This document shows, in pieces, positions 1 to 47,802 of a stretch of DNA of 47,802 bases. Made by a program: the position numbers and the translations under genes. The notes under the pieces are model-generated. The model saw nothing but the letters and a program-made list of their open reading frames with translations. It ran no database searches and was not told the DNA's origin. How positions within the stretch are numbered: position 1 is the first letter of the stretch; each line of letters begins with the position of its first letter. The stretch is from an uncultured Traorella sp. (GTDB taxonomy: Bacteria; Bacillota_I; Bacilli_A; Erysipelotrichales; Erysipelotrichaceae). The stretch is from assembly GCA_945919165.1 (NCBI GenBank), contig CAMEIZ010000002.1:1-47802 (forward strand), written 5' to 3'.

Positions 1-1497
1 CGCACGAACCTCATCATCAATCTTAATATCGGTACCACGTCCAGCCATGTTTGTAGCAATTGTCACAGCACCTTTTTCTCCGGCATGTTTAATGATTTCA
101 GCTTCTTTTGCATGATTTTTCGCATTCAATACCTGATGCTTAATACCGGCTTTTGTAAACATTTCAGATAGTTTTTCAGATACTTCTACTGAAATTGTAC
201 CAATCAAAACCGGTTGTCCTTTTTCATGAAGCTGTTTTGCTTCTTTAAGCAAAGCATCAAATTTCAGCTTTGGTGTGCGATACACAACATCTGGATAATC
301 AATACGAGCTACTGGACGATTAGTTGGGACAACCAGTACACGCATATTGTACGTATTCAAGAATTCTTCTTCTTCTGTTTTAGCTGTACCTGTCATACCT
401 GCCAGCTTTTCATATAATCTAAAGAAGTTCTGATAAGTAATCGTAGCAAGAGTTGACGTTTCTTCACGGATTTTACATCCTTCTTTTGCTTCAAGGGCCT
501 GATGCAATCCATCAGAGAAAGCTCTTCCCTTCATAATACGTCCGGTAAACTGGTCAACAATGACAATTTCACCATCATGAACAACATACTCAACATCTTT
601 GTTCATAATATAGTTGGCTTTCAATGCCATAGAGATATGATGAACCAATTGTACATGTTTAACATCATACAAGTTGTCAATTTTAAACATCTGTTCAGCA
701 CGATCAACACCTGAATCTGTCAAATTAATTGCTTTTGAACGTTCATCAATCACATAGTCTTTTTTCGTCAATGATTTAGCAAAAATATCTGCCTGACGAT
801 AGAAGTCAGCTGTTTCTTTCTTTCCGCCAGAAATAATCAATGGTGTTCTTGCTTCATCAATCAAAATTGAGTCAACTTCATCAATCACGGCAAAATTTAA
901 ACCACGTAATACACGATCTGATGCACGAGTCACCATGTTGTCACGAAGATAGTCAAATCCTAGTTCAGCATTCGTTGTATATGTAATATCACATTTATAG
1001 ATGTCCTGCTTCTGATAAATGTTCAGCTCTCTGGAATTCACTCCGACAGTCAACCCAAGGAATCGGTAAATTTCTCCCATCCAGGCAGCATCTCGTCCAG
1101 CCAGATAATCATTTACTGTGATGACATGTACACCTTTTCCTTCCAATGCATTTAAATAAACACACATAATTGAAGTCAGTGTTTTTCCTTCACCGGTTTT
1201 CATCTCAGCGATATCACCGCCATTAAGTACTAATGCACCAATGATCTGTACATAGAAAGGGAATTCTCCCAATACCCTTTTTGCTGCTTCACGAATGGTC
1301 GCAAATGCTTCTGGAAGAATATCATCCTTCGTTTCACCATTTGCCAAACGTTGTTTAAATTCAGCGGTCTTAGCTTTTAATTCATCATCGCTCAGACTTG
1401 CCATTGCAGATTCTAGTGCAACTACTTCATTTGCCTTCTGCTCGTATTTTTTCATAATACGTTTTTCTTCATTAAATAAATTTCCTAATAAGCCCAT
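1..1497 (-). CDS. secA: SecA preprotein translocase ATPase (C-terminal part outside window)
   Basis: ATPase motor that drives post-translational protein export through SecYEG at the cytoplasmic membrane. The frame is open from a start at 1497 to the left edge (499 codons, roughly the N-terminal 60 percent). It is missing from the ORF track because it runs off the end. Visible are the short N-terminal helix ([13 protein letters not shown]), Walker A MKTGEGKT, Walker B with [15 protein letters not shown], the preprotein cross-linking domain, and the start of the second motor domain with GRGTDIK near the edge. A ribosome binding site (GGAGG) lies 10 nt upstream of the ATG. The start is unambiguous and identification is secure. 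Confidence 0.97.
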
Positions 1498-1571
1498 ACT
1501 TTTTATCCTCCATATACAATAGATAAAGCATTTCTAGTATATTATATCAAATTTAGAATAGCAATTAAACA

Positions 1572-1604
1572 AAAAAGTGGCGTTTCCTCCACTTTTTTAT
1601 AAAT
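1572..1604 (-). terminator. Rho-independent terminator after the csp pair
   Basis: Read on the minus strand, a 9-bp stem (AAAAAGTGG / CCACTTTTT) closes an 8-nt loop and runs into a T tract, directly after the 1615-1812 cold-shock gene. It separates the com/csp cluster from secA. Confidence 0.8.
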
Positions 1605-1614
1605 CTTTGTGTTC

Positions 1615-1812
1615 TTACAGTTTTACAATGTTGTGAGCCTGAGGACCACGATCTGTTTCAACCAGCTCGAATTCAACCTCTGCATCATTCTCAATTGTTT
1701 TATATCCTTCCATCACCAACTGTGAATAGTGGAAAAATACATCTTTTCCTCCTTCAACTGTGATGAAGCCATAACCCTTTTCCTGGTTGAACATCTTAAC
1801 TTTTCCTTGCAT
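1615..1812 (-). CDS. Cold shock domain protein (first of a tandem pair, Trp replaced)
   Basis: A 65-residue single cold-shock domain, a small five-stranded barrel that binds single-stranded RNA/DNA and acts as an RNA chaperone. RNP1 is KGYGFI and RNP2 is VFFHYSQ, both in place. The normal K-W-F-N start of the domain is K-M-F-N here, so a surface Trp that usually stacks on bases is replaced by Met; the sister gene next door keeps it. The gene lies 76 nt downstream of the second csp gene and probably shares its transcript, with its own AGAAAGG site. The family is certain. Whether it responds to cold or is constitutive cannot be read from the sequence. Confidence 0.93.
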
Positions 1813-1888
1813 AATCTTATACCTTTCTATGAATCTGAATCTTCATACGTCATATTATAAATGTTTTTAATTCACTTTGCAAATAAAT

Positions 1889-2098
1889 TCATGCTGCAGT
1901 TTCTATTTTTACTACGTTTTTCGCCTGAAGACCTTTTTCAATTTCAACAGGATCAAATTCCACAAGACCGCCTTCATCCAGCGTCTTAAATCCAGAAATC
2001 TGAATCTGTGTATAATGTACAAAGTACTCCTTATTGTCATTTCCTACAATAAAGCCAAATCCTTTTTCCTGATTGAACCATTTTACTTTTCCTTGCAT
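1889..2098 (-). CDS. Cold shock domain protein (second of a tandem pair)
   Basis: A 69-residue cold-shock domain with the canonical KWFNQEKGFGFI (RNP1) and YFVHYTQ (RNP2). It should bind single-stranded nucleic acid as an RNA chaperone. The protein ends in a short extra tail, KIETAA. It begins 47 nt after comFC with a GAAAGGAG ribosome binding site, so it could be cotranscribed with comFA-comFC or have its own promoter; I see no clear promoter in the short gap. It shares about half its residues with the adjacent 65-residue paralogue, consistent with a local duplication. Confidence 0.94.
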   Translation of the reverse strand: MQGKVKWFNQEKGFGFIVGNDNKEYFVHYTQIQISGFKTLDEGGLVEFDPVEIEKGLQAKNVVKIETAA

Positions 2099-2145
2099 AT
2101 CGTACTCCTTTCCTGCAAATACAGTATAGAAAAAACGTCATTCTC

Positions 2146-2772
2146 TTACAACCTTTCTTTTTCGCACAATTCGACAAAGAGAGGATGTACGCTAAGGGCC
2201 ACCGCTTTAACTATTTGATTGGAATCTTTCAGCAGTGAAGCAGTACTTAAAAGAGTATTTCCACTTGTGATCACATCATCAAACAGAATAAAATCCTTTT
2301 CTATTGGATATTTCAATTTTATTACTTCTTTTATTTTCCCGCGCTCACTGGCACGCTGAGTACTTTGCTTATAACCATCTTTTTTTTCGAAACACGATAT
2401 AGGTTCAACATGACAACATTCCAGCATTCTTTCAAGATGGTGAAAACCTCTTTCTTTGATCTTTTGCTCACTGGATGGCATCAAAATACAGGCGCTGTGT
2501 CGAAAGATGTCAAAAACTTCTTCCTTTTTTTTCCATAAAAAAACATCAGCCAGCGCAATATCTCTTGCTTCCTTATACTGAAACAAAAGGCTCTCTAAAA
2601 AATCATCATATAAATAGAAGGCTGTTATTCTCAGGTTATGATAACTATAGGTTTTCTTGTTTTCAATGAATTTATGACGGCAATTACCGCATATTATATC
2701 ATCATAAAACAGATATTCTCTCAAGCTTACTCCTTCATCTACACTTCTAAAACAAATCTTACAAGCTTTCAT
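2146..2772 (-). CDS. comFC: ComF-family phosphoribosyltransferase-like competence protein (ComFC)
   Basis: A 208-residue protein of the ComF/GntX family, needed for efficient transformation in Bacillus and other naturally competent bacteria. The N-terminus carries two CxxC pairs (CKIC near residue 4 and CGNC near residue 28) that suggest a zinc knuckle. The C-terminal half holds the type I phosphoribosyltransferase PRPP loop, FILFDDVITSGNT. Its start overlaps the end of comFA by 14 nt, the usual comFA-comFC arrangement. Length is normal for the family (about 200-240). The biochemical reaction of ComFC is not established, so only the family role is claimed. Confidence 0.93.
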   Translation of the reverse strand: MKACKICFRSVDEGVSLREYLFYDDIICGNCRHKFIENKKTYSYHNLRITAFYLYDDFLESLLFQYKEARDIALADVFLWKKKEEVFDIFRHSACILMPSSEQKIKERGFHHLERMLECCHVEPISCFEKKDGYKQSTQRASERGKIKEVIKLKYPIEKDFILFDDVITSGNTLLSTASLLKDSNQIVKAVALSVHPLFVELCEKERL

Positions 2773-3895
2773 TCATTTTCCTTATAGCACGAACACATCT
2801 TTTCATATCTAAACTGATTTCTTTTGCATAGAAAAGGACGATACCGCTTGGCTGCTGTCTGCTTCTTCCGACACGACCTGCAATCTGAATCAAACTTGCT
2901 TCATCAAAAACCGGATGATCACTATGTAAGACAATCACATTCACACCTTGGAATGTAACGCCCCTTTCTAATATGGTAGAGGTGAATAATAGATTTAATT
3001 CTTTTTTTCTAAACCGTTCAAGAATTTCCTCTTTGTTTTCAGTAGTGGAGGTAAAAAATGAACAAGGGATCACTTTTGAAAAAATTCTTGCATACCGTTT
3101 TGCCTGTTCAATTGTAGGAACAAATACCAGCCATGGCTCATGAATTCTTGGATAAATCACACAGAGCATGTGAAGGAAGTAAAAAGGAACTCTGCGGATT
3201 TTCGGTTCTACAAGCGGAAATCCATGAGGCCTAGTAAACAGTTCAACAATTTCCAGTTTTTTGTTTTGGACATCTGAAAGCATGTTTTTTGAAGGTGTAG
3301 CAGTCAGATAAATTTTAACACCCTTACAGGCATTCATGGCAATAGCTTCCAATACTTCATTATTCTTATAAGGAAAAGCATCAACTTCATCCATGATGAG
3401 AAGATCAAACGTCTGATGATATCGATATAACTGGTGCATCGTACAGACAATCAAATCTCCATCATCTATTTGTGTATGTCCCTGACATACAGCAATCACC
3501 TTAAGTGAAGGGTAAGCATGTTTAAGTCTTGATGCAATTTCCAATACTACCTGTCTTCGTGATATCGCAAAACCTACTTTTTTTGAGTTATTAAGAAAGG
3601 CTGTTATCACTTCAAAACAAATTTCAGTCTTGCCAGCACCACAACAGGCATATACTAAAGTATCCTTTTTCGCAAGTGCATAGTCTTTCAAACGGCTGGA
3701 TGCTTCTTTCTGTGCATCACTCAATTCGAAATCAAGATGTGCTTTTACTCTGTGCTTTTTGCACATATAGGTCTTAGGGATGATTTTTTCACCAACATCA
3801 AGTCTTCCAAACTGAACACATTTGCGACAATAGAACACTTTATCATCTTGATAAAAATAACGCGGATCCTCATTGGAACATCTTGCGCATTTCAT
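2759..3895 (-). CDS. comFA: ComFA DNA-uptake helicase/ATPase
   Basis: Superfamily 2 DEAD-like ATPase that helps pull single-stranded DNA through the ComEC channel during natural transformation. An N-terminal zinc finger uses C3, C6, C23 and C26. Walker A is CCGAGKT (about 84-90), Walker B is MDEVD (about 168-172), motif III is LTATP (about 198), and motif VI is QIAGRVGRSR near residue 340. At 378 residues it is on the short side of the family (about 400-460), with no motif missing. The ATG follows AGAGGTG. It is transcribed with comFC, and the divergent neighbour is mntP. Confidence 0.95.
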   Translation of the reverse strand: MKCARCSNEDPRYFYQDDKVFYCRKCVQFGRLDVGEKIIPKTYMCKKHRVKAHLDFELSDAQKEASSRLKDYALAKKDTLVYACCGAGKTEICFEVITAFLNNSKKVGFAISRRQVVLEIASRLKHAYPSLKVIAVCQGHTQIDDGDLIVCTMHQLYRYHQTFDLLIMDEVDAFPYKNNEVLEAIAMNACKGVKIYLTATPSKNMLSDVQNKKLEIVELFTRPHGFPLVEPKIRRVPFYFLHMLCVIYPRIHEPWLVFVPTIEQAKRYARIFSKVIPCSFFTSTTENKEEILERFRKKELNLLFTSTILERGVTFQGVNVIVLHSDHPVFDEASLIQIAGRVGRSRQQPSGIVLFYAKEISLDMKRCVRAIRKMNESL

Positions 3896-3994
3896 TTATT
3901 CACCTCTATTATTATTTATGCAAAATCTTTCTTAAAATCCCACTTTTAAATCAATTATTATTTTTTACTTCACACATTTTGTCTTTTATGTCTA

Positions 3995-4023
3995 TTGACA
4001 TTCAAGTCTAAATTCGATACATT
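3995..4023 (+). promoter_or_regulatory. Promoter of the Mn riboswitch-mntP transcript
   Basis: TTGACA (3995-4000), a 17-nt spacer, then TACATT (4018-4023). Transcription would start near 4030, just before the riboswitch aptamer, which supports the assignment. Confidence 0.7.
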
Positions 4024-4030
4024 ATACATA

Positions 4031-4150
4031 TCCTTTGAGGGAGTAGTTTGCCAAATGGCGGTAATATCAACAAACTGATGTAAATCTGGTATTATCTTAA
4101 AAAACGAGACTCATGGACAATAGTTTTCTATTGTTCATGAGTTTTATTTA
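4031..4150 (+). ncRNA. yybP-ykoY manganese riboswitch with terminator
   Basis: The leader contains the conserved yybP-ykoY core elements: GAGGGAGTAG on the 5' side, and later ATCAACAAACTGATG followed by CTGG. This class senses Mn2+ and turns on Mn exporters. Immediately downstream is a 15-bp hairpin (4109-4142, ACTCATGGACAATAG paired through a TTTT loop) followed by a T-rich run. It is a transcription terminator that the Mn-bound aptamer would have to prevent. The gene behind it is mntP, the classic target, so ligand and output agree. The aptamer was recognised by eye, without a covariance search. Confidence 0.88.
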
Positions 4151-4163
4151 TGAGGAGGACAAA

Positions 4164-4730
4164 ATGGACACAATTACCCTTATTACTTGTGCAGTTGGAT
4201 TGGCCATGGATGCTTTTGCAGTTTCTATCTGTAAAGGGCTGGCATTAAAAAAGATCGATATAAAAAAACAAGTTCTTGTTGGTGCTTGGTTTGGCGGATT
4301 TCAAGGTTTGATGCCTCTGATTGGTTATCTGCTGGGAAAAAGCTTTGAACAGTATATCACATCTATCGATCACTGGATTGCATTTATTCTATTAGGCTTT
4401 ATCGGTTTCAATATGATTCATGAATCTATGGAACAAAACAGCTGCGAAGAATGTGGTGACGCTTCATTAGATCCCAAATCCATGTTGATGCTGGCTATTG
4501 CAACCAGTATTGATGCTCTTGCAGTCGGCATAACGTTTGCGTTAATCGATGTCAATATTGTCCTAGCTGTCATATTAATTGGCTCTATCACCTTTATTTT
4601 ATCCATGACAGGTGTAAAAATTGGTCATGTGTTTGGCATGAAATACAAATCTAAAGCTGAATTGGCTGGAGGAATCGTTTTAATCTTATTGGGCTTGAAA
4701 ATTCTTCTGGAACATTTAAACATTCTTTAA
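4164..4730 (+). CDS. mntP: MntP manganese efflux pump
   Basis: A 188-residue membrane protein exporting Mn2+ from the cytoplasm. It shows the two-repeat MntP architecture of six membrane segments, with the paired motifs [16 protein letters not shown] near the start and [16 protein letters not shown] in the second half; the conserved Asp in each repeat is thought to bind the metal. The ORF track starts at 4113, inside the riboswitch terminator hairpin. The ATG at 4164 is preceded by GAGGAGG at the right distance and begins the normal family N-terminus, so it is chosen. The riboswitch upstream gives Mn-dependent induction. Confidence 0.96.
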
Positions 4731-4748
4731 TCAAAATAACATGATCTA

Positions 4749-4777
4749 CGTCTAAAGCAAGCTTTGGACGCTTTTTT
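4749..4777 (+). terminator. Terminator of mntP
   Basis: A 10-bp stem (CGTCTAAAGC / GCTTTGGACG, one T-G pair) with a 2-nt AA spacer, so the real loop is wider. It is followed by CTTTTTT on the plus strand. Confidence 0.8.
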
Positions 4778-4798
4778 ATTAAAATCAGAATAATCAGA

Positions 4799-4834
4799 TG
4801 AAAAATCCTCCATATGTTTCTCATACAGAGGATT
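4799..4834 (-). terminator. Terminator of the 4839-5642 gene
   Basis: On the minus strand, AATCCTCTGTATG pairs with CATATGGAGGATT (two wobble pairs) around a 5-nt loop and runs into TTTTTC. It starts 5 nt after the stop codon. Confidence 0.75.
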
Positions 4835-4838
4835 CACT

Positions 4839-5642
4839 TTATAATCTGAACATTGACTCTGTCAAATCTTTCAAATTTACACTGTTTTGATCAGAAAACT
4901 CAAATTTTGAATAAATTTGTATTTCATATGTCTTATCATGATAATGAGTAACAAAACAAATATCAGGCATCTTTTTGGTGATTTTATACTGATCTAAATT
5001 CTCCCATTTTATTTCAATCGGTTTTGGATCATCTCGAAACAAAAGAAGTCGTTTTGCCCATGAAAACTGATCAACAAATTGATCCTGATCTGATGCATAA
5101 ACAAAAACTCGAAATTCATTTTCTTCAAAGTCATAGAAAAAATTGTGACAATTCGTAACATCCTTTGTTGAATTCAAAACGGAATAAAAAGTCTCTACCT
5201 GACAAAACCAATCCTGTTTTTCTAGATTCAATTCATACGCTTTTTCTGCTTCACTTGTTGGAACATGATAAGTAAACGTGTTGATGCTATCAAATAATCC
5301 CCAAGTAACAATAGCCAAAACGGCAAATGACATCAAAACACTTTTTTTTGTTAATGAAAAATTAAAAACACCTTCCAATACCAATGCACTAGTTACTGCC
5401 ATAACAGGATAAAAAACAGCAGGATTAAGATAACGATTTTGATATGCCTGAACTAAAACTGCAATCAATAATAAAACACTTGATGTGGGAAGCAGCCAGC
5501 GTTTCTTGTCAGTTTGCCATCTTTTCTGAAGTTTCATCAAGGAAATCAGAAGCCAAAAAAACAATCCCAGAATAAATAAAATCAATGTATAGCGAAATAA
5601 ATACCTAAAAAGGAAAGGCGCACTCATGATTTGTTCTCGCAT
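4839..5642 (-). CDS. Uncharacterised membrane protein with C-terminal soluble domain
   Basis: 267 residues, family not recognised. About four hydrophobic segments occupy the first half (roughly residues 13-38, 48-66, 74-92 and 100-118). A soluble C-terminal half of about 140 residues follows, rich in acidic and aromatic residues, with two Cys near residues 150 and 165 that could form a disulfide if this part is extracytoplasmic. The ATG follows AGAAGGAGATATT, a strong site. A consensus promoter at 5899-5927 lies upstream, with a broken mini-ORF in between. No catalytic motif is visible, and I assign no function. Confidence 0.8.
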   Translation of the reverse strand: MREQIMSAPFLFRYLFRYTLILFILGLFFWLLISLMKLQKRWQTDKKRWLLPTSSVLLLIAVLVQAYQNRYLNPAVFYPVMAVTSALVLEGVFNFSLTKKSVLMSFAVLAIVTWGLFDSINTFTYHVPTSEAEKAYELNLEKQDWFCQVETFYSVLNSTKDVTNCHNFFYDFEENEFRVFVYASDQDQFVDQFSWAKRLLLFRDDPKPIEIKWENLDQYKITKKMPDICFVTHYHDKTYEIQIYSKFEFSDQNSVNLKDLTESMFRL

Positions 5643-5711
5643 AATATCTCCTTCTAATTACTCTCATACAATTAATCAGCCATTTAAATATACATAACCA
5701 ACAGTTCTACT

Positions 5712-5857
5712 TTAGTTTGTGTGTTGTTGGACAATTTTCAGTCCCATTGCTTCTTTTTTCTTTTCTTTTTCAAATAATTCTTCAAGCTCGGTAAAAAGTA
5801 AGCTATAAAATATGATTATGTTTACTTTTTACCATTAATAATTACTGGTTCTATCAT
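5712..5857 (-). pseudogene. Split mini-ORF, possibly an interrupted small gene
   Basis: A strong GGAGG site precedes ATG at 5857, giving MIEPVIINGKK and then a stop at 5822. About 30 nt further on, another frame is open from 5792 (Thr) to a stop at 5712, reading TELEELFEKEKKKEAMG and a short tail, but it lacks a good start codon. The two pieces would read well as one charged peptide of about 37 residues. The break coincides exactly with a 12-bp inverted repeat at 5790-5833. Either a small gene was interrupted, or this is a short leader ORF followed by a hairpin. Both readings are inference. Confidence 0.35.
5790..5833 (-). repeat. 12-bp inverted repeat within the split mini-ORF
   Basis: GGTAAAAAGTAA (5790-5801) and TTACTTTTTACC (5822-5833) are perfect inverted copies around 20 nt. 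In RNA this would be an AT-rich hairpin. The left arm on the minus strand includes the stop codon of the MIEPVIINGKK ORF. Confidence 0.7.
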
Positions 5858-5898
5858 ATTTTATCCTCCAAACCAAAATGGATATTTTTTATATCTTT

Positions 5899-5927
5899 AT
5901 TATAATTTATATATATGATTATGTCAA
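5899..5927 (-). promoter_or_regulatory. Perfect-consensus sigma-A promoter, leftward
   Basis: On the minus strand: TTGACA (5927-5922), exactly 17 nt, TATAAT (5904-5899). Both hexamers match consensus. Transcription would start near 5892 and run through the mini-ORF at 5857 into the 4839-5642 gene. The rest of the 5643-6037 gap shows no gene. Confidence 0.8.
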
Positions 5928-6037
5928 TATTTACATTGTATGAGAGTGTGGAATTATTTATGTGATTTATTTCATTAAAAATATATGCATAGGTATATAA
6001 ACATTATGGTTTTCTCATTTTGATTCGATTACTCTTA

Positions 6038-7606
6038 TTACATTAAAGGTGCAATTGTTTTCAAAACAAAGCCCATAAGCTTTAAAGAAAGCTTTTCAGA
6101 TTTTATTGTTTCAAAAGTTACTTTTCGACATTTTTGAAGCGTTTCTTGAAAATCTTTTTCAATATCCATAATGCAATCTGTCTGCGCCATATAAGTAGCA
6201 CATTCAAAGTGATGATAAAGACTTCTATAGTCTAAATTGACGGTGCCGACAACAGCTTCTCTGTCATCCTTGACAAAGACTTTTGCATGAACAAAACCTG
6301 GTGCATATTCATAGATTTTAACACCTGAAGCCAATAGCGATGCATAATGTGTTTTAGCCAGTGAATAAGGAGCTTTCTTATCCGGAATCCCGGGCAGAAT
6401 CAGTTTCACATCTATACCTCTTTCTGCAGCAAATTTCAAAGCTGTTTCCATTTCTCCGTCTAATATAAGGTAAGGCGACATAATATGCACATATTTCTGA
6501 GCACGATTTAAAAGATCCATGTAGACACGTTCTCCAACTTTATCACGATCTAAAGGACAATCTCCATAAGGAATCACATACCCTTTTGCTTGTAATGAAG
6601 TTGTTGGATAAGAAAGAAATGGTTCAAACACGGCTTCTTTTTCATTTATATTCCACATTTGAAGAAACATTAACGTAAAGCTTTTTACTGCTTCTCCTTT
6701 CAGCATAACTGCCACATCTTTCCAATGACCATGTTTTTCGATATGATTGATATATTCATCTGCAAGATTCACACCGCCATTAAACGCCGTATGACCATCT
6801 ATGACTAGAATTTTACGATGATCGCGATAATTATAATGAGTAGATACAAAAGGAGTCACCGGAGAAAACATCTTACATTGAATACCCAAAGCTTTTAAAC
6901 GTTTTGGATAATCATGCGGAAGAGTTGAGAATTCACAAGTACCATCATACATCACTCTGACATCAACACCTTCTTTTGCTTTGCGTGCCAGTATTTCCAA
7001 AATTCTGCCCCACATGAGTCCTTCTTCTACGATGAAATATTCTAAGAAAATAAAATGTTTCGCTTCTTCCAATTGACGTAAAAGCTCTTCCCACTTTTTT
7101 TCTCCTGTCGGAAAGTAAGTGACACTTGTATGATCATAAACAGGAAAATTACTGCTATTCTTTAAATAATGGACCAAACCAGCAGCTTCTTGATTTTCAT
7201 TTTCAAAAGCTGTCAAGACATCCTGATTTTGAGGAAGACTGTTTTGAGTTTGATCGATCAATTGCTTCAGGCGAGCTTTTAAAACGCGGTTGCCTAAGTC
7301 GCTTTGTGTATACCAAAACAATAATGCTCCAAATACTGGCAAAAGCATGATGACAACAAGCCAGGTAATTTTTGCGGTAGGATCAATACGACTGTTGAGA
7401 AGATATAATACCATGCCAACAGTAAAAAGAGCGCTTCCTCCTAAAACATGCGGCAAAAAATCATAAAACCATTTAAAAGCACCGAATAAAAGAAAAAAAT
7501 GAAAAATCAGTAAAATCAAGATCAGACCCAAACGACTGAAAAGCAAATGAACCAGACCTTTTTTTCCTTTTTTAAGTAATAGCATTCCTTTATTTTCATT
7601 TTCCAT
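6038..7606 (-). CDS. cls: Cardiolipin synthase (phospholipase D family)
   Basis: A 522-residue membrane enzyme that joins two phosphatidylglycerols into cardiolipin plus glycerol. Hydrophobic segments near residues 25-50, 55-70 and 80-97 anchor it. Two HKD catalytic motifs follow, HYNYRDHRKILVIDG in the middle and FVHAKVFVKDDREAVVGT near residue 440, each with the required His, Lys and Asp and the downstream N (FNGGVN, TVNLDYRS). Length matches Gram-positive Cls (about 480-520). It is a single gene, about 70 nt from the nitroreductase-galE pair transcribed in the same direction, with a terminator between them. Confidence 0.95.
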   Translation of the reverse strand: MENENKGMLLLKKGKKGLVHLLFSRLGLILILLIFHFFLLFGAFKWFYDFLPHVLGGSALFTVGMVLYLLNSRIDPTAKITWLVVIMLLPVFGALLFWYTQSDLGNRVLKARLKQLIDQTQNSLPQNQDVLTAFENENQEAAGLVHYLKNSSNFPVYDHTSVTYFPTGEKKWEELLRQLEEAKHFIFLEYFIVEEGLMWGRILEILARKAKEGVDVRVMYDGTCEFSTLPHDYPKRLKALGIQCKMFSPVTPFVSTHYNYRDHRKILVIDGHTAFNGGVNLADEYINHIEKHGHWKDVAVMLKGEAVKSFTLMFLQMWNINEKEAVFEPFLSYPTTSLQAKGYVIPYGDCPLDRDKVGERVYMDLLNRAQKYVHIMSPYLILDGEMETALKFAAERGIDVKLILPGIPDKKAPYSLAKTHYASLLASGVKIYEYAPGFVHAKVFVKDDREAVVGTVNLDYRSLYHHFECATYMAQTDCIMDIEKDFQETLQKCRKVTFETIKSEKLSLKLMGFVLKTIAPLM

Positions 7607-7651
7607 ATGTTCACATCCTTTATGATTTCATTTTAGCACATACTCAAAAAA

Positions 7652-7675
7652 AAGCGAATGTATCAACAATCGCTT
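7652..7675 (-). terminator. Terminator of the galE-nitroreductase unit
   Basis: On the minus strand, AAGCGA pairs with TCGCTT across a 12-nt loop and is followed by a run of T. The stem is short but correctly placed 3 nt after the stop codon. Confidence 0.6.
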
Positions 7676-7678
7676 ATT

Positions 7679-8167
7679 TCATTTTACATAATGAATTCTG
7701 TTTTCTTTGATCTGTTTTTCTTTAGGTCCTTCCATGCCATAACCTACAGCCAAAGATCCTACAATCACCTTATCTTTTAATCCAAGACGAGTCATCACAG
7801 CATCAAATTTTTCTTCCAATACATAATCCTTCATCTGATTGATCCAACAGCTTCCCAGATTCAGCGCACAAGCTGCCAGCTGCATTTGTGTCATAGCACA
7901 ACTTCCATCATAAGCAGCATAACGATTATCCTTTTCTCCATAAACGACAATGAGTGCCGGTGCCTGATAGAAAAAAGGTCTTCCTGCCAAATCTTCCAAT
8001 TCTTTTAAAACAAGCTCATTGGTGATGACGCAAAACTCGATTCCCTGTGTATTCATGCCACTGGGAGCCATAACACCACATTGAACAATCTGATCTAAAT
8101 CTTCATCACGGACTTTTTTATCTGAATAACTTCTAATACTTCTTCTAGATTGAATCAGTTCGATCAT
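7679..8167 (-). CDS. Nitroreductase-family flavoprotein
   Basis: 162 residues of the NfsA/NfnB-like FMN oxidoreductase fold, the short single-domain form. The N-terminal RRSIRSYSDKKVRDEDL is the typical FMN phosphate-binding segment; APSGMNTQGIEF supplies the flavin-contacting loop, and GSCWINQMKD and VGSLAVGYG follow in order. The usual reaction is NAD(P)H-dependent reduction of quinones or nitro compounds; the physiological substrate here is unknown. The start overlaps galE by 4 nt, so they are cotranscribed, though no metabolic link to UDP-galactose is evident. A short AAAGGTG ribosome site lies inside galE. Confidence 0.88.
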   Translation of the reverse strand: MIELIQSRRSIRSYSDKKVRDEDLDQIVQCGVMAPSGMNTQGIEFCVITNELVLKELEDLAGRPFFYQAPALIVVYGEKDNRYAAYDGSCAMTQMQLAACALNLGSCWINQMKDYVLEEKFDAVMTRLGLKDKVIVGSLAVGYGMEGPKEKQIKENRIHYVK

Positions 8168-9168
8168 AAATTTTTCACCTTTTTAACAAATGAATAGGCA
8201 TCCTGACACATATCTTCAATATTTCTAACAGCTTCCCATCCCAATTCTTCCTTCGCTTTGGTTGGATCAGCATAACATGCAGCAATATCTCCGGGACGGC
8301 GATCGGTAATCTGATAAGGAACTTCTACCTGATTCACTCGGGCAAATGTTTCAATTAATTCTAAGACACTGGTTCCTTTACCTGTTCCTAAGTTATAAAT
8401 CAATACCCCTGCAGTATCTTTGATTTTTTCTATGGCTTTGATATGGCCTAAAGCCAAATCTACAACATGAATATAATCACGAACACCTGTACCATCTATT
8501 GTATCATAATCATTACCAAATACATTGACCTGTGGTAGCTCTTTTGTTGCAACTTTTACGATATAAGGCATCAGGTTATTTGGGATATCATTTGGATTTT
8601 CTCCAATCAATCCGGATTTATGTGCACCAATAGGATTAAAATATCTTAAAAGCACAACACCCATCTCATTGTCTGCATGGGCAATATCTGTTAGGATTCT
8701 TTCAATAAATAATTTTGTAGTTCCATAAGGATTGGTTGTTGATAATGGAAAATCTTCCTGAATTGGTAAAGATGCCGGAGAACCATATACCGTAGCACTT
8801 GATGAGAATACAAGCTTATGGCAATCAAATTCTTTCATCACCTTAACAAGAATCAATGTAGAATCGATATTATTCTGATAATACATTAATGGTTTGGCAA
8901 CACTTTCCCCTACTGCCTTATAGCCGGCAAAATGAATGACTGCATCAATTTTATTCTCTTTAAATATTTTTCTCATTGCAGTCTCATCACAGCAATCCGC
9001 TTCATAAAAACCAAAGCTTTTATGCGTAATTTCTTTAATGTTGTCCAATACCTCTCTTTTAGAATTATAAAAATTATCGACTATCACCACTTCATAATTT
9101 TTATTTAACAATTCAACAACTGTATGTGATCCAATAAATCCACATCCGCCTGTTACTAATATTTTCAT
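8164..9168 (-). CDS. galE: UDP-glucose 4-epimerase
   Basis: A 334-residue extended short-chain dehydrogenase that interconverts UDP-glucose and UDP-galactose using bound NAD. The Rossmann motif TGGCGFIGSH is at residues 6-15, the catalytic Ser/Thr region FSSSATVYG is near 123, the catalytic YGTTK is near 148-152, and the sugar-binding RYFNPIGAH follows. Length matches typical GalE. No other Leloir-pathway gene is nearby, so it probably supplies UDP-galactose for cell-surface glycans or glycolipids; a glycolipid-type glycosyltransferase lies 6 kb away. The ATG follows GAAAGAGGTG. Confidence 0.96.
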   Translation of the reverse strand: MKILVTGGCGFIGSHTVVELLNKNYEVVIVDNFYNSKREVLDNIKEITHKSFGFYEADCCDETAMRKIFKENKIDAVIHFAGYKAVGESVAKPLMYYQNNIDSTLILVKVMKEFDCHKLVFSSSATVYGSPASLPIQEDFPLSTTNPYGTTKLFIERILTDIAHADNEMGVVLLRYFNPIGAHKSGLIGENPNDIPNNLMPYIVKVATKELPQVNVFGNDYDTIDGTGVRDYIHVVDLALGHIKAIEKIKDTAGVLIYNLGTGKGTSVLELIETFARVNQVEVPYQITDRRPGDIAACYADPTKAKEELGWEAVRNIEDMCQDAYSFVKKVKNL

Positions 9169-9188
9169 AGTACACCTCTTTCTTTTTT

Positions 9189-9217
9189 AGTGTATCAAAA
9201 CAAGGCCAAAACTTCAA
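9189..9217 (-). promoter_or_regulatory. Promoter of galE
   Basis: On the minus strand: TTGAAG (9217-9212), 17 nt, TACACT (9194-9189). The start of transcription would be about 13 nt before the ATG. Confidence 0.55.
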
Positions 9218-9257
9218 GCTATACCAAAACTCAATCATTCTGCTTTACTTCTCTTCA

Positions 9258-9280
9258 ATACCTGTTATGATGAAACCATG
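9258..9280 (+). promoter_or_regulatory. Extended -10 promoter placed for a leaderless start
   Basis: TGTTATGAT gives an extended -10 (TATGAT at 9266-9271), and the ATG of the next gene starts 7 nt after its last base, where transcription itself is expected to begin. No Shine-Dalgarno sequence is present. Confidence 0.5.
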
Positions 9281-9685
9281 ACAGTGCTAAAACAAAATCA
9301 GACTAATATCATTTATCCTTTTGAAACATCTTTTTCATATAAAAACAAACAGCCTTTTCTTTGTGCAACTCAAAACAATAAAACATATTATCTTTGCAAA
9401 GGAAAAGGTATACACCGTTTCAATCCGCAAACGAAAGAGTTCTTAGAGCTAATGCCGAATGTTACAACGATAGAAGATACTCATGAAATAATTTTATCAC
9501 AGGCTGTAAAAGCTATTAAGGGCATCCATTATCAATTAATTGCCGTATTCAATCATCACTATCTATGCATTGGTCACATTCATAATCGTGAAAACAGTCT
9601 TTGTCTTGTCCTATTAACCATTGATCTTACAACTCAAGGCTATTATGAAATTATCAATGTACTGGATGTTTTTCGGTTAAAGTAA
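9278..9685 (+). CDS. Uncharacterised small protein
   Basis: 135 residues, family not recognised. No signal peptide or membrane segment. The sequence is rich in alternating hydrophobic, Tyr and Thr residues (for example NKTYYLCKGKGIHRFNP), which suggests a beta-sheet protein. The gene is a single unit between divergent galE and convergent MFS genes and ends in a shared bidirectional terminator. There is no ribosome binding site: a TATGAT -10 ends 7 nt before the ATG, so the message is probably leaderless. Coding is supported by length and typical codon use in a compact genome, but not by homology I can name. Confidence 0.65.
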   Translation: MTVLKQNQTNIIYPFETSFSYKNKQPFLCATQNNKTYYLCKGKGIHRFNPQTKEFLELMPNVTTIEDTHEIILSQAVKAIKGIHYQLIAVFNHHYLCIGHIHNRENSLCLVLLTIDLTTQGYYEIINVLDVFRLK

Positions 9686-9706
9686 AACACACCTTCTGGT
9701 GTGTTT
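9685..9706. terminator. Bidirectional terminator
   Basis: AAACACACC and GGTGTGTTT form a perfect 9-bp stem with a TTCT loop, between the convergent 9278-9685 and 9705-11003 genes. Confidence 0.8.
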
Positions 9707-11003
9707 ACTGATTGATTCGTTTTTGAGGATCTTTGACCATTGCCAATAATACAGCTCCAATGATCAGAGAAGGAATTAAACCCAGTATTCCGTATTCTGG
9801 TTTTTTGGTAATGGTTACAACGATTGTGATAATGAAAGGTCCTAAAATAGCAGAGAATTTTGAAAAAATTTCAAAAAATCCAAAATACTCATTACTATCT
9901 TCTTTCGCCGGAATTAATAAAGCATAATAGCTTCTTGAAACTGCCTGAATACCACCTTGGAAACAGCCAACTAAAAAGCCCAATACCCAAATCATATGAA
10001 CGTTTCTGGACAGCTGACTTCCTACTAGCACTACAATAAAGTAACCGGCAATTGCTGAAAACAACATAGGTTTTCCACCAAATTTATCTGTCAGTTTTCC
10101 AAATATAATTGCGCCTGGACAAGCAATTATATTTATAAAGATCACAACAAACAAGGACTCAACATCACTTACACCCATATCTGTTGCCAGTGAAACTGCC
10201 ATATGAATTACCGTATTAACAGCATCAATGTAAAAGAAATAAGCAATACAGAACAAAAAGACATTTCGATTTTTCTTAATATTTCTGAAAGAATCAATCA
10301 GACGTGTAAAGCTTTTGCGAATATAATGTTCTTCAGGTTCATAATAATGTACTTGCTTGACATTCTGAATAAATGGTCTGGAATGATATGCCCACCAAAC
10401 AACTGCCGCCAACATTGAAATCATGATAGCAACACGATATGTCAATGTAAATCCACCCAGAACCAAATTACCTTGCTCATTTCCGAAAAGAGTAACTGCT
10501 GCAAATGGAATGATAAAAATACAGAAAGGTACTGCACTTCCGATATATCCCCAGGCATAACCGGCACTGCTGACTTTATGAATTCTATCATCCGTTGTGA
10601 CATCAACTAAAAAGGCATCATAGAAAATATTGGCAGCTGCATAACCCATCATGGCAAATACATAAATGATTACACATGCCTTATAGTCAAAGATTGGCAG
10701 TGCCAAAAGAAATCCTCCAATGACTCCCATTCCTAAAAAGAATTTAAAGAACTTCATTTTTTGATCTTTATAATCTGCAATTGTACCCAAAATAGGAGAC
10801 AGGAACGCTAAAATCAAAGCATACAGTGTATTTGCCCATCCTACCCAGATACTTCCTTCACTTTTTGGAGCTATAAAAGCAATCAGTAAAGGAAACAGTA
10901 CTGTCATCGTGGTCAAAGTTTGGGCAGAATTGGCCACATCATAAAGAATCCAACTGCTTTCTTCAAGATTGAACCCCATTTTTCTTAACAATTTTAATAT
11001 CAT
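9705..11003 (-). CDS. MFS permease, UMF1/Atg22-like family
   Basis: 432 residues with about 12 hydrophobic segments, a major facilitator superfamily transporter of the Atg22-like/UMF1 group. Features of that group are the start EESSWILYDVANSAQTL, an extended N-terminal half with DYKDQKMKFFKF after segment 2, and the second-half motif FGKLTDKFGGKPML. Substrate is not predictable; yeast Atg22 exports amino acids from the vacuole, but bacterial members are uncharacterised. It is a single gene with GGAGAAAAACT before the ATG. It is divergent from the T-box controlled methionine transporter, without evident functional connection. Confidence 0.88.
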   Translation of the reverse strand: MILKLLRKMGFNLEESSWILYDVANSAQTLTTMTVLFPLLIAFIAPKSEGSIWVGWANTLYALILAFLSPILGTIADYKDQKMKFFKFFLGMGVIGGFLLALPIFDYKACVIIYVFAMMGYAAANIFYDAFLVDVTTDDRIHKVSSAGYAWGYIGSAVPFCIFIIPFAAVTLFGNEQGNLVLGGFTLTYRVAIMISMLAAVVWWAYHSRPFIQNVKQVHYYEPEEHYIRKSFTRLIDSFRNIKKNRNVFLFCIAYFFYIDAVNTVIHMAVSLATDMGVSDVESLFVVIFINIIACPGAIIFGKLTDKFGGKPMLFSAIAGYFIVVLVGSQLSRNVHMIWVLGFLVGCFQGGIQAVSRSYYALLIPAKEDSNEYFGFFEIFSKFSAILGPFIITIVVTITKKPEYGILGLIPSLIIGAVLLAMVKDPQKRINQ

Positions 11004-11160
11004 AGTTTTTCTCCTTGATAGTTCTATTTTATCACAACACCTATTTTTTAAATAGTCTAAATTGGTAAATTATAACTAAATTCCAACTCAAATCTGTTTA
11101 TTATATCCTTATATTTTTTCATCTTATCAATTCTTTTTTTCAATAATCATCAATTCCTGA
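11004..11160. other. AT-rich spacer between divergent genes
   Basis: Contains the unlocated promoter of the leftward MFS gene and the region upstream of the T-box promoter. I see no ORF or structured element in it. Confidence 0.5.
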
Positions 11161-11167
11161 ACATCGA

Positions 11168-11196
11168 TTGACAAAAACCGCTGAAAGTGTTAATCT
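11168..11196 (+). promoter_or_regulatory. Promoter of the T-box-metNI transcript
   Basis: TTGACA (11168-11173), 17 nt, TAATCT (11191-11196). The transcript would begin near 11203, at the base of T-box stem I. Confidence 0.75.
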
Positions 11197-11202
11197 AATC
11201 TC

Positions 11203-11450
11203 AACAAAACGCAATGAAGCGAATAGTAGTTATCAAAGGATCAAAAGAGAGTTCATGGCTGGTGGAAATGAATGTGAAAGTGATAATGAAGATGGCCGCT
11301 GAGTGGCATAGATGATAGGTAATCTATGACGGTGCTGCCCGTTAACGCAGACAAGTATCAACAGCGTACTTGGTAAGGTATTATCTGTGAGGATAATATG
11401 AAACAGGGTGGTAACACGATAACTCGTCCCAGATGACGGGTTTTTTTTTG
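11203..11450 (+). ncRNA. T-box leader, probably tRNA-Met responsive
   Basis: A 5' leader that senses uncharged tRNA. The T-box bulge sequence AGGGTGGTAACACG (11405-11418) carries UGGU for pairing with an ACCA tRNA end. Stem I contains the AGAGAG and GGTGG elements of the distal loop. The terminator is AACTCGTC / GACGGGTT (11421-11442) followed by nine T. ATG at 11286-11288 is a plausible specifier codon for methionine; it is chosen because it sits on the 3' side of stem I and because the downstream gene is metN. The class is secure and the specifier is inference. Confidence 0.88.
11421..11449 (+). terminator. T-box terminator hairpin
   Basis: An 8-bp stem AACTCGTC / GACGGGTT with a CCAGAT loop and then T9. 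It competes with the antiterminator formed by the T-box sequence just upstream. Confidence 0.85.
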
Positions 11451-11467
11451 AATATAAGGAGGATTGT

Positions 11468-12496
11468 ATGATTGAATTAAAACATGTGACAAAAACATTC
11501 GCATCCAAAGAAAAAGATGTACACGCCTGCAAAGATGTCTCTTTAACAATTCACGATGGTGATATTTATGGTATCATCGGTTTTTCCGGAGCCGGTAAAT
11601 CAACATTGGTCAGATGTATCAACCTGCTTGAAAGACCAACCAGTGGTGAAGTCATTATTGATGGAGTTGATATCACAAAACTAAGTGAAAAAGAACTTCG
11701 AAAGGTAAGAAAAAAGATTGGTATGATCTTTCAGCATTTTAATCTGATGCCTTCAAGAACCGTTGCACAGAACATTGCCTATCCTTTGAAAGGAAGCGGA
11801 CTTTCTAAGCAGGAAATCAATAAAAAGGTAGATGACCTTCTTGAACTGGTAGATTTAAAAGAAAAAAAGGATGCCTATCCGTCACAGCTATCAGGCGGTC
11901 AAAAGCAGCGAGTTGCCATTGCCCGCTCTTTAGCAAGCGATCCAACTGTACTTCTTTGTGATGAAGCTACATCAGCTTTAGATCCTCAGACAACACAGTC
12001 TATTTTAAACCTGTTAAAAGAAGTGAATAAAAAACTCAATCTGACCATTGTTTTGATCACACATGAAATGGCAGTTATTAAATCTATCTGTAACCAGGTA
12101 GCAGTCATGGAAAATGGAAGCATCGTGGAACAAAGCAATATCTATGATTTGTTTGCCAATCCAAAACAACAGGTAACAAAAAACTTTGTTATGACAACAA
12201 GCTCTATGAATAAGCTTTATGAAATGATTGAATCCAACAGTCCTTTGATTCAAGTTAAAGAAAACGAAAAACTGATTCTTTTGAATTATGCCAATAATAA
12301 TGCAGACAAGGCATTGATAAGTGAAGTATCTCGAAATTTTAGTGTAGATACAAGCATTGTTTTTGGAAATCTGGAAGTAATCGATCATCGTCCGCTTGGC
12401 TCACTGGCTATCATTATCGGCGGTGAAAGTGTTAATGTCGATGCAGCTATTCAATATTTTGAAAGTTATGGTGTGAAAGTTGAGGTGCTGAAATAA
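11468..12496 (+). CDS. metN: Methionine ABC transporter ATP-binding protein MetN
   Basis: 342-residue ATPase that powers methionine import (MUT family). Walker A is GFSGAGKST (about 38-46), the Q-loop is FQHFN, the signature is LSGGQKQRVAIAR, Walker B is VLLCDEATSALDP, and the H-loop is LITHEM. After residue 265 comes the C-terminal NIL (ferredoxin-like) domain that binds methionine and inhibits transport when the cell is replete; this domain distinguishes MetN from general amino-acid ATPases. The start ATG follows AAGGAGG. metI begins at its stop codon (TAATG). The T-box leader gives induction when tRNA-Met is uncharged. Confidence 0.95.
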   Translation: MIELKHVTKTFASKEKDVHACKDVSLTIHDGDIYGIIGFSGAGKSTLVRCINLLERPTSGEVIIDGVDITKLSEKELRKVRKKIGMIFQHFNLMPSRTVAQNIAYPLKGSGLSKQEINKKVDDLLELVDLKEKKDAYPSQLSGGQKQRVAIARSLASDPTVLLCDEATSALDPQTTQSILNLLKEVNKKLNLTIVLITHEMAVIKSICNQVAVMENGSIVEQSNIYDLFANPKQQVTKNFVMTTSSMNKLYEMIESNSPLIQVKENEKLILLNYANNNADKALISEVSRNFSVDTSIVFGNLEVIDHRPLGSLAIIIGGESVNVDAAIQYFESYGVKVEVLK

Positions 12497-13176
12497 TGCT
12501 TGATTTACTAAATTTATTAATTCCAAATGTTATGAGTAATTTAAACAGTATGTGGATTGCTTTTCTTCAAACCATTCAAATGGTTTTCTTTGCCGGACTC
12601 ATCTCTGCAATCTTCGGTGTTTTCTTCGGTACTGTCATGGTTGTAACGCGCCAGGGCGGTATTATGGAATGCAAGCCTGTATGGTGGGTATTGGATAAAG
12701 TTGTCAATCTGTTCAGATGTATCCCTTTCCTCATCATGGCGATTGCTATGGCACCTGTTACCCGAATGATTGTTGGTACCAGTATTCATGTTATCGGAGC
12801 AATACCTCCGCTTGTTGTTGCGACTGTTCCTTTTTTCTCCAGACAAATTGAATCATCTCTTTTGGAAGTTGATCCTGGACTTATTGAAGCCAGTCAGGCA
12901 ATGGGAGATTCTCCGATGCAGACCATTTTTCGTGTTTATTTAAAAGAAAGTATCCCGGGAATTATCCGTGGCAGTTCCATTACTTTAATCGCGCTTATTG
13001 GCTACACTACCATCAGTGGTATGCTGGGTGCCGGCGGGTTAGGAGACTATGCATTGAATCACGGTTATTTCCGCTATAAAGATGATGTCACTTTATTCGT
13101 AATTTTCATTCTTTTATTAATTACTACACTCATTCAATCCTTTTCTGATTTCTTCTGTAAAAAGACAACGCATTAA
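12496..13176 (+). CDS. metI: Methionine ABC transporter permease MetI
   Basis: 226-residue inner-membrane permease with about five hydrophobic segments. The cytoplasmic EAA loop reads EASQAMGDSPMQTIFRVYLKE, the coupling helix that contacts MetN, and GYTTISGMLGAGGLGDYAL is the characteristic MetI segment. The start overlaps the metN stop by one base, so translation is coupled. A terminator follows directly, and no metQ-type substrate-binding lipoprotein gene follows in the operon. That protein must be encoded elsewhere if the transporter is functional. Confidence 0.95.
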   Translation: MLDLLNLLIPNVMSNLNSMWIAFLQTIQMVFFAGLISAIFGVFFGTVMVVTRQGGIMECKPVWWVLDKVVNLFRCIPFLIMAIAMAPVTRMIVGTSIHVIGAIPPLVVATVPFFSRQIESSLLEVDPGLIEASQAMGDSPMQTIFRVYLKESIPGIIRGSSITLIALIGYTTISGMLGAGGLGDYALNHGYFRYKDDVTLFVIFILLLITTLIQSFSDFFCKKTTH

Positions 13177-13201
13177 TTGCCGGTTTCCCGGCAATTTTTT
13201 T
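13176..13201 (+). terminator. Terminator of metNI
   Basis: ATTGCCGG and CCGGCAAT form a perfect 8-bp stem with a TTTC loop, followed by T7. Confidence 0.88.
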
Positions 13202-13583
13202 ATGCATTTCCAATTGAATGAATTTTCCATTTGCCATACTTTTTTTTCAAAACAAAGGTTCTATAATTGCTTCCTTCATTCCAGACAAAAATCGTCTTAT
13301 CCTTTTTGTATTGGACTTGGAACTCTACACCAATTACAGCTTCTTCCTCAGATATTGATATGTCGTTCATATTACTGATATAAATCGACTCAATGGATTC
13401 AAAACCATATGTTTCATTTTTCGCAATTTCATTATTTGCCATAAGATTTTGAATTGCCTGCAAATCTCCATTTTGATAATAACGAAAATACTCAACAATC
13501 ACATTTTCAGGTTTTTGTGATGAACATGAACATAATACCACCAAGAAAAAACAACTAATCCATTTACTTAATTTGTTAAACAT
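13200..13583 (-). CDS. Small lipoprotein of unknown function
   Basis: 127 residues from the ATG at 13583, chosen over the ORF-track start at 13610 because GGAGG lies 9 nt upstream and the resulting N-terminus is a clean lipoprotein signal: MFNKLSKW, a hydrophobic stretch, then the lipobox LCSC with Cys near residue 20. The mature part (ENVIVEYFRYYQNGDLQAIQ...) resembles the NTF2-like/DUF4878 style of small extracytoplasmic domains, about 100 residues, ending in KKYGKWKIHSIG. It is convergent with metI and not obviously a substrate-binding protein, being far too small for MetQ (about 270). Confidence 0.78.
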   Translation of the reverse strand: MFNKLSKWISCFFLVVLCSCSSQKPENVIVEYFRYYQNGDLQAIQNLMANNEIAKNETYGFESIESIYISNMNDISISEEEAVIGVEFQVQYKKDKTIFVWNEGSNYRTFVLKKKYGKWKIHSIGNA

Positions 13584-13690
13584 CTTCTTTACCTCCGCTG
13601 ACTTCATCATATGATAAATTGTTTTTAAATCAACCTATGATTCATAGAATTGACTTATTCTCTTATTCAAAGATTCATCTTTATCTCTTA

Positions 13691-13719
13691 TTGAATAGCT
13701 TTTATTTTTGTGTTATTAT
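13691..13719 (+). promoter_or_regulatory. Promoter of the ABC-F leader
   Basis: TTGAAT (13691-13696), 17 nt, TATTAT (13714-13719). Transcription would start near 13726, leaving a leader of about 115 nt before the ABC-F start codon. Confidence 0.65.
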
Positions 13720-13745
13720 GCTTTTAATATAAAAGGAGGGAGAAG

Positions 13746-13760
13746 ATGAGAATAGCTTAA
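13746..13760 (+). CDS. Four-residue leader peptide (MRIA) ahead of the ABC-F gene
   Basis: ATG AGA ATA GCT TAA sits behind a full AAAGGAGGGAG site, too strong to be accidental for a four-codon ORF. Very short leader peptides of this kind, often containing M-R, control several erm and ARE ABC-F resistance genes by drug-dependent ribosome stalling. That function is an inference here, drawn from the gene behind it and the SD-masking hairpin at 13819-13840. Confidence 0.55.
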   Translation: MRIA

Positions 13761-13818
13761 GTTAAAGAAACAAATGATAACCACATGATGATGTTTTTTT
13801 AATGCGCTGTTTTCGTCA

Positions 13819-13840
13819 TTCATACCAAAGGAGGTATGAA
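13819..13840 (+). promoter_or_regulatory. Hairpin masking the ABC-F Shine-Dalgarno sequence
   Basis: TTCATACC (13819-13826) and GGTATGAA (13833-13840) form a perfect 8-bp stem around the loop AAAGGA. The ribosome binding site AAAGGAGG lies in the loop and the 3' arm, 1 nt before the start codon at 13842, so the closed hairpin should hinder initiation. An upstream ATGATG (about 13786) can pair with CGTCAT (13814-13819) and could act as the competing strand. Confidence 0.65.
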
Positions 13841-13841
13841 G

Positions 13842-15374
13842 ATGCTCACTCTACATGATTTAACTATTACAAATAATTCTGGAAAAATTCTGTTGGATCA
13901 TTTTGATCTGGTACTTAATGATCATGAAAGAATTGCTCTGATTGGTGAAGAAGGAAATGGAAAAAGTACGTTGATGAAGATTATTGCCGGTATTGATCTT
14001 CCTTATGTTCAATTTAGCGGTAAAATTGATTTGCATCACGAAAAAATCGGTTATCTTTCTCAGGTTTTAGAGGAAGACTGGTATGATTTAACACCTTATG
14101 AATATTGTTTAAAAGATAATGTGAATGACGAAATCCCTTTAGAAAAATATAATGAATTAAGCTATATCAGCAAGCTTTGTATACAGCTTCATCTGCCAAA
14201 TGACTTTGTGGAAAGAAATACTCCAATTCGTTATTTAAGCGGCGGTGAAAAAGTCAAGCTTCAGCTTTTAAAAATATTGAGTCGTCATGTGACTTTGCTC
14301 TGTCTTGATGAGCCTACCAATGATCTTGATTTGGACACCTTAGAATGGCTGGAAAAATTCATGAAAGAATATCCATATGGTATTTTATTTATTTCTCATG
14401 ATGAAACCTTATTAGAAAATGTGGCAACCGGCATAATCCTTTTGGAACAAGTCAATAAAAAAAATAAAGTACGTTATACAACATATTCCGGTTCCTATGT
14501 GTCTTTTCTTGAATATAGAAATAACGCTTTGCAAAAAGAAGAACAATTAGCAAAAAAGGAAAAACAGGAATATCTAGAAAAACAAAGAAAACTGAATGAT
14601 ATCATGAATAGTGTCCATCACTATCAAAATACCATCACTCGACAAAACCCAGCTAAAGGAAGACTTTTGAAAAAGAAAATGCATGTTCTTAAATCCATGG
14701 AGCGTCGCTTTGAAAAGGAAGGCTATACAAAGCTGGACACCTTAGAAGAAGCCATCGATATCTGTTTTGATCCGTTTGACTGGAATCCACAGAAAATCAT
14801 CTGTGATCTTCATTATGAAAAAATACAGGTTGAAAATAAGACTTTGATATATGATATTGATCTTTTTGTTAAGGGTAATGAAAAAATCGTGATCATTGGC
14901 TCAAATGGCTGCGGAAAAACGACTCTGCTTCATCAGATTTATTGTGATCTAAAAGATAGAACGGATATCCGTATTGGCTACATGCCACAGAATTATGCTC
15001 TCATGATGGATCCAAAGCTTTCAGTAATCGATTTTCTTTCACCAGACAAAACGAAAGAAGAGATTACAATCGCAAGAGAAATGCTGGGACGAATCAAACT
15101 GACTCGTGAAGAAATGATTCAGCCAATCAAAAAGTGCAGTGAAGGTCAAAAAGCAAAAATTTACTTGATCAAATTTATTTTAGATCATTGCAATGTTCTT
15201 TTTTTGGATGAACCAACAAGAAATCTATCACCATTATCAAACCCTGTGGTCAGAAATATTTTAAAGAATTTTGATGGAGCAGTTATTTCTGTTTCTCATG
15301 ATCGTAAATACATGGAAGAAGTTTGTGATTCCATTTATGAAATAAAAGATAAAAAAATGATCAAGTTAAAGTAA
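13842..15374 (+). CDS. ABC-F family ATPase, probable antibiotic-resistance ribosome protection type
   Basis: 510 residues with two ABC cassettes and no membrane segment, a soluble ribosome-binding ATPase. Cassette 1: GEEGNGKST (about 35-43), YLSGGEKVKLQ and LLCLDEPTNDLDL. A charged linker of about 80 residues follows (KKEKQEYLEKQRK to RLLKKKMHVLKSMERR), the arm that would reach into the ribosome. Cassette 2: GSNGCGKTT, the altered signature CSEGQKAKI and LFLDEPTRNLSPLS. The atypical second signature and Walker B tail resemble ARE-type ABC-Fs. The ATG at 13842 is preferred to 13836, which would leave 1 nt after the SD. Leader peptide and hairpin upstream support drug-inducible control. The drug class is not predictable. 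Confidence 0.85.
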   Translation: MLTLHDLTITNNSGKILLDHFDLVLNDHERIALIGEEGNGKSTLMKIIAGIDLPYVQFSGKIDLHHEKIGYLSQVLEEDWYDLTPYEYCLKDNVNDEIPLEKYNELSYISKLCIQLHLPNDFVERNTPIRYLSGGEKVKLQLLKILSRHVTLLCLDEPTNDLDLDTLEWLEKFMKEYPYGILFISHDETLLENVATGIILLEQVNKKNKVRYTTYSGSYVSFLEYRNNALQKEEQLAKKEKQEYLEKQRKLNDIMNSVHHYQNTITRQNPAKGRLLKKKMHVLKSMERRFEKEGYTKLDTLEEAIDICFDPFDWNPQKIICDLHYEKIQVENKTLIYDIDLFVKGNEKIVIIGSNGCGKTTLLHQIYCDLKDRTDIRIGYMPQNYALMMDPKLSVIDFLSPDKTKEEITIAREMLGRIKLTREEMIQPIKKCSEGQKAKIYLIKFILDHCNVLFLDEPTRNLSPLSNPVVRNILKNFDGAVISVSHDRKYMEEVCDSIYEIKDKKMIKLK

Positions 15375-15420
15375 TTTCAACTTTTGATACATTAATGGCT
15401 ATCCAATTGAATTACAATAA

Positions 15421-15446
15421 AGGGAGGTTATGAACCTCCTTTTTTA
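15421..15446. terminator. Terminator between ABC-F and glycosyltransferase genes
   Basis: GGAGGTT / AACCTCC (7 bp, extendable by a wobble) with an ATG loop, then T6 on the plus strand. The AAAG on the other side allows weak use in the reverse direction. Confidence 0.75.
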
Positions 15447-16508
15447 CTGGCTTACTTTTCCATATGTTTGCTTATTGGTTTCTTTTTCCTCAACTAAACC
15501 TTCGTAGAATTCTTTCCACATTGCTAATACATGTTCTTTACTGTAAAAGCAATGACCTTCCCATGACTTGGATTGTGCTCTTTGATAAAAAGACTTATCC
15601 TGTTGAAGACGATTCAGGTTTTCAATAAAACCTTCATTATCTTTCGCTTTTAAATAATAGTCAAAAAGAATATTTTTATAAATGGGTATATCACGCAGTA
15701 ACAGTGGAATATTACAGTTCATAGCTTCCAAAATTGTCATCGGAAACAATTCTTCATATGATGGCAAAAACATCACATCTCCAAGATTATAAATTTCATT
15801 CATTTTATCTCTGTCTACAATTCCAAGAAATTTTATATTGACAGGCGGATGTTCAAGTATCTTGCTGATTTCATCATATCCATCTGATATTTTCCCAAAT
15901 GAAAAACCTCCAGCCCATACAAATTGTATTTGCGGCATTTCTTTTGCTATTTTGACAAAATCAAAAATACCTTTTCGTCTTTGAAGCTGACCGGCACAAA
16001 CAACAGTAAATTTATTTGGATCTAATGAATATCGTTTTTTTAATTGTTCTTTTTCTTCGTTATTTACTGGATAAAAGGTTTTATCACAGACATAATTGGG
16101 AATATAGGTGATTTTTTTAGAATCAATTCCATAAGCTGCTAATCTTTCTATGAAATATGGATTAACGGTAACTAAATAATCCATACTTTTATAAAAACGA
16201 ATCAGATAAGAATAAAATGCTTTTTTTAAAGGAGATGGAAGGTGAAGACTAGATTCTAGTGTTTCAGGAAGATAGTGAACGTAGCCAACACTTATACCTT
16301 TCTGTTTAAAAAATGGAAGAGTCAAATAATACTCTGGATTCACGGTATGATAATGGACAATGTCAGTACGCTTGAATTGATTTTCAACAACTTCAAAGTT
16401 ATCGCTTAATCCTTCTTTTACAAGCTTCACCTGTTCACAATATGCAGATCCGACTCCTTGTCCTTTAATTTTATCTGCGCAAGAAAACATATTAATAGTA
16501 TACTTCAT
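15444..16508 (-). CDS. Family 4 glycosyltransferase, CpoA/LafB-like glycolipid synthase
   Basis: 354-residue GT-B glycosyltransferase. The start INMFSCADKIKGQGVGSAY strongly resembles the LafB/CpoA group, which adds a second sugar to monoglucosyl-diacylglycerol to make the lipoteichoic-acid glycolipid anchor. The C-terminal half has the nucleotide-sugar site: VVCAGQLQRRKGIFDFV, then EELFPMTILEAMNCNIPLL with the E-x7-E pattern of family 4. No signal peptide; it would act at the inner face of the membrane. It stands alone with AAAGGATTTTT before its ATG. Family confidence is high; the exact acceptor and sugar are inference. Confidence 0.82.
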   Translation of the reverse strand: MKYTINMFSCADKIKGQGVGSAYCEQVKLVKEGLSDNFEVVENQFKRTDIVHYHTVNPEYYLTLPFFKQKGISVGYVHYLPETLESSLHLPSPLKKAFYSYLIRFYKSMDYLVTVNPYFIERLAAYGIDSKKITYIPNYVCDKTFYPVNNEEKEQLKKRYSLDPNKFTVVCAGQLQRRKGIFDFVKIAKEMPQIQFVWAGGFSFGKISDGYDEISKILEHPPVNIKFLGIVDRDKMNEIYNLGDVMFLPSYEELFPMTILEAMNCNIPLLLRDIPIYKNILFDYYLKAKDNEGFIENLNRLQQDKSFYQRAQSKSWEGHCFYSKEHVLAMWKEFYEGLVEEKETNKQTYGKVSQ

Positions 16509-16620
16509 AAAAATCCTTTCAAATTCATTTTGTTAAATTGATTTATTCCCTATAAAAATTCATTTATTAGTATAGTCAATTCATACCGGTTTGTAAAGTT
16601 CATGATCACTATTACCTTTT

Positions 16621-18018
16621 TCAGCCATTCTTTAGGCGCGTTCTTTTTTTCCAAAAATAAATGCTTAAATATAAAAGAATGTTTATTACCAACCATACAC
16701 TGCAAATCAATGTTGATTGTCGAATAACATGACCATTCACTTCCACAAAATTAAATCCCTGATAGAAATAAACATAGGTCATTTTAAATGGATTTAACAT
16801 ATTTAAGATTGTATATGGCCAAAATAATTCAAGCATCAGCATTCCAACAATCAATATCAAGCTTGTAATAAAGCGGCTTTTCGTAAAACAAGATAAAAAA
16901 GATGAAAGAGCTGCTGTTGCCAGTGAGGATGAAATCAGCATCCATAAGGCAATTCCAATCACCTCTTTATAAGTACTCATGAATTGAACAAAAGATTCTG
17001 TACATACAATATTTAGATTTCGAATAGGAACACGTGCGTTAACAATGCTGTATAATTCAATCAGATAGATGATATATATGCCAATTGCAATCAGAATCGA
17101 AGTCGTGATTTTCGCTAAAATTACCTGTTTATTTTTTACACTGCTTATAAGAAACTGTTCCGTATCAGAAGTATGTTCAATGGCAAAAAGATTTGATGTA
17201 AGAATCAAGCATAAAATTAGAAGGGTCACATAAATAAGAGTCACATTTGAACCGGATAAAAAGTATACGATAAGATCAGCACCTACTGTTGAGTCAAAAG
17301 TGTAGGGATTGTTTAGAAACTTCTCATTCCCTTTTTCGATCATTTTTGGTGTTAATTCAATTTGATCTGTGAATCTATTCTCCAGAAAACCCATTTTGAG
17401 ATTTTCTTTTTTATCGATTAAATAGCTTTCCCGATGAACAAGCATTTCAAATTCATTTTCATTCTGAAATAGATAGTTCAATAATCGATACATCTTCATA
17501 TTCTTATAAATCGGTTTTAAAGCGTGCGCACCATCTTCAAAATATAGAATTTGTGGAGTATCTATATCTGCATAGCTTCCTCCACTTGTAGGATGATAAA
17601 AAGCAACTAATTGCTGATCCAGTTTATTGATTTCTTCAGAGCTTACTTCTTGATTTCTTAAAGCCATATCCAATTCTTTATAATCTTCACCATAGTATCG
17701 AATCATCGCTTCTTCATCCAATACATCCATTTCATGCTCATGAATAATAGATTGTTTAAGATTTTGTATTTCATCCAAAAAATCATCATTCAAAACACCT
17801 GCATGCTCATGCCAAAAAGTATCAATATAAATTATCATCTCTTTTGAGTTCATTTGTTTTCCTTCAAAATTTATATACTCATAAACATCGCTCATATACA
17901 TGCCATTCAGCTGATCCATGATTACATACGTGCAAACACTAAAAGCAAAGAAAACGATAAAAAGATTAAATTTGCTTTTAAATATTTTTTTGAATTCATA
18001 TTTCAACAATTTCAACAT
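16621..18018 (-). CDS. ABC-2 type permease, paralogue C of three
   Basis: 465 residues from the ATG at 18018. The ORF-track start at 18078 lies inside the preceding gene; the chosen start follows GTGAGG and sits 2 nt after that gene's stop. Layout: KLLKYEFKKIFKSKFN, one membrane segment (about 17-37), a charged segment of about 210 residues that is probably extracytoplasmic (contains DEEAMIRYYGEDY and NPYTFDSTVGADL), then about six membrane segments. This is the ABC-2/exporter type with a large inserted domain. It shares these motifs with the next two upstream genes, so they are paralogues. No substrate can be named; export of or self-protection from a peptide is one option. Confidence 0.82.
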   Translation of the reverse strand: MLKLLKYEFKKIFKSKFNLFIVFFAFSVCTYVIMDQLNGMYMSDVYEYINFEGKQMNSKEMIIYIDTFWHEHAGVLNDDFLDEIQNLKQSIIHEHEMDVLDEEAMIRYYGEDYKELDMALRNQEVSSEEINKLDQQLVAFYHPTSGGSYADIDTPQILYFEDGAHALKPIYKNMKMYRLLNYLFQNENEFEMLVHRESYLIDKKENLKMGFLENRFTDQIELTPKMIEKGNEKFLNNPYTFDSTVGADLIVYFLSGSNVTLIYVTLLILCLILTSNLFAIEHTSDTEQFLISSVKNKQVILAKITTSILIAIGIYIIYLIELYSIVNARVPIRNLNIVCTESFVQFMSTYKEVIGIALWMLISSSLATAALSSFLSCFTKSRFITSLILIVGMLMLELFWPYTILNMLNPFKMTYVYFYQGFNFVEVNGHVIRQSTLICSVWLVINILLYLSIYFWKKRTRLKNG

Positions 18019-18020
18019 GA

Positions 18021-19490
18021 TTACCTCACATGATGCCTTCTTTGTTTGACATAACAGCAAGCATATAAAATAACACAAACAATCAGCCAGATGCCCGTTA
18101 CAAAAACAGATAATGGTAAAACTAACTCATGAATTTTTACCACATTTAATAAATCTGTCCCTACCATTGATTGTTGGAAGGAAAGATAATCATTTCCATA
18201 GATCATCATAGATGGCATGAAGATAAAAGCTTCAATACCTTTCATAAAATACGGTAAAAAGAAAGCTGTTAATAGAATTAATATCGTTACAAATCTGCTT
18301 TTTGTCAGACATGATAAGAAAAATGATAAAGTTGCTGCCGCAATCAATGCCGTAAAAATCAAAGCCATAAACATCAATAATACTTCTCGATATGTATATA
18401 AATAATTCACTCCTATCATTGAAACTAAATCAAGGTTACGAATGGGAACAATACTTGAAATATACAAGACTGTTCCAATGAAATAAATAGCATAAAAACC
18501 TATCGCAAGAATCAATGCAGCGATTATTTTTGCAATTGTCAATTGTTTAAAACCTGACTTACTGCATGCCAGATACTGTTCCATTTGATTGGTTTTTTCA
18601 ATAGAAAAGATATTGGATGTCAAAACCAGAATTACAATTATAAACAGCAGCTGATTGATAACAGGTCCTTGAAAGCCAAAGGTATATATCAAAAGATCAT
18701 TGGCAACATTTGAATCAATTGTATAAGGATTTTCAATATATTTGTGATTGAAATAAGCCAGATGTTCTTCCTTTAACTGATCTTTTGTCTTTTCAGGGAT
18801 ATTACCTAGAAAGATATCTTTGTTGAGTTCATTCTTTTCAATAAAGCTTGGTTCAATCAGATACTGATCACGCTCATAAAACTTATCTGAATATGTTATC
18901 AGATTGGCATATAGGGCATTCAGGGCTAATACTTTTTCTTTATTTTTATAGAGAGGTTTTAATGTAAATTGAGTAAGATCTCCTTCATTCGTTAATTCAA
19001 CTGAAGGATCATCCATATAACATATATGATCTTCACAGTTTCTTTCCTCAATCTCTCTGATATAGGCTAAGACCTCCTCTTCGCTCATTTTTTTCTGTTC
19101 ACCAGCTTCCATGATGTCAAGATAATTCTCTCCATATGCTTTTTTCATTGCCTCTTCATCAATTTCATACATCTCAAACTTTTCCATGAGCTGTTCTTTT
19201 TCATTCATCAGTTTTTCAAAATAAGCCTGATTCCCTTCACCTGCTTGTTCATGCTGATATGCATCTATGTACCGCAACACATCTTTTGAAGTAAGCTCTT
19301 CATTTTCCAGAGTAACAAACTTTTGGTGTTGAAAAGGTAAATGTGCTAGTTCACTCGGATACAATTCCATATAAAAGGAAACACTGTTTGTCATGGCATA
19401 AAAACTGTAGCAAATAACTAAGATAACAAATAGAATATGAAATTTACTTTTAAATATTTTTTTGAATTCAAATAAAATCAGCTGAATCAT
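18021..19490 (-). CDS. ABC-2 type permease, paralogue B of three
   Basis: 489 residues, same architecture as its neighbours: MIQLILFEFKKIFKSKFH, a membrane segment at about 18-36, a large charged domain to about residue 260, and six hydrophobic segments. Shared landmarks are IDAYQHEQAGEGNQAYFEK, DEEAMKKAYGENYLD, ENPYTIDSNVANDLL and SIVPIRNLDLV (SKFH and PIRNL also occur in paralogue C). Its ATG overlaps the stop of the upstream frameshifted paralogue by one base and its stop is 2 nt before the next start, so all are translated from one message. It would pair with the single ATPase gene of the operon. Confidence 0.83.
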   Translation of the reverse strand: MIQLILFEFKKIFKSKFHILFVILVICYSFYAMTNSVSFYMELYPSELAHLPFQHQKFVTLENEELTSKDVLRYIDAYQHEQAGEGNQAYFEKLMNEKEQLMEKFEMYEIDEEAMKKAYGENYLDIMEAGEQKKMSEEEVLAYIREIEERNCEDHICYMDDPSVELTNEGDLTQFTLKPLYKNKEKVLALNALYANLITYSDKFYERDQYLIEPSFIEKNELNKDIFLGNIPEKTKDQLKEEHLAYFNHKYIENPYTIDSNVANDLLIYTFGFQGPVINQLLFIIVILVLTSNIFSIEKTNQMEQYLACSKSGFKQLTIAKIIAALILAIGFYAIYFIGTVLYISSIVPIRNLDLVSMIGVNYLYTYREVLLMFMALIFTALIAAATLSFFLSCLTKSRFVTILILLTAFFLPYFMKGIEAFIFMPSMMIYGNDYLSFQQSMVGTDLLNVVKIHELVLPLSVFVTGIWLIVCVILYACCYVKQRRHHVR

Positions 19491-20939
19491 TATGATTTCC
19501 TTTCACTATGACGCTTATATTTTTGTAAAACAAGAACATAAATGAACCCAATAATTATCATCCAACTGCCACAAGCCAGCCAGGAATTTTGAACGATCAT
19601 GGATCCAATCCGACTCAAATTGGTACCATTTGGAAATATTTGATTCCATGATAAAAATCCTTTGGTATAGATCATGATAACAGGTGAAATAAAACTTCTT
19701 ATATATGTTAAAAACACCAGGCAAAATAAAGTCATCAGTAACCCATAAACACGATTTGACAAAATATATGACCAGGCACCGCTCAGAATAGCAACAGCAT
19801 TTGCTGCCATGATCAATAACAGGATTTGATTCAACAAAATTTCTTTATATGTATAAACACCTTCAAATAAATATGGAGCTGAATAAAAAGGAGCCAGATA
19901 TACACAGTCCAGATCCTGTATTGGTACAATCCATAAAACAGTCAGATATGCCATCAATATATAAAAAATCATCAATCCGCTTCCTATCAGAAGTGCAGTA
20001 ATCATCTTTGCTGTCATCAATTTTTTGATTCCCATTTTGCTGCAGAAAAGAATGTTTTCTGTCTCACATTCATGATCGATGGAAAATAATTTTGATGTTA
20101 AAACAAGAATCAGAATCAAAATTGAATAAAGAGATAAATTGGTTCCGGTAGAGAGATGATCCACTAATAAATTTGCTCCAATATTCGATCCAATATAATC
20201 AGGCGCATGAAGATACTTTTCATTAAGCCAGTCAATCATTTTCTGATCATGTTCTTTGATCCCATAAAGAAAGTATACCGGAACAAAACTTGTTTTTTCA
20301 TCAGCACCTATTAATTGATCTTCTTTATGATATAAAACATCCCATCGATATGCATCAGAAATTCCATCATGATCTGATCGATAGAATAAATCATTTAATA
20401 GATTGCGGCTTTTTTCTTTTTGATAAAAATTTTTGATTGTAAAGGTAGTATCATTGAGATCAAGTATACCTGTTCCATTTTTTATGGCTTGAATATACTG
20501 ATTTTCAATAACACACATTTGAGATCGGCATACAGGATTATTTTCTTTGGTTTTTTCATTAAGTGCTGTAATTTCATCTCTTGCCATACTGCCGTTTTGT
20601 CCTTGCCGGATCAGTTCTTGATAGTTGTCTCCATAAGTCAGTTTCATTGTTTCTTCATCAATTATGTCCAATTGATTATTTAAAATGATTTCTTGTTCGA
20701 GTTCTTTCATTTTTTTTATGTAATCATCATTTACACTTCCTCAATTGATCCATAGCTCTGTAGGTTTCTATAACTGATAGACTTTCATTATCAAAGGATG
20801 CATATTTCCGATTACCAATTCTCGAGAAGTTTTGAATATTGATCATGGTAAAACTGAAGATGAAAACAGCTATGGTAAACAGAATCAGAAACTTGTTTTT
20901 ATATATTTTTTTCAATTCAAATAAAACAAGTTGAATCAT
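19490..20939 (-). pseudogene. ABC-2 type permease, paralogue A of three, frameshifted
   Basis: Two ORFs in the track (20727-20939 and 19490-20710) are the N- and C-terminal parts of one gene. The first gives MIQLVLFELKKIYKNKFL, a membrane segment and IETYRAMDQL, then hits a stop. Reading one frame over from about 20744, the chain continues as GSVNDDYIKKMKELE with no gap, which aligns position by position with AGEGNQAYFEKLMNEKE of paralogue B. Removing one base in TTGAGGA restores a protein of about 482 residues, matching its paralogues (465, 489). It is either a real inactivating insertion, a phase-variation state, or a base-calling error. Confidence 0.82.
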
Positions 20940-21829
20940 ATATCTTCACCAAAATCCTGTAAAACTTCATCCTTGAAATGATATAAATATAAATCATCGA
21001 GTCCTGGCTCAGTTATGATACCATTTTCAATTGGTTCATCTGAAACAATTCTTAAGGTATATATGTTTTGATGCTTTTTTACATTAACAACAATTTTATT
21101 GATCATGTATTCTTCCGCCTGCTTTCGTTCGCAGCAGACTTCAAACACTTTGTTTTCCATTTTATTTAAAAGATTTTCCGGATCATCATAATAGAGAATC
21201 TTCCCTTTTTTCATCATGATGATTTTATCTGCGATCGATTCTACATCACTGACGATATGAGTCGAAAGCAATACAACAGATTCTTCTCCTAAGCGTGAAA
21301 TTAAGTTTCTTAACACAATTCTCTCTTTCGGATCAAGCCCTGCAGTGGGTTCATCCAGAATCAGAATTTTGGGTTCATTTAAGAGTGCTTGTGCAATGCC
21401 TACACGTCTTTGCATTCCACCCGATAGGCTTTTGATCTTAGCTTTTCTTTTTTCTTCTAAATTTAGCTTAAAAAGAAGTTCATCAATTTTTTTCATATAG
21501 AACTCTTTTTTCAGTCCTTTGACAACGCTCATATATTCCAAGAATTCTTGAATGGTAAAGCTTGGATAAAAGCCCAAGTGCTGAGGCATATAACCAAGAT
21601 TCATTACATAGCTGTCATACTGTGACAAAATATCCTTTCCATTCCAGCATACTTTTCCGCTTGTCGGAGGTAAAATTCCACAGATCATTTTCATCAAAGT
21701 AGTTTTCCCGCTTCCATTTGCTCCGATAAGACCAATCACCCCTTTTTCAAGTTTTAGATTTATGTGATCGACTGCCACGGTTTTTAAAAACTGTTTGGTC
21801 AGCTCATCAACGATTAATTCCATATACAT
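20936..21829 (-). CDS. ABC transporter ATP-binding protein of the three-permease system
   Basis: 297-residue single ABC ATPase of the drug/peptide exporter (CcmA-like) group. Walker A is GANGSGKTT, the signature is LSGGMQRRVGIAQAL, Walker B is KILILDEPTAGLDP and the H-loop is LLSTHIV. About 80 further residues form a C-terminal extension typical of such exporters. Two start codons are possible (21829 or 21823) behind AGAAAGG; the first overlaps the upstream membrane-protein gene by 23 nt. The next gene begins within its last codons (ATGA overlap). It is the only ATPase in the operon, so it should serve all three permeases. Confidence 0.93.
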   Translation of the reverse strand: MYMELIVDELTKQFLKTVAVDHINLKLEKGVIGLIGANGSGKTTLMKMICGILPPTSGKVCWNGKDILSQYDSYVMNLGYMPQHLGFYPSFTIQEFLEYMSVVKGLKKEFYMKKIDELLFKLNLEEKRKAKIKSLSGGMQRRVGIAQALLNEPKILILDEPTAGLDPKERIVLRNLISRLGEESVVLLSTHIVSDVESIADKIIMMKKGKILYYDDPENLLNKMENKVFEVCCERKQAEEYMINKIVVNVKKHQNIYTLRIVSDEPIENGIITEPGLDDLYLYHFKDEVLQDFGEDI

Positions 21830-22526
21830 TTTCCTTTCTGTTTGAAATCTGATTTAGATGAATATATATTCCTAAACAATAAATACCAAATGATACAGCT
21901 AATAAGAATACGATCATTTTATTACTGATTGAAAGCATCATCACTTTTTGATTCACTTCAAAAGCAATTACGGCATAAATGCTTATATAGGCAATGATTA
22001 TGCTCAATTTATTGCTTACTTGGTCAACAACGATCAAAGTAACGGCGCTTATGAGATACATGGGTATAAGTGAACAAAAAAGTGACACCATAAAATCAAA
22101 ATGATGAAAAGATGATAAGATAAGATTAAAAAGAAGTGTACTGATCAGAGCCATTAATAGATAAATATTTGATTTATAAACAAAAATCTTTGCGGGATTC
22201 AGTTTTGCACACATCAATAATTCTTCCATACCCATCATACTGGAACGCAAATCATCATACAAAACAATCGTCCCTATCAGGGCTGCATTCATTGTACACA
22301 TCGCATATCCACCCTCTATCGCAAATGAAAGCAGGCACAAAATACACGAGCAAGTTAAACTTATTATCATATATTTCATGCTTTCTTTCTTAAAGAAACT
22401 CCACCAGATACAAGCAGAGCTTTCTTCATATTTCGTCTGTCTGTTTTTCAGTTTCAATTTAGATAATTCAATAGTTTGTTTCATATGATCTTCATCAATT
22501 TCCAACTTCTTATACTTTTCTTTCAT
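21807..22526 (-). CDS. Multi-spanning membrane protein in anti-sigma position
   Basis: 239 residues. A cytoplasmic N-terminal stretch of about 50 residues (KKLEIDEDHMKQTIELSKLK) precedes about six hydrophobic segments. It starts 17 nt inside the ECF sigma gene, the place where anti-sigma factors usually lie, and the charged helical N-terminus could bind sigma. It lacks the HxxxCxxC zinc motif of common anti-sigma factors. It might instead be a transporter subunit, since it is followed by the ATPase. GGAGG precedes the ATG. Function is inferred from position only. Confidence 0.72.
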   Translation of the reverse strand: MKEKYKKLEIDEDHMKQTIELSKLKLKNRQTKYEESSACIWWSFFKKESMKYMIISLTCSCILCLLSFAIEGGYAMCTMNAALIGTIVLYDDLRSSMMGMEELLMCAKLNPAKIFVYKSNIYLLMALISTLLFNLILSSFHHFDFMVSLFCSLIPMYLISAVTLIVVDQVSNKLSIIIAYISIYAVIAFEVNQKVMMLSISNKMIVFLLAVSFGIYCLGIYIHLNQISNRKENVYGINR

Positions 22527-23058
22527 CCAGTTCGCCTCCCTTCATAAGTTCCTCCAGTTTCATCAATGCCTGTCGATGCCGTGATTTAGCTGTTGACTGC
22601 GGAATTTTTAATATATCAGCAATATCTTTGAATTTTAGTTCATGATAATATCGTAATAGAATGATTTCTCTTGATAGTGGTGATAATTGTTTGACATAGG
22701 TCATCATGATTTCTTGCTTTGTTTTTTTCATGACAATTTCATGTGGGTTCTCATTACAGATCATTCTGGATTCATCCAGTTCCCTGTCATCCAAATATTT
22801 CAAGCTTTTATAATAATTGTTGGCCAGATTGATTCCAATACGAAATAAGTAATTCCTCAGTTTATCTTCTTCATGATAGGAATCAATATTTTCGACAAAT
22901 TTAATGAATACTTCCTGCGTGATATCTTTTGCTTTATCGCTTTGGTTCATTTTTTGGTATAAAAAAGCATACACCTGAGGATACATTTCTGTAATGATCG
23001 TTTCAAGTGCTTCTTCATTGCCGTTTTTAATCTGTAAAATAAGTTTTTTGGTATTCAT
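22510..23058 (-). CDS. ECF-type RNA polymerase sigma factor
   Basis: 182-residue extracytoplasmic-function sigma factor. Region 2 is visible as QSDKAKDITQEVFIKFVENI with the downstream RNYLFRIGINLANNYY, and region 4 as LSPLSREIILLRYYHELKFKDIADIL followed by the helix-turn-helix IPQSTAKSRHRQALMKLEE. No other sigma regions are present. It heads the operon with a membrane protein, ATPase and three permeases, so it likely controls that operon in response to envelope stress or a peptide. TAGGAGGAACATG gives a strong start. Confidence 0.95.
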   Translation of the reverse strand: MNTKKLILQIKNGNEEALETIITEMYPQVYAFLYQKMNQSDKAKDITQEVFIKFVENIDSYHEEDKLRNYLFRIGINLANNYYKSLKYLDDRELDESRMICNENPHEIVMKKTKQEIMMTYVKQLSPLSREIILLRYYHELKFKDIADILKIPQSTAKSRHRQALMKLEELMKGGELDERKV

Positions 23059-23109
23059 GTTCCTCCTACCTATATAACAATTCTAACATGAAAAAAGTTT
23101 GAAAAAGAT

Positions 23110-23176
23110 TAAAAAAACCACATGAATTTCATGTGTACTTGTTTTGCCTGCTTAAAACAAAGCCCTGCATGTGGTT
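23110..23176 (-). terminator. Palindrome cluster with T tract, possible attenuator of the sigma operon
   Basis: AACCACATG (23116-23124) is inverted at 23168-23176; an inner TTGTTTT / AAAACAA stem sits between them; and CACATGAA-T-TTCATGTG is a second, competing palindrome at 23119-23135. On the minus strand either hairpin is followed by seven T, about 50 nt before the sigma start. That is the form of a terminator or attenuator. What transcript reaches it from upstream is not clear. Confidence 0.55.
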
Positions 23177-23309
23177 GTTGCCTTTAAAACTTCTTTTCAA
23201 TCATTCTCCGTTAGAACAATCAATCTGCACCATAAGTATGAATAGTTGTTAATTTATAAAGAAAAACCTCTTTCCAATTTGCTTGTTTTTTATTGTCATT
23301 TCGTATCAC

Positions 23310-23338
23310 TTTACATCAGAATAATTCCTTGTTAAGAT
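23310..23338 (+). promoter_or_regulatory. Promoter of the HAD phosphatase gene
   Basis: TTTACA (23310-23315), 17 nt, TAAGAT (23333-23338); the ribosome site AGGAGGG follows just after the predicted start of transcription. Confidence 0.55.
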
Positions 23339-23359
23339 AGAATTATCAGGAGGGATCTT

Positions 23360-24088
23360 ATGAAAACAGCTGCTTTTTTTGATATTGACGGAACATTGTA
23401 TCGGGAAGGATTGATTACGGAGGTATTTAAAAAATTTGTAACTTATGAATTGGTCGATGAACGTCTTTGGCATGATGAAGTGAAACCCTCATTTATGAAA
23501 TATGATCGCCGTCAGGGAGAATATGATGATTATTTGATCAAAATGGTGGATATCTATCGCCAGACTCTGATCGGACTTTCTAATGAACATGTGCTGCACA
23601 TTGCGGATAAAGTGATCCAGCAAAAAGGTGAACGTGTTTATACCTTTACACGAAATGCAATCTTACATCATCAAAAACAGCAACATCTCGTCATCGCTAT
23701 CTCCGGCTCTCCGCTGGAATTAGTGGAAGCCATGGCCAGCAAATACCGCTTTGATGACTGTCGAGGTACAATCTACATGACAGATCAGCATGGCATATAT
23801 ACCGGTGAAGTTATTCCGATGTGGGATCGTGACAGCAAGAAAAAAGCCATTCTTGAACTGGCTTTAGATTATGACATCAATTTAGATGAAAGCTATGCCT
23901 ATGGAGATACTACCGGTGATTTTACCATGTTCGAGCTGGTAGGACATCCTTTTGCCATCAATCCTACCCGAGAATTGTTGGACAAAATCATAGCGTGTGA
24001 AAAGGTCAAGAAAAAAATCACGCTGATCGTAGAACGCAAAAATGTGATTTATCGCATGAATCCGGAGAATATGATGCTTGTTGAGTAA
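23360..24088 (+). CDS. HAD-superfamily hydrolase, subfamily IB (SerB-like)
   Basis: 242-residue haloacid-dehalogenase phosphatase. Motif I is FFDIDGTLY (nucleophile Asp and general acid Asp at residues 8 and 10), motif II is ISGSPLELV (Ser near 115), the conserved Lys lies in RDSKKKAIL, and motif III is YAYGDTTGDFTMF. The insertion after motif I marks the C1-cap IB class that includes phosphoserine phosphatase and related enzymes. Substrate not predictable. It is a single gene with its own promoter and AGGAGGGATCTT site, next to the sigma operon but divergent. Confidence 0.88.
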   Translation: MKTAAFFDIDGTLYREGLITEVFKKFVTYELVDERLWHDEVKPSFMKYDRRQGEYDDYLIKMVDIYRQTLIGLSNEHVLHIADKVIQQKGERVYTFTRNAILHHQKQQHLVIAISGSPLELVEAMASKYRFDDCRGTIYMTDQHGIYTGEVIPMWDRDSKKKAILELALDYDINLDESYAYGDTTGDFTMFELVGHPFAINPTRELLDKIIACEKVKKKITLIVERKNVIYRMNPENMMLVE

Positions 24089-24162
24089 AAAATCCTTCTT
24101 AAACTTTCTGTATAATGTCTTCTCTGACTCCCTGAATAGTTTGATTCCTTTCCTTTACAAAA

Positions 24163-24180
24163 TCCCGCTTCACAGCGGGA
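24163..24180 (-). terminator. Terminator downstream of the pheA-aminotransferase operon
   Basis: TCCCGCT / AGCGGGA is a 7-bp stem with a 4-nt loop; on the minus strand it is followed by TTTTG, a short T run. It lies 16 nt past the aminotransferase stop. Confidence 0.6.
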
Positions 24181-24196
24181 ACTTACTTTTTATAAT

Positions 24197-25432
24197 CTAG
24201 GAAACTTCATCCAAGATCTTTTTCATTTTGGAAGCCAATCCTTTGGTTTTTTCAACGCTGAGCGAGCATACTGCCACACGAATTCCAAAATTGACCTGAA
24301 CTGTAAAAATATTGTTTTCCATTAAAGCGGCATGATATTTTTCTTTCAGTTTGTTGTCTTTTATTTTAATTGTGATAAAAAATCCTTCCTTATATGGATA
24401 AACCGGTAAATCACAATCTTCTGCTTCTTTTAGAAAGATAGCACTTCTTGCTTCTAATAGATCGATATATTTTGCTTTTTCAAGAAGAAATTCTTCATAA
24501 TAGTCTTTGACAATATGAACAAAGTTGATCATGGCTGAGTTATTAACATTACTCCAGATCGCTCTGGCACTCTTTTCAAAAACAATTTCTGCCTGACGAA
24601 CACTCTCTTCAGATTGAGCACAAATCACTGCTGCACCGCATCTTAAGCCATAACTGGTAAGTGTTTTAGAGCAGCTCATGGCGATGACCACCATAACATT
24701 TTCGCTCATTCTTTCAAATTCTTTCATGTAATCTCGAGAATGATCCAAATCATAAGAATAATCAATATAAGCAATATCATTTAAGATGATACATGGTGTA
24801 ACTGCTGATACTTCATTTAAAAAATCCACTACTTCGCGCCACTCATATCGACTCATGGAATAGCCAGTAGGATTATGACATGGGTCATTGATCACAACAA
24901 CAATGCGATTCTGTTTTCCCTTAAGCTCATTTACCTTTTCCTTGAAAGAGGTCATATTGAAATGATTTTCTTCAAACATTTCATAACAGCTTGCCTTGAG
25001 TTGTTTGTCTTTTGCCATCAACGAATAACTGCCCCATGCGATATCTGGAAGAATCACACTTTCACCTGTTTCTAAAAATTCACTCATCACTAAAGAAACT
25101 GCTCCAGTACCTCCAGGAGTTGCGATTACACTGCTTTTTAGTTTTTTAGTTACTTTACCGATCGTCCAGTATTCCACTAATCGACGATAATCCGGATTTC
25201 CTGTAAAGCTGGCTGCATATGCTGCTTTATTTTCACTTGGTATCTTATTCAGACTGTCAAAAACGGTTTTAAATGCAACGATTTTACCATGTTCATCATA
25301 TAAAGAACCAATTGTCGCATCCACTACATTTTCTTCGCCATATTCTTCTTTTGCTTTTTTTGCTTTTGAAACTATCGCAAATACTGTATCAACAATTGGT
25401 TTCTTGTCAGCACTTTCTTTAATAAAGTTCAT
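24197..25432 (-). CDS. Class I/II (aromatic) aminotransferase
   Basis: 411-residue PLP enzyme of fold type I. Family landmarks: TPGGTGAVSLVM (cofactor phosphate region), NDPCHNPTGYSMS, NDIAYIDYSYD (Asp pairing with the pyridine nitrogen), and MSCSKTLTSYGLRCGA with the Schiff-base Lys, followed by the Arg that binds substrate carboxylate near GIRVAVCS. The length and the tyrosine-type N-terminus fit the TyrB-like subgroup. It lies 2 nt behind pheA, facing away from the aro operon, so it most likely performs the last step, phenylpyruvate or hydroxyphenylpyruvate to Phe or Tyr. Exact specificity is inference. Confidence 0.88.
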   Translation of the reverse strand: MNFIKESADKKPIVDTVFAIVSKAKKAKEEYGEENVVDATIGSLYDEHGKIVAFKTVFDSLNKIPSENKAAYAASFTGNPDYRRLVEYWTIGKVTKKLKSSVIATPGGTGAVSLVMSEFLETGESVILPDIAWGSYSLMAKDKQLKASCYEMFEENHFNMTSFKEKVNELKGKQNRIVVVINDPCHNPTGYSMSRYEWREVVDFLNEVSAVTPCIILNDIAYIDYSYDLDHSRDYMKEFERMSENVMVVIAMSCSKTLTSYGLRCGAAVICAQSEESVRQAEIVFEKSARAIWSNVNNSAMINFVHIVKDYYEEFLLEKAKYIDLLEARSAIFLKEAEDCDLPVYPYKEGFFITIKIKDNKLKEKYHAALMENNIFTVQVNFGIRVAVCSLSVEKTKGLASKMKKILDEVS

Positions 25433-25434
25433 CT

Positions 25435-26505
25435 TTATTCCTCCTCAATACATCCAATGATTTTCAACTGTTCACAATGGGCTTCACATTGATTCAAACA
25501 ATTCTGGATATTTTCATCCTGAATGTTTCCTTCTATTTCAACATAGAAGAAATACTTCCATGATTTATCTTTACATGCTCTTGATATGATACTGGTCATA
25601 TTCAGCTTATAATCGGCAATAATCTGCATGATCTTCGCTAAAGCTCCTGATTCATGATTCAGCGTAAACATTAACATAATCAAATTGCTTTTTTTAGGCA
25701 ACTCATTTTCAATGACAATAAAACGTGTAACATTGTCACTTTGCGAATTGATATTTTCTAAAAATATTTCCAATCCATATTCCTCAGCACTCTCTTTTGC
25801 GGCAATAGCTGCTAAGCTTTTATTTTGGCATTCACTGACGTAACGGGCAGCCAAAGCTGTATTGGCATATGAAATCAGTTCAAAAGGAAATGCTTTTAGT
25901 GAATCGGCACACTGTTCAAGTGCCTCCTCTTTCGAATAAACTTTTTTGATTTCAGAGAGTGAGCTTCCCTTAATACCCATTAAATTCTGATCTACTTTCA
26001 GATCATAAAATGATGTAATTTTCACATCATATTTATACAACAGATCTAATACTTCACCAATCTCACCCGTTGTAGAGTTTTCAAATGGCAAAACACCTTT
26101 TTCGATCTCATGATTCATAAGAGCAAGTACCACATCTTCGAAACGCTCAAAGCTTTTCTGCTTTCCGCTTGGAAACAGGCGAGATGTTGCGATCTGTCCA
26201 AAAGCTCCCTGAATTCCCTGATAGCCATAGGTTCCTTGATTCAAAATAGCATTTTGATATTCTTTGGAAATGCTCATCATCTGAATCATCATTTCTTTAA
26301 AATAAGGTTTTAATTTTTCATCCTGTATGAGAGAAAGATTTCTTTCAAGTACTTCTTTTTCTCTTTCAGCATCAAAGACTTTCATATTATTTTCTATTTT
26401 ATAGGCAATGACATCTTCAACTGCTTTCATTCTTTCTTCAAACTGGGCAGCAATGATTTTATCACTTTGGTTGATTTTATTTCTGGCATAATCTAATTTA
26501 TTCAT
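25435..26505 (-). CDS. pheA: Bifunctional chorismate mutase / prephenate dehydratase
   Basis: 356-residue P-protein that converts chorismate to prephenate and then to phenylpyruvate for phenylalanine. Residues 1-85 are an AroQ-type chorismate mutase helix bundle (LDYARNKINQSDKIIAAQFEERM..., KVFDAEREKEVLER). Residues about 93-268 are prephenate dehydratase with GVLPFENSTTGEI and the catalytic Thr in NVTRFIVI. Residues about 275-350 form an ACT domain (ESGALAKIMQIIADYKLNMTSI) for Phe feedback. It starts the leftward operon pheA-aminotransferase, divergent from aroB. The promoter -10 TATAAT is at 26531-26526 on the minus strand. Confidence 0.96.
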   Translation of the reverse strand: MNKLDYARNKINQSDKIIAAQFEERMKAVEDVIAYKIENNMKVFDAEREKEVLERNLSLIQDEKLKPYFKEMMIQMMSISKEYQNAILNQGTYGYQGIQGAFGQIATSRLFPSGKQKSFERFEDVVLALMNHEIEKGVLPFENSTTGEIGEVLDLLYKYDVKITSFYDLKVDQNLMGIKGSSLSEIKKVYSKEEALEQCADSLKAFPFELISYANTALAARYVSECQNKSLAAIAAKESAEEYGLEIFLENINSQSDNVTRFIVIENELPKKSNLIMLMFTLNHESGALAKIMQIIADYKLNMTSIISRACKDKSWKYFFYVEIEGNIQDENIQNCLNQCEAHCEQLKIIGCIEEE

Positions 26506-26525
26506 ATAATACCTCGTTGTTAACC

Positions 26526-26556
26526 ATTATAACACGTTTTAGCTTGTTTTTTTCAA
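26526..26556 (-). promoter_or_regulatory. Promoter of pheA
   Basis: Minus strand: TTGAAA (26556-26551), 19 nt, TATAAT (26531-26526). The spacer is long, but the -10 is perfect. The -35 coincides with one of the TTTTCAAT boxes. Confidence 0.55.
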
Positions 26557-26632
26557 TTATCCAAAATTATCTTGAAAGGAATAGATGTTAATGAAAATGT
26601 TTTCAATTATTTTCAATAATTCTTTCAATAAT
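26550..26632. repeat. Cluster of TTTTCAAT boxes between pheA and aroB
   Basis: TTTTCAATTA at 26550 and 26601, TTTTCAATAA at 26611 and CTTTCAATAA at 26623, with an inverted CTTGAAAG at 26571. Spacings of 10-12 bp put three of them on nearly the same DNA face, just upstream of the aroB promoter. Possible binding sites for a shared aromatic regulator, though AT-rich composition could produce such motifs by chance. Confidence 0.4.
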
Positions 26633-26636
26633 ATCT

Positions 26637-26664
26637 TGATTTTATTCATAAAAACGAGTAAACT
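26637..26664 (+). promoter_or_regulatory. Promoter of the aro operon leader
   Basis: TTGATT (26637-26642), 16 nt, TAAACT (26659-26664). The leader-peptide ATG at 26671 begins 7 nt after the -10, which is the expected transcription start. Confidence 0.6.
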
Positions 26665-26670
26665 AAAACC

Positions 26671-26715
26671 ATGAATATGAAAGCAAACGCATCTTACTTT
26701 TACTTTTATCGTTAA
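26671..26715 (+). CDS. Tyr/Phe-rich leader peptide of the aro operon
   Basis: A 14-residue ORF, MNMKANASYFYFYR, with five consecutive aromatic codons (Tyr-Phe-Tyr-Phe-Tyr) just before the end. The stop codon touches the first base of a hairpin, and a terminator follows. This is the layout of attenuation leaders such as pheL: scarce charged tRNA-Tyr or tRNA-Phe would stall the ribosome and change folding downstream. The products of the operon are precursors of exactly these amino acids. There is no Shine-Dalgarno sequence, but the ATG coincides with the predicted transcript start, so it is probably translated leaderless. An alternative in-frame ATG is at 26677. Confidence 0.78.
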   Translation: MNMKANASYFYFYR

Positions 26716-26762
26716 GCCCCTAAACAGCCAAGAATTCTTTGGTCATTTTGTTTATGTGGGGC
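26716..26762 (+). promoter_or_regulatory. Pause/protector hairpin of the aro attenuator
   Basis: GCCCC (26716-26720) pairs with GGGGC (26758-26762), extended by TAAAC / GTTTA and an inner CCAA / TTGG. The stem begins directly after the leader stop codon, so a ribosome finishing or stalling there would open it. Confidence 0.6.
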
Positions 26763-26767
26763 ATTCG

Positions 26768-26791
26768 GCATCAGTTGAAGATGCTTTTTTT
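26768..26791 (+). terminator. Attenuator terminator of the aro operon
   Basis: GCATC (26768-26772) and GATGC (26780-26784) with a 7-nt loop, then T7, ending 16 nt before the aroB start. Its 3' arm AAGATGC (26778-26784) is also perfectly complementary to GCATCTT (26689-26695) inside the leader ORF, so two mutually exclusive structures exist. Confidence 0.65.
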
Positions 26792-26807
26792 ATTATCGGA
26801 GGAGCAT

Positions 26808-27836
26808 ATGGAATTTACAGTACAACTTAAGGATGCATCCAGTCATGTCATTATTGAAAAAGGCAGTCATCTTCATTTAAAGGATTTCTGTCAACTGGAT
26901 GGTAAAATCATGGTGATCAGTGATGATTTTATCCCAAAACAGCTCAAAGATGAAGTGATGGCTCAGCTTGAGCATGCCGTTTTGGTGGAAGTGGCTCAAG
27001 GAGAGGTTTCTAAAAGTTTTGATACATATCAAATGTTATTGAAAAAACTTTTACAGCTTGAGTTTTCTAGAAAAGATATCATCATTGCTCTTGGTGGGGG
27101 TGTCATTGGTGATTTGAGTGGTTTTGTCGCTGCTACTTACAAACGAGGATGCCGTTTCATTTCCATTCCCACCACTACTCTTTCTCAAATTGACTCAAGT
27201 ATTGGCGGGAAGGTTGCCATTAACTTAGACGGTGTTAAAAACTGCATCGGTACCTTCTATCATCCTGAAACAGTCATCGTGGATATTGATACCTTAAAAA
27301 CATTGCCTGAACGTCATTTCTATAATGGACTTGTAGAAGCTTTAAAAGCTGGATGTATACAAGATACAGCTTTATTTGAACTATTTAAAGAACATGCAGA
27401 TGAATTAAATGTTGATAGCCGTTTTCTTCAAGAAATTATTGAACGTTCCCTGATCATCAAGAAAAACGTTGTAGAAAAAGATGAAAAGGAACAAAATCTA
27501 CGAAAAATACTGAATTTTGGTCATACGATAGGTCATGCGATTGAAAGCTTATATCATCTTCATGATTATTATCATGGAGAATGTGTCGCCAATGGTATGA
27601 TCATGATTGAAGAAAATGAACAGATTCGTCATGATTTGATTGAAATCTTAACAAAGATGAAGATTCCTCTAATCCGAGATCTCGATGTTGATGCTTGTAT
27701 GAATTTCATCAAAAATGATAAGAAAGCCAGCCAGGGTTTCATAGATATCGTAAAGGTTAATAAAATCTCTCAGGCAGAGCTTGAAAAAATAAGAATTAAT
27801 GATTTGAGAAAATATTTTCAAGGAGGTCAGCAATGA
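26808..27836 (+). CDS. aroB: 3-dehydroquinate synthase
   Basis: 342 residues; converts DAHP to 3-dehydroquinate, shikimate step 2, using NAD and a metal. Landmarks: LGGGVIGDLSGFVAATYKRG (NAD binding), IPTTTLSQIDSSIGGKVAIN, the metal-binding HIS cluster in NFGHTIGHAIESL, and YHGECVANGM. The track's start at 26739 runs through the attenuator terminator; the ATG at 26808 follows CGGAGGAGC and begins the normal N-terminus. It opens an operon of eight genes, with overlap to aroC (ATGA). Confidence 0.96.
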   Translation: MEFTVQLKDASSHVIIEKGSHLHLKDFCQLDGKIMVISDDFIPKQLKDEVMAQLEHAVLVEVAQGEVSKSFDTYQMLLKKLLQLEFSRKDIIIALGGGVIGDLSGFVAATYKRGCRFISIPTTTLSQIDSSIGGKVAINLDGVKNCIGTFYHPETVIVDIDTLKTLPERHFYNGLVEALKAGCIQDTALFELFKEHADELNVDSRFLQEIIERSLIIKKNVVEKDEKEQNLRKILNFGHTIGHAIESLYHLHDYYHGECVANGMIMIEENEQIRHDLIEILTKMKIPLIRDLDVDACMNFIKNDKKASQGFIDIVKVNKISQAELEKIRINDLRKYFQGGQQ

Positions 27837-28918
27837 AAAGTGTTATTGGAAAAAACATTACTGTCGCTCTTTATGGAGAAAGTCATGGCAGTGCAATGGG
27901 CGTAGTCATTGACGGTTTAGCAAGCGGCATTGAAATTAATAATGAGTTTATTCAATCGAATCTAAATAAGAGAAAACCGAAAGGGAAGATTTCAACTCAG
28001 CGAAAAGAAGCGGATGATTTTGTAATCACCAGCGGAGTATTCCAAGGAAAAACTTGTGGTACTCCTGTACATATTCAAATTACCAATACCAATCAAAGAA
28101 GTCAGGATTATCATCCTGAGCTGCCTCGTCCAAGTCATGCAGATTATACCGCTCATGTGAAATATCAAGGTTATGAGGATTATCGAGGCGGAGGTCACTT
28201 TTCAGGTAGGTTGACAGCGCCTTTAGTCGCAGCCGGTTCAATTGCTTTGGACATTTTGAAAAATAAAGGAATTGAAATCGGAACTCACATCAAGCAATGC
28301 GGTGAACTCAAAGATCGGGAATTCGATGATTTGCATGCCGATATACAAAAATGTAATGCGTTAGATTTTGCTGTTTTAGATGATAAAATTGCCGATAAAA
28401 TGATCACTCATATTGAAAAAGCTGCTGAAAATAAAGACAGCGTCGGTGGGATTTTGGAAAGTGCTGTGCTGAATCTGCCAGCCGGTGTTGGTGAACCTTT
28501 TTTTCATTCCATCGAAAGCCAGTTGAGTGCCTATTTATTTTCAATTCCGGCTGTTAAAGGAATTGAATTTGGTTTGGGATTTGATTTTGTTCATTATCAT
28601 GGCAGTGAGGTTAATGATGCGTTAAGAATCAAAAATAACCAAGTTGTTACACTCACCAATAACAATGGCGGCATTTGTGGTGGAATCTCTAATGGAATGC
28701 CTATTGTTGTAAGACTCATCATAAAACCAACTGCCAGTATCTTTCAGCCACAAAATACTGTTAATCTGACGACCATGCAAAATGATGTTTTAACCCTACA
28801 GGGAAGACATGATCCGGCTATTTTCCATCGTGCCCGAATTGTCGTGGATTGTATGATTGCATTAGCCCTGTTAGATCTATGTGTTGAACATTTTGGAGAG
28901 GATTGGATGCGCTCATGA
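27833..28918 (+). CDS. aroC: Chorismate synthase
   Basis: 361 residues; forms chorismate from EPSP with reduced FMN, the last common step. Three signature regions are present: YGESHGSAMGVVIDGL at the start, a middle RGGGHFSGRLTAP, and near the C-terminus LQGRHDPAIFHRARIV. The length is standard. The start overlaps aroB by 4 nt behind AAGGAGG, and the stop overlaps the aroE-aroK start by 4 nt, so translation is coupled across the three genes. Confidence 0.97.
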   Translation: MKSVIGKNITVALYGESHGSAMGVVIDGLASGIEINNEFIQSNLNKRKPKGKISTQRKEADDFVITSGVFQGKTCGTPVHIQITNTNQRSQDYHPELPRPSHADYTAHVKYQGYEDYRGGGHFSGRLTAPLVAAGSIALDILKNKGIEIGTHIKQCGELKDREFDDLHADIQKCNALDFAVLDDKIADKMITHIEKAAENKDSVGGILESAVLNLPAGVGEPFFHSIESQLSAYLFSIPAVKGIEFGLGFDFVHYHGSEVNDALRIKNNQVVTLTNNNGGICGGISNGMPIVVRLIIKPTASIFQPQNTVNLTTMQNDVLTLQGRHDPAIFHRARIVVDCMIALALLDLCVEHFGEDWMRS

Positions 28919-30156
28919 AAGCAGGTCTGATCGGGGCTAAGCTCTCTCACAGCTTTTCAAAAACAATTCACGAACAGCTAGCTGATTATTCTTATGATCT
29001 GATTGAATTAAATGAAGATCAGTTCCATGAATTTATGCGCAAAAAAGACTTTGATGCGATTAATGTAACCATTCCATATAAAGAAAAAGTTATTCCTTAT
29101 TGTGATGAAATTGATGAAAAAGCAAAAAGCATTCAAGCTGTTAACTGTATTAAAAATGTTCATGGACGCCTGATTGCAACTAACACTGATTTTGATGGCT
29201 TAAAGGCGATGATTGAGAAACGTTTTGATTTTAAAGATCGTGTTGTTGCTATCTTGGGCAGTGGGGGTACCAGTAAAACAGCTTATGCCGTTTGTCAAAG
29301 CTTATTAGCAAGAAAAATCATTCAGGTGGCTCGAAATCGTGGTGTCCCTTATATCACCTATGAAGAATTGAAAAATTATCAGGATATTGACTATATCATT
29401 CAAACTACCAGTGTTGGTATGAGTCCAAACATTCTTGATCAAGTCATTGACTTGAATGATTTTCAAAATTGCAAAGGGGTCATTGATGTTATCTATAATC
29501 CTTTAATGACTTCTTTAACTTATCAGGCTAAACAAAAGGGAATTCCTTTTGTAAATGGACTTGAAATGCTGGTTGGCCAGGCGGTTGCAGCCTGTGAGTT
29601 TTTCACAGGAAAAATGTTTAAGAAGAATACTGTAGAATTGCTGACAAATGATATACTTAAAGAAAAACGAAATATTGTTTTAATTGGAATGCCGGGATGC
29701 GGAAAAACCACTATTGGAAAAAAGCTGGCAAATCGCATCGGCTTTGAATTTGTTGATATTGATGCAGAAATTGTTCAAAGTGAAAACAGATCCATTCCTG
29801 AGATTTTTAAAGAGGGTGAAGATGCATTTCGCAAAATTGAAACCAGAATTACAGAAAAAATAGCCTTAAAAAATCATTGTGTGATTAGCTGTGGAGGAGG
29901 CATTATCAAAAATGAAATAAATATGAAAATGCTGGCTTTAAATGGCTGGATCGTTTATTTAAAACGGGATGTAAATCATTTATCGATTGGGAAAGGAAGA
30001 CCGCTGAGCACTTCACGCAAAGCTTTATGGAATATGTATCGTCAACGGGATCCTTATTATCGCACTTACAGCAATTGTATTGTTAATAATGAAGAGGATT
30101 TTAAAACATCAGTAGAAAATATCAAGGAGGCTTGGAATGAAGATATTGGTTATTAA
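28915..30156 (+). CDS. Shikimate dehydrogenase-shikimate kinase fusion
   Basis: 413 residues from the ATG at 28915 (the track start at 28903 lies inside aroC; 28915 forms an ATGA overlap). Residues 1 to about 245 are AroE: LSHSFSKTIHE, NVTIPYKE with catalytic Lys56, ATNTDFDG, NADP loop GSGGTSKTAY, VIYNPLMT and NGLEMLVGQA. Residues about 252-413 are shikimate kinase: Walker A GMPGCGKTT (258-266), DIDAEI, FRKIETR, SCGGGI, and the lid KGRPLS. It therefore does steps 4 and 5 (dehydroshikimate to shikimate to shikimate-3-phosphate) in one chain. AroE-AroK fusions are uncommon compared with separate genes. All catalytic motifs look intact. Confidence 0.95.
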   Translation: MKAGLIGAKLSHSFSKTIHEQLADYSYDLIELNEDQFHEFMRKKDFDAINVTIPYKEKVIPYCDEIDEKAKSIQAVNCIKNVHGRLIATNTDFDGLKAMIEKRFDFKDRVVAILGSGGTSKTAYAVCQSLLARKIIQVARNRGVPYITYEELKNYQDIDYIIQTTSVGMSPNILDQVIDLNDFQNCKGVIDVIYNPLMTSLTYQAKQKGIPFVNGLEMLVGQAVAACEFFTGKMFKKNTVELLTNDILKEKRNIVLIGMPGCGKTTIGKKLANRIGFEFVDIDAEIVQSENRSIPEIFKEGEDAFRKIETRITEKIALKNHCVISCGGGIIKNEINMKMLALNGWIVYLKRDVNHLSIGKGRPLSTSRKALWNMYRQRDPYYRTYSNCIVNNEEDFKTSVENIKEAWNEDIGY

Positions 30157-30592
30157 TGGTCCTAATATTAATATGTTGGGAATTCGAGAAAAGAATATAT
30201 ATGGAAGTGAAACTTTTAAGGATTTGATAGAATTATGTCGGAATACTGCTAAAAATCTGGGTATTCAGATTGAATGTTACCAGAGTAATCATGAGGGCGA
30301 TTTAGTTGATAAGATTCAAAGTGCTTATGCTCACTGTGATGGCATTGTCATTAATCCGGGTGCTTATACGCATACCTCTATTGCACTGTTAGAAGCTTTG
30401 AAAGCTGTCAGTCGTCCTTCTGTGGAAGTACATATGTCAAAGATTGAAGAACGAGAGGCTTTCCGTCAGATTTCATACATCCGTAATGCCTGTTGTAAAA
30501 CCATCACGGGTCAGGGTATTCAGGGATATGCTATGGCAATCGAATATTTAGTCAAAAGAGCAAATGAAAATCATGATATTTGCGAGCTTTAG
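30137..30592 (+). CDS. aroQ: Type II 3-dehydroquinate dehydratase
   Basis: 151-residue dodecameric-type enzyme for shikimate step 3. Motifs: INGPNINMLGIREKNIYG (with catalytic Tyr near residue 23 and the mobile-loop Arg), QSNHEGDLVDKIQ, GIVINPGAYTHTSIAL, and VEVHMSKIEERE with the catalytic His near 101. The start lies 20 nt inside the aroE-aroK fusion behind AAGGAGG. This is the type II enzyme; there is no type I aroD in the window. All key residues are present. Confidence 0.95.
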   Translation: MKILVINGPNINMLGIREKNIYGSETFKDLIELCRNTAKNLGIQIECYQSNHEGDLVDKIQSAYAHCDGIVINPGAYTHTSIALLEALKAVSRPSVEVHMSKIEEREAFRQISYIRNACCKTITGQGIQGYAMAIEYLVKRANENHDICEL

Positions 30593-30629
30593 TACTTACA
30601 CGATTATTCTTATAAAGGGGGGATTGTAA

Positions 30630-31646
30630 ATGATTATTACATGCAAAAAAGGTGCGCCTCAGCATGAGGTTGATAAAATCATAAAGGAATTCGAAAGTAA
30701 GGGGTTAGAAGTCAATCTGATAACCGGTACCAATTATAATGTATTTGGTATTGTTGGAGATACCACGATTGTAGATGATAAACGTTTGATGAGTAATCCA
30801 TGGGTTGAAAATGTTACGCGTGTTGCCGCTCCCTATAAAAAAGTCAATCGACTCTTTCATCCTGAAGACAGTATTATCGATGTAGGCGGTATTAAGGTCG
30901 GTGGAAACGAAAAGATCGTGGTCATCGGTGGGCCATGCAGTGTTGAGGGACTTGATCAAATCTGTGAATTAGCCCAGGATGTTAAAGAGGCCGGCGGAGA
31001 TATGCTTCGCGGTGGTGCCTATAAGCCAAGAACATCCCCTTATGCATTTCAGGGTCTGGGAACAGAGGGAATTTTAGATATGGTGGAAGCCAGAAATCGT
31101 ACGGGTCTTCCTATTGTCAGTGAAATCATGAGTGCGGAAAAAATTGATGAATTTGTCCAATATGTTGATTTGATTCAGGTCGGTGCCCGCAATATGCAGA
31201 ATTTTGATCTGTTGAAAGCCTTAGGAAAAATCAATAAGCCAATTTTGCTGAAGCGTGGTTTAAGTAATACGATTGAAGAATGGCTGATGAGTGCTGAATA
31301 TATTATGGCTGGTGGAAATGAAAATGTCATTCTCTGTGAAAGAGGGATTCGAACATTTGAAAGATATACCCGTAATACATTGGATTTAAGCGTTGTTCAG
31401 ATCGTAAAAAAGAAAACTCACTTGCCGATTATTATTGATCCTTCTCATGCAACCGGCAACTGGGAACTGGTCGAAAGTATGTCACTGGCAGCTGTTGCTG
31501 CTGGCGCTGATGGATTAATTGTTGAGGTGCATCGTAATCCGGAATGTGCTTGGAGCGATGGACAGCAGTGCTTGAAGCCTGATAAATTTAAAACAATGAT
31601 TGATAAAGCAAAAGCTATTGCTCATGTAATAGGAAGGGATATGTAA
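30630..31646 (+). CDS. aroF: DAHP synthase, type I beta, copy 1
   Basis: 338 residues; condenses phosphoenolpyruvate and erythrose-4-phosphate to DAHP, entry to the shikimate pathway. Residues 1 to about 75 form a ferredoxin-like regulatory domain as in Thermotoga-type enzymes, where it mediates feedback by aromatic amino acids. The barrel starts near VVIGGPCSVEG and continues with GGAYKPRTSPYAFQG, LIQVGARNMQN, LKRGLSNTIEEWL, ILCERGIRTFE, and PIIIDPSHATG (metal-binding His). It is followed 1 nt later by a close paralogue. The start follows AAAGGGGGG. Confidence 0.95.
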   Translation: MIITCKKGAPQHEVDKIIKEFESKGLEVNLITGTNYNVFGIVGDTTIVDDKRLMSNPWVENVTRVAAPYKKVNRLFHPEDSIIDVGGIKVGGNEKIVVIGGPCSVEGLDQICELAQDVKEAGGDMLRGGAYKPRTSPYAFQGLGTEGILDMVEARNRTGLPIVSEIMSAEKIDEFVQYVDLIQVGARNMQNFDLLKALGKINKPILLKRGLSNTIEEWLMSAEYIMAGGNENVILCERGIRTFERYTRNTLDLSVVQIVKKKTHLPIIIDPSHATGNWELVESMSLAAVAAGADGLIVEVHRNPECAWSDGQQCLKPDKFKTMIDKAKAIAHVIGRDM

Positions 31647-31647
31647 A

Positions 31648-32667
31648 ATGATTGTTACAGTTAAGAAAAATGCCGATCCGAAGCTTTTAAAGGATCTTAT
31701 CGCCAGTTTTGAAAAAAGAGGACTTCAAGTAAATGATTCTCAGGGAAGCAATTATCATATTTTAGGATTGATTGGTGATACGACTTTACTTGATGAAAAA
31801 ATGATTAAAGCCAATCCTATAGTTGATGAAGTCACTCGTATTGCTGCTCCTTATAAAAAAGCAAATCGTTTATTTCATCCTGAAGATACAATTATTGATA
31901 TTAATGGAATCAAAATCGGGGGAAATGAAAAAATTGCCGTAATTGGAGGTCCATGCAGTGTTGAAGGACTTGACCAGATTTGTTCTTTGGCAGAAAAAGT
32001 GAAAGAAGCCGGTGCTGTCATGCTTCGCGGCGGTGCTTACAAACCAAGGACTTCTCCTTATGCTTTTCAAGGATTGGAAACAGAAGGAATTTTAGATATG
32101 GTTGAAGCTAGAAAACGTACTGGTCTATCCATTGTCAGTGAGCTTATGGATAGTGATCAAATTGAAGAATTTGACAAATATGTCGATATGATTCAAATCG
32201 GTGCCAGAAATATGCAAAACTTTACTTTATTGAAAGCTGTTGGGAAGAAAACTAAAAAACCGGTTTTATTAAAACGAGGTCTTGCCAATACAATTGAAGA
32301 ATGGATCATGTCAGCAGAATATATCATGGCTAGCGGAAACCCTAACGTTGTTCTCTGTGAAAGAGGAATTCGCACCTTTGAAAAGTATACTCGTAATACA
32401 CTTGATTTAAGTGTTGTTCCAATTATTAAAGAAAAAACACATTTACCTATCATTATTGATCCATCTCATGCTACCGGAAACTGGAAATATATTGAAACGA
32501 TGTCACTTGCGGCCGTTGCTGCAGGGGCAGATGGTCTGATCATCGAGGTACATGAAAATCCGGAATGTGCTTGGAGTGATGGCGCTCAGTGTTTAAAACC
32601 GGATAAATTCAAACATCTGATTGATAAAGCCAGAAATATCGCTCATGTAATAGGAAGGGATATCTAA
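31648..32667 (+). CDS. aroF: DAHP synthase, type I beta, copy 2
   Basis: 339 residues, same domain order as copy 1 with about 75 percent identity by eye in the barrel: VIGGPCSVEG, GGAYKPRTSPYAFQG, IQIGARNMQN, LKRGLANTIEEWI and PIIIDPSHATG are all kept, so both should be active. The N-terminal regulatory domain is more divergent (KNADPKLLKDLIASFEKRG against copy 1 KGAPQHEVDKIIKEFESKG). Two isozymes in tandem suggests separate feedback by Phe and Tyr; that is inference. Its stop codon overlaps the aroA start (TAATG). Confidence 0.94.
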   Translation: MIVTVKKNADPKLLKDLIASFEKRGLQVNDSQGSNYHILGLIGDTTLLDEKMIKANPIVDEVTRIAAPYKKANRLFHPEDTIIDINGIKIGGNEKIAVIGGPCSVEGLDQICSLAEKVKEAGAVMLRGGAYKPRTSPYAFQGLETEGILDMVEARKRTGLSIVSELMDSDQIEEFDKYVDMIQIGARNMQNFTLLKAVGKKTKKPVLLKRGLANTIEEWIMSAEYIMASGNPNVVLCERGIRTFEKYTRNTLDLSVVPIIKEKTHLPIIIDPSHATGNWKYIETMSLAAVAAGADGLIIEVHENPECAWSDGAQCLKPDKFKHLIDKARNIAHVIGRDI

Positions 32668-33929
32668 TGAGAGCTATTATTTCTCCTTCTAAATGTCATG
32701 GAACTGTTAAAATTCCTCCAAGTAAAAGCTTAGCTCATCGAGCAATTATCTGTGCTTCTTTAGCCCAGGGAAAAAGTGTTTTATCGAATATTGACTATTC
32801 AGTTGATATTCAGACAACCCTTGCCTGTATGAAAAAACTGGGTGCCAAAATAGAATGCTATGAAGATCAGGTAATCATTTGGGGAATTCATGATTTTTCT
32901 CATCTTCAAGATCATCATATTGAGTGTAATGAATCCGGTTCAACTCTTCGTTTTCTCATTCCTATTTTTTCATTAACAAATGAACGTATTACTTTTACCG
33001 GAAAGAATCGTCTTTTAAAACGTCCTCAAAAAATATATGAAAATCTTTTTCATGAATTTGGGCTTTATTTTAATCAAACTGAAGAAAAAATAGAAATTCA
33101 GGGATCTTTGCCAAGTGGTGATTATACGCTTCAGGGTAATGTCAGTTCTCAGTTTATCAGTGGTCTTTTATTTACTCTTCCTTTGCTTTCAAATGATTCT
33201 CACATTCATATTCTGCCTCCTTTTGAAAGCAAGAGTTATATTGATTTAACTATTCAAATGATGAAACTTTTTCATGTCAATATTGAATGGGAAGATGATT
33301 TGACTTTATTTATTAAGGGAAATCAGAAATACCAAAATAAAGATGTAACCATTGAAGGAGATTACTCTCAGTTTGCTTTTTTTGGTGTATTAGGAGCTAT
33401 TAATGCTGATTTAAACATTGAAGGAATGGATCCCTGCTCTTTACAAGGCGATAAACAAATTGTTGATATTCTGAAAGATTTTAAATCTGATATTACTGAA
33501 AATAATAAGATTTATCACGTTTCACCTTCTCAGCTTTATGCTCATGAAATTGATCTTAAGAATTGTCCGGATTTAGGACCCATCTTATGTGTTCTCGCCA
33601 TGTTTGCGAAAAACAATACACGCATTCTTCATACTTCACGCCTTCGTCTTAAAGAAAGTGATCGCATTGAAGCCATGATCAGCGAATGTGCTAAAATGGG
33701 TTGTATTATCGAAGCTAAGGATGATGAAATGCTGATTCATGAGTCTTGTCTTCATGCACCAAGTGTTCCTCTTGCAGGCTGGAAAGATCATCGTATTGTC
33801 ATGGCGTGTTCCATTGCACTTAGTGTTTTAGGAGGCGAAATTGAAGGATGTGAAGCTATTTCTAAGAGCTATCCTAGTTTTTTTGATGATTTAAAAGCTG
33901 TAGGGATTGAGGTGACATTATATGATTGA
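32667..33929 (+). CDS. aroA: 5-enolpyruvylshikimate-3-phosphate synthase
   Basis: 420 residues; transfers enolpyruvyl to shikimate-3-phosphate (step 6). Motifs: PPSKSLAHRAIICASL with the substrate-binding Lys and Ser, ECNESGSTLRFLIP (the GSTLRF loop), VSSQFISGLLF, and near the end RLRLKESDRIEAM and GWKDHRIVMACSIA. The usual NAGTA-like motif is replaced by NESGST, as in many Gram-positive class II enzymes; the conserved Asp of the second half lies in DLGPILCVLA. It overlaps both neighbours, so it is translationally coupled with aroF2 and tyrA. Confidence 0.95.
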   Translation: MRAIISPSKCHGTVKIPPSKSLAHRAIICASLAQGKSVLSNIDYSVDIQTTLACMKKLGAKIECYEDQVIIWGIHDFSHLQDHHIECNESGSTLRFLIPIFSLTNERITFTGKNRLLKRPQKIYENLFHEFGLYFNQTEEKIEIQGSLPSGDYTLQGNVSSQFISGLLFTLPLLSNDSHIHILPPFESKSYIDLTIQMMKLFHVNIEWEDDLTLFIKGNQKYQNKDVTIEGDYSQFAFFGVLGAINADLNIEGMDPCSLQGDKQIVDILKDFKSDITENNKIYHVSPSQLYAHEIDLKNCPDLGPILCVLAMFAKNNTRILHTSRLRLKESDRIEAMISECAKMGCIIEAKDDEMLIHESCLHAPSVPLAGWKDHRIVMACSIALSVLGGEIEGCEAISKSYPSFFDDLKAVGIEVTLYD

Positions 33930-34770
33930 CAATAAAAGATTTCTGATTGTAGGTTTAGGGCTTTTAGGAGGCAGTATCGCCATTGGACTAAAAAAATGGA
34001 AACATGAAGTTTATGCCATTGATATCGATAAAAATGCTATTTCTTACGCACTTGAACATCATATCATTGATGAAGGCTCCACGGATAATGATCCATCTTT
34101 ACTCCAAAAAGTCGATGTCATCATTTCAGGCCTTTATCCAAATACTTTCATTCATTGGATCAAAGAAAATCAATCTAAATTGAAGCCTCATACTCTTATC
34201 ACTGATGTAACAGGTGTTAAAGGAGCTATTGTTGATACGATTCAATCAATGCTGCGAGAGGATTGTGAGTTTATCCCGGCGCATCCTATGGCAGGTAAAG
34301 AGGTCAGCGGTGTCCAATATGCCGATCCTTCTATATTTTTAGCTGCAAATCTGATTATTACACCTACTTCAAAGAATACACAAGAAGCCATTGATTTCAT
34401 GTATGAGCTTGGAAAAGAGCTGCGTTTCAATAATATCTGTCTTCTATCCGTGAAAGAACACGATGAAATGATTGGTTACTTATCACAATTAACGCATGTC
34501 ATTGCTGTTTCACTAATGAATGCCAATGACTCCAAACATTTAAAAGAATATACTGGTGACAGTTTCCGAGATCTGACTCGCATTGCGAAAATCAATGAAA
34601 ATCTCTGGACAGAATTGTTTTTATTAAACAAAGAAAATCTCGTAAATGAAATTGAATGTTTTGTCAATGAGATGAATGATTTCAAAGATGCTCTTGTCCA
34701 TGAAGATACAGCAAAAATGAAACAAAAATTCATTACTTCTACTCAACGAAGAAAATATTTTGATGAATAA
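33922..34770 (+). CDS. tyrA: Prephenate dehydrogenase
   Basis: 282 residues; oxidises prephenate to 4-hydroxyphenylpyruvate for tyrosine. Rossmann motif GLGLLGGSIAIGLK (NAD), DIDKNAI for the ribose, VTGVKGAIVD, and HPMAGKEVSGV with the catalytic His near residue 117 and SQLTHVIAVSL with the second conserved His. It lacks the C-terminal ACT domain seen in longer Bacillus TyrA (about 370 residues), so feedback, if any, must use another site. It is the last gene of the aro operon and overlaps aroA by 8 nt. Confidence 0.94.
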   Translation: MIDNKRFLIVGLGLLGGSIAIGLKKWKHEVYAIDIDKNAISYALEHHIIDEGSTDNDPSLLQKVDVIISGLYPNTFIHWIKENQSKLKPHTLITDVTGVKGAIVDTIQSMLREDCEFIPAHPMAGKEVSGVQYADPSIFLAANLIITPTSKNTQEAIDFMYELGKELRFNNICLLSVKEHDEMIGYLSQLTHVIAVSLMNANDSKHLKEYTGDSFRDLTRIAKINENLWTELFLLNKENLVNEIECFVNEMNDFKDALVHEDTAKMKQKFITSTQRRKYFDE

Positions 34771-34775
34771 GTTAA

Positions 34776-34800
34776 AAAAATCAGCAAAAAGCTGATTTTT
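34776..34800 (+). terminator. Terminator of the aro operon
   Basis: AAAAATCAGC / GCTGATTTTT, 10-bp stem with an AAAAA loop, ending in the T run of the 3' arm. Confidence 0.9.
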
Positions 34801-34815
34801 CATTTATTGAAAACC

Positions 34816-34839
34816 TTGAAAGTTTCTTATTGACTTTCA
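34816..34839 (+). promoter_or_regulatory. Inverted repeat overlapping the feo -35 region
   Basis: TGAAAGT (34816-34822) and ACTTTCA (34833-34839) flank 10 nt; the right arm overlaps the -35 (TTGACT at 34830-34835). This is an operator-like position. A TTAG...CTAA pair at 34862-34879 lies between promoter and gene and could be a metal-regulator site. Confidence 0.4.
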
Positions 34840-34857
34840 GATTCACAGTATTATAAT
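34830..34857 (+). promoter_or_regulatory. Promoter of feoAB
   Basis: TTGACT (34830-34835), 16 nt, TATAAT (34852-34857). Confidence 0.75.
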
Positions 34858-34890
34858 AATGTTAGCCCAAGATAACTAAGGAGGGATTTC

Positions 34891-35115
34891 ATGACATTAG
34901 ATGAACTTGAAGTAGGAGAAAAAGCTTTCATTACAGCTGTAAATGGTGAAGGTGCTTTACGCCGCCATCTTTTAGGAATGGGTTGTATTCCAAAAACTCA
35001 AGTTGAGCTGCATAAGGTTGCACCCATGAAAGATCCTATTGAAATAAGACTTAGAGGTTATTTGTTAACACTGCGTGTTGAGGATGCAAAGAAGATTGAG
35101 GTGGAAAGAATATGA
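34891..35115 (+). CDS. feoA: FeoA ferrous iron transport protein
   Basis: 74-residue SH3-like cytosolic protein that assists FeoB. It shows the FeoA core LRRHLLGMGCIPKTQVELHKVAPMKDPIEIRLRGYLLTLR. Ribosome site AAGGAGGGATTTC before the ATG. The stop overlaps the feoB start by 4 nt, so production is coupled. Confidence 0.95.
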   Translation: MTLDELEVGEKAFITAVNGEGALRRHLLGMGCIPKTQVELHKVAPMKDPIEIRLRGYLLTLRVEDAKKIEVERI

Positions 35116-37124
35116 TGAATTTCGCTTTAATTGGTAATCAAAATTGTGGTAAAACTACTCTATTTAATCAGCTGACAGGTTCAAATCAGCATGTTGGTAA
35201 TTTCCCAGGAGTTACAGTAGACAGTAAAGAAGGTATCATGATTGGTCATGAAGATTGTACCATTATTGATCTTCCAGGCATCTATTCTCTTTCTCCATAT
35301 ACGAATGAAGAAATTGTAACACGCGATTATTTAATGAATCAGCAAGTTGATTGTATTATAAATATTGTTGATGCAACAAACATTGAGCGTAATCTTTATC
35401 TGACTCTGCAATTGATTGAGCTTCAGATTCCCATGGTTTTAGCTATCAATATGATGGATGAAATGAAAGCGAATGGCGGTACGATTAAAATCAATGATTT
35501 TTCAAAACGAATTGGTGTTGAATGTATACCAATCAGTGCTTTTAAAAATCAAGGGATTTCAGATTTGATCAATGCAGCTATTCAAACAGCAAGGGAAAGA
35601 CGAAAACCATTACGTCTTGATTTTTGCAGCGGAGCTGTTCATCGATGTATTCACGGTATTTCAACCATGATTGAAGATCATGCACTAGCTCTTCATATGG
35701 CACCTCGTTTTGCGGCTACAAAGCTGATTGAGGGTGATTCTATTTTAGAAAAACAATTGAAACTGACAGAGAACGAAATTGATTTGATTGAACATTCTGT
35801 AACTGAAATGGAACGTGAATGCGATTTAGATCGTGAAGCTGCTATTGCTGATATGCGCTATCAATTTATTGAACGTGTCTGTAAAGATAATGTTGTACGA
35901 GCTCATGAAAGTCGTGAATATATAAGAAGTGTAAAAATTGATACTATTCTTACCGGTAAGTATCTCGCATTACCAAGCTTTGCTTTGATCATGGCTTTGG
36001 TGTTCTATTTATCATTCGGACCGCTTGGATCCTTTCTCAGCGATGAATTTGCCTTATTGATTGAAAAGATCATTGCTTTTATTTCTGAACTGCTGTTAGA
36101 TTACGGATTAAATACGGTAGTGTTCTCACTTGTTGTAGATGGTATTTTTGCCGGTATCAGTTCTGTTTTAAGTTTTATGCCGGTTATTCTTGTTCTGTTT
36201 TTCTTCCTTTCAATACTTGAAGACAGCGGTTATATGGCAAGAGTCGCTTTCATCATGGATAAGCCTTTAAGAAAACTAGGTTTATCTGGAAAAAGCTTTG
36301 TACCAATGCTGATTGGATTTGGTTGCAGTGTTCCGGCAATCATGTCGACAAGAACACTATCATCAAATCGTGACCGTATTATGACAATTTTATTGACACC
36401 CTTTATGAGCTGTACCGCAAAAGTTCCTATTTATGCCGTATTTACTCTAGCTTTTTTTCCTAAGCATGCTGCTCAGGTTATGATTTTATTATATGCTACA
36501 GGTATTCTTGTTGGAATTTTTGTTGCTTTTCTCTTAAAATCCACCGTCTATAAGGGTGATCCAATCCCTTTTGTGATGGAAATGCCAAATTATCGTCTGC
36601 CAAGTGCTAAAAGTGTTGTCTTATTGATGTGGGAAAAAGCTAAAGATTTCTTAACCAAAGCTTTTACTGTTATCTTTTTAGCCAGTATTGTTATCTGGTT
36701 TTTGCAAAGCTTTGATCTGAAATTAAATTTAGTAGCTGATAGTGCTGACTCTATATTAGCTTTACTTGGTCATGGTCTTTCTTTCATATTTGCACCACTC
36801 GGTTTTAGTGATTGGCGTGCTGCAACGGCATTAATTACTGGATTTACCGCAAAAGAAGCTGTTATTTCCACACTTGCTGTACTGATGCATACAACCATTG
36901 CTCAGTTGCCTGCCGCTTTAAACATTCTGTTTACACCAATAAGTGCTTATTCATTCCTGTTATTTACACTCCTATATTCTCCTTGTGTAGCCGCTATCGC
37001 TGCTGCCAAACGAGAAATGGGGATTAAGAACACTTTGGTTATGATTTTCTTCCAATGCTCCATAGCCTGGGTTGTTGCTTTTCTTTTTTATCATCTTGCT
37101 TCTTTCATTATATTGTGGTTATAA
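35112..37124 (+). CDS. feoB: FeoB ferrous iron transporter
   Basis: 670-residue membrane protein importing Fe2+. The N-terminal G domain has G1 GNQNCGKTTLF (8-18), switch I with VGNFPGVTVD, G3 DLPGIYSL, and G4 NMMDE; a small helical region follows to about residue 275. The membrane part has about eight segments with the paired Cys regions GFGCSVPAIMSTR and LTPFMSCTAKVPIYAV, both containing the Cys proposed to handle iron. C-terminal gating repeat AATALITGFTAKEAVISTL is present. No FeoC follows. G1 is GNQNCGKT, slightly unusual but complete. Transcription ends at the bidirectional terminator just after the stop codon. Confidence 0.97.
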   Translation: MMNFALIGNQNCGKTTLFNQLTGSNQHVGNFPGVTVDSKEGIMIGHEDCTIIDLPGIYSLSPYTNEEIVTRDYLMNQQVDCIINIVDATNIERNLYLTLQLIELQIPMVLAINMMDEMKANGGTIKINDFSKRIGVECIPISAFKNQGISDLINAAIQTARERRKPLRLDFCSGAVHRCIHGISTMIEDHALALHMAPRFAATKLIEGDSILEKQLKLTENEIDLIEHSVTEMERECDLDREAAIADMRYQFIERVCKDNVVRAHESREYIRSVKIDTILTGKYLALPSFALIMALVFYLSFGPLGSFLSDEFALLIEKIIAFISELLLDYGLNTVVFSLVVDGIFAGISSVLSFMPVILVLFFFLSILEDSGYMARVAFIMDKPLRKLGLSGKSFVPMLIGFGCSVPAIMSTRTLSSNRDRIMTILLTPFMSCTAKVPIYAVFTLAFFPKHAAQVMILLYATGILVGIFVAFLLKSTVYKGDPIPFVMEMPNYRLPSAKSVVLLMWEKAKDFLTKAFTVIFLASIVIWFLQSFDLKLNLVADSADSILALLGHGLSFIFAPLGFSDWRAATALITGFTAKEAVISTLAVLMHTTIAQLPAALNILFTPISAYSFLLFTLLYSPCVAAIAAAKREMGIKNTLVMIFFQCSIAWVVAFLFYHLASFIILWL

Positions 37125-37150
37125 AAATGCATCCTAATCAGGATGCATTT
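37125..37150. terminator. Bidirectional terminator between feoB and the sirtuin-like gene
   Basis: AAATGCATCCT / AGGATGCATTT, a perfect 11-bp stem with AATC loop, flanked by A and T runs on both sides; it covers the stop codon of the convergent gene. Confidence 0.9.
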
Positions 37151-37707
37151 TTCGATTCTTCAATCAGTTGTTTTAAAACCTTGCGAACTTCATGTGCCGC
37201 ATCACTTTGTATTTCAATTACCTGAGCCTTTCTGGCTTTTGCAATCGCTCTTAAATCACAGGCAATTGCTGTATGATAAGAACAGCCAATCACCAGAAAA
37301 ATATCACCTTGCTGAAGATTCGAAACCCATTCATATGCAATTGAATAATTAGGTGCAGGATCACCATAAAGCACCGGTTTATTATATAACTGATAAGCAT
37401 GATCCATTTCATCATCTTCAGGAAGTCCGCCATGCAGTTCCAAGGCATCACTTCCCGCCAATTTATGAAGTCCGTCAATATTCATAGTAATTACTGGAAT
37501 GTGATATTCTGCCAATGCAATATGAGCATCATTTGGCTTTGCACCATTCATGTTAGCTTTTAATTGCCGAATCACTTCATTGTACTCTTCATGATGGCTA
37601 TTCGCATAACTTCTAAATAGTTTTTCTCTGATGTCAGGCCGCTCCATAAAAGTTGGTATATTTGATTGTTTTGAAATCCCAGCTCCGCTAAAAGCTAATA
37701 TTTTCAT
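37138..37707 (-). CDS. Minimal Sir2-family protein without zinc motif
   Basis: 189 residues. Sir2 signatures are clear: FSGAGISKQSNIPTF (GAGIS with downstream PTF), TMNIDGLHKLAGS, the catalytic-His motif ELHG, and IGCSYHTAIACDL at the position of the nicotinamide/ribose GTS segment. Between ELHG and that segment, where sirtuins carry four zinc-binding Cys, there is no Cys at all, only about 50 residues. At 189 residues it is much shorter than typical sirtuins (about 230-250), so the zinc ribbon is absent, not just mutated. NAD-dependent deacylation or ADP-ribosylation is possible but unproven. Single gene. Confidence 0.8.
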   Translation of the reverse strand: MKILAFSGAGISKQSNIPTFMERPDIREKLFRSYANSHHEEYNEVIRQLKANMNGAKPNDAHIALAEYHIPVITMNIDGLHKLAGSDALELHGGLPEDDEMDHAYQLYNKPVLYGDPAPNYSIAYEWVSNLQQGDIFLVIGCSYHTAIACDLRAIAKARKAQVIEIQSDAAHEVRKVLKQLIEESKNAS

Positions 37708-37749
37708 ATTATCACCTGCTTTTTTATAATCATGATTTTGATCACATAT

Positions 37750-38604
37750 CTATGCTTCTAATCGTTTATAAAACTGTATGGCTATACAGCCAATACCGGT
37801 ATGACATCCAACTGTGCTTATTAAAGGAATCAGCTTTGAGTTAGCTTTTGGAAATGCTTCTTTTATCTTTGATAGCATTGTTTCACAATTTCCTGTTTCC
37901 TTTACATAGGCAACAAATACATCATAGTTTTCACCAACATTTTTTTCTTTCATAAAATCAATAACACGATCCATAGCCCTAGGTAAAGTTCTGACCTTAT
38001 CAAAGACATCAATTCTTCCGCTTGTTGTCTGATCAATTTTTAATATCGGGCGAATCTTCAACATCCCTGCTAAAGTTGCTGCTAAAGGTGTCAGACGTCC
38101 TCCGCGAACCAAATGATTCAAATCCATTGGAAGCAACAGTGTTGAAGCACTGTCAACGACTTCTTTTAAAACAGCAACAATTTCTTCCAATGTTTTACCT
38201 TCTTCATATAGCCTTTTTGCCTGCGTAATACAGTAAAATTCAACTTCTGCTGTTACATGTGTATCAACAAAAACGAATCCAAGTCCTTCCTGTTCACAGG
38301 CTAAACGGAAAGCATTGGCCGTTCCTGAAAGACCTGAGCATATTGGAACACAAAATACTGTATCATAACCTTCATTTTTAATTGTTTCAACAGTTTCCTG
38401 AATTAGTCCTAAAGGTGGAAGACTTGTTTTTAACATTTCCTTTTGATCCACTTTCTCATATATTTCTTCAATGCTCTTATCTTCCAACTCTAAATAACTT
38501 CTCTGTGAGTCACTAATTTGAAGCGGACAGCTGAAAATACCCATTTCTTTTAATTCAGCTCGATTTCTTCCTGTCCCGCTATCACATACAAATGCTACTT
38601 TCAT
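37750..38604 (-). CDS. DegV family fatty-acid-binding protein, copy 2
   Basis: 284 residues from the ATG at 38604, chosen because TAAAGGAGAAAAT precedes it; the track's start at 38646 lies inside the preceding gene. DegV proteins bind a fatty acid and can act as FakB subunits that present it to the kinase FakA. Landmarks: VAFVCDSGTGRN at the start (DSG region), KTSLPPLG (the T-S-x-P segment that binds the carboxylate), VPICSGLSGTANAFRLA, and LVRGGRLTPLAATLAGMLKIRPIL, then CHTGIGCIAIQF near the end. Copy 1 lies 10 nt upstream on the same transcript. No fakA is nearby. Confidence 0.9.
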   Translation of the reverse strand: MKVAFVCDSGTGRNRAELKEMGIFSCPLQISDSQRSYLELEDKSIEEIYEKVDQKEMLKTSLPPLGLIQETVETIKNEGYDTVFCVPICSGLSGTANAFRLACEQEGLGFVFVDTHVTAEVEFYCITQAKRLYEEGKTLEEIVAVLKEVVDSASTLLLPMDLNHLVRGGRLTPLAATLAGMLKIRPILKIDQTTSGRIDVFDKVRTLPRAMDRVIDFMKEKNVGENYDVFVAYVKETGNCETMLSKIKEAFPKANSKLIPLISTVGCHTGIGCIAIQFYKRLEA

Positions 38605-38614
38605 ATTTTCTCCT

Positions 38615-39469
38615 TTATATTTTCTGATATGCCTGAATACCCACACTGTCTAATCCTGTATGAACAGAAATGACACTTACCAGTTCAACAATTTCAATTT
38701 CATGGTTGGGAAAGGCTGCCTGCAATTTGTCTTTGGTCAATTGTGCATGTTCCATTCCCTTACTGTGAGCAATTGCGATATTCCATGATTCGTCTACCCC
38801 ACGTTTTTGAAGCTCATTTACTACGCAATCTACTGCTTTGTTAAAGGTTCTGATTTTATCAAATACATCAATTTTTCCTTCACAGCTTCCATCAATTTTT
38901 AAAATAGGCTTGATCTTTAAAAGTCCAGCTAAGGTTGCTGCCAAAGGTGTTAAACGACCTCCTTTTTTTAAATGATCCAAATCATTTGGTATCAGAAAAG
39001 TCATTGCATTTTTACTAACTTCTCGAATCCGATTTTCAATGTCGTCTAATGAGATACCTTCATCATACATCTCTTTAGCACGTGTAATAGCATAAAGTTC
39101 AAACACTGAAGGCATGTACACATCAACATGATGAAACTCCAATCCAGCTTCTAATGCAGCTAAGCGTAGGGCGTTGTAACAACTTGAAAGACCGGGATTG
39201 ATTGGAATACAGAAAACAGCTTCATAATTTTCTTTTTTTAAGTTTTTGAATGTTTTCTCAATCAGCCCTAATGGAGGAATGGATGTACTCATCATAATTC
39301 CCTGTTCAATATACTGATAAACGGTTTCCAAAGGGGCATCCACAAAATCAAGCAATGCTTTATCTTCGTTTGGAAGAATAATCTGCAGCGGCAGTGAAAC
39401 GATTCCTTTTTCTTTTAATATATCGGGATGCACTCCACATGAACTGTCTGTAATAAATGCAGTTTTCAT
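38615..39469 (-). CDS. DegV family fatty-acid-binding protein, copy 1
   Basis: 284 residues with the same order of motifs: TAFITDSSCGVHPD, MSTSIPPLG, IPINPGLSSCYNALRLA, LKKGGRLTPLAATLAGLLKIKPIL, and VHTGLDSVGIQAYQ at the end. The two copies share about half their residues, so they are tandem duplicates that have diverged, perhaps for fatty acids of different saturation as known for FakB1 and FakB2 in Staphylococcus aureus; that role is inference. The start ATG follows GAGGTAAAAGT. They form a two-gene operon. Confidence 0.9.
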   Translation of the reverse strand: MKTAFITDSSCGVHPDILKEKGIVSLPLQIILPNEDKALLDFVDAPLETVYQYIEQGIMMSTSIPPLGLIEKTFKNLKKENYEAVFCIPINPGLSSCYNALRLAALEAGLEFHHVDVYMPSVFELYAITRAKEMYDEGISLDDIENRIREVSKNAMTFLIPNDLDHLKKGGRLTPLAATLAGLLKIKPILKIDGSCEGKIDVFDKIRTFNKAVDCVVNELQKRGVDESWNIAIAHSKGMEHAQLTKDKLQAAFPNHEIEIVELVSVISVHTGLDSVGIQAYQKI

Positions 39470-39513
39470 ACTTTTACCTCATTTCTTCCTTATTATACAC
39501 TAAATCAGCAACC

Positions 39514-39552
39514 TTAACAATTTCATAATTTTCATGATATAATAAATATATG
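39514..39552 (+). promoter_or_regulatory. Promoter of the YigZ gene giving a leaderless start
   Basis: TTAACA (39514-39519), 18 nt, TATAAT (39538-39543). The ATG at 39550 begins 7 nt after the -10, at the predicted transcript start; no Shine-Dalgarno sequence exists. Confidence 0.65.
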
Positions 39553-40152
39553 CCAAGAATCAAAGAAGAAGTCATCACTGAAATAACAATTGAAAAAAGT
39601 CGCTTTATTACCTACCTCTCTCGTGCAATGAATGAAGAAGAGGCTCGTGCTTATTTTTTAAAAATACGTAAACTTCATCCAAGTGCAACTCATCATTGTA
39701 CAGCCTACATTACCGGCGAACATAATGAGTATCAGAAAAGCAGCGATGATGGAGAACCAAGCGGAACTGCCGGTATACCCATGTTGGAGTGTTTAAGAAA
39801 AAACCAAATGCAGAATGTTGCGGCTGTTGTTGTTCGCTACTTTGGCGGGATTAAACTGGGTGCCGGCGGATTAATTCGTGCTTATTCGAAAAGTGTTTCA
39901 ACTGCTCTCAGTCAGGCTTGTTTCACTCAAATTCGTAAAGTTGGACAGTATCAATGTGATTTTGACTATGAATTAATTGGTCCTGTTGATACGTATTTTA
40001 TCCGCAACAAGATTACGATTCAAAATAAAGAGTTTAATGAAATGGTTCACTATATCTATCTTAGCGAGCATGATATCAGTAAAGAACTCTTAGAGATTAC
40101 CAAAGGAAAAATCAAAATTCATAAATGTGATGATATTATTATTGAAGTCTAA
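39550..40152 (+). CDS. YigZ/YvyE (IMPACT) family protein
   Basis: 200 residues. The N-terminal UPF0029/IMPACT domain has the family landmarks KSRFITYLSRA, HPSATHHCTAYITG, SSDDGEPSGTAGIPML (the diagnostic DDGEPSGTAG) and VVVRYFGGIKLGAGGLIRAY. A C-terminal DUF1949-like domain of about 65 residues (QYQCDFDYELIGPVDTYF...) completes the fold. Function is not settled; members are linked to translation or stress. The start appears leaderless, and a terminator follows the stop. Confidence 0.92.
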   Translation: MPRIKEEVITEITIEKSRFITYLSRAMNEEEARAYFLKIRKLHPSATHHCTAYITGEHNEYQKSSDDGEPSGTAGIPMLECLRKNQMQNVAAVVVRYFGGIKLGAGGLIRAYSKSVSTALSQACFTQIRKVGQYQCDFDYELIGPVDTYFIRNKITIQNKEFNEMVHYIYLSEHDISKELLEITKGKIKIHKCDDIIIEV

Positions 40153-40159
40153 AACTATT

Positions 40160-40181
40160 AACCTGAAATTCAGGTTTTTTT
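40160..40181 (+). terminator. Terminator after the YigZ gene
   Basis: AACCTGA / TCAGGTT, 7-bp stem with AAT loop, then T5. Confidence 0.75.
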
Positions 40182-40197
40182 CTTTTGAAGTTTATTG

Positions 40198-40212
40198 TAA
40201 AATAGAGATATG
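40198..40212 (+). promoter_or_regulatory. -10 element placed for a leaderless addB start
   Basis: TAAAAT (40198-40203) lies 7 nt before the addB ATG at 40210, the same spacing as at the YigZ gene. No clear -35 and only AGAG instead of a Shine-Dalgarno sequence. Confidence 0.45.
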
Positions 40213-42843
40213 AACTATCATGAATTAATCGACAACAGCATTCTTCTGATACCCGACGATGCTTTAAAACAGACTCAGAAAGCTTTGCTGGCTGCAAATA
40301 AAAAAGGGATTTACATTACAACACTGGAAAGATTCATTTCCAGTTTTGATGGTACACCTTTATCCAACTGGACAATTGAATATGAAGCATACCAGATCCT
40401 CAAAGGAGTTTCTGACAATTTTACTTTTTTTAAGAACACTATGACAAACAGCTCTTTTATTCGGGAATGTCTTTCTTTTTTGGAAAAAATGCATACATAT
40501 CACATTGACTGTGAACAATTGCCTCAATCTAATGAAATCGAAAGAGAACTGAAACAAATTCTTTCTCTTTTATATGCTCTTCCGACAAAAACATCTCAGC
40601 TTTATCAAAAGCTTAAACGCTGTCCCTCTGATCTAAGCCACATCTATATTGATATTCAATACCCAACTCTTTTGGAAAAGAAATGGATTGATTTCTTAGT
40701 CAGTCATCATGCACATCTGATCCATCCTTCGACAAATAAGGTAACCTATGAATACTATCATGCCAATAATCCCCGCAATGAAGCCGAAGCTATTGCTCAA
40801 ATGATCCTTGAGCGTCATCTTTCATGCGATGAGGTTTTGATTGCTTGCTGTGATTCTGGTATGCTTTCTATGGTTAAAAGTGTCATGGAACGTTATCAGA
40901 TTCCTGTTATGAGCTCTTTCAGACAGCCTTCTTCACTTTCCTATCGCTGTATAGCTTTACTGGAATTTGCCCTTCATCCAACTTATGAAACTTTTAATGA
41001 ATGTCTGATTCAAAAAGCATTTGGTGAACAAAAAGAGCTTTTAAAGGCACAAAAATATTATCCTTACGATTATGATCAGAATTATCCTGAATTTTCCATT
41101 GATTCAATGAAAACGGATACCTTTCAATTATCTGAGATTCAACAGTTAAATGATCTTATTTCAATTGCTTATCAAAAAAAAGCAGAAATAAGAAATTTAT
41201 GTGATCGTTTGGTTTCCTTCTCTTCCTTTTCTGATCTGTTTCTTTGCGTTGATGAGATTTTGCGTACTTATATGGATCCCTGTGATCATCTAACCTTAAA
41301 ACAAATACAAAATATATTTCAGGATTCTTTGCCTTATCTCAAAGAGAAGCAAGATCTAAAACTTTGTCTGTTAAAGATGAAAGAAATTCGCTGTGTCCGC
41401 CAAAATCAGCATCTTGAAGGAATTACCCTTACTACCTTTAAAAAAATGAATCACACGCTTCCGATAACCTTCATTATGCAGGCAACTCAGAATCACTTAA
41501 CTTTATTTGATTCAGAAAAAGGCATTTTTGATGAAGACTATGCAGCTAAAATTCCAGCATTTCCAAATCTTGTTGAACGCTTTGAGTATGCGGCCAATCA
41601 ACTGTTAGAAAAGCTTACTCATGGAACAAGGATCATTCTTTCATATCCACAAAATGATTATCTTGGCAAAGCATTTGAATCATCCCTTCAGATTGAGCGT
41701 TTAATTCCAAATGAAAGTATTCTTTTGATCCCAAAGCGATATTCTGTTCATAAAGAAATGATTGATAACTTAAGTCTTAGTCAGGCAAATGATCTTTACG
41801 TGAAAAATCATAATCTGAAAGGATCTGTTTCTTCTCTGGAGAAATACGTAGGTTGTCCTTATTCTTACTTTCTCAAATATGGCTGCCGCATCAAAGAGCC
41901 TCTCGAAGAAGGCTTTACAATACAAAAGATCGGAACTTTGGTCCACGCTTTATTTGAAAATCTTGTCAAAGATTATAAAAAGAACTATCCTCTTCCTGTT
42001 GATTTAGAAGATAGAATTTGGCTTCAGCTTGAGGATATGAAACAGGTATTCCCACATCTTGCTTATGATTATTTATATTCTCGTCTTTACTCTTCCATGA
42101 AAATGAATCTGGAAGTATTAAAAGATATGGAAGAACACAGCTATATGACACCGACTTATTGTGAAAAAAGCTGGGAAATGAAGCTATCGATTGATAATGA
42201 TACTACCTTATATTTAAATGGTTTTATTGATCGCATTGATCTCTCACCTACTGCATTTAGGATTCTTGATTACAAAAGCTCAATTAAAAAACTGGATAAA
42301 CAAAAGGTTTTCAGTGGTGAACAGCTTCAGCTGTGCACCTATTTGAGTGTTATGAATCAACAGCTTAATCTTCGCCCATTAGGTGCTTTTTACTATTCCT
42401 TTGGATATCCTCGTATGCAGCTTCCATATCAAAAGCTAAATCGTCGTTCAAAGGAATTAGAAGATCTGAGTGATGAAAAATGCAAAACTGAATTCTACAA
42501 ACTTAAACGGCTTCAGGGCTGGATTTTTGATGATCATGTTGAAATCATGGATGATAATGCATCTCATGTCAATGGAATCACCAATACCAAAAAGAATGGT
42601 ATTCACGCTAAAAAAGTCTATCAAATTGATGAAATTGAGGACTCTATGAATCGGATTTTAAGAAAAATTGCAGATATGATATTGAGCGGCTACATTCAAT
42701 GCGAACCAAATGAAGCTGCCTGCCTTTTCTGTCAATATAAACCTATTTGTCGCTTCCATGCTGATTTTACTGAGAAAAAAGAACTCGTGGACTATCCACC
42801 TTGTATGAAAGAGGAAAATAAAGATGAAAAAACAATGGAATGA
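40210..42843 (+). CDS. addB: AddB/RexB-type helicase-nuclease subunit
   Basis: 877-residue subunit of the AddAB complex that resects double-strand breaks. The C-terminal third has the RecB-like nuclease: GTLVHALFENLV, then GFIDRIDLSPTAFRILDYKSS with catalytic Asp, Asp and Lys. Four cysteines expected for an Fe-S staple are there: CPYSYFLKYGC and later CLFCQYKPIC. The N-terminal helicase-like part has no Walker A motif (GxGKT) and starts directly with NSILLIPDDALKQTQKAL, where Bacillus AddB has one; the protein is also about 250 residues shorter than Bacillus AddB (about 1160). This resembles RexB proteins. It overlaps addA by 20 nt. Confidence 0.88.
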   Translation: MNYHELIDNSILLIPDDALKQTQKALLAANKKGIYITTLERFISSFDGTPLSNWTIEYEAYQILKGVSDNFTFFKNTMTNSSFIRECLSFLEKMHTYHIDCEQLPQSNEIERELKQILSLLYALPTKTSQLYQKLKRCPSDLSHIYIDIQYPTLLEKKWIDFLVSHHAHLIHPSTNKVTYEYYHANNPRNEAEAIAQMILERHLSCDEVLIACCDSGMLSMVKSVMERYQIPVMSSFRQPSSLSYRCIALLEFALHPTYETFNECLIQKAFGEQKELLKAQKYYPYDYDQNYPEFSIDSMKTDTFQLSEIQQLNDLISIAYQKKAEIRNLCDRLVSFSSFSDLFLCVDEILRTYMDPCDHLTLKQIQNIFQDSLPYLKEKQDLKLCLLKMKEIRCVRQNQHLEGITLTTFKKMNHTLPITFIMQATQNHLTLFDSEKGIFDEDYAAKIPAFPNLVERFEYAANQLLEKLTHGTRIILSYPQNDYLGKAFESSLQIERLIPNESILLIPKRYSVHKEMIDNLSLSQANDLYVKNHNLKGSVSSLEKYVGCPYSYFLKYGCRIKEPLEEGFTIQKIGTLVHALFENLVKDYKKNYPLPVDLEDRIWLQLEDMKQVFPHLAYDYLYSRLYSSMKMNLEVLKDMEEHSYMTPTYCEKSWEMKLSIDNDTTLYLNGFIDRIDLSPTAFRILDYKSSIKKLDKQKVFSGEQLQLCTYLSVMNQQLNLRPLGAFYYSFGYPRMQLPYQKLNRRSKELEDLSDEKCKTEFYKLKRLQGWIFDDHVEIMDDNASHVNGITNTKKNGIHAKKVYQIDEIEDSMNRILRKIADMILSGYIQCEPNEAACLFCQYKPICRFHADFTEKKELVDYPPCMKEENKDEKTME

Positions 42844-45800
42844 GGAACAAAAAAAAGCCATCGAAACACGTCATAAAAACATACTTGTCAGTGCCAGTGC
42901 AGGAAGTGGTAAAACCGGAGTTCTGGTAGGTCGCTTAATTGGACTTGTCACAAAAGATCATATTGAAATTGATCAAATATTGGCGATGACTTTTTCAGAA
43001 GATGCTGCCAGTGAAATGAAGAAACGTCTTTCATCAGAAATCAGTCAATTGTGTGAAAATGAAGAGGATCCCAAACAAGCCGAATTTTTAAAACGCCAAC
43101 TTTCAAAGCTCAACGATGCACATATTTCTACCATTCATTCTTTCTGCTATTCAATCATTAAACAATACTATTACCTGATTGATCTTGACAGCAGTCGGAT
43201 TTCTCATTTATTAGATCCCTCTTTACAGCAGGTTTATCAAAATCAGGCATTAGATCAAATACTCAACCAGGCTGCATTAGAAAACGATGAAATCTTTCAG
43301 CGTCTTTCTGCCATATTTAACAATCGCATTGAAAGTATGGATGGAATCAGAGAGGCGATACTTAAAATTGCCCAGATGGCTGACAGTCAAAAAGATGCCG
43401 TATTATGGTTAGATCAATCATTAAAAAATCAGCTTCCTGATTCTTTTTATGATAGTCAGATCTATCAGGTTTTTATTGATTACTGGAAAGGGCAGTTGAC
43501 TCTTTATCAACAGGCAATGGATACCCTTTTCAATGAATTAAATGAGCATTATCCAAGTGAAGAAAAGCGTTATGCGGCTTTAATTAAAAAACAAGAAGCA
43601 AGTAAAAAAATGATTCATTTTACTGACTTTGATCAGTTAAGAACAAATATGATCTACTGCTCCAAATTAACCTTACCTACTTCACCTGATGCTGCTAATT
43701 TAAACTTTAAGAACGCTCGTGAAACGATTCAAAATATTGAGGATGAATTAATCAGTCTTCCTCCTGTTGATGTCATGAATCAGATGATGCTGGACTTTTA
43801 TCCATGTGCCCAACGGCTTATTCACTACGTAAAAGCATATTTGAATTATTATGCGAAAATCAAAGAAGAAAAAGAAGTCATTGATTTTTCAGATATGGAA
43901 CATTTCGCACTACAGATATTAAGAAATCATGAATTTATTCGTGAAAAATATCGATCATTATTTTATGAAATCATGGTGGACGAATTCCAGGACAGTAATG
44001 ATGTTCAGGATGAGCTGGTTCATTTGATTGCGAAAAAGAACAACGTTTTTCGTGTAGGAGATGTCAAACAATCTATTTATGGATTTCGTCATGCTTTGCC
44101 AAGCATCATGCAATCTTATAAAGAAAAAGAAGATGAGAACAGTATTGTGATTCGTTTCAATCGTAATTATCGTTCCGATGCCACAATTATTGAATTCAAT
44201 AATGTTCTTTTTGAGATTTTAATGAATATTGAGGGGTTTAATTCTTTACCGTTCCAAAAAGAGGATTTTAGTCAGATTGGGCTCGACAAACAAAAATCTG
44301 AGAATCAGCCCATTGTTTTTCATGCACTCAGTCCAGAGCTTCATTCCTATGAAGGCGAAAAGATCAATAAAGATGTTTATAAAGCAGAGTATATCGCCCA
44401 TGAAATTCTTGAGCAGTCCAAACACTATGAATTTAAAGATATGGCTGTATTAGTACGAAATAATGCCAAGATGGATATTCTCAAGCAGGTGTTTGAGAAA
44501 TATCATATTCCTTACTATATGAACCATAAAAGCGGCTTTTATGAATCTGGCAGTATTCAGCTTCTGATATCTCTGCTATCAAGTCTGGCTGATCCTGATG
44601 ATGATTATCACTTTGCTGCCTTACTGACCAGTCGTTTTTTCAATTTTTCTAGTTATCAGTTAGCAACTCTGTCCAGATTGAAAAAAAGCAGTTATTATGA
44701 AGCTTTGTTGGAGCAGCAAAATCCATCAGTAATGAAGTTTGAAGAGCTGAGAACATCTCATCTTTTATTAAGTGAAATTATACAGGAGTGTTTTAAATGG
44801 AATCATTTTTATGATACTCTTTCTTTACAGGATCAAACAAATTGCGATTATTTCTTTCAGATCGCCCTTGATTTTGAAAACAGCATCAGCTGTGAAATTA
44901 CCGGTTTCCTGTCTTATCTTGAATCTTTAAAGCAACAGGAAACTGCCCAGACAAGCACCATTGGTAAAAATGACAATGTCGTACGATTTATGAGCATTCA
45001 TAATTCAAAAGGACTTGAATTTCCTGTTGTATATCTGTGGACAACAAGCAATATGAAAAAGAAAGAAACTTCAGATATTGTTTTATGTGATAATGAGCTT
45101 GGAATTGGCTTTTTGTACATGCAGCTTCCTTATCGCAACATATTCAAAAGCTATCAGAGAATCGCTCTGGAACAAAAGAAAAATCGTGATGAAATTGAAG
45201 AAGAATTAAGAATCCTCTATGTAGCAACAACAAGAGCTAAAAAACAGCTGCATCTTGTTGACTTTTTAGATCCTAAACTTGATATCGATAAAATGACAAA
45301 TTATACTAGTATTAATGCCCGCAAGGGTACTACCAGCTGGATCTTACAGTCTATGTTTCCATTAAATCGAACTGATCTGTTTGAATTCCGTTTCATTGAT
45401 ACCTTATGGAAAAACGAAGCTCTGGAAAAAGATATTTCATTAGACAAAAAACTTCCTATCTATGACAGTCAACAAGAAATGATCCTGATTTCACCAAGTG
45501 AAACTGAAGCTTTTGATATTCAGCCTTTAACCTTTACAACTAAAAAAGGTACTCAGCGCGGTACTTTATATCATGCTTATCTTGAAAAACTTCCAAATAC
45601 AAAATGGGATCGGACTATCATTGAAGAAGTCTCTCAACAATATCAATATGATTTAGACGAAAAATTGATTACTTCATTATTAAAACTCAATAATCAACCG
45701 CTTTTTGATTCACTAAGAAATACTGAAATCTACCATGAATATCCTTTTCTTGTTCAACATGACAATCAAGTATTAAATGGCTTTATGGACTATCTCTCTG

Positions 45801-45982
45801 TAGGTGATATTATCACTCTGATTGACTTTAAAAGTGACTCACTCAATAACAAACAATTATTCATTGAACGCTATAGTAATCAAATAGAACTTTATAAAAC
45901 TGCCTGTCATCTCTTATTCCCAGATAAAACGATAAAAGCTTACATCTATTCCTTTTCCTTAGAAGAGATGATCATGATTTAA
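42824..45982 (+). CDS. addA: AddA helicase-nuclease subunit
   Basis: 1052 residues, UvrD-like superfamily 1 helicase plus C-terminal nuclease. Helicase motifs: Q motif WNEEQKKAIE, Walker A SASAGSGKT, Walker B IMVDEFQDSND, motif III VGDVKQSIYGFR, motif IV FNRNYRSD, motif V SIHNSKGLEFPVVY and motif VI ILYVATTRAKKQL. The nuclease motif GFMDYLSV...LIDFKSDS sits near the end with KGTQRGTLYHAYLE before it. It supplies both DNA unwinding and cutting of one strand. It is slightly shorter than Bacillus AddA (about 1230). The start follows GAGGAAAATAAAG. Confidence 0.95.
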   Translation: MKKQWNEEQKKAIETRHKNILVSASAGSGKTGVLVGRLIGLVTKDHIEIDQILAMTFSEDAASEMKKRLSSEISQLCENEEDPKQAEFLKRQLSKLNDAHISTIHSFCYSIIKQYYYLIDLDSSRISHLLDPSLQQVYQNQALDQILNQAALENDEIFQRLSAIFNNRIESMDGIREAILKIAQMADSQKDAVLWLDQSLKNQLPDSFYDSQIYQVFIDYWKGQLTLYQQAMDTLFNELNEHYPSEEKRYAALIKKQEASKKMIHFTDFDQLRTNMIYCSKLTLPTSPDAANLNFKNARETIQNIEDELISLPPVDVMNQMMLDFYPCAQRLIHYVKAYLNYYAKIKEEKEVIDFSDMEHFALQILRNHEFIREKYRSLFYEIMVDEFQDSNDVQDELVHLIAKKNNVFRVGDVKQSIYGFRHALPSIMQSYKEKEDENSIVIRFNRNYRSDATIIEFNNVLFEILMNIEGFNSLPFQKEDFSQIGLDKQKSENQPIVFHALSPELHSYEGEKINKDVYKAEYIAHEILEQSKHYEFKDMAVLVRNNAKMDILKQVFEKYHIPYYMNHKSGFYESGSIQLLISLLSSLADPDDDYHFAALLTSRFFNFSSYQLATLSRLKKSSYYEALLEQQNPSVMKFEELRTSHLLLSEIIQECFKWNHFYDTLSLQDQTNCDYFFQIALDFENSISCEITGFLSYLESLKQQETAQTSTIGKNDNVVRFMSIHNSKGLEFPVVYLWTTSNMKKKETSDIVLCDNELGIGFLYMQLPYRNIFKSYQRIALEQKKNRDEIEEELRILYVATTRAKKQLHLVDFLDPKLDIDKMTNYTSINARKGTTSWILQSMFPLNRTDLFEFRFIDTLWKNEALEKDISLDKKLPIYDSQQEMILISPSETEAFDIQPLTFTTKKGTQRGTLYHAYLEKLPNTKWDRTIIEEVSQQYQYDLDEKLITSLLKLNNQPLFDSLRNTEIYHEYPFLVQHDNQVLNGFMDYLSVGDIITLIDFKSDSLNNKQLFIERYSNQIELYKTACHLLFPDKTIKAYIYSFSLEEMIMI

Positions 45983-45999
45983 CATTTTAAATAGTTAGC

Positions 46000-46025
46000 T
46001 TTTTGATTAGTTGCTTTTTGATTCT
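46000..46025 (+). repeat. Short direct repeat after addA
   Basis: GCTTTTTGATT occurs twice, separated by 4 nt (AGTT), in the AT-rich gap after addA. No coding role seen. Confidence 0.5.
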
Positions 46026-46076
46026 AATTAAACTGGATATTTTGTAGTGAACCTCTAAAGTTATTGGTACAATTTT

Positions 46077-46108
46077 ACCGGTACGCTACATTTAATCCGG
46101 TTTTTTTA
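46077..46108 (+). terminator. Probable terminator of addBA
   Basis: ACCGG (46077-46081) pairs with CCGGT (46097-46101) across a 15-nt loop, followed by T7. The stem is short, so moderate confidence. Confidence 0.55.
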
Positions 46109-46160
46109 TAACATCCAACTAGTATTTCTTTAAATTATTGATATTTCTTTTCGTGAATTA

Positions 46161-46916
46161 TTACTTAATCCAACTCACATAAGCATTTATGATCTGATTT
46201 CCAGCTAACAAGGCTGTAAACATTCCCATACAAATATAAGGACCAAAAGCGATATGCTCTTTACGATTTCTTTTCTTTGTAAATAAAAGATAGGTTGCAT
46301 AGCTTCCTGCTGATAATACAGCAAAAATCATACCGACCAGAGTGTTTTTCCATCCAAGCATAAAACCACAGCAAATCAAAAGTTTTATATCTCCGCCGCC
46401 AAAGCTGTCCGGAATTAACAGATTCATCAAAAAAAGGGGGAGACTTACAATCCACATACCGATCAAACGTTCCTTTAGTGAAATATCACTAACTAAAGTA
46501 CTGATGAGTCCAATCAGTAAAACACAGAGGTTTAATCTGTCTGGAATGATCATGGTGTCGAAATCAATGCAGGAGATTGCCAGTAAGATCATTGAAAACA
46601 GAAAAGATACCATGCTCATCCAGTGATTTCCATAAACATAAAAACATAATATGGCTAGAAAGCCACCCAATAGCTCAATCCATGGTTCTCGAACTGAAAG
46701 CTTTGTTTTACAATAACGGCACTTTCCTTTTAGCATTAGATAACTGATTACAGGAATCATATCCATGACACCTAATACATGTGAACATGTCGGGCAGCTA
46801 CTTCTTCCTTTTATCACACTTTTCTTCTTAGGAATACGATCGATGACTACATTTATAAAGCTTGCTGTACACATTCCGATAATCCATATATACATGGTTA
46901 TTATTTTCTTTTCCAT
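46161..46916 (-). CDS. Type IV prepilin peptidase (ComC/PilD)
   Basis: 251-residue membrane aspartic peptidase that removes the leader of type IV pilin-like proteins, including the competence pseudopilins, and may N-methylate them. The N-terminal cytoplasmic domain carries CPTC and CRYC pairs; the first membrane part has the start MCTASFINVVIDRIPKKKS. Catalytic Asp residues lie in SCIDFDTMIIPDRLN and SFGGGDIKLLIC (the GGGD motif). About eight hydrophobic segments. Fits the comFA/comFC genes in the same window as part of DNA uptake, but com pilin genes are not here. Confidence 0.93.
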   Translation of the reverse strand: MEKKIITMYIWIIGMCTASFINVVIDRIPKKKSVIKGRSSCPTCSHVLGVMDMIPVISYLMLKGKCRYCKTKLSVREPWIELLGGFLAILCFYVYGNHWMSMVSFLFSMILLAISCIDFDTMIIPDRLNLCVLLIGLISTLVSDISLKERLIGMWIVSLPLFLMNLLIPDSFGGGDIKLLICCGFMLGWKNTLVGMIFAVLSAGSYATYLLFTKKRNRKEHIAFGPYICMGMFTALLAGNQIINAYVSWIK

Positions 46917-46981
46917 TCTCTCACCCTTTCCATTTTCATTATAATGCTGTTAATTAGAAGGGACAAGAAAAATAACGTTCC

Positions 46982-47006
46982 AAAAAAAAGCACTCAATTG
47001 AGTGCT
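46982..47006 (-). terminator. Terminator of the prs-DUF1622 unit
   Basis: Minus strand: AGCACTCAA / TTGAGTGCT, a perfect 9-bp arm palindrome, followed by T7. It overlaps the DUF1622 stop codon. Confidence 0.85.
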
Positions 47007-47391
47007 AGAAGTCGATATCTGCAAGATTTTGATTGTGTTGTTTTTCGTTTTTCACTTCATAGTGAATGAGAATAGATAACAGAGCTCTTAATACTATAAT
47101 AGCTCCCAATATCATGATTTCATTCAGGGTTCGAATCGTAACCGTTTTTAAAATCTCTGCTCCCATTTTGAATTCAAGCCCTAAAGCAAGAGCATTCCCA
47201 AGTGATAATTTGATAGGATAATGAGCGTGTCGAATAATACTGACTGCATACATATAAAAGGCTTTCAGAGAGCCGACAACAATAACTATAATTCCCATCA
47301 GCTCAATGATTCCGATGATTTCCGGTACGATCATTTCAACGATGCTTTCAAAGAAAGCAACGTCTCCATTCATAAGATTTAATAAAAACAT
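47005..47391 (-). CDS. DUF1622 family membrane protein
   Basis: 128 residues with three hydrophobic segments (about 20-45, 72-85, 90-110). The segment LSLGNALALGLEFKMGAEILKT identifies the DUF1622 family, small membrane proteins of unknown function. It starts 2 nt after the prs stop codon, so it is in the same operon; the link to nucleotide metabolism is not understood. No signal peptide. Confidence 0.85.
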   Translation of the reverse strand: MFLLNLMNGDVAFFESIVEMIVPEIIGIIELMGIIVIVVGSLKAFYMYAVSIIRHAHYPIKLSLGNALALGLEFKMGAEILKTVTIRTLNEIMILGAIIVLRALLSILIHYEVKNEKQHNQNLADIDF

Positions 47392-47393
47392 AC

Positions 47394-47802
47394 TTATTTA
47401 TCAAATGTCTGAAGAACCTCACTTACTGATCGGTTTTCTTCCATTCCTTTAATAATAGCTCCCAATAGCTTTCCAACAGATAAAACGGTCATCTTTTCAA
47501 GATCAGCCTGTTTTTTGTGCTGTGGAATAGTGTTTGTACAAACGAATTCAACAATCTTAGAATCTCTGAGTCGATCAATGGCAGGTCCTGATAATACTCC
47601 ATGTGCACATGAAGCATATACTTCTTTGGCTCCCTGTCTGTATAACAAATCAATACCAGCTACCAAAGTTCCCGCTGTATCGACAATGTCATCTACCATG
47701 ATAACGGATTTTCCTTCAACATCCCCAATAATGTTCATAGCTTCTGCCACATTTGGTTTTGGACGTCTCTTATCAATAATAGCTAAAGGTGCATGTAGTC
47801 TT
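47394..47802 (-). CDS. prs: Ribose-phosphate pyrophosphokinase (N-terminal part outside window)
   Basis: C-terminal part of PRPP synthetase, which makes PRPP from ribose-5-phosphate and ATP for purine, pyrimidine, histidine and tryptophan synthesis. The frame is open to the right edge, upstream of the track's internal Met. Visible are LAIIDKRRPKPN just inside the edge (the conserved KRR segment after the catalytic His region), the PRPP loop VIMVDDIVDTAGTL, the ATP-site ASCAHGVLSGPAIDRL and the C-terminal IPQHKKQADLEKMTVLSVGKLLG. About 135 of roughly 320 residues are in the window. Identification is secure. Confidence 0.95.
   Translation of the reverse strand, partial: RLHAPLAIIDKRRPKPNVAEAMNIIGDVEGKSVIMVDDIVDTAGTLVAGIDLLYRQGAKEVYASCAHGVLSGPAIDRLRDSKIVEFVCTNTIPQHKKQADLEKMTVLSVGKLLGAIIKGMEENRSVSEVLQTFDK

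Follow-up and report, generated by a model that had tools for sequence, protein, structure and literature searches.

Control of a gene through its 5' leader by an upstream open reading frame (uORF) or leader peptide is known from the erm leaders (PMC11264731) and the topAI uORF of E. coli (PMC12121999). Invertons have been described from gut bacteria, and inverted-repeat arms of 10-40 nt are a known pattern among them (PMC11892184). T-box and other Rfam leaders are a further group of 5' leaders, and a T-box leader (Rfam RF00230, 110 bits) lies on the plus strand of the DNA studied here at 11205-11434. It stands upstream of an ABC-transporter ATPase with a NIL domain (11468-12496) and a permease, and the transporter that it leads is probably an amino-acid (methionine-type) importer.

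Here we describe a promoter and leader region in the window, a stretch of 47,802 nucleotides (contig C2) from a draft genome of 1.78 Mb in 207 contigs that is approximately 83% complete and comes from a gut bacterium, probably in or near Traorella. The region is flanked by a cardiolipin-synthase-like gene on one side and an orphan membrane-protein gene on the other. All of its elements are on the minus strand, which an earlier sequence-only reading had left unstated. We tentatively propose, with a probability of roughly 0.45, that the feature comprises the promoter of the membrane-protein gene at 4839-5642 and its 5' leader of approximately 250 nt, and that the leader carries a uORF in a bistable RNA and probably tunes expression through translation of that uORF. 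The elements are the following.

6038-7606, minus strand: cardiolipin-synthase-like gene, with a PLDc_2 match
5935-5947, minus strand: distal arm, immediately ahead of the promoter, of an exact 13-bp inverted repeat
5899-5927, minus strand: perfect sigma-A consensus promoter TTGACA-17-TATAAT, -35 at 5927-5922 and -10 at 5904-5899
5865-5869, minus strand: Shine-Dalgarno GGAGG of the mini-ORF, 7 nt ahead of the ATG at 5857
5805-5864, minus strand: competing hairpin I7, with 12-bp arms at 5864-5853 and 5816-5805
5822-5857, minus strand: mini-ORF MIEPVIINGKK, 11 codons plus TAA, from the ATG at 5857 to the stop at 5824-5822
5790-5833, minus strand: hairpin I6, a perfect 12-bp stem with a 20-nt loop and with the mini-ORF stop codon at the end of its 5' arm
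5715-5800, minus strand: purine-rich tract, read earlier as TELEELFEKEKKKEAMG, charged in all frames
5678-5700, minus strand: 23-bp motif TGGTTATGTATATTTAAATGGCT, found at 21/23 in the leader of a diverged homologue from another Traorella genome, a metagenome-assembled genome (MAG)
5660-5672, minus strand: proximal arm of the exact 13-bp inverted repeat ACTCTCATACAAT
5648-5655, minus strand: AGAAGGAG, the Shine-Dalgarno that serves the membrane-protein gene
4839-5642, minus strand: orphan membrane-protein gene, 267 aa, for which a low-confidence model shows four helices at the N-terminus and an alpha/beta part at the C-terminus

The core of the sequence-only reading was borne out. The promoter that it called a perfect consensus matches at 12 of 12 positions with a 17-nt spacer, and is the sole perfect match in the window. 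Exact TTGACA-N17-TATAAT occurs nine times in the 1.78-Mb genome, compared with none for a reversed control pattern. The full GGAGG and the 11-codon ORF ending in TAA are also as claimed, so that the leader holds a short ORF with its own ribosome binding site. The same reading had the break in the ORF fall exactly on a 12-bp inverted repeat, and this is right because the 5' arm of I6 closes with the three bases of the stop codon. The arms of I6, GGTAAAAAGTAA at 5833-5822 and TTACTTTTTACC at 5801-5790, form 12 of 12 pairs. An exact 12-bp direct repeat, ACATAATCATAT, is shared between the I6 loop (5810-5821, minus strand) and the promoter spacer (5913-5924), and may be the trace of a template-switch event.

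The second hairpin, I7, forms between the start region of the mini-ORF and the loop of I6, its 5' arm covering the ATG and its 3' arm lying inside the loop. Because I7 crosses I6 the two are mutually exclusive, and the mini-ORF is thus placed in a predicted two-state structure in which one fold hides the start and the other engages the stop. A full pseudoknot of both was considered and rejected, as a 12-bp stem would have to be spanned by only 3 nt; the two are presumably alternatives instead. In the computed ensemble I6 is paired in approximately 67% and I7 in approximately 33%, and the two stem energies are -12.5 and -8.4 kcal/mol. Short-range 12-bp inverted repeats of this kind number four in the 47.8-kb window, and two of the four are I6 and I7. 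The computed fold of the leader beats 200 of 200 shuffles (z -2.98).

The intergenic region was picked for its unusual look, and the promoter, repeats and Shine-Dalgarno were examined after being picked out. Because the region and its elements were chosen in this way, the shuffle frequencies are generous and overstate significance: the perfect promoter is present in 3 of 2000 shuffles of the intergenic region and a repeat like I6 in 8 of 2000, GGAGG-5..9-ATG arises in 221 of 20,000 leader shuffles (approximately 1%), and at least two 12-bp inverted repeats occur in 1 of 20,000 shuffles of the 199-nt promoter-leader stretch.

A consensus scan found no terminator-like site between the promoter and the membrane-protein gene, so the simplest transcript would be a leader of approximately 250 nt followed by that gene. 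I6 itself is no intrinsic terminator because no U-run follows it. We infer from the sequence that the region is transcribed together with the gene and that the mini-ORF is translated, and any regulation is equally inferred. The strong housekeeping promoter would yield a transcript bearing an 11-codon upstream ORF that has a ribosome site to itself. Around this uORF the RNA would fold in two exclusive ways, with I7 closing the start region or I6 pairing the stop region and leaving the start free. A ribosome finishing the uORF would cover the 5' arm of I6 and, in the computed structures, could shift the balance between the folds, since the stop codon lies in that arm. The most likely role would be translation-dependent tuning of the folding or stability of the leader, acting on the downstream gene as uORF leaders do. 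The step from the uORF to the gene is missing from this scheme, because I6 is not a terminator and the computed accessibility of the membrane gene's Shine-Dalgarno is 0.35 with or without a ribosome on the mini-ORF stop. I6 and I7 lie approximately 130 nt upstream of that site. The structures therefore control neither a terminator-like site nor the downstream Shine-Dalgarno in the computed folds.

The structural model of the membrane protein has a mean pLDDT of 62, which is low confidence, and had no match in the PDB at E <= 0.001. Two relatives were detectable, one in an uncultured Traorella MAG and one in T. massiliensis, each at 25-26% identity and in differing gene contexts. The upstream regions of both lack this mini-ORF and the I6 and I7 hairpins, and the uORF leader is thus not conserved in these two homologues at 25-26% identity. 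In the MAG homologue the 23-bp motif stands approximately 30 bp ahead of the start codon, and its alignment scores above 200 of 200 shuffles, which speaks in favour of the leader reading. It had no other occurrence in 273 family genomes at <=1 mismatch. Judged from these two sequences, the motif may act as an operator or as a second promoter element, or be what is left of a short coding sequence. Its occurrence in two viral contigs was set aside as chance, these contigs encoding no relative of the membrane protein. In T. massiliensis a 12-codon ORF, MKKRIINRGNRL, lies behind GGGGAG (L041, 3379-3417), and its stop overlaps the start codon of the membrane-gene homologue. Just upstream of that homologue is an ORF named from its sequence alone as transposase-like (L041, 1746-3197).

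Comparison of the surrounding DNA covered further relatives. A DNA search of 60 relatives returned nothing but short low-complexity matches. Copies of the cardiolipin-synthase gene in relatives are just 38-45% identical, and no syntenic empty site was found in their context. Elsewhere in the window, three large consecutive minus-strand ORFs at 16621-20710 (485, 489 and 406 aa) have no Pfam match at 1e-5, and adjoin an ABC ATPase and a sigma-70-family (ECF-like) sigma factor (20936-23058).

If the uORF does not act on the gene, the feature would amount to a strong promoter whose leader is ornate yet inert, which we consider unlikely, if a serious contender. The corresponding explanation is given the same limited credence: a strong promoter and nothing more, followed by a long 5' UTR whose mini-ORF and hairpins have no regulatory role and arose neutrally from AT-rich intergenic sequence and a chance SD-ATG. 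The lack of conservation in the two relatives and the folding without coupling to the downstream Shine-Dalgarno speak for it, as do further GGAGG-ATG pairs with 3-19 codons elsewhere in the window. It has to account, however, for two crossing perfect 12-bp repeats that are very rare in shuffles, and for an SD-ATG, a perfect promoter and repeats that all fall within 140 bp. The promoter and start site of its own would also suit a free-standing small gene or small RNA (a short-peptide or sRNA gene, for instance) with its own transcript unrelated to the membrane gene. The want of a terminator-like site downstream, of a homologue and of an Rfam match makes that very doubtful. The remaining reading of a coding region is of a small protein gene whose remnant was split at the inverted repeat by a frameshift or by insertion of a small palindrome, and we regard it as improbable. 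The mini-ORF does have a good start site, and a remnant-like GYVYLNG followed by a stop lies downstream in the TELEEL frame, with a counterpart GYVYMNG and stop in one relative. The charged C-terminal part claimed by the sequence-only reading is present as TELEELFEKEKKKEAMG, but its frame is -1 relative to MIEPVIINGKK, it has neither an ATG, GTG or TTG start nor a Shine-Dalgarno, and the three frames of the purine run (LKNYLKKKRKKKQWD, KRKEKRSNGT and TELEELFEKEKKKEAMG) are all charged. Queries in which the two halves were bridged by a guessed linker, YLF, gave matches at chance level at most among phages, plasmids and 96 family genomes, and no intact homologue was found in that set. The best match in a relative, SNGKKYMVKELDEI in G002, has an E of 0.0036 per genome, or approximately 0.3 over 96, and lies inside a 144-aa ORF with no further likeness. 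A -1 frameshift joining both halves at the A run was also rejected, as the sequence is TAAAAAG and not an A-AAA-AAG heptamer and the joined product has no homologue. The interrupted small gene is therefore not supported, because the tract is charged in all frames, lies in another frame and had no homologue beyond chance level in that set. The case shows that a purine tract can pass for a charged peptide and so hint at a split gene. The other suggestion of the sequence-only reading, a leader ORF with a regulatory hairpin for the membrane protein, is the better of the two. Its start site, the lack of a terminator and the two exclusive hairpins stand; the computed accessibility of the downstream site, unchanged by a ribosome on the stop, shows no regulatory coupling.

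A different kind of control would follow if the promoter were invertible, with a site-specific recombinase flipping a 262-bp segment and so connecting the promoter to the membrane gene or disconnecting it. The promoter is indeed flanked by the exact 13-bp inverted repeat, whose arms are 262 bp apart and enclose promoter and leader, with the ribosome site of the membrane gene outside. These arms are the only exact copies in 1.78 Mb, their length is within the known 10-40 nt (PMC11892184), and such a repeat arises in 21 of 5000 shuffles of the region, a frequency as generous as those above. A second exact 13-bp pair with a similar gap occurs in the window at 4638/4915, however, and the repeat alone is therefore weak evidence of inversion. 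Seven tyrosine-recombinase-like matches were found in a genome-wide search for the tyrosine type, but none is on the contig of the window, and no recombinase was found in the annotated part of the window. The 23-bp motif common to the relative also lies within the segment and has the same orientation relative to the gene, which argues against flipping. A scan of viral contigs for the bracketing-repeat pattern gave no match. We consider an invertible promoter quite improbable, and a phase-variable leader, in which an invertible 262-bp cassette with the promoter and the uORF two-state switch would place the orphan membrane protein under both inversion and translation-dependent folding, a long shot.

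Returning to the preferred reading, a leader that regulates would add an uncharacterised control region of the uORF type from a gut genus of the Erysipelotrichaceae that has been little studied. A bracketing repeat that inverts would instead make this a phase-variable promoter, and if neither holds, nothing more than a strong promoter of the usual kind and its long leader remains. Like the T-box and other Rfam leaders, this is a structured 5' leader with alternative helices. A covariance-model search of 5600-6060 gave no credible match to any Rfam family, however, and the T-box of the window is at 11205-11434. Compared with the invertons of gut bacteria (PMC11892184), the locus has one orientation in one assembly, no neighbouring invertase was found, and the repeat is only 13 bp and is not common to other sites of the genome. 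As in invertons, short inverted repeats flank a promoter here, immediately ahead of the ribosome site of the membrane gene. With respect to the erm (PMC11264731) and topAI (PMC12121999) leaders, the differences are that no hairpin here masks the downstream Shine-Dalgarno or terminates, that no known stalling sequence was recognised, and that the gene downstream encodes an orphan membrane protein for which no conservation of the leader was found. What the locus has in common with them is a short ORF with its own Shine-Dalgarno behind a promoter, overlapping alternative hairpins, and a protein gene downstream.
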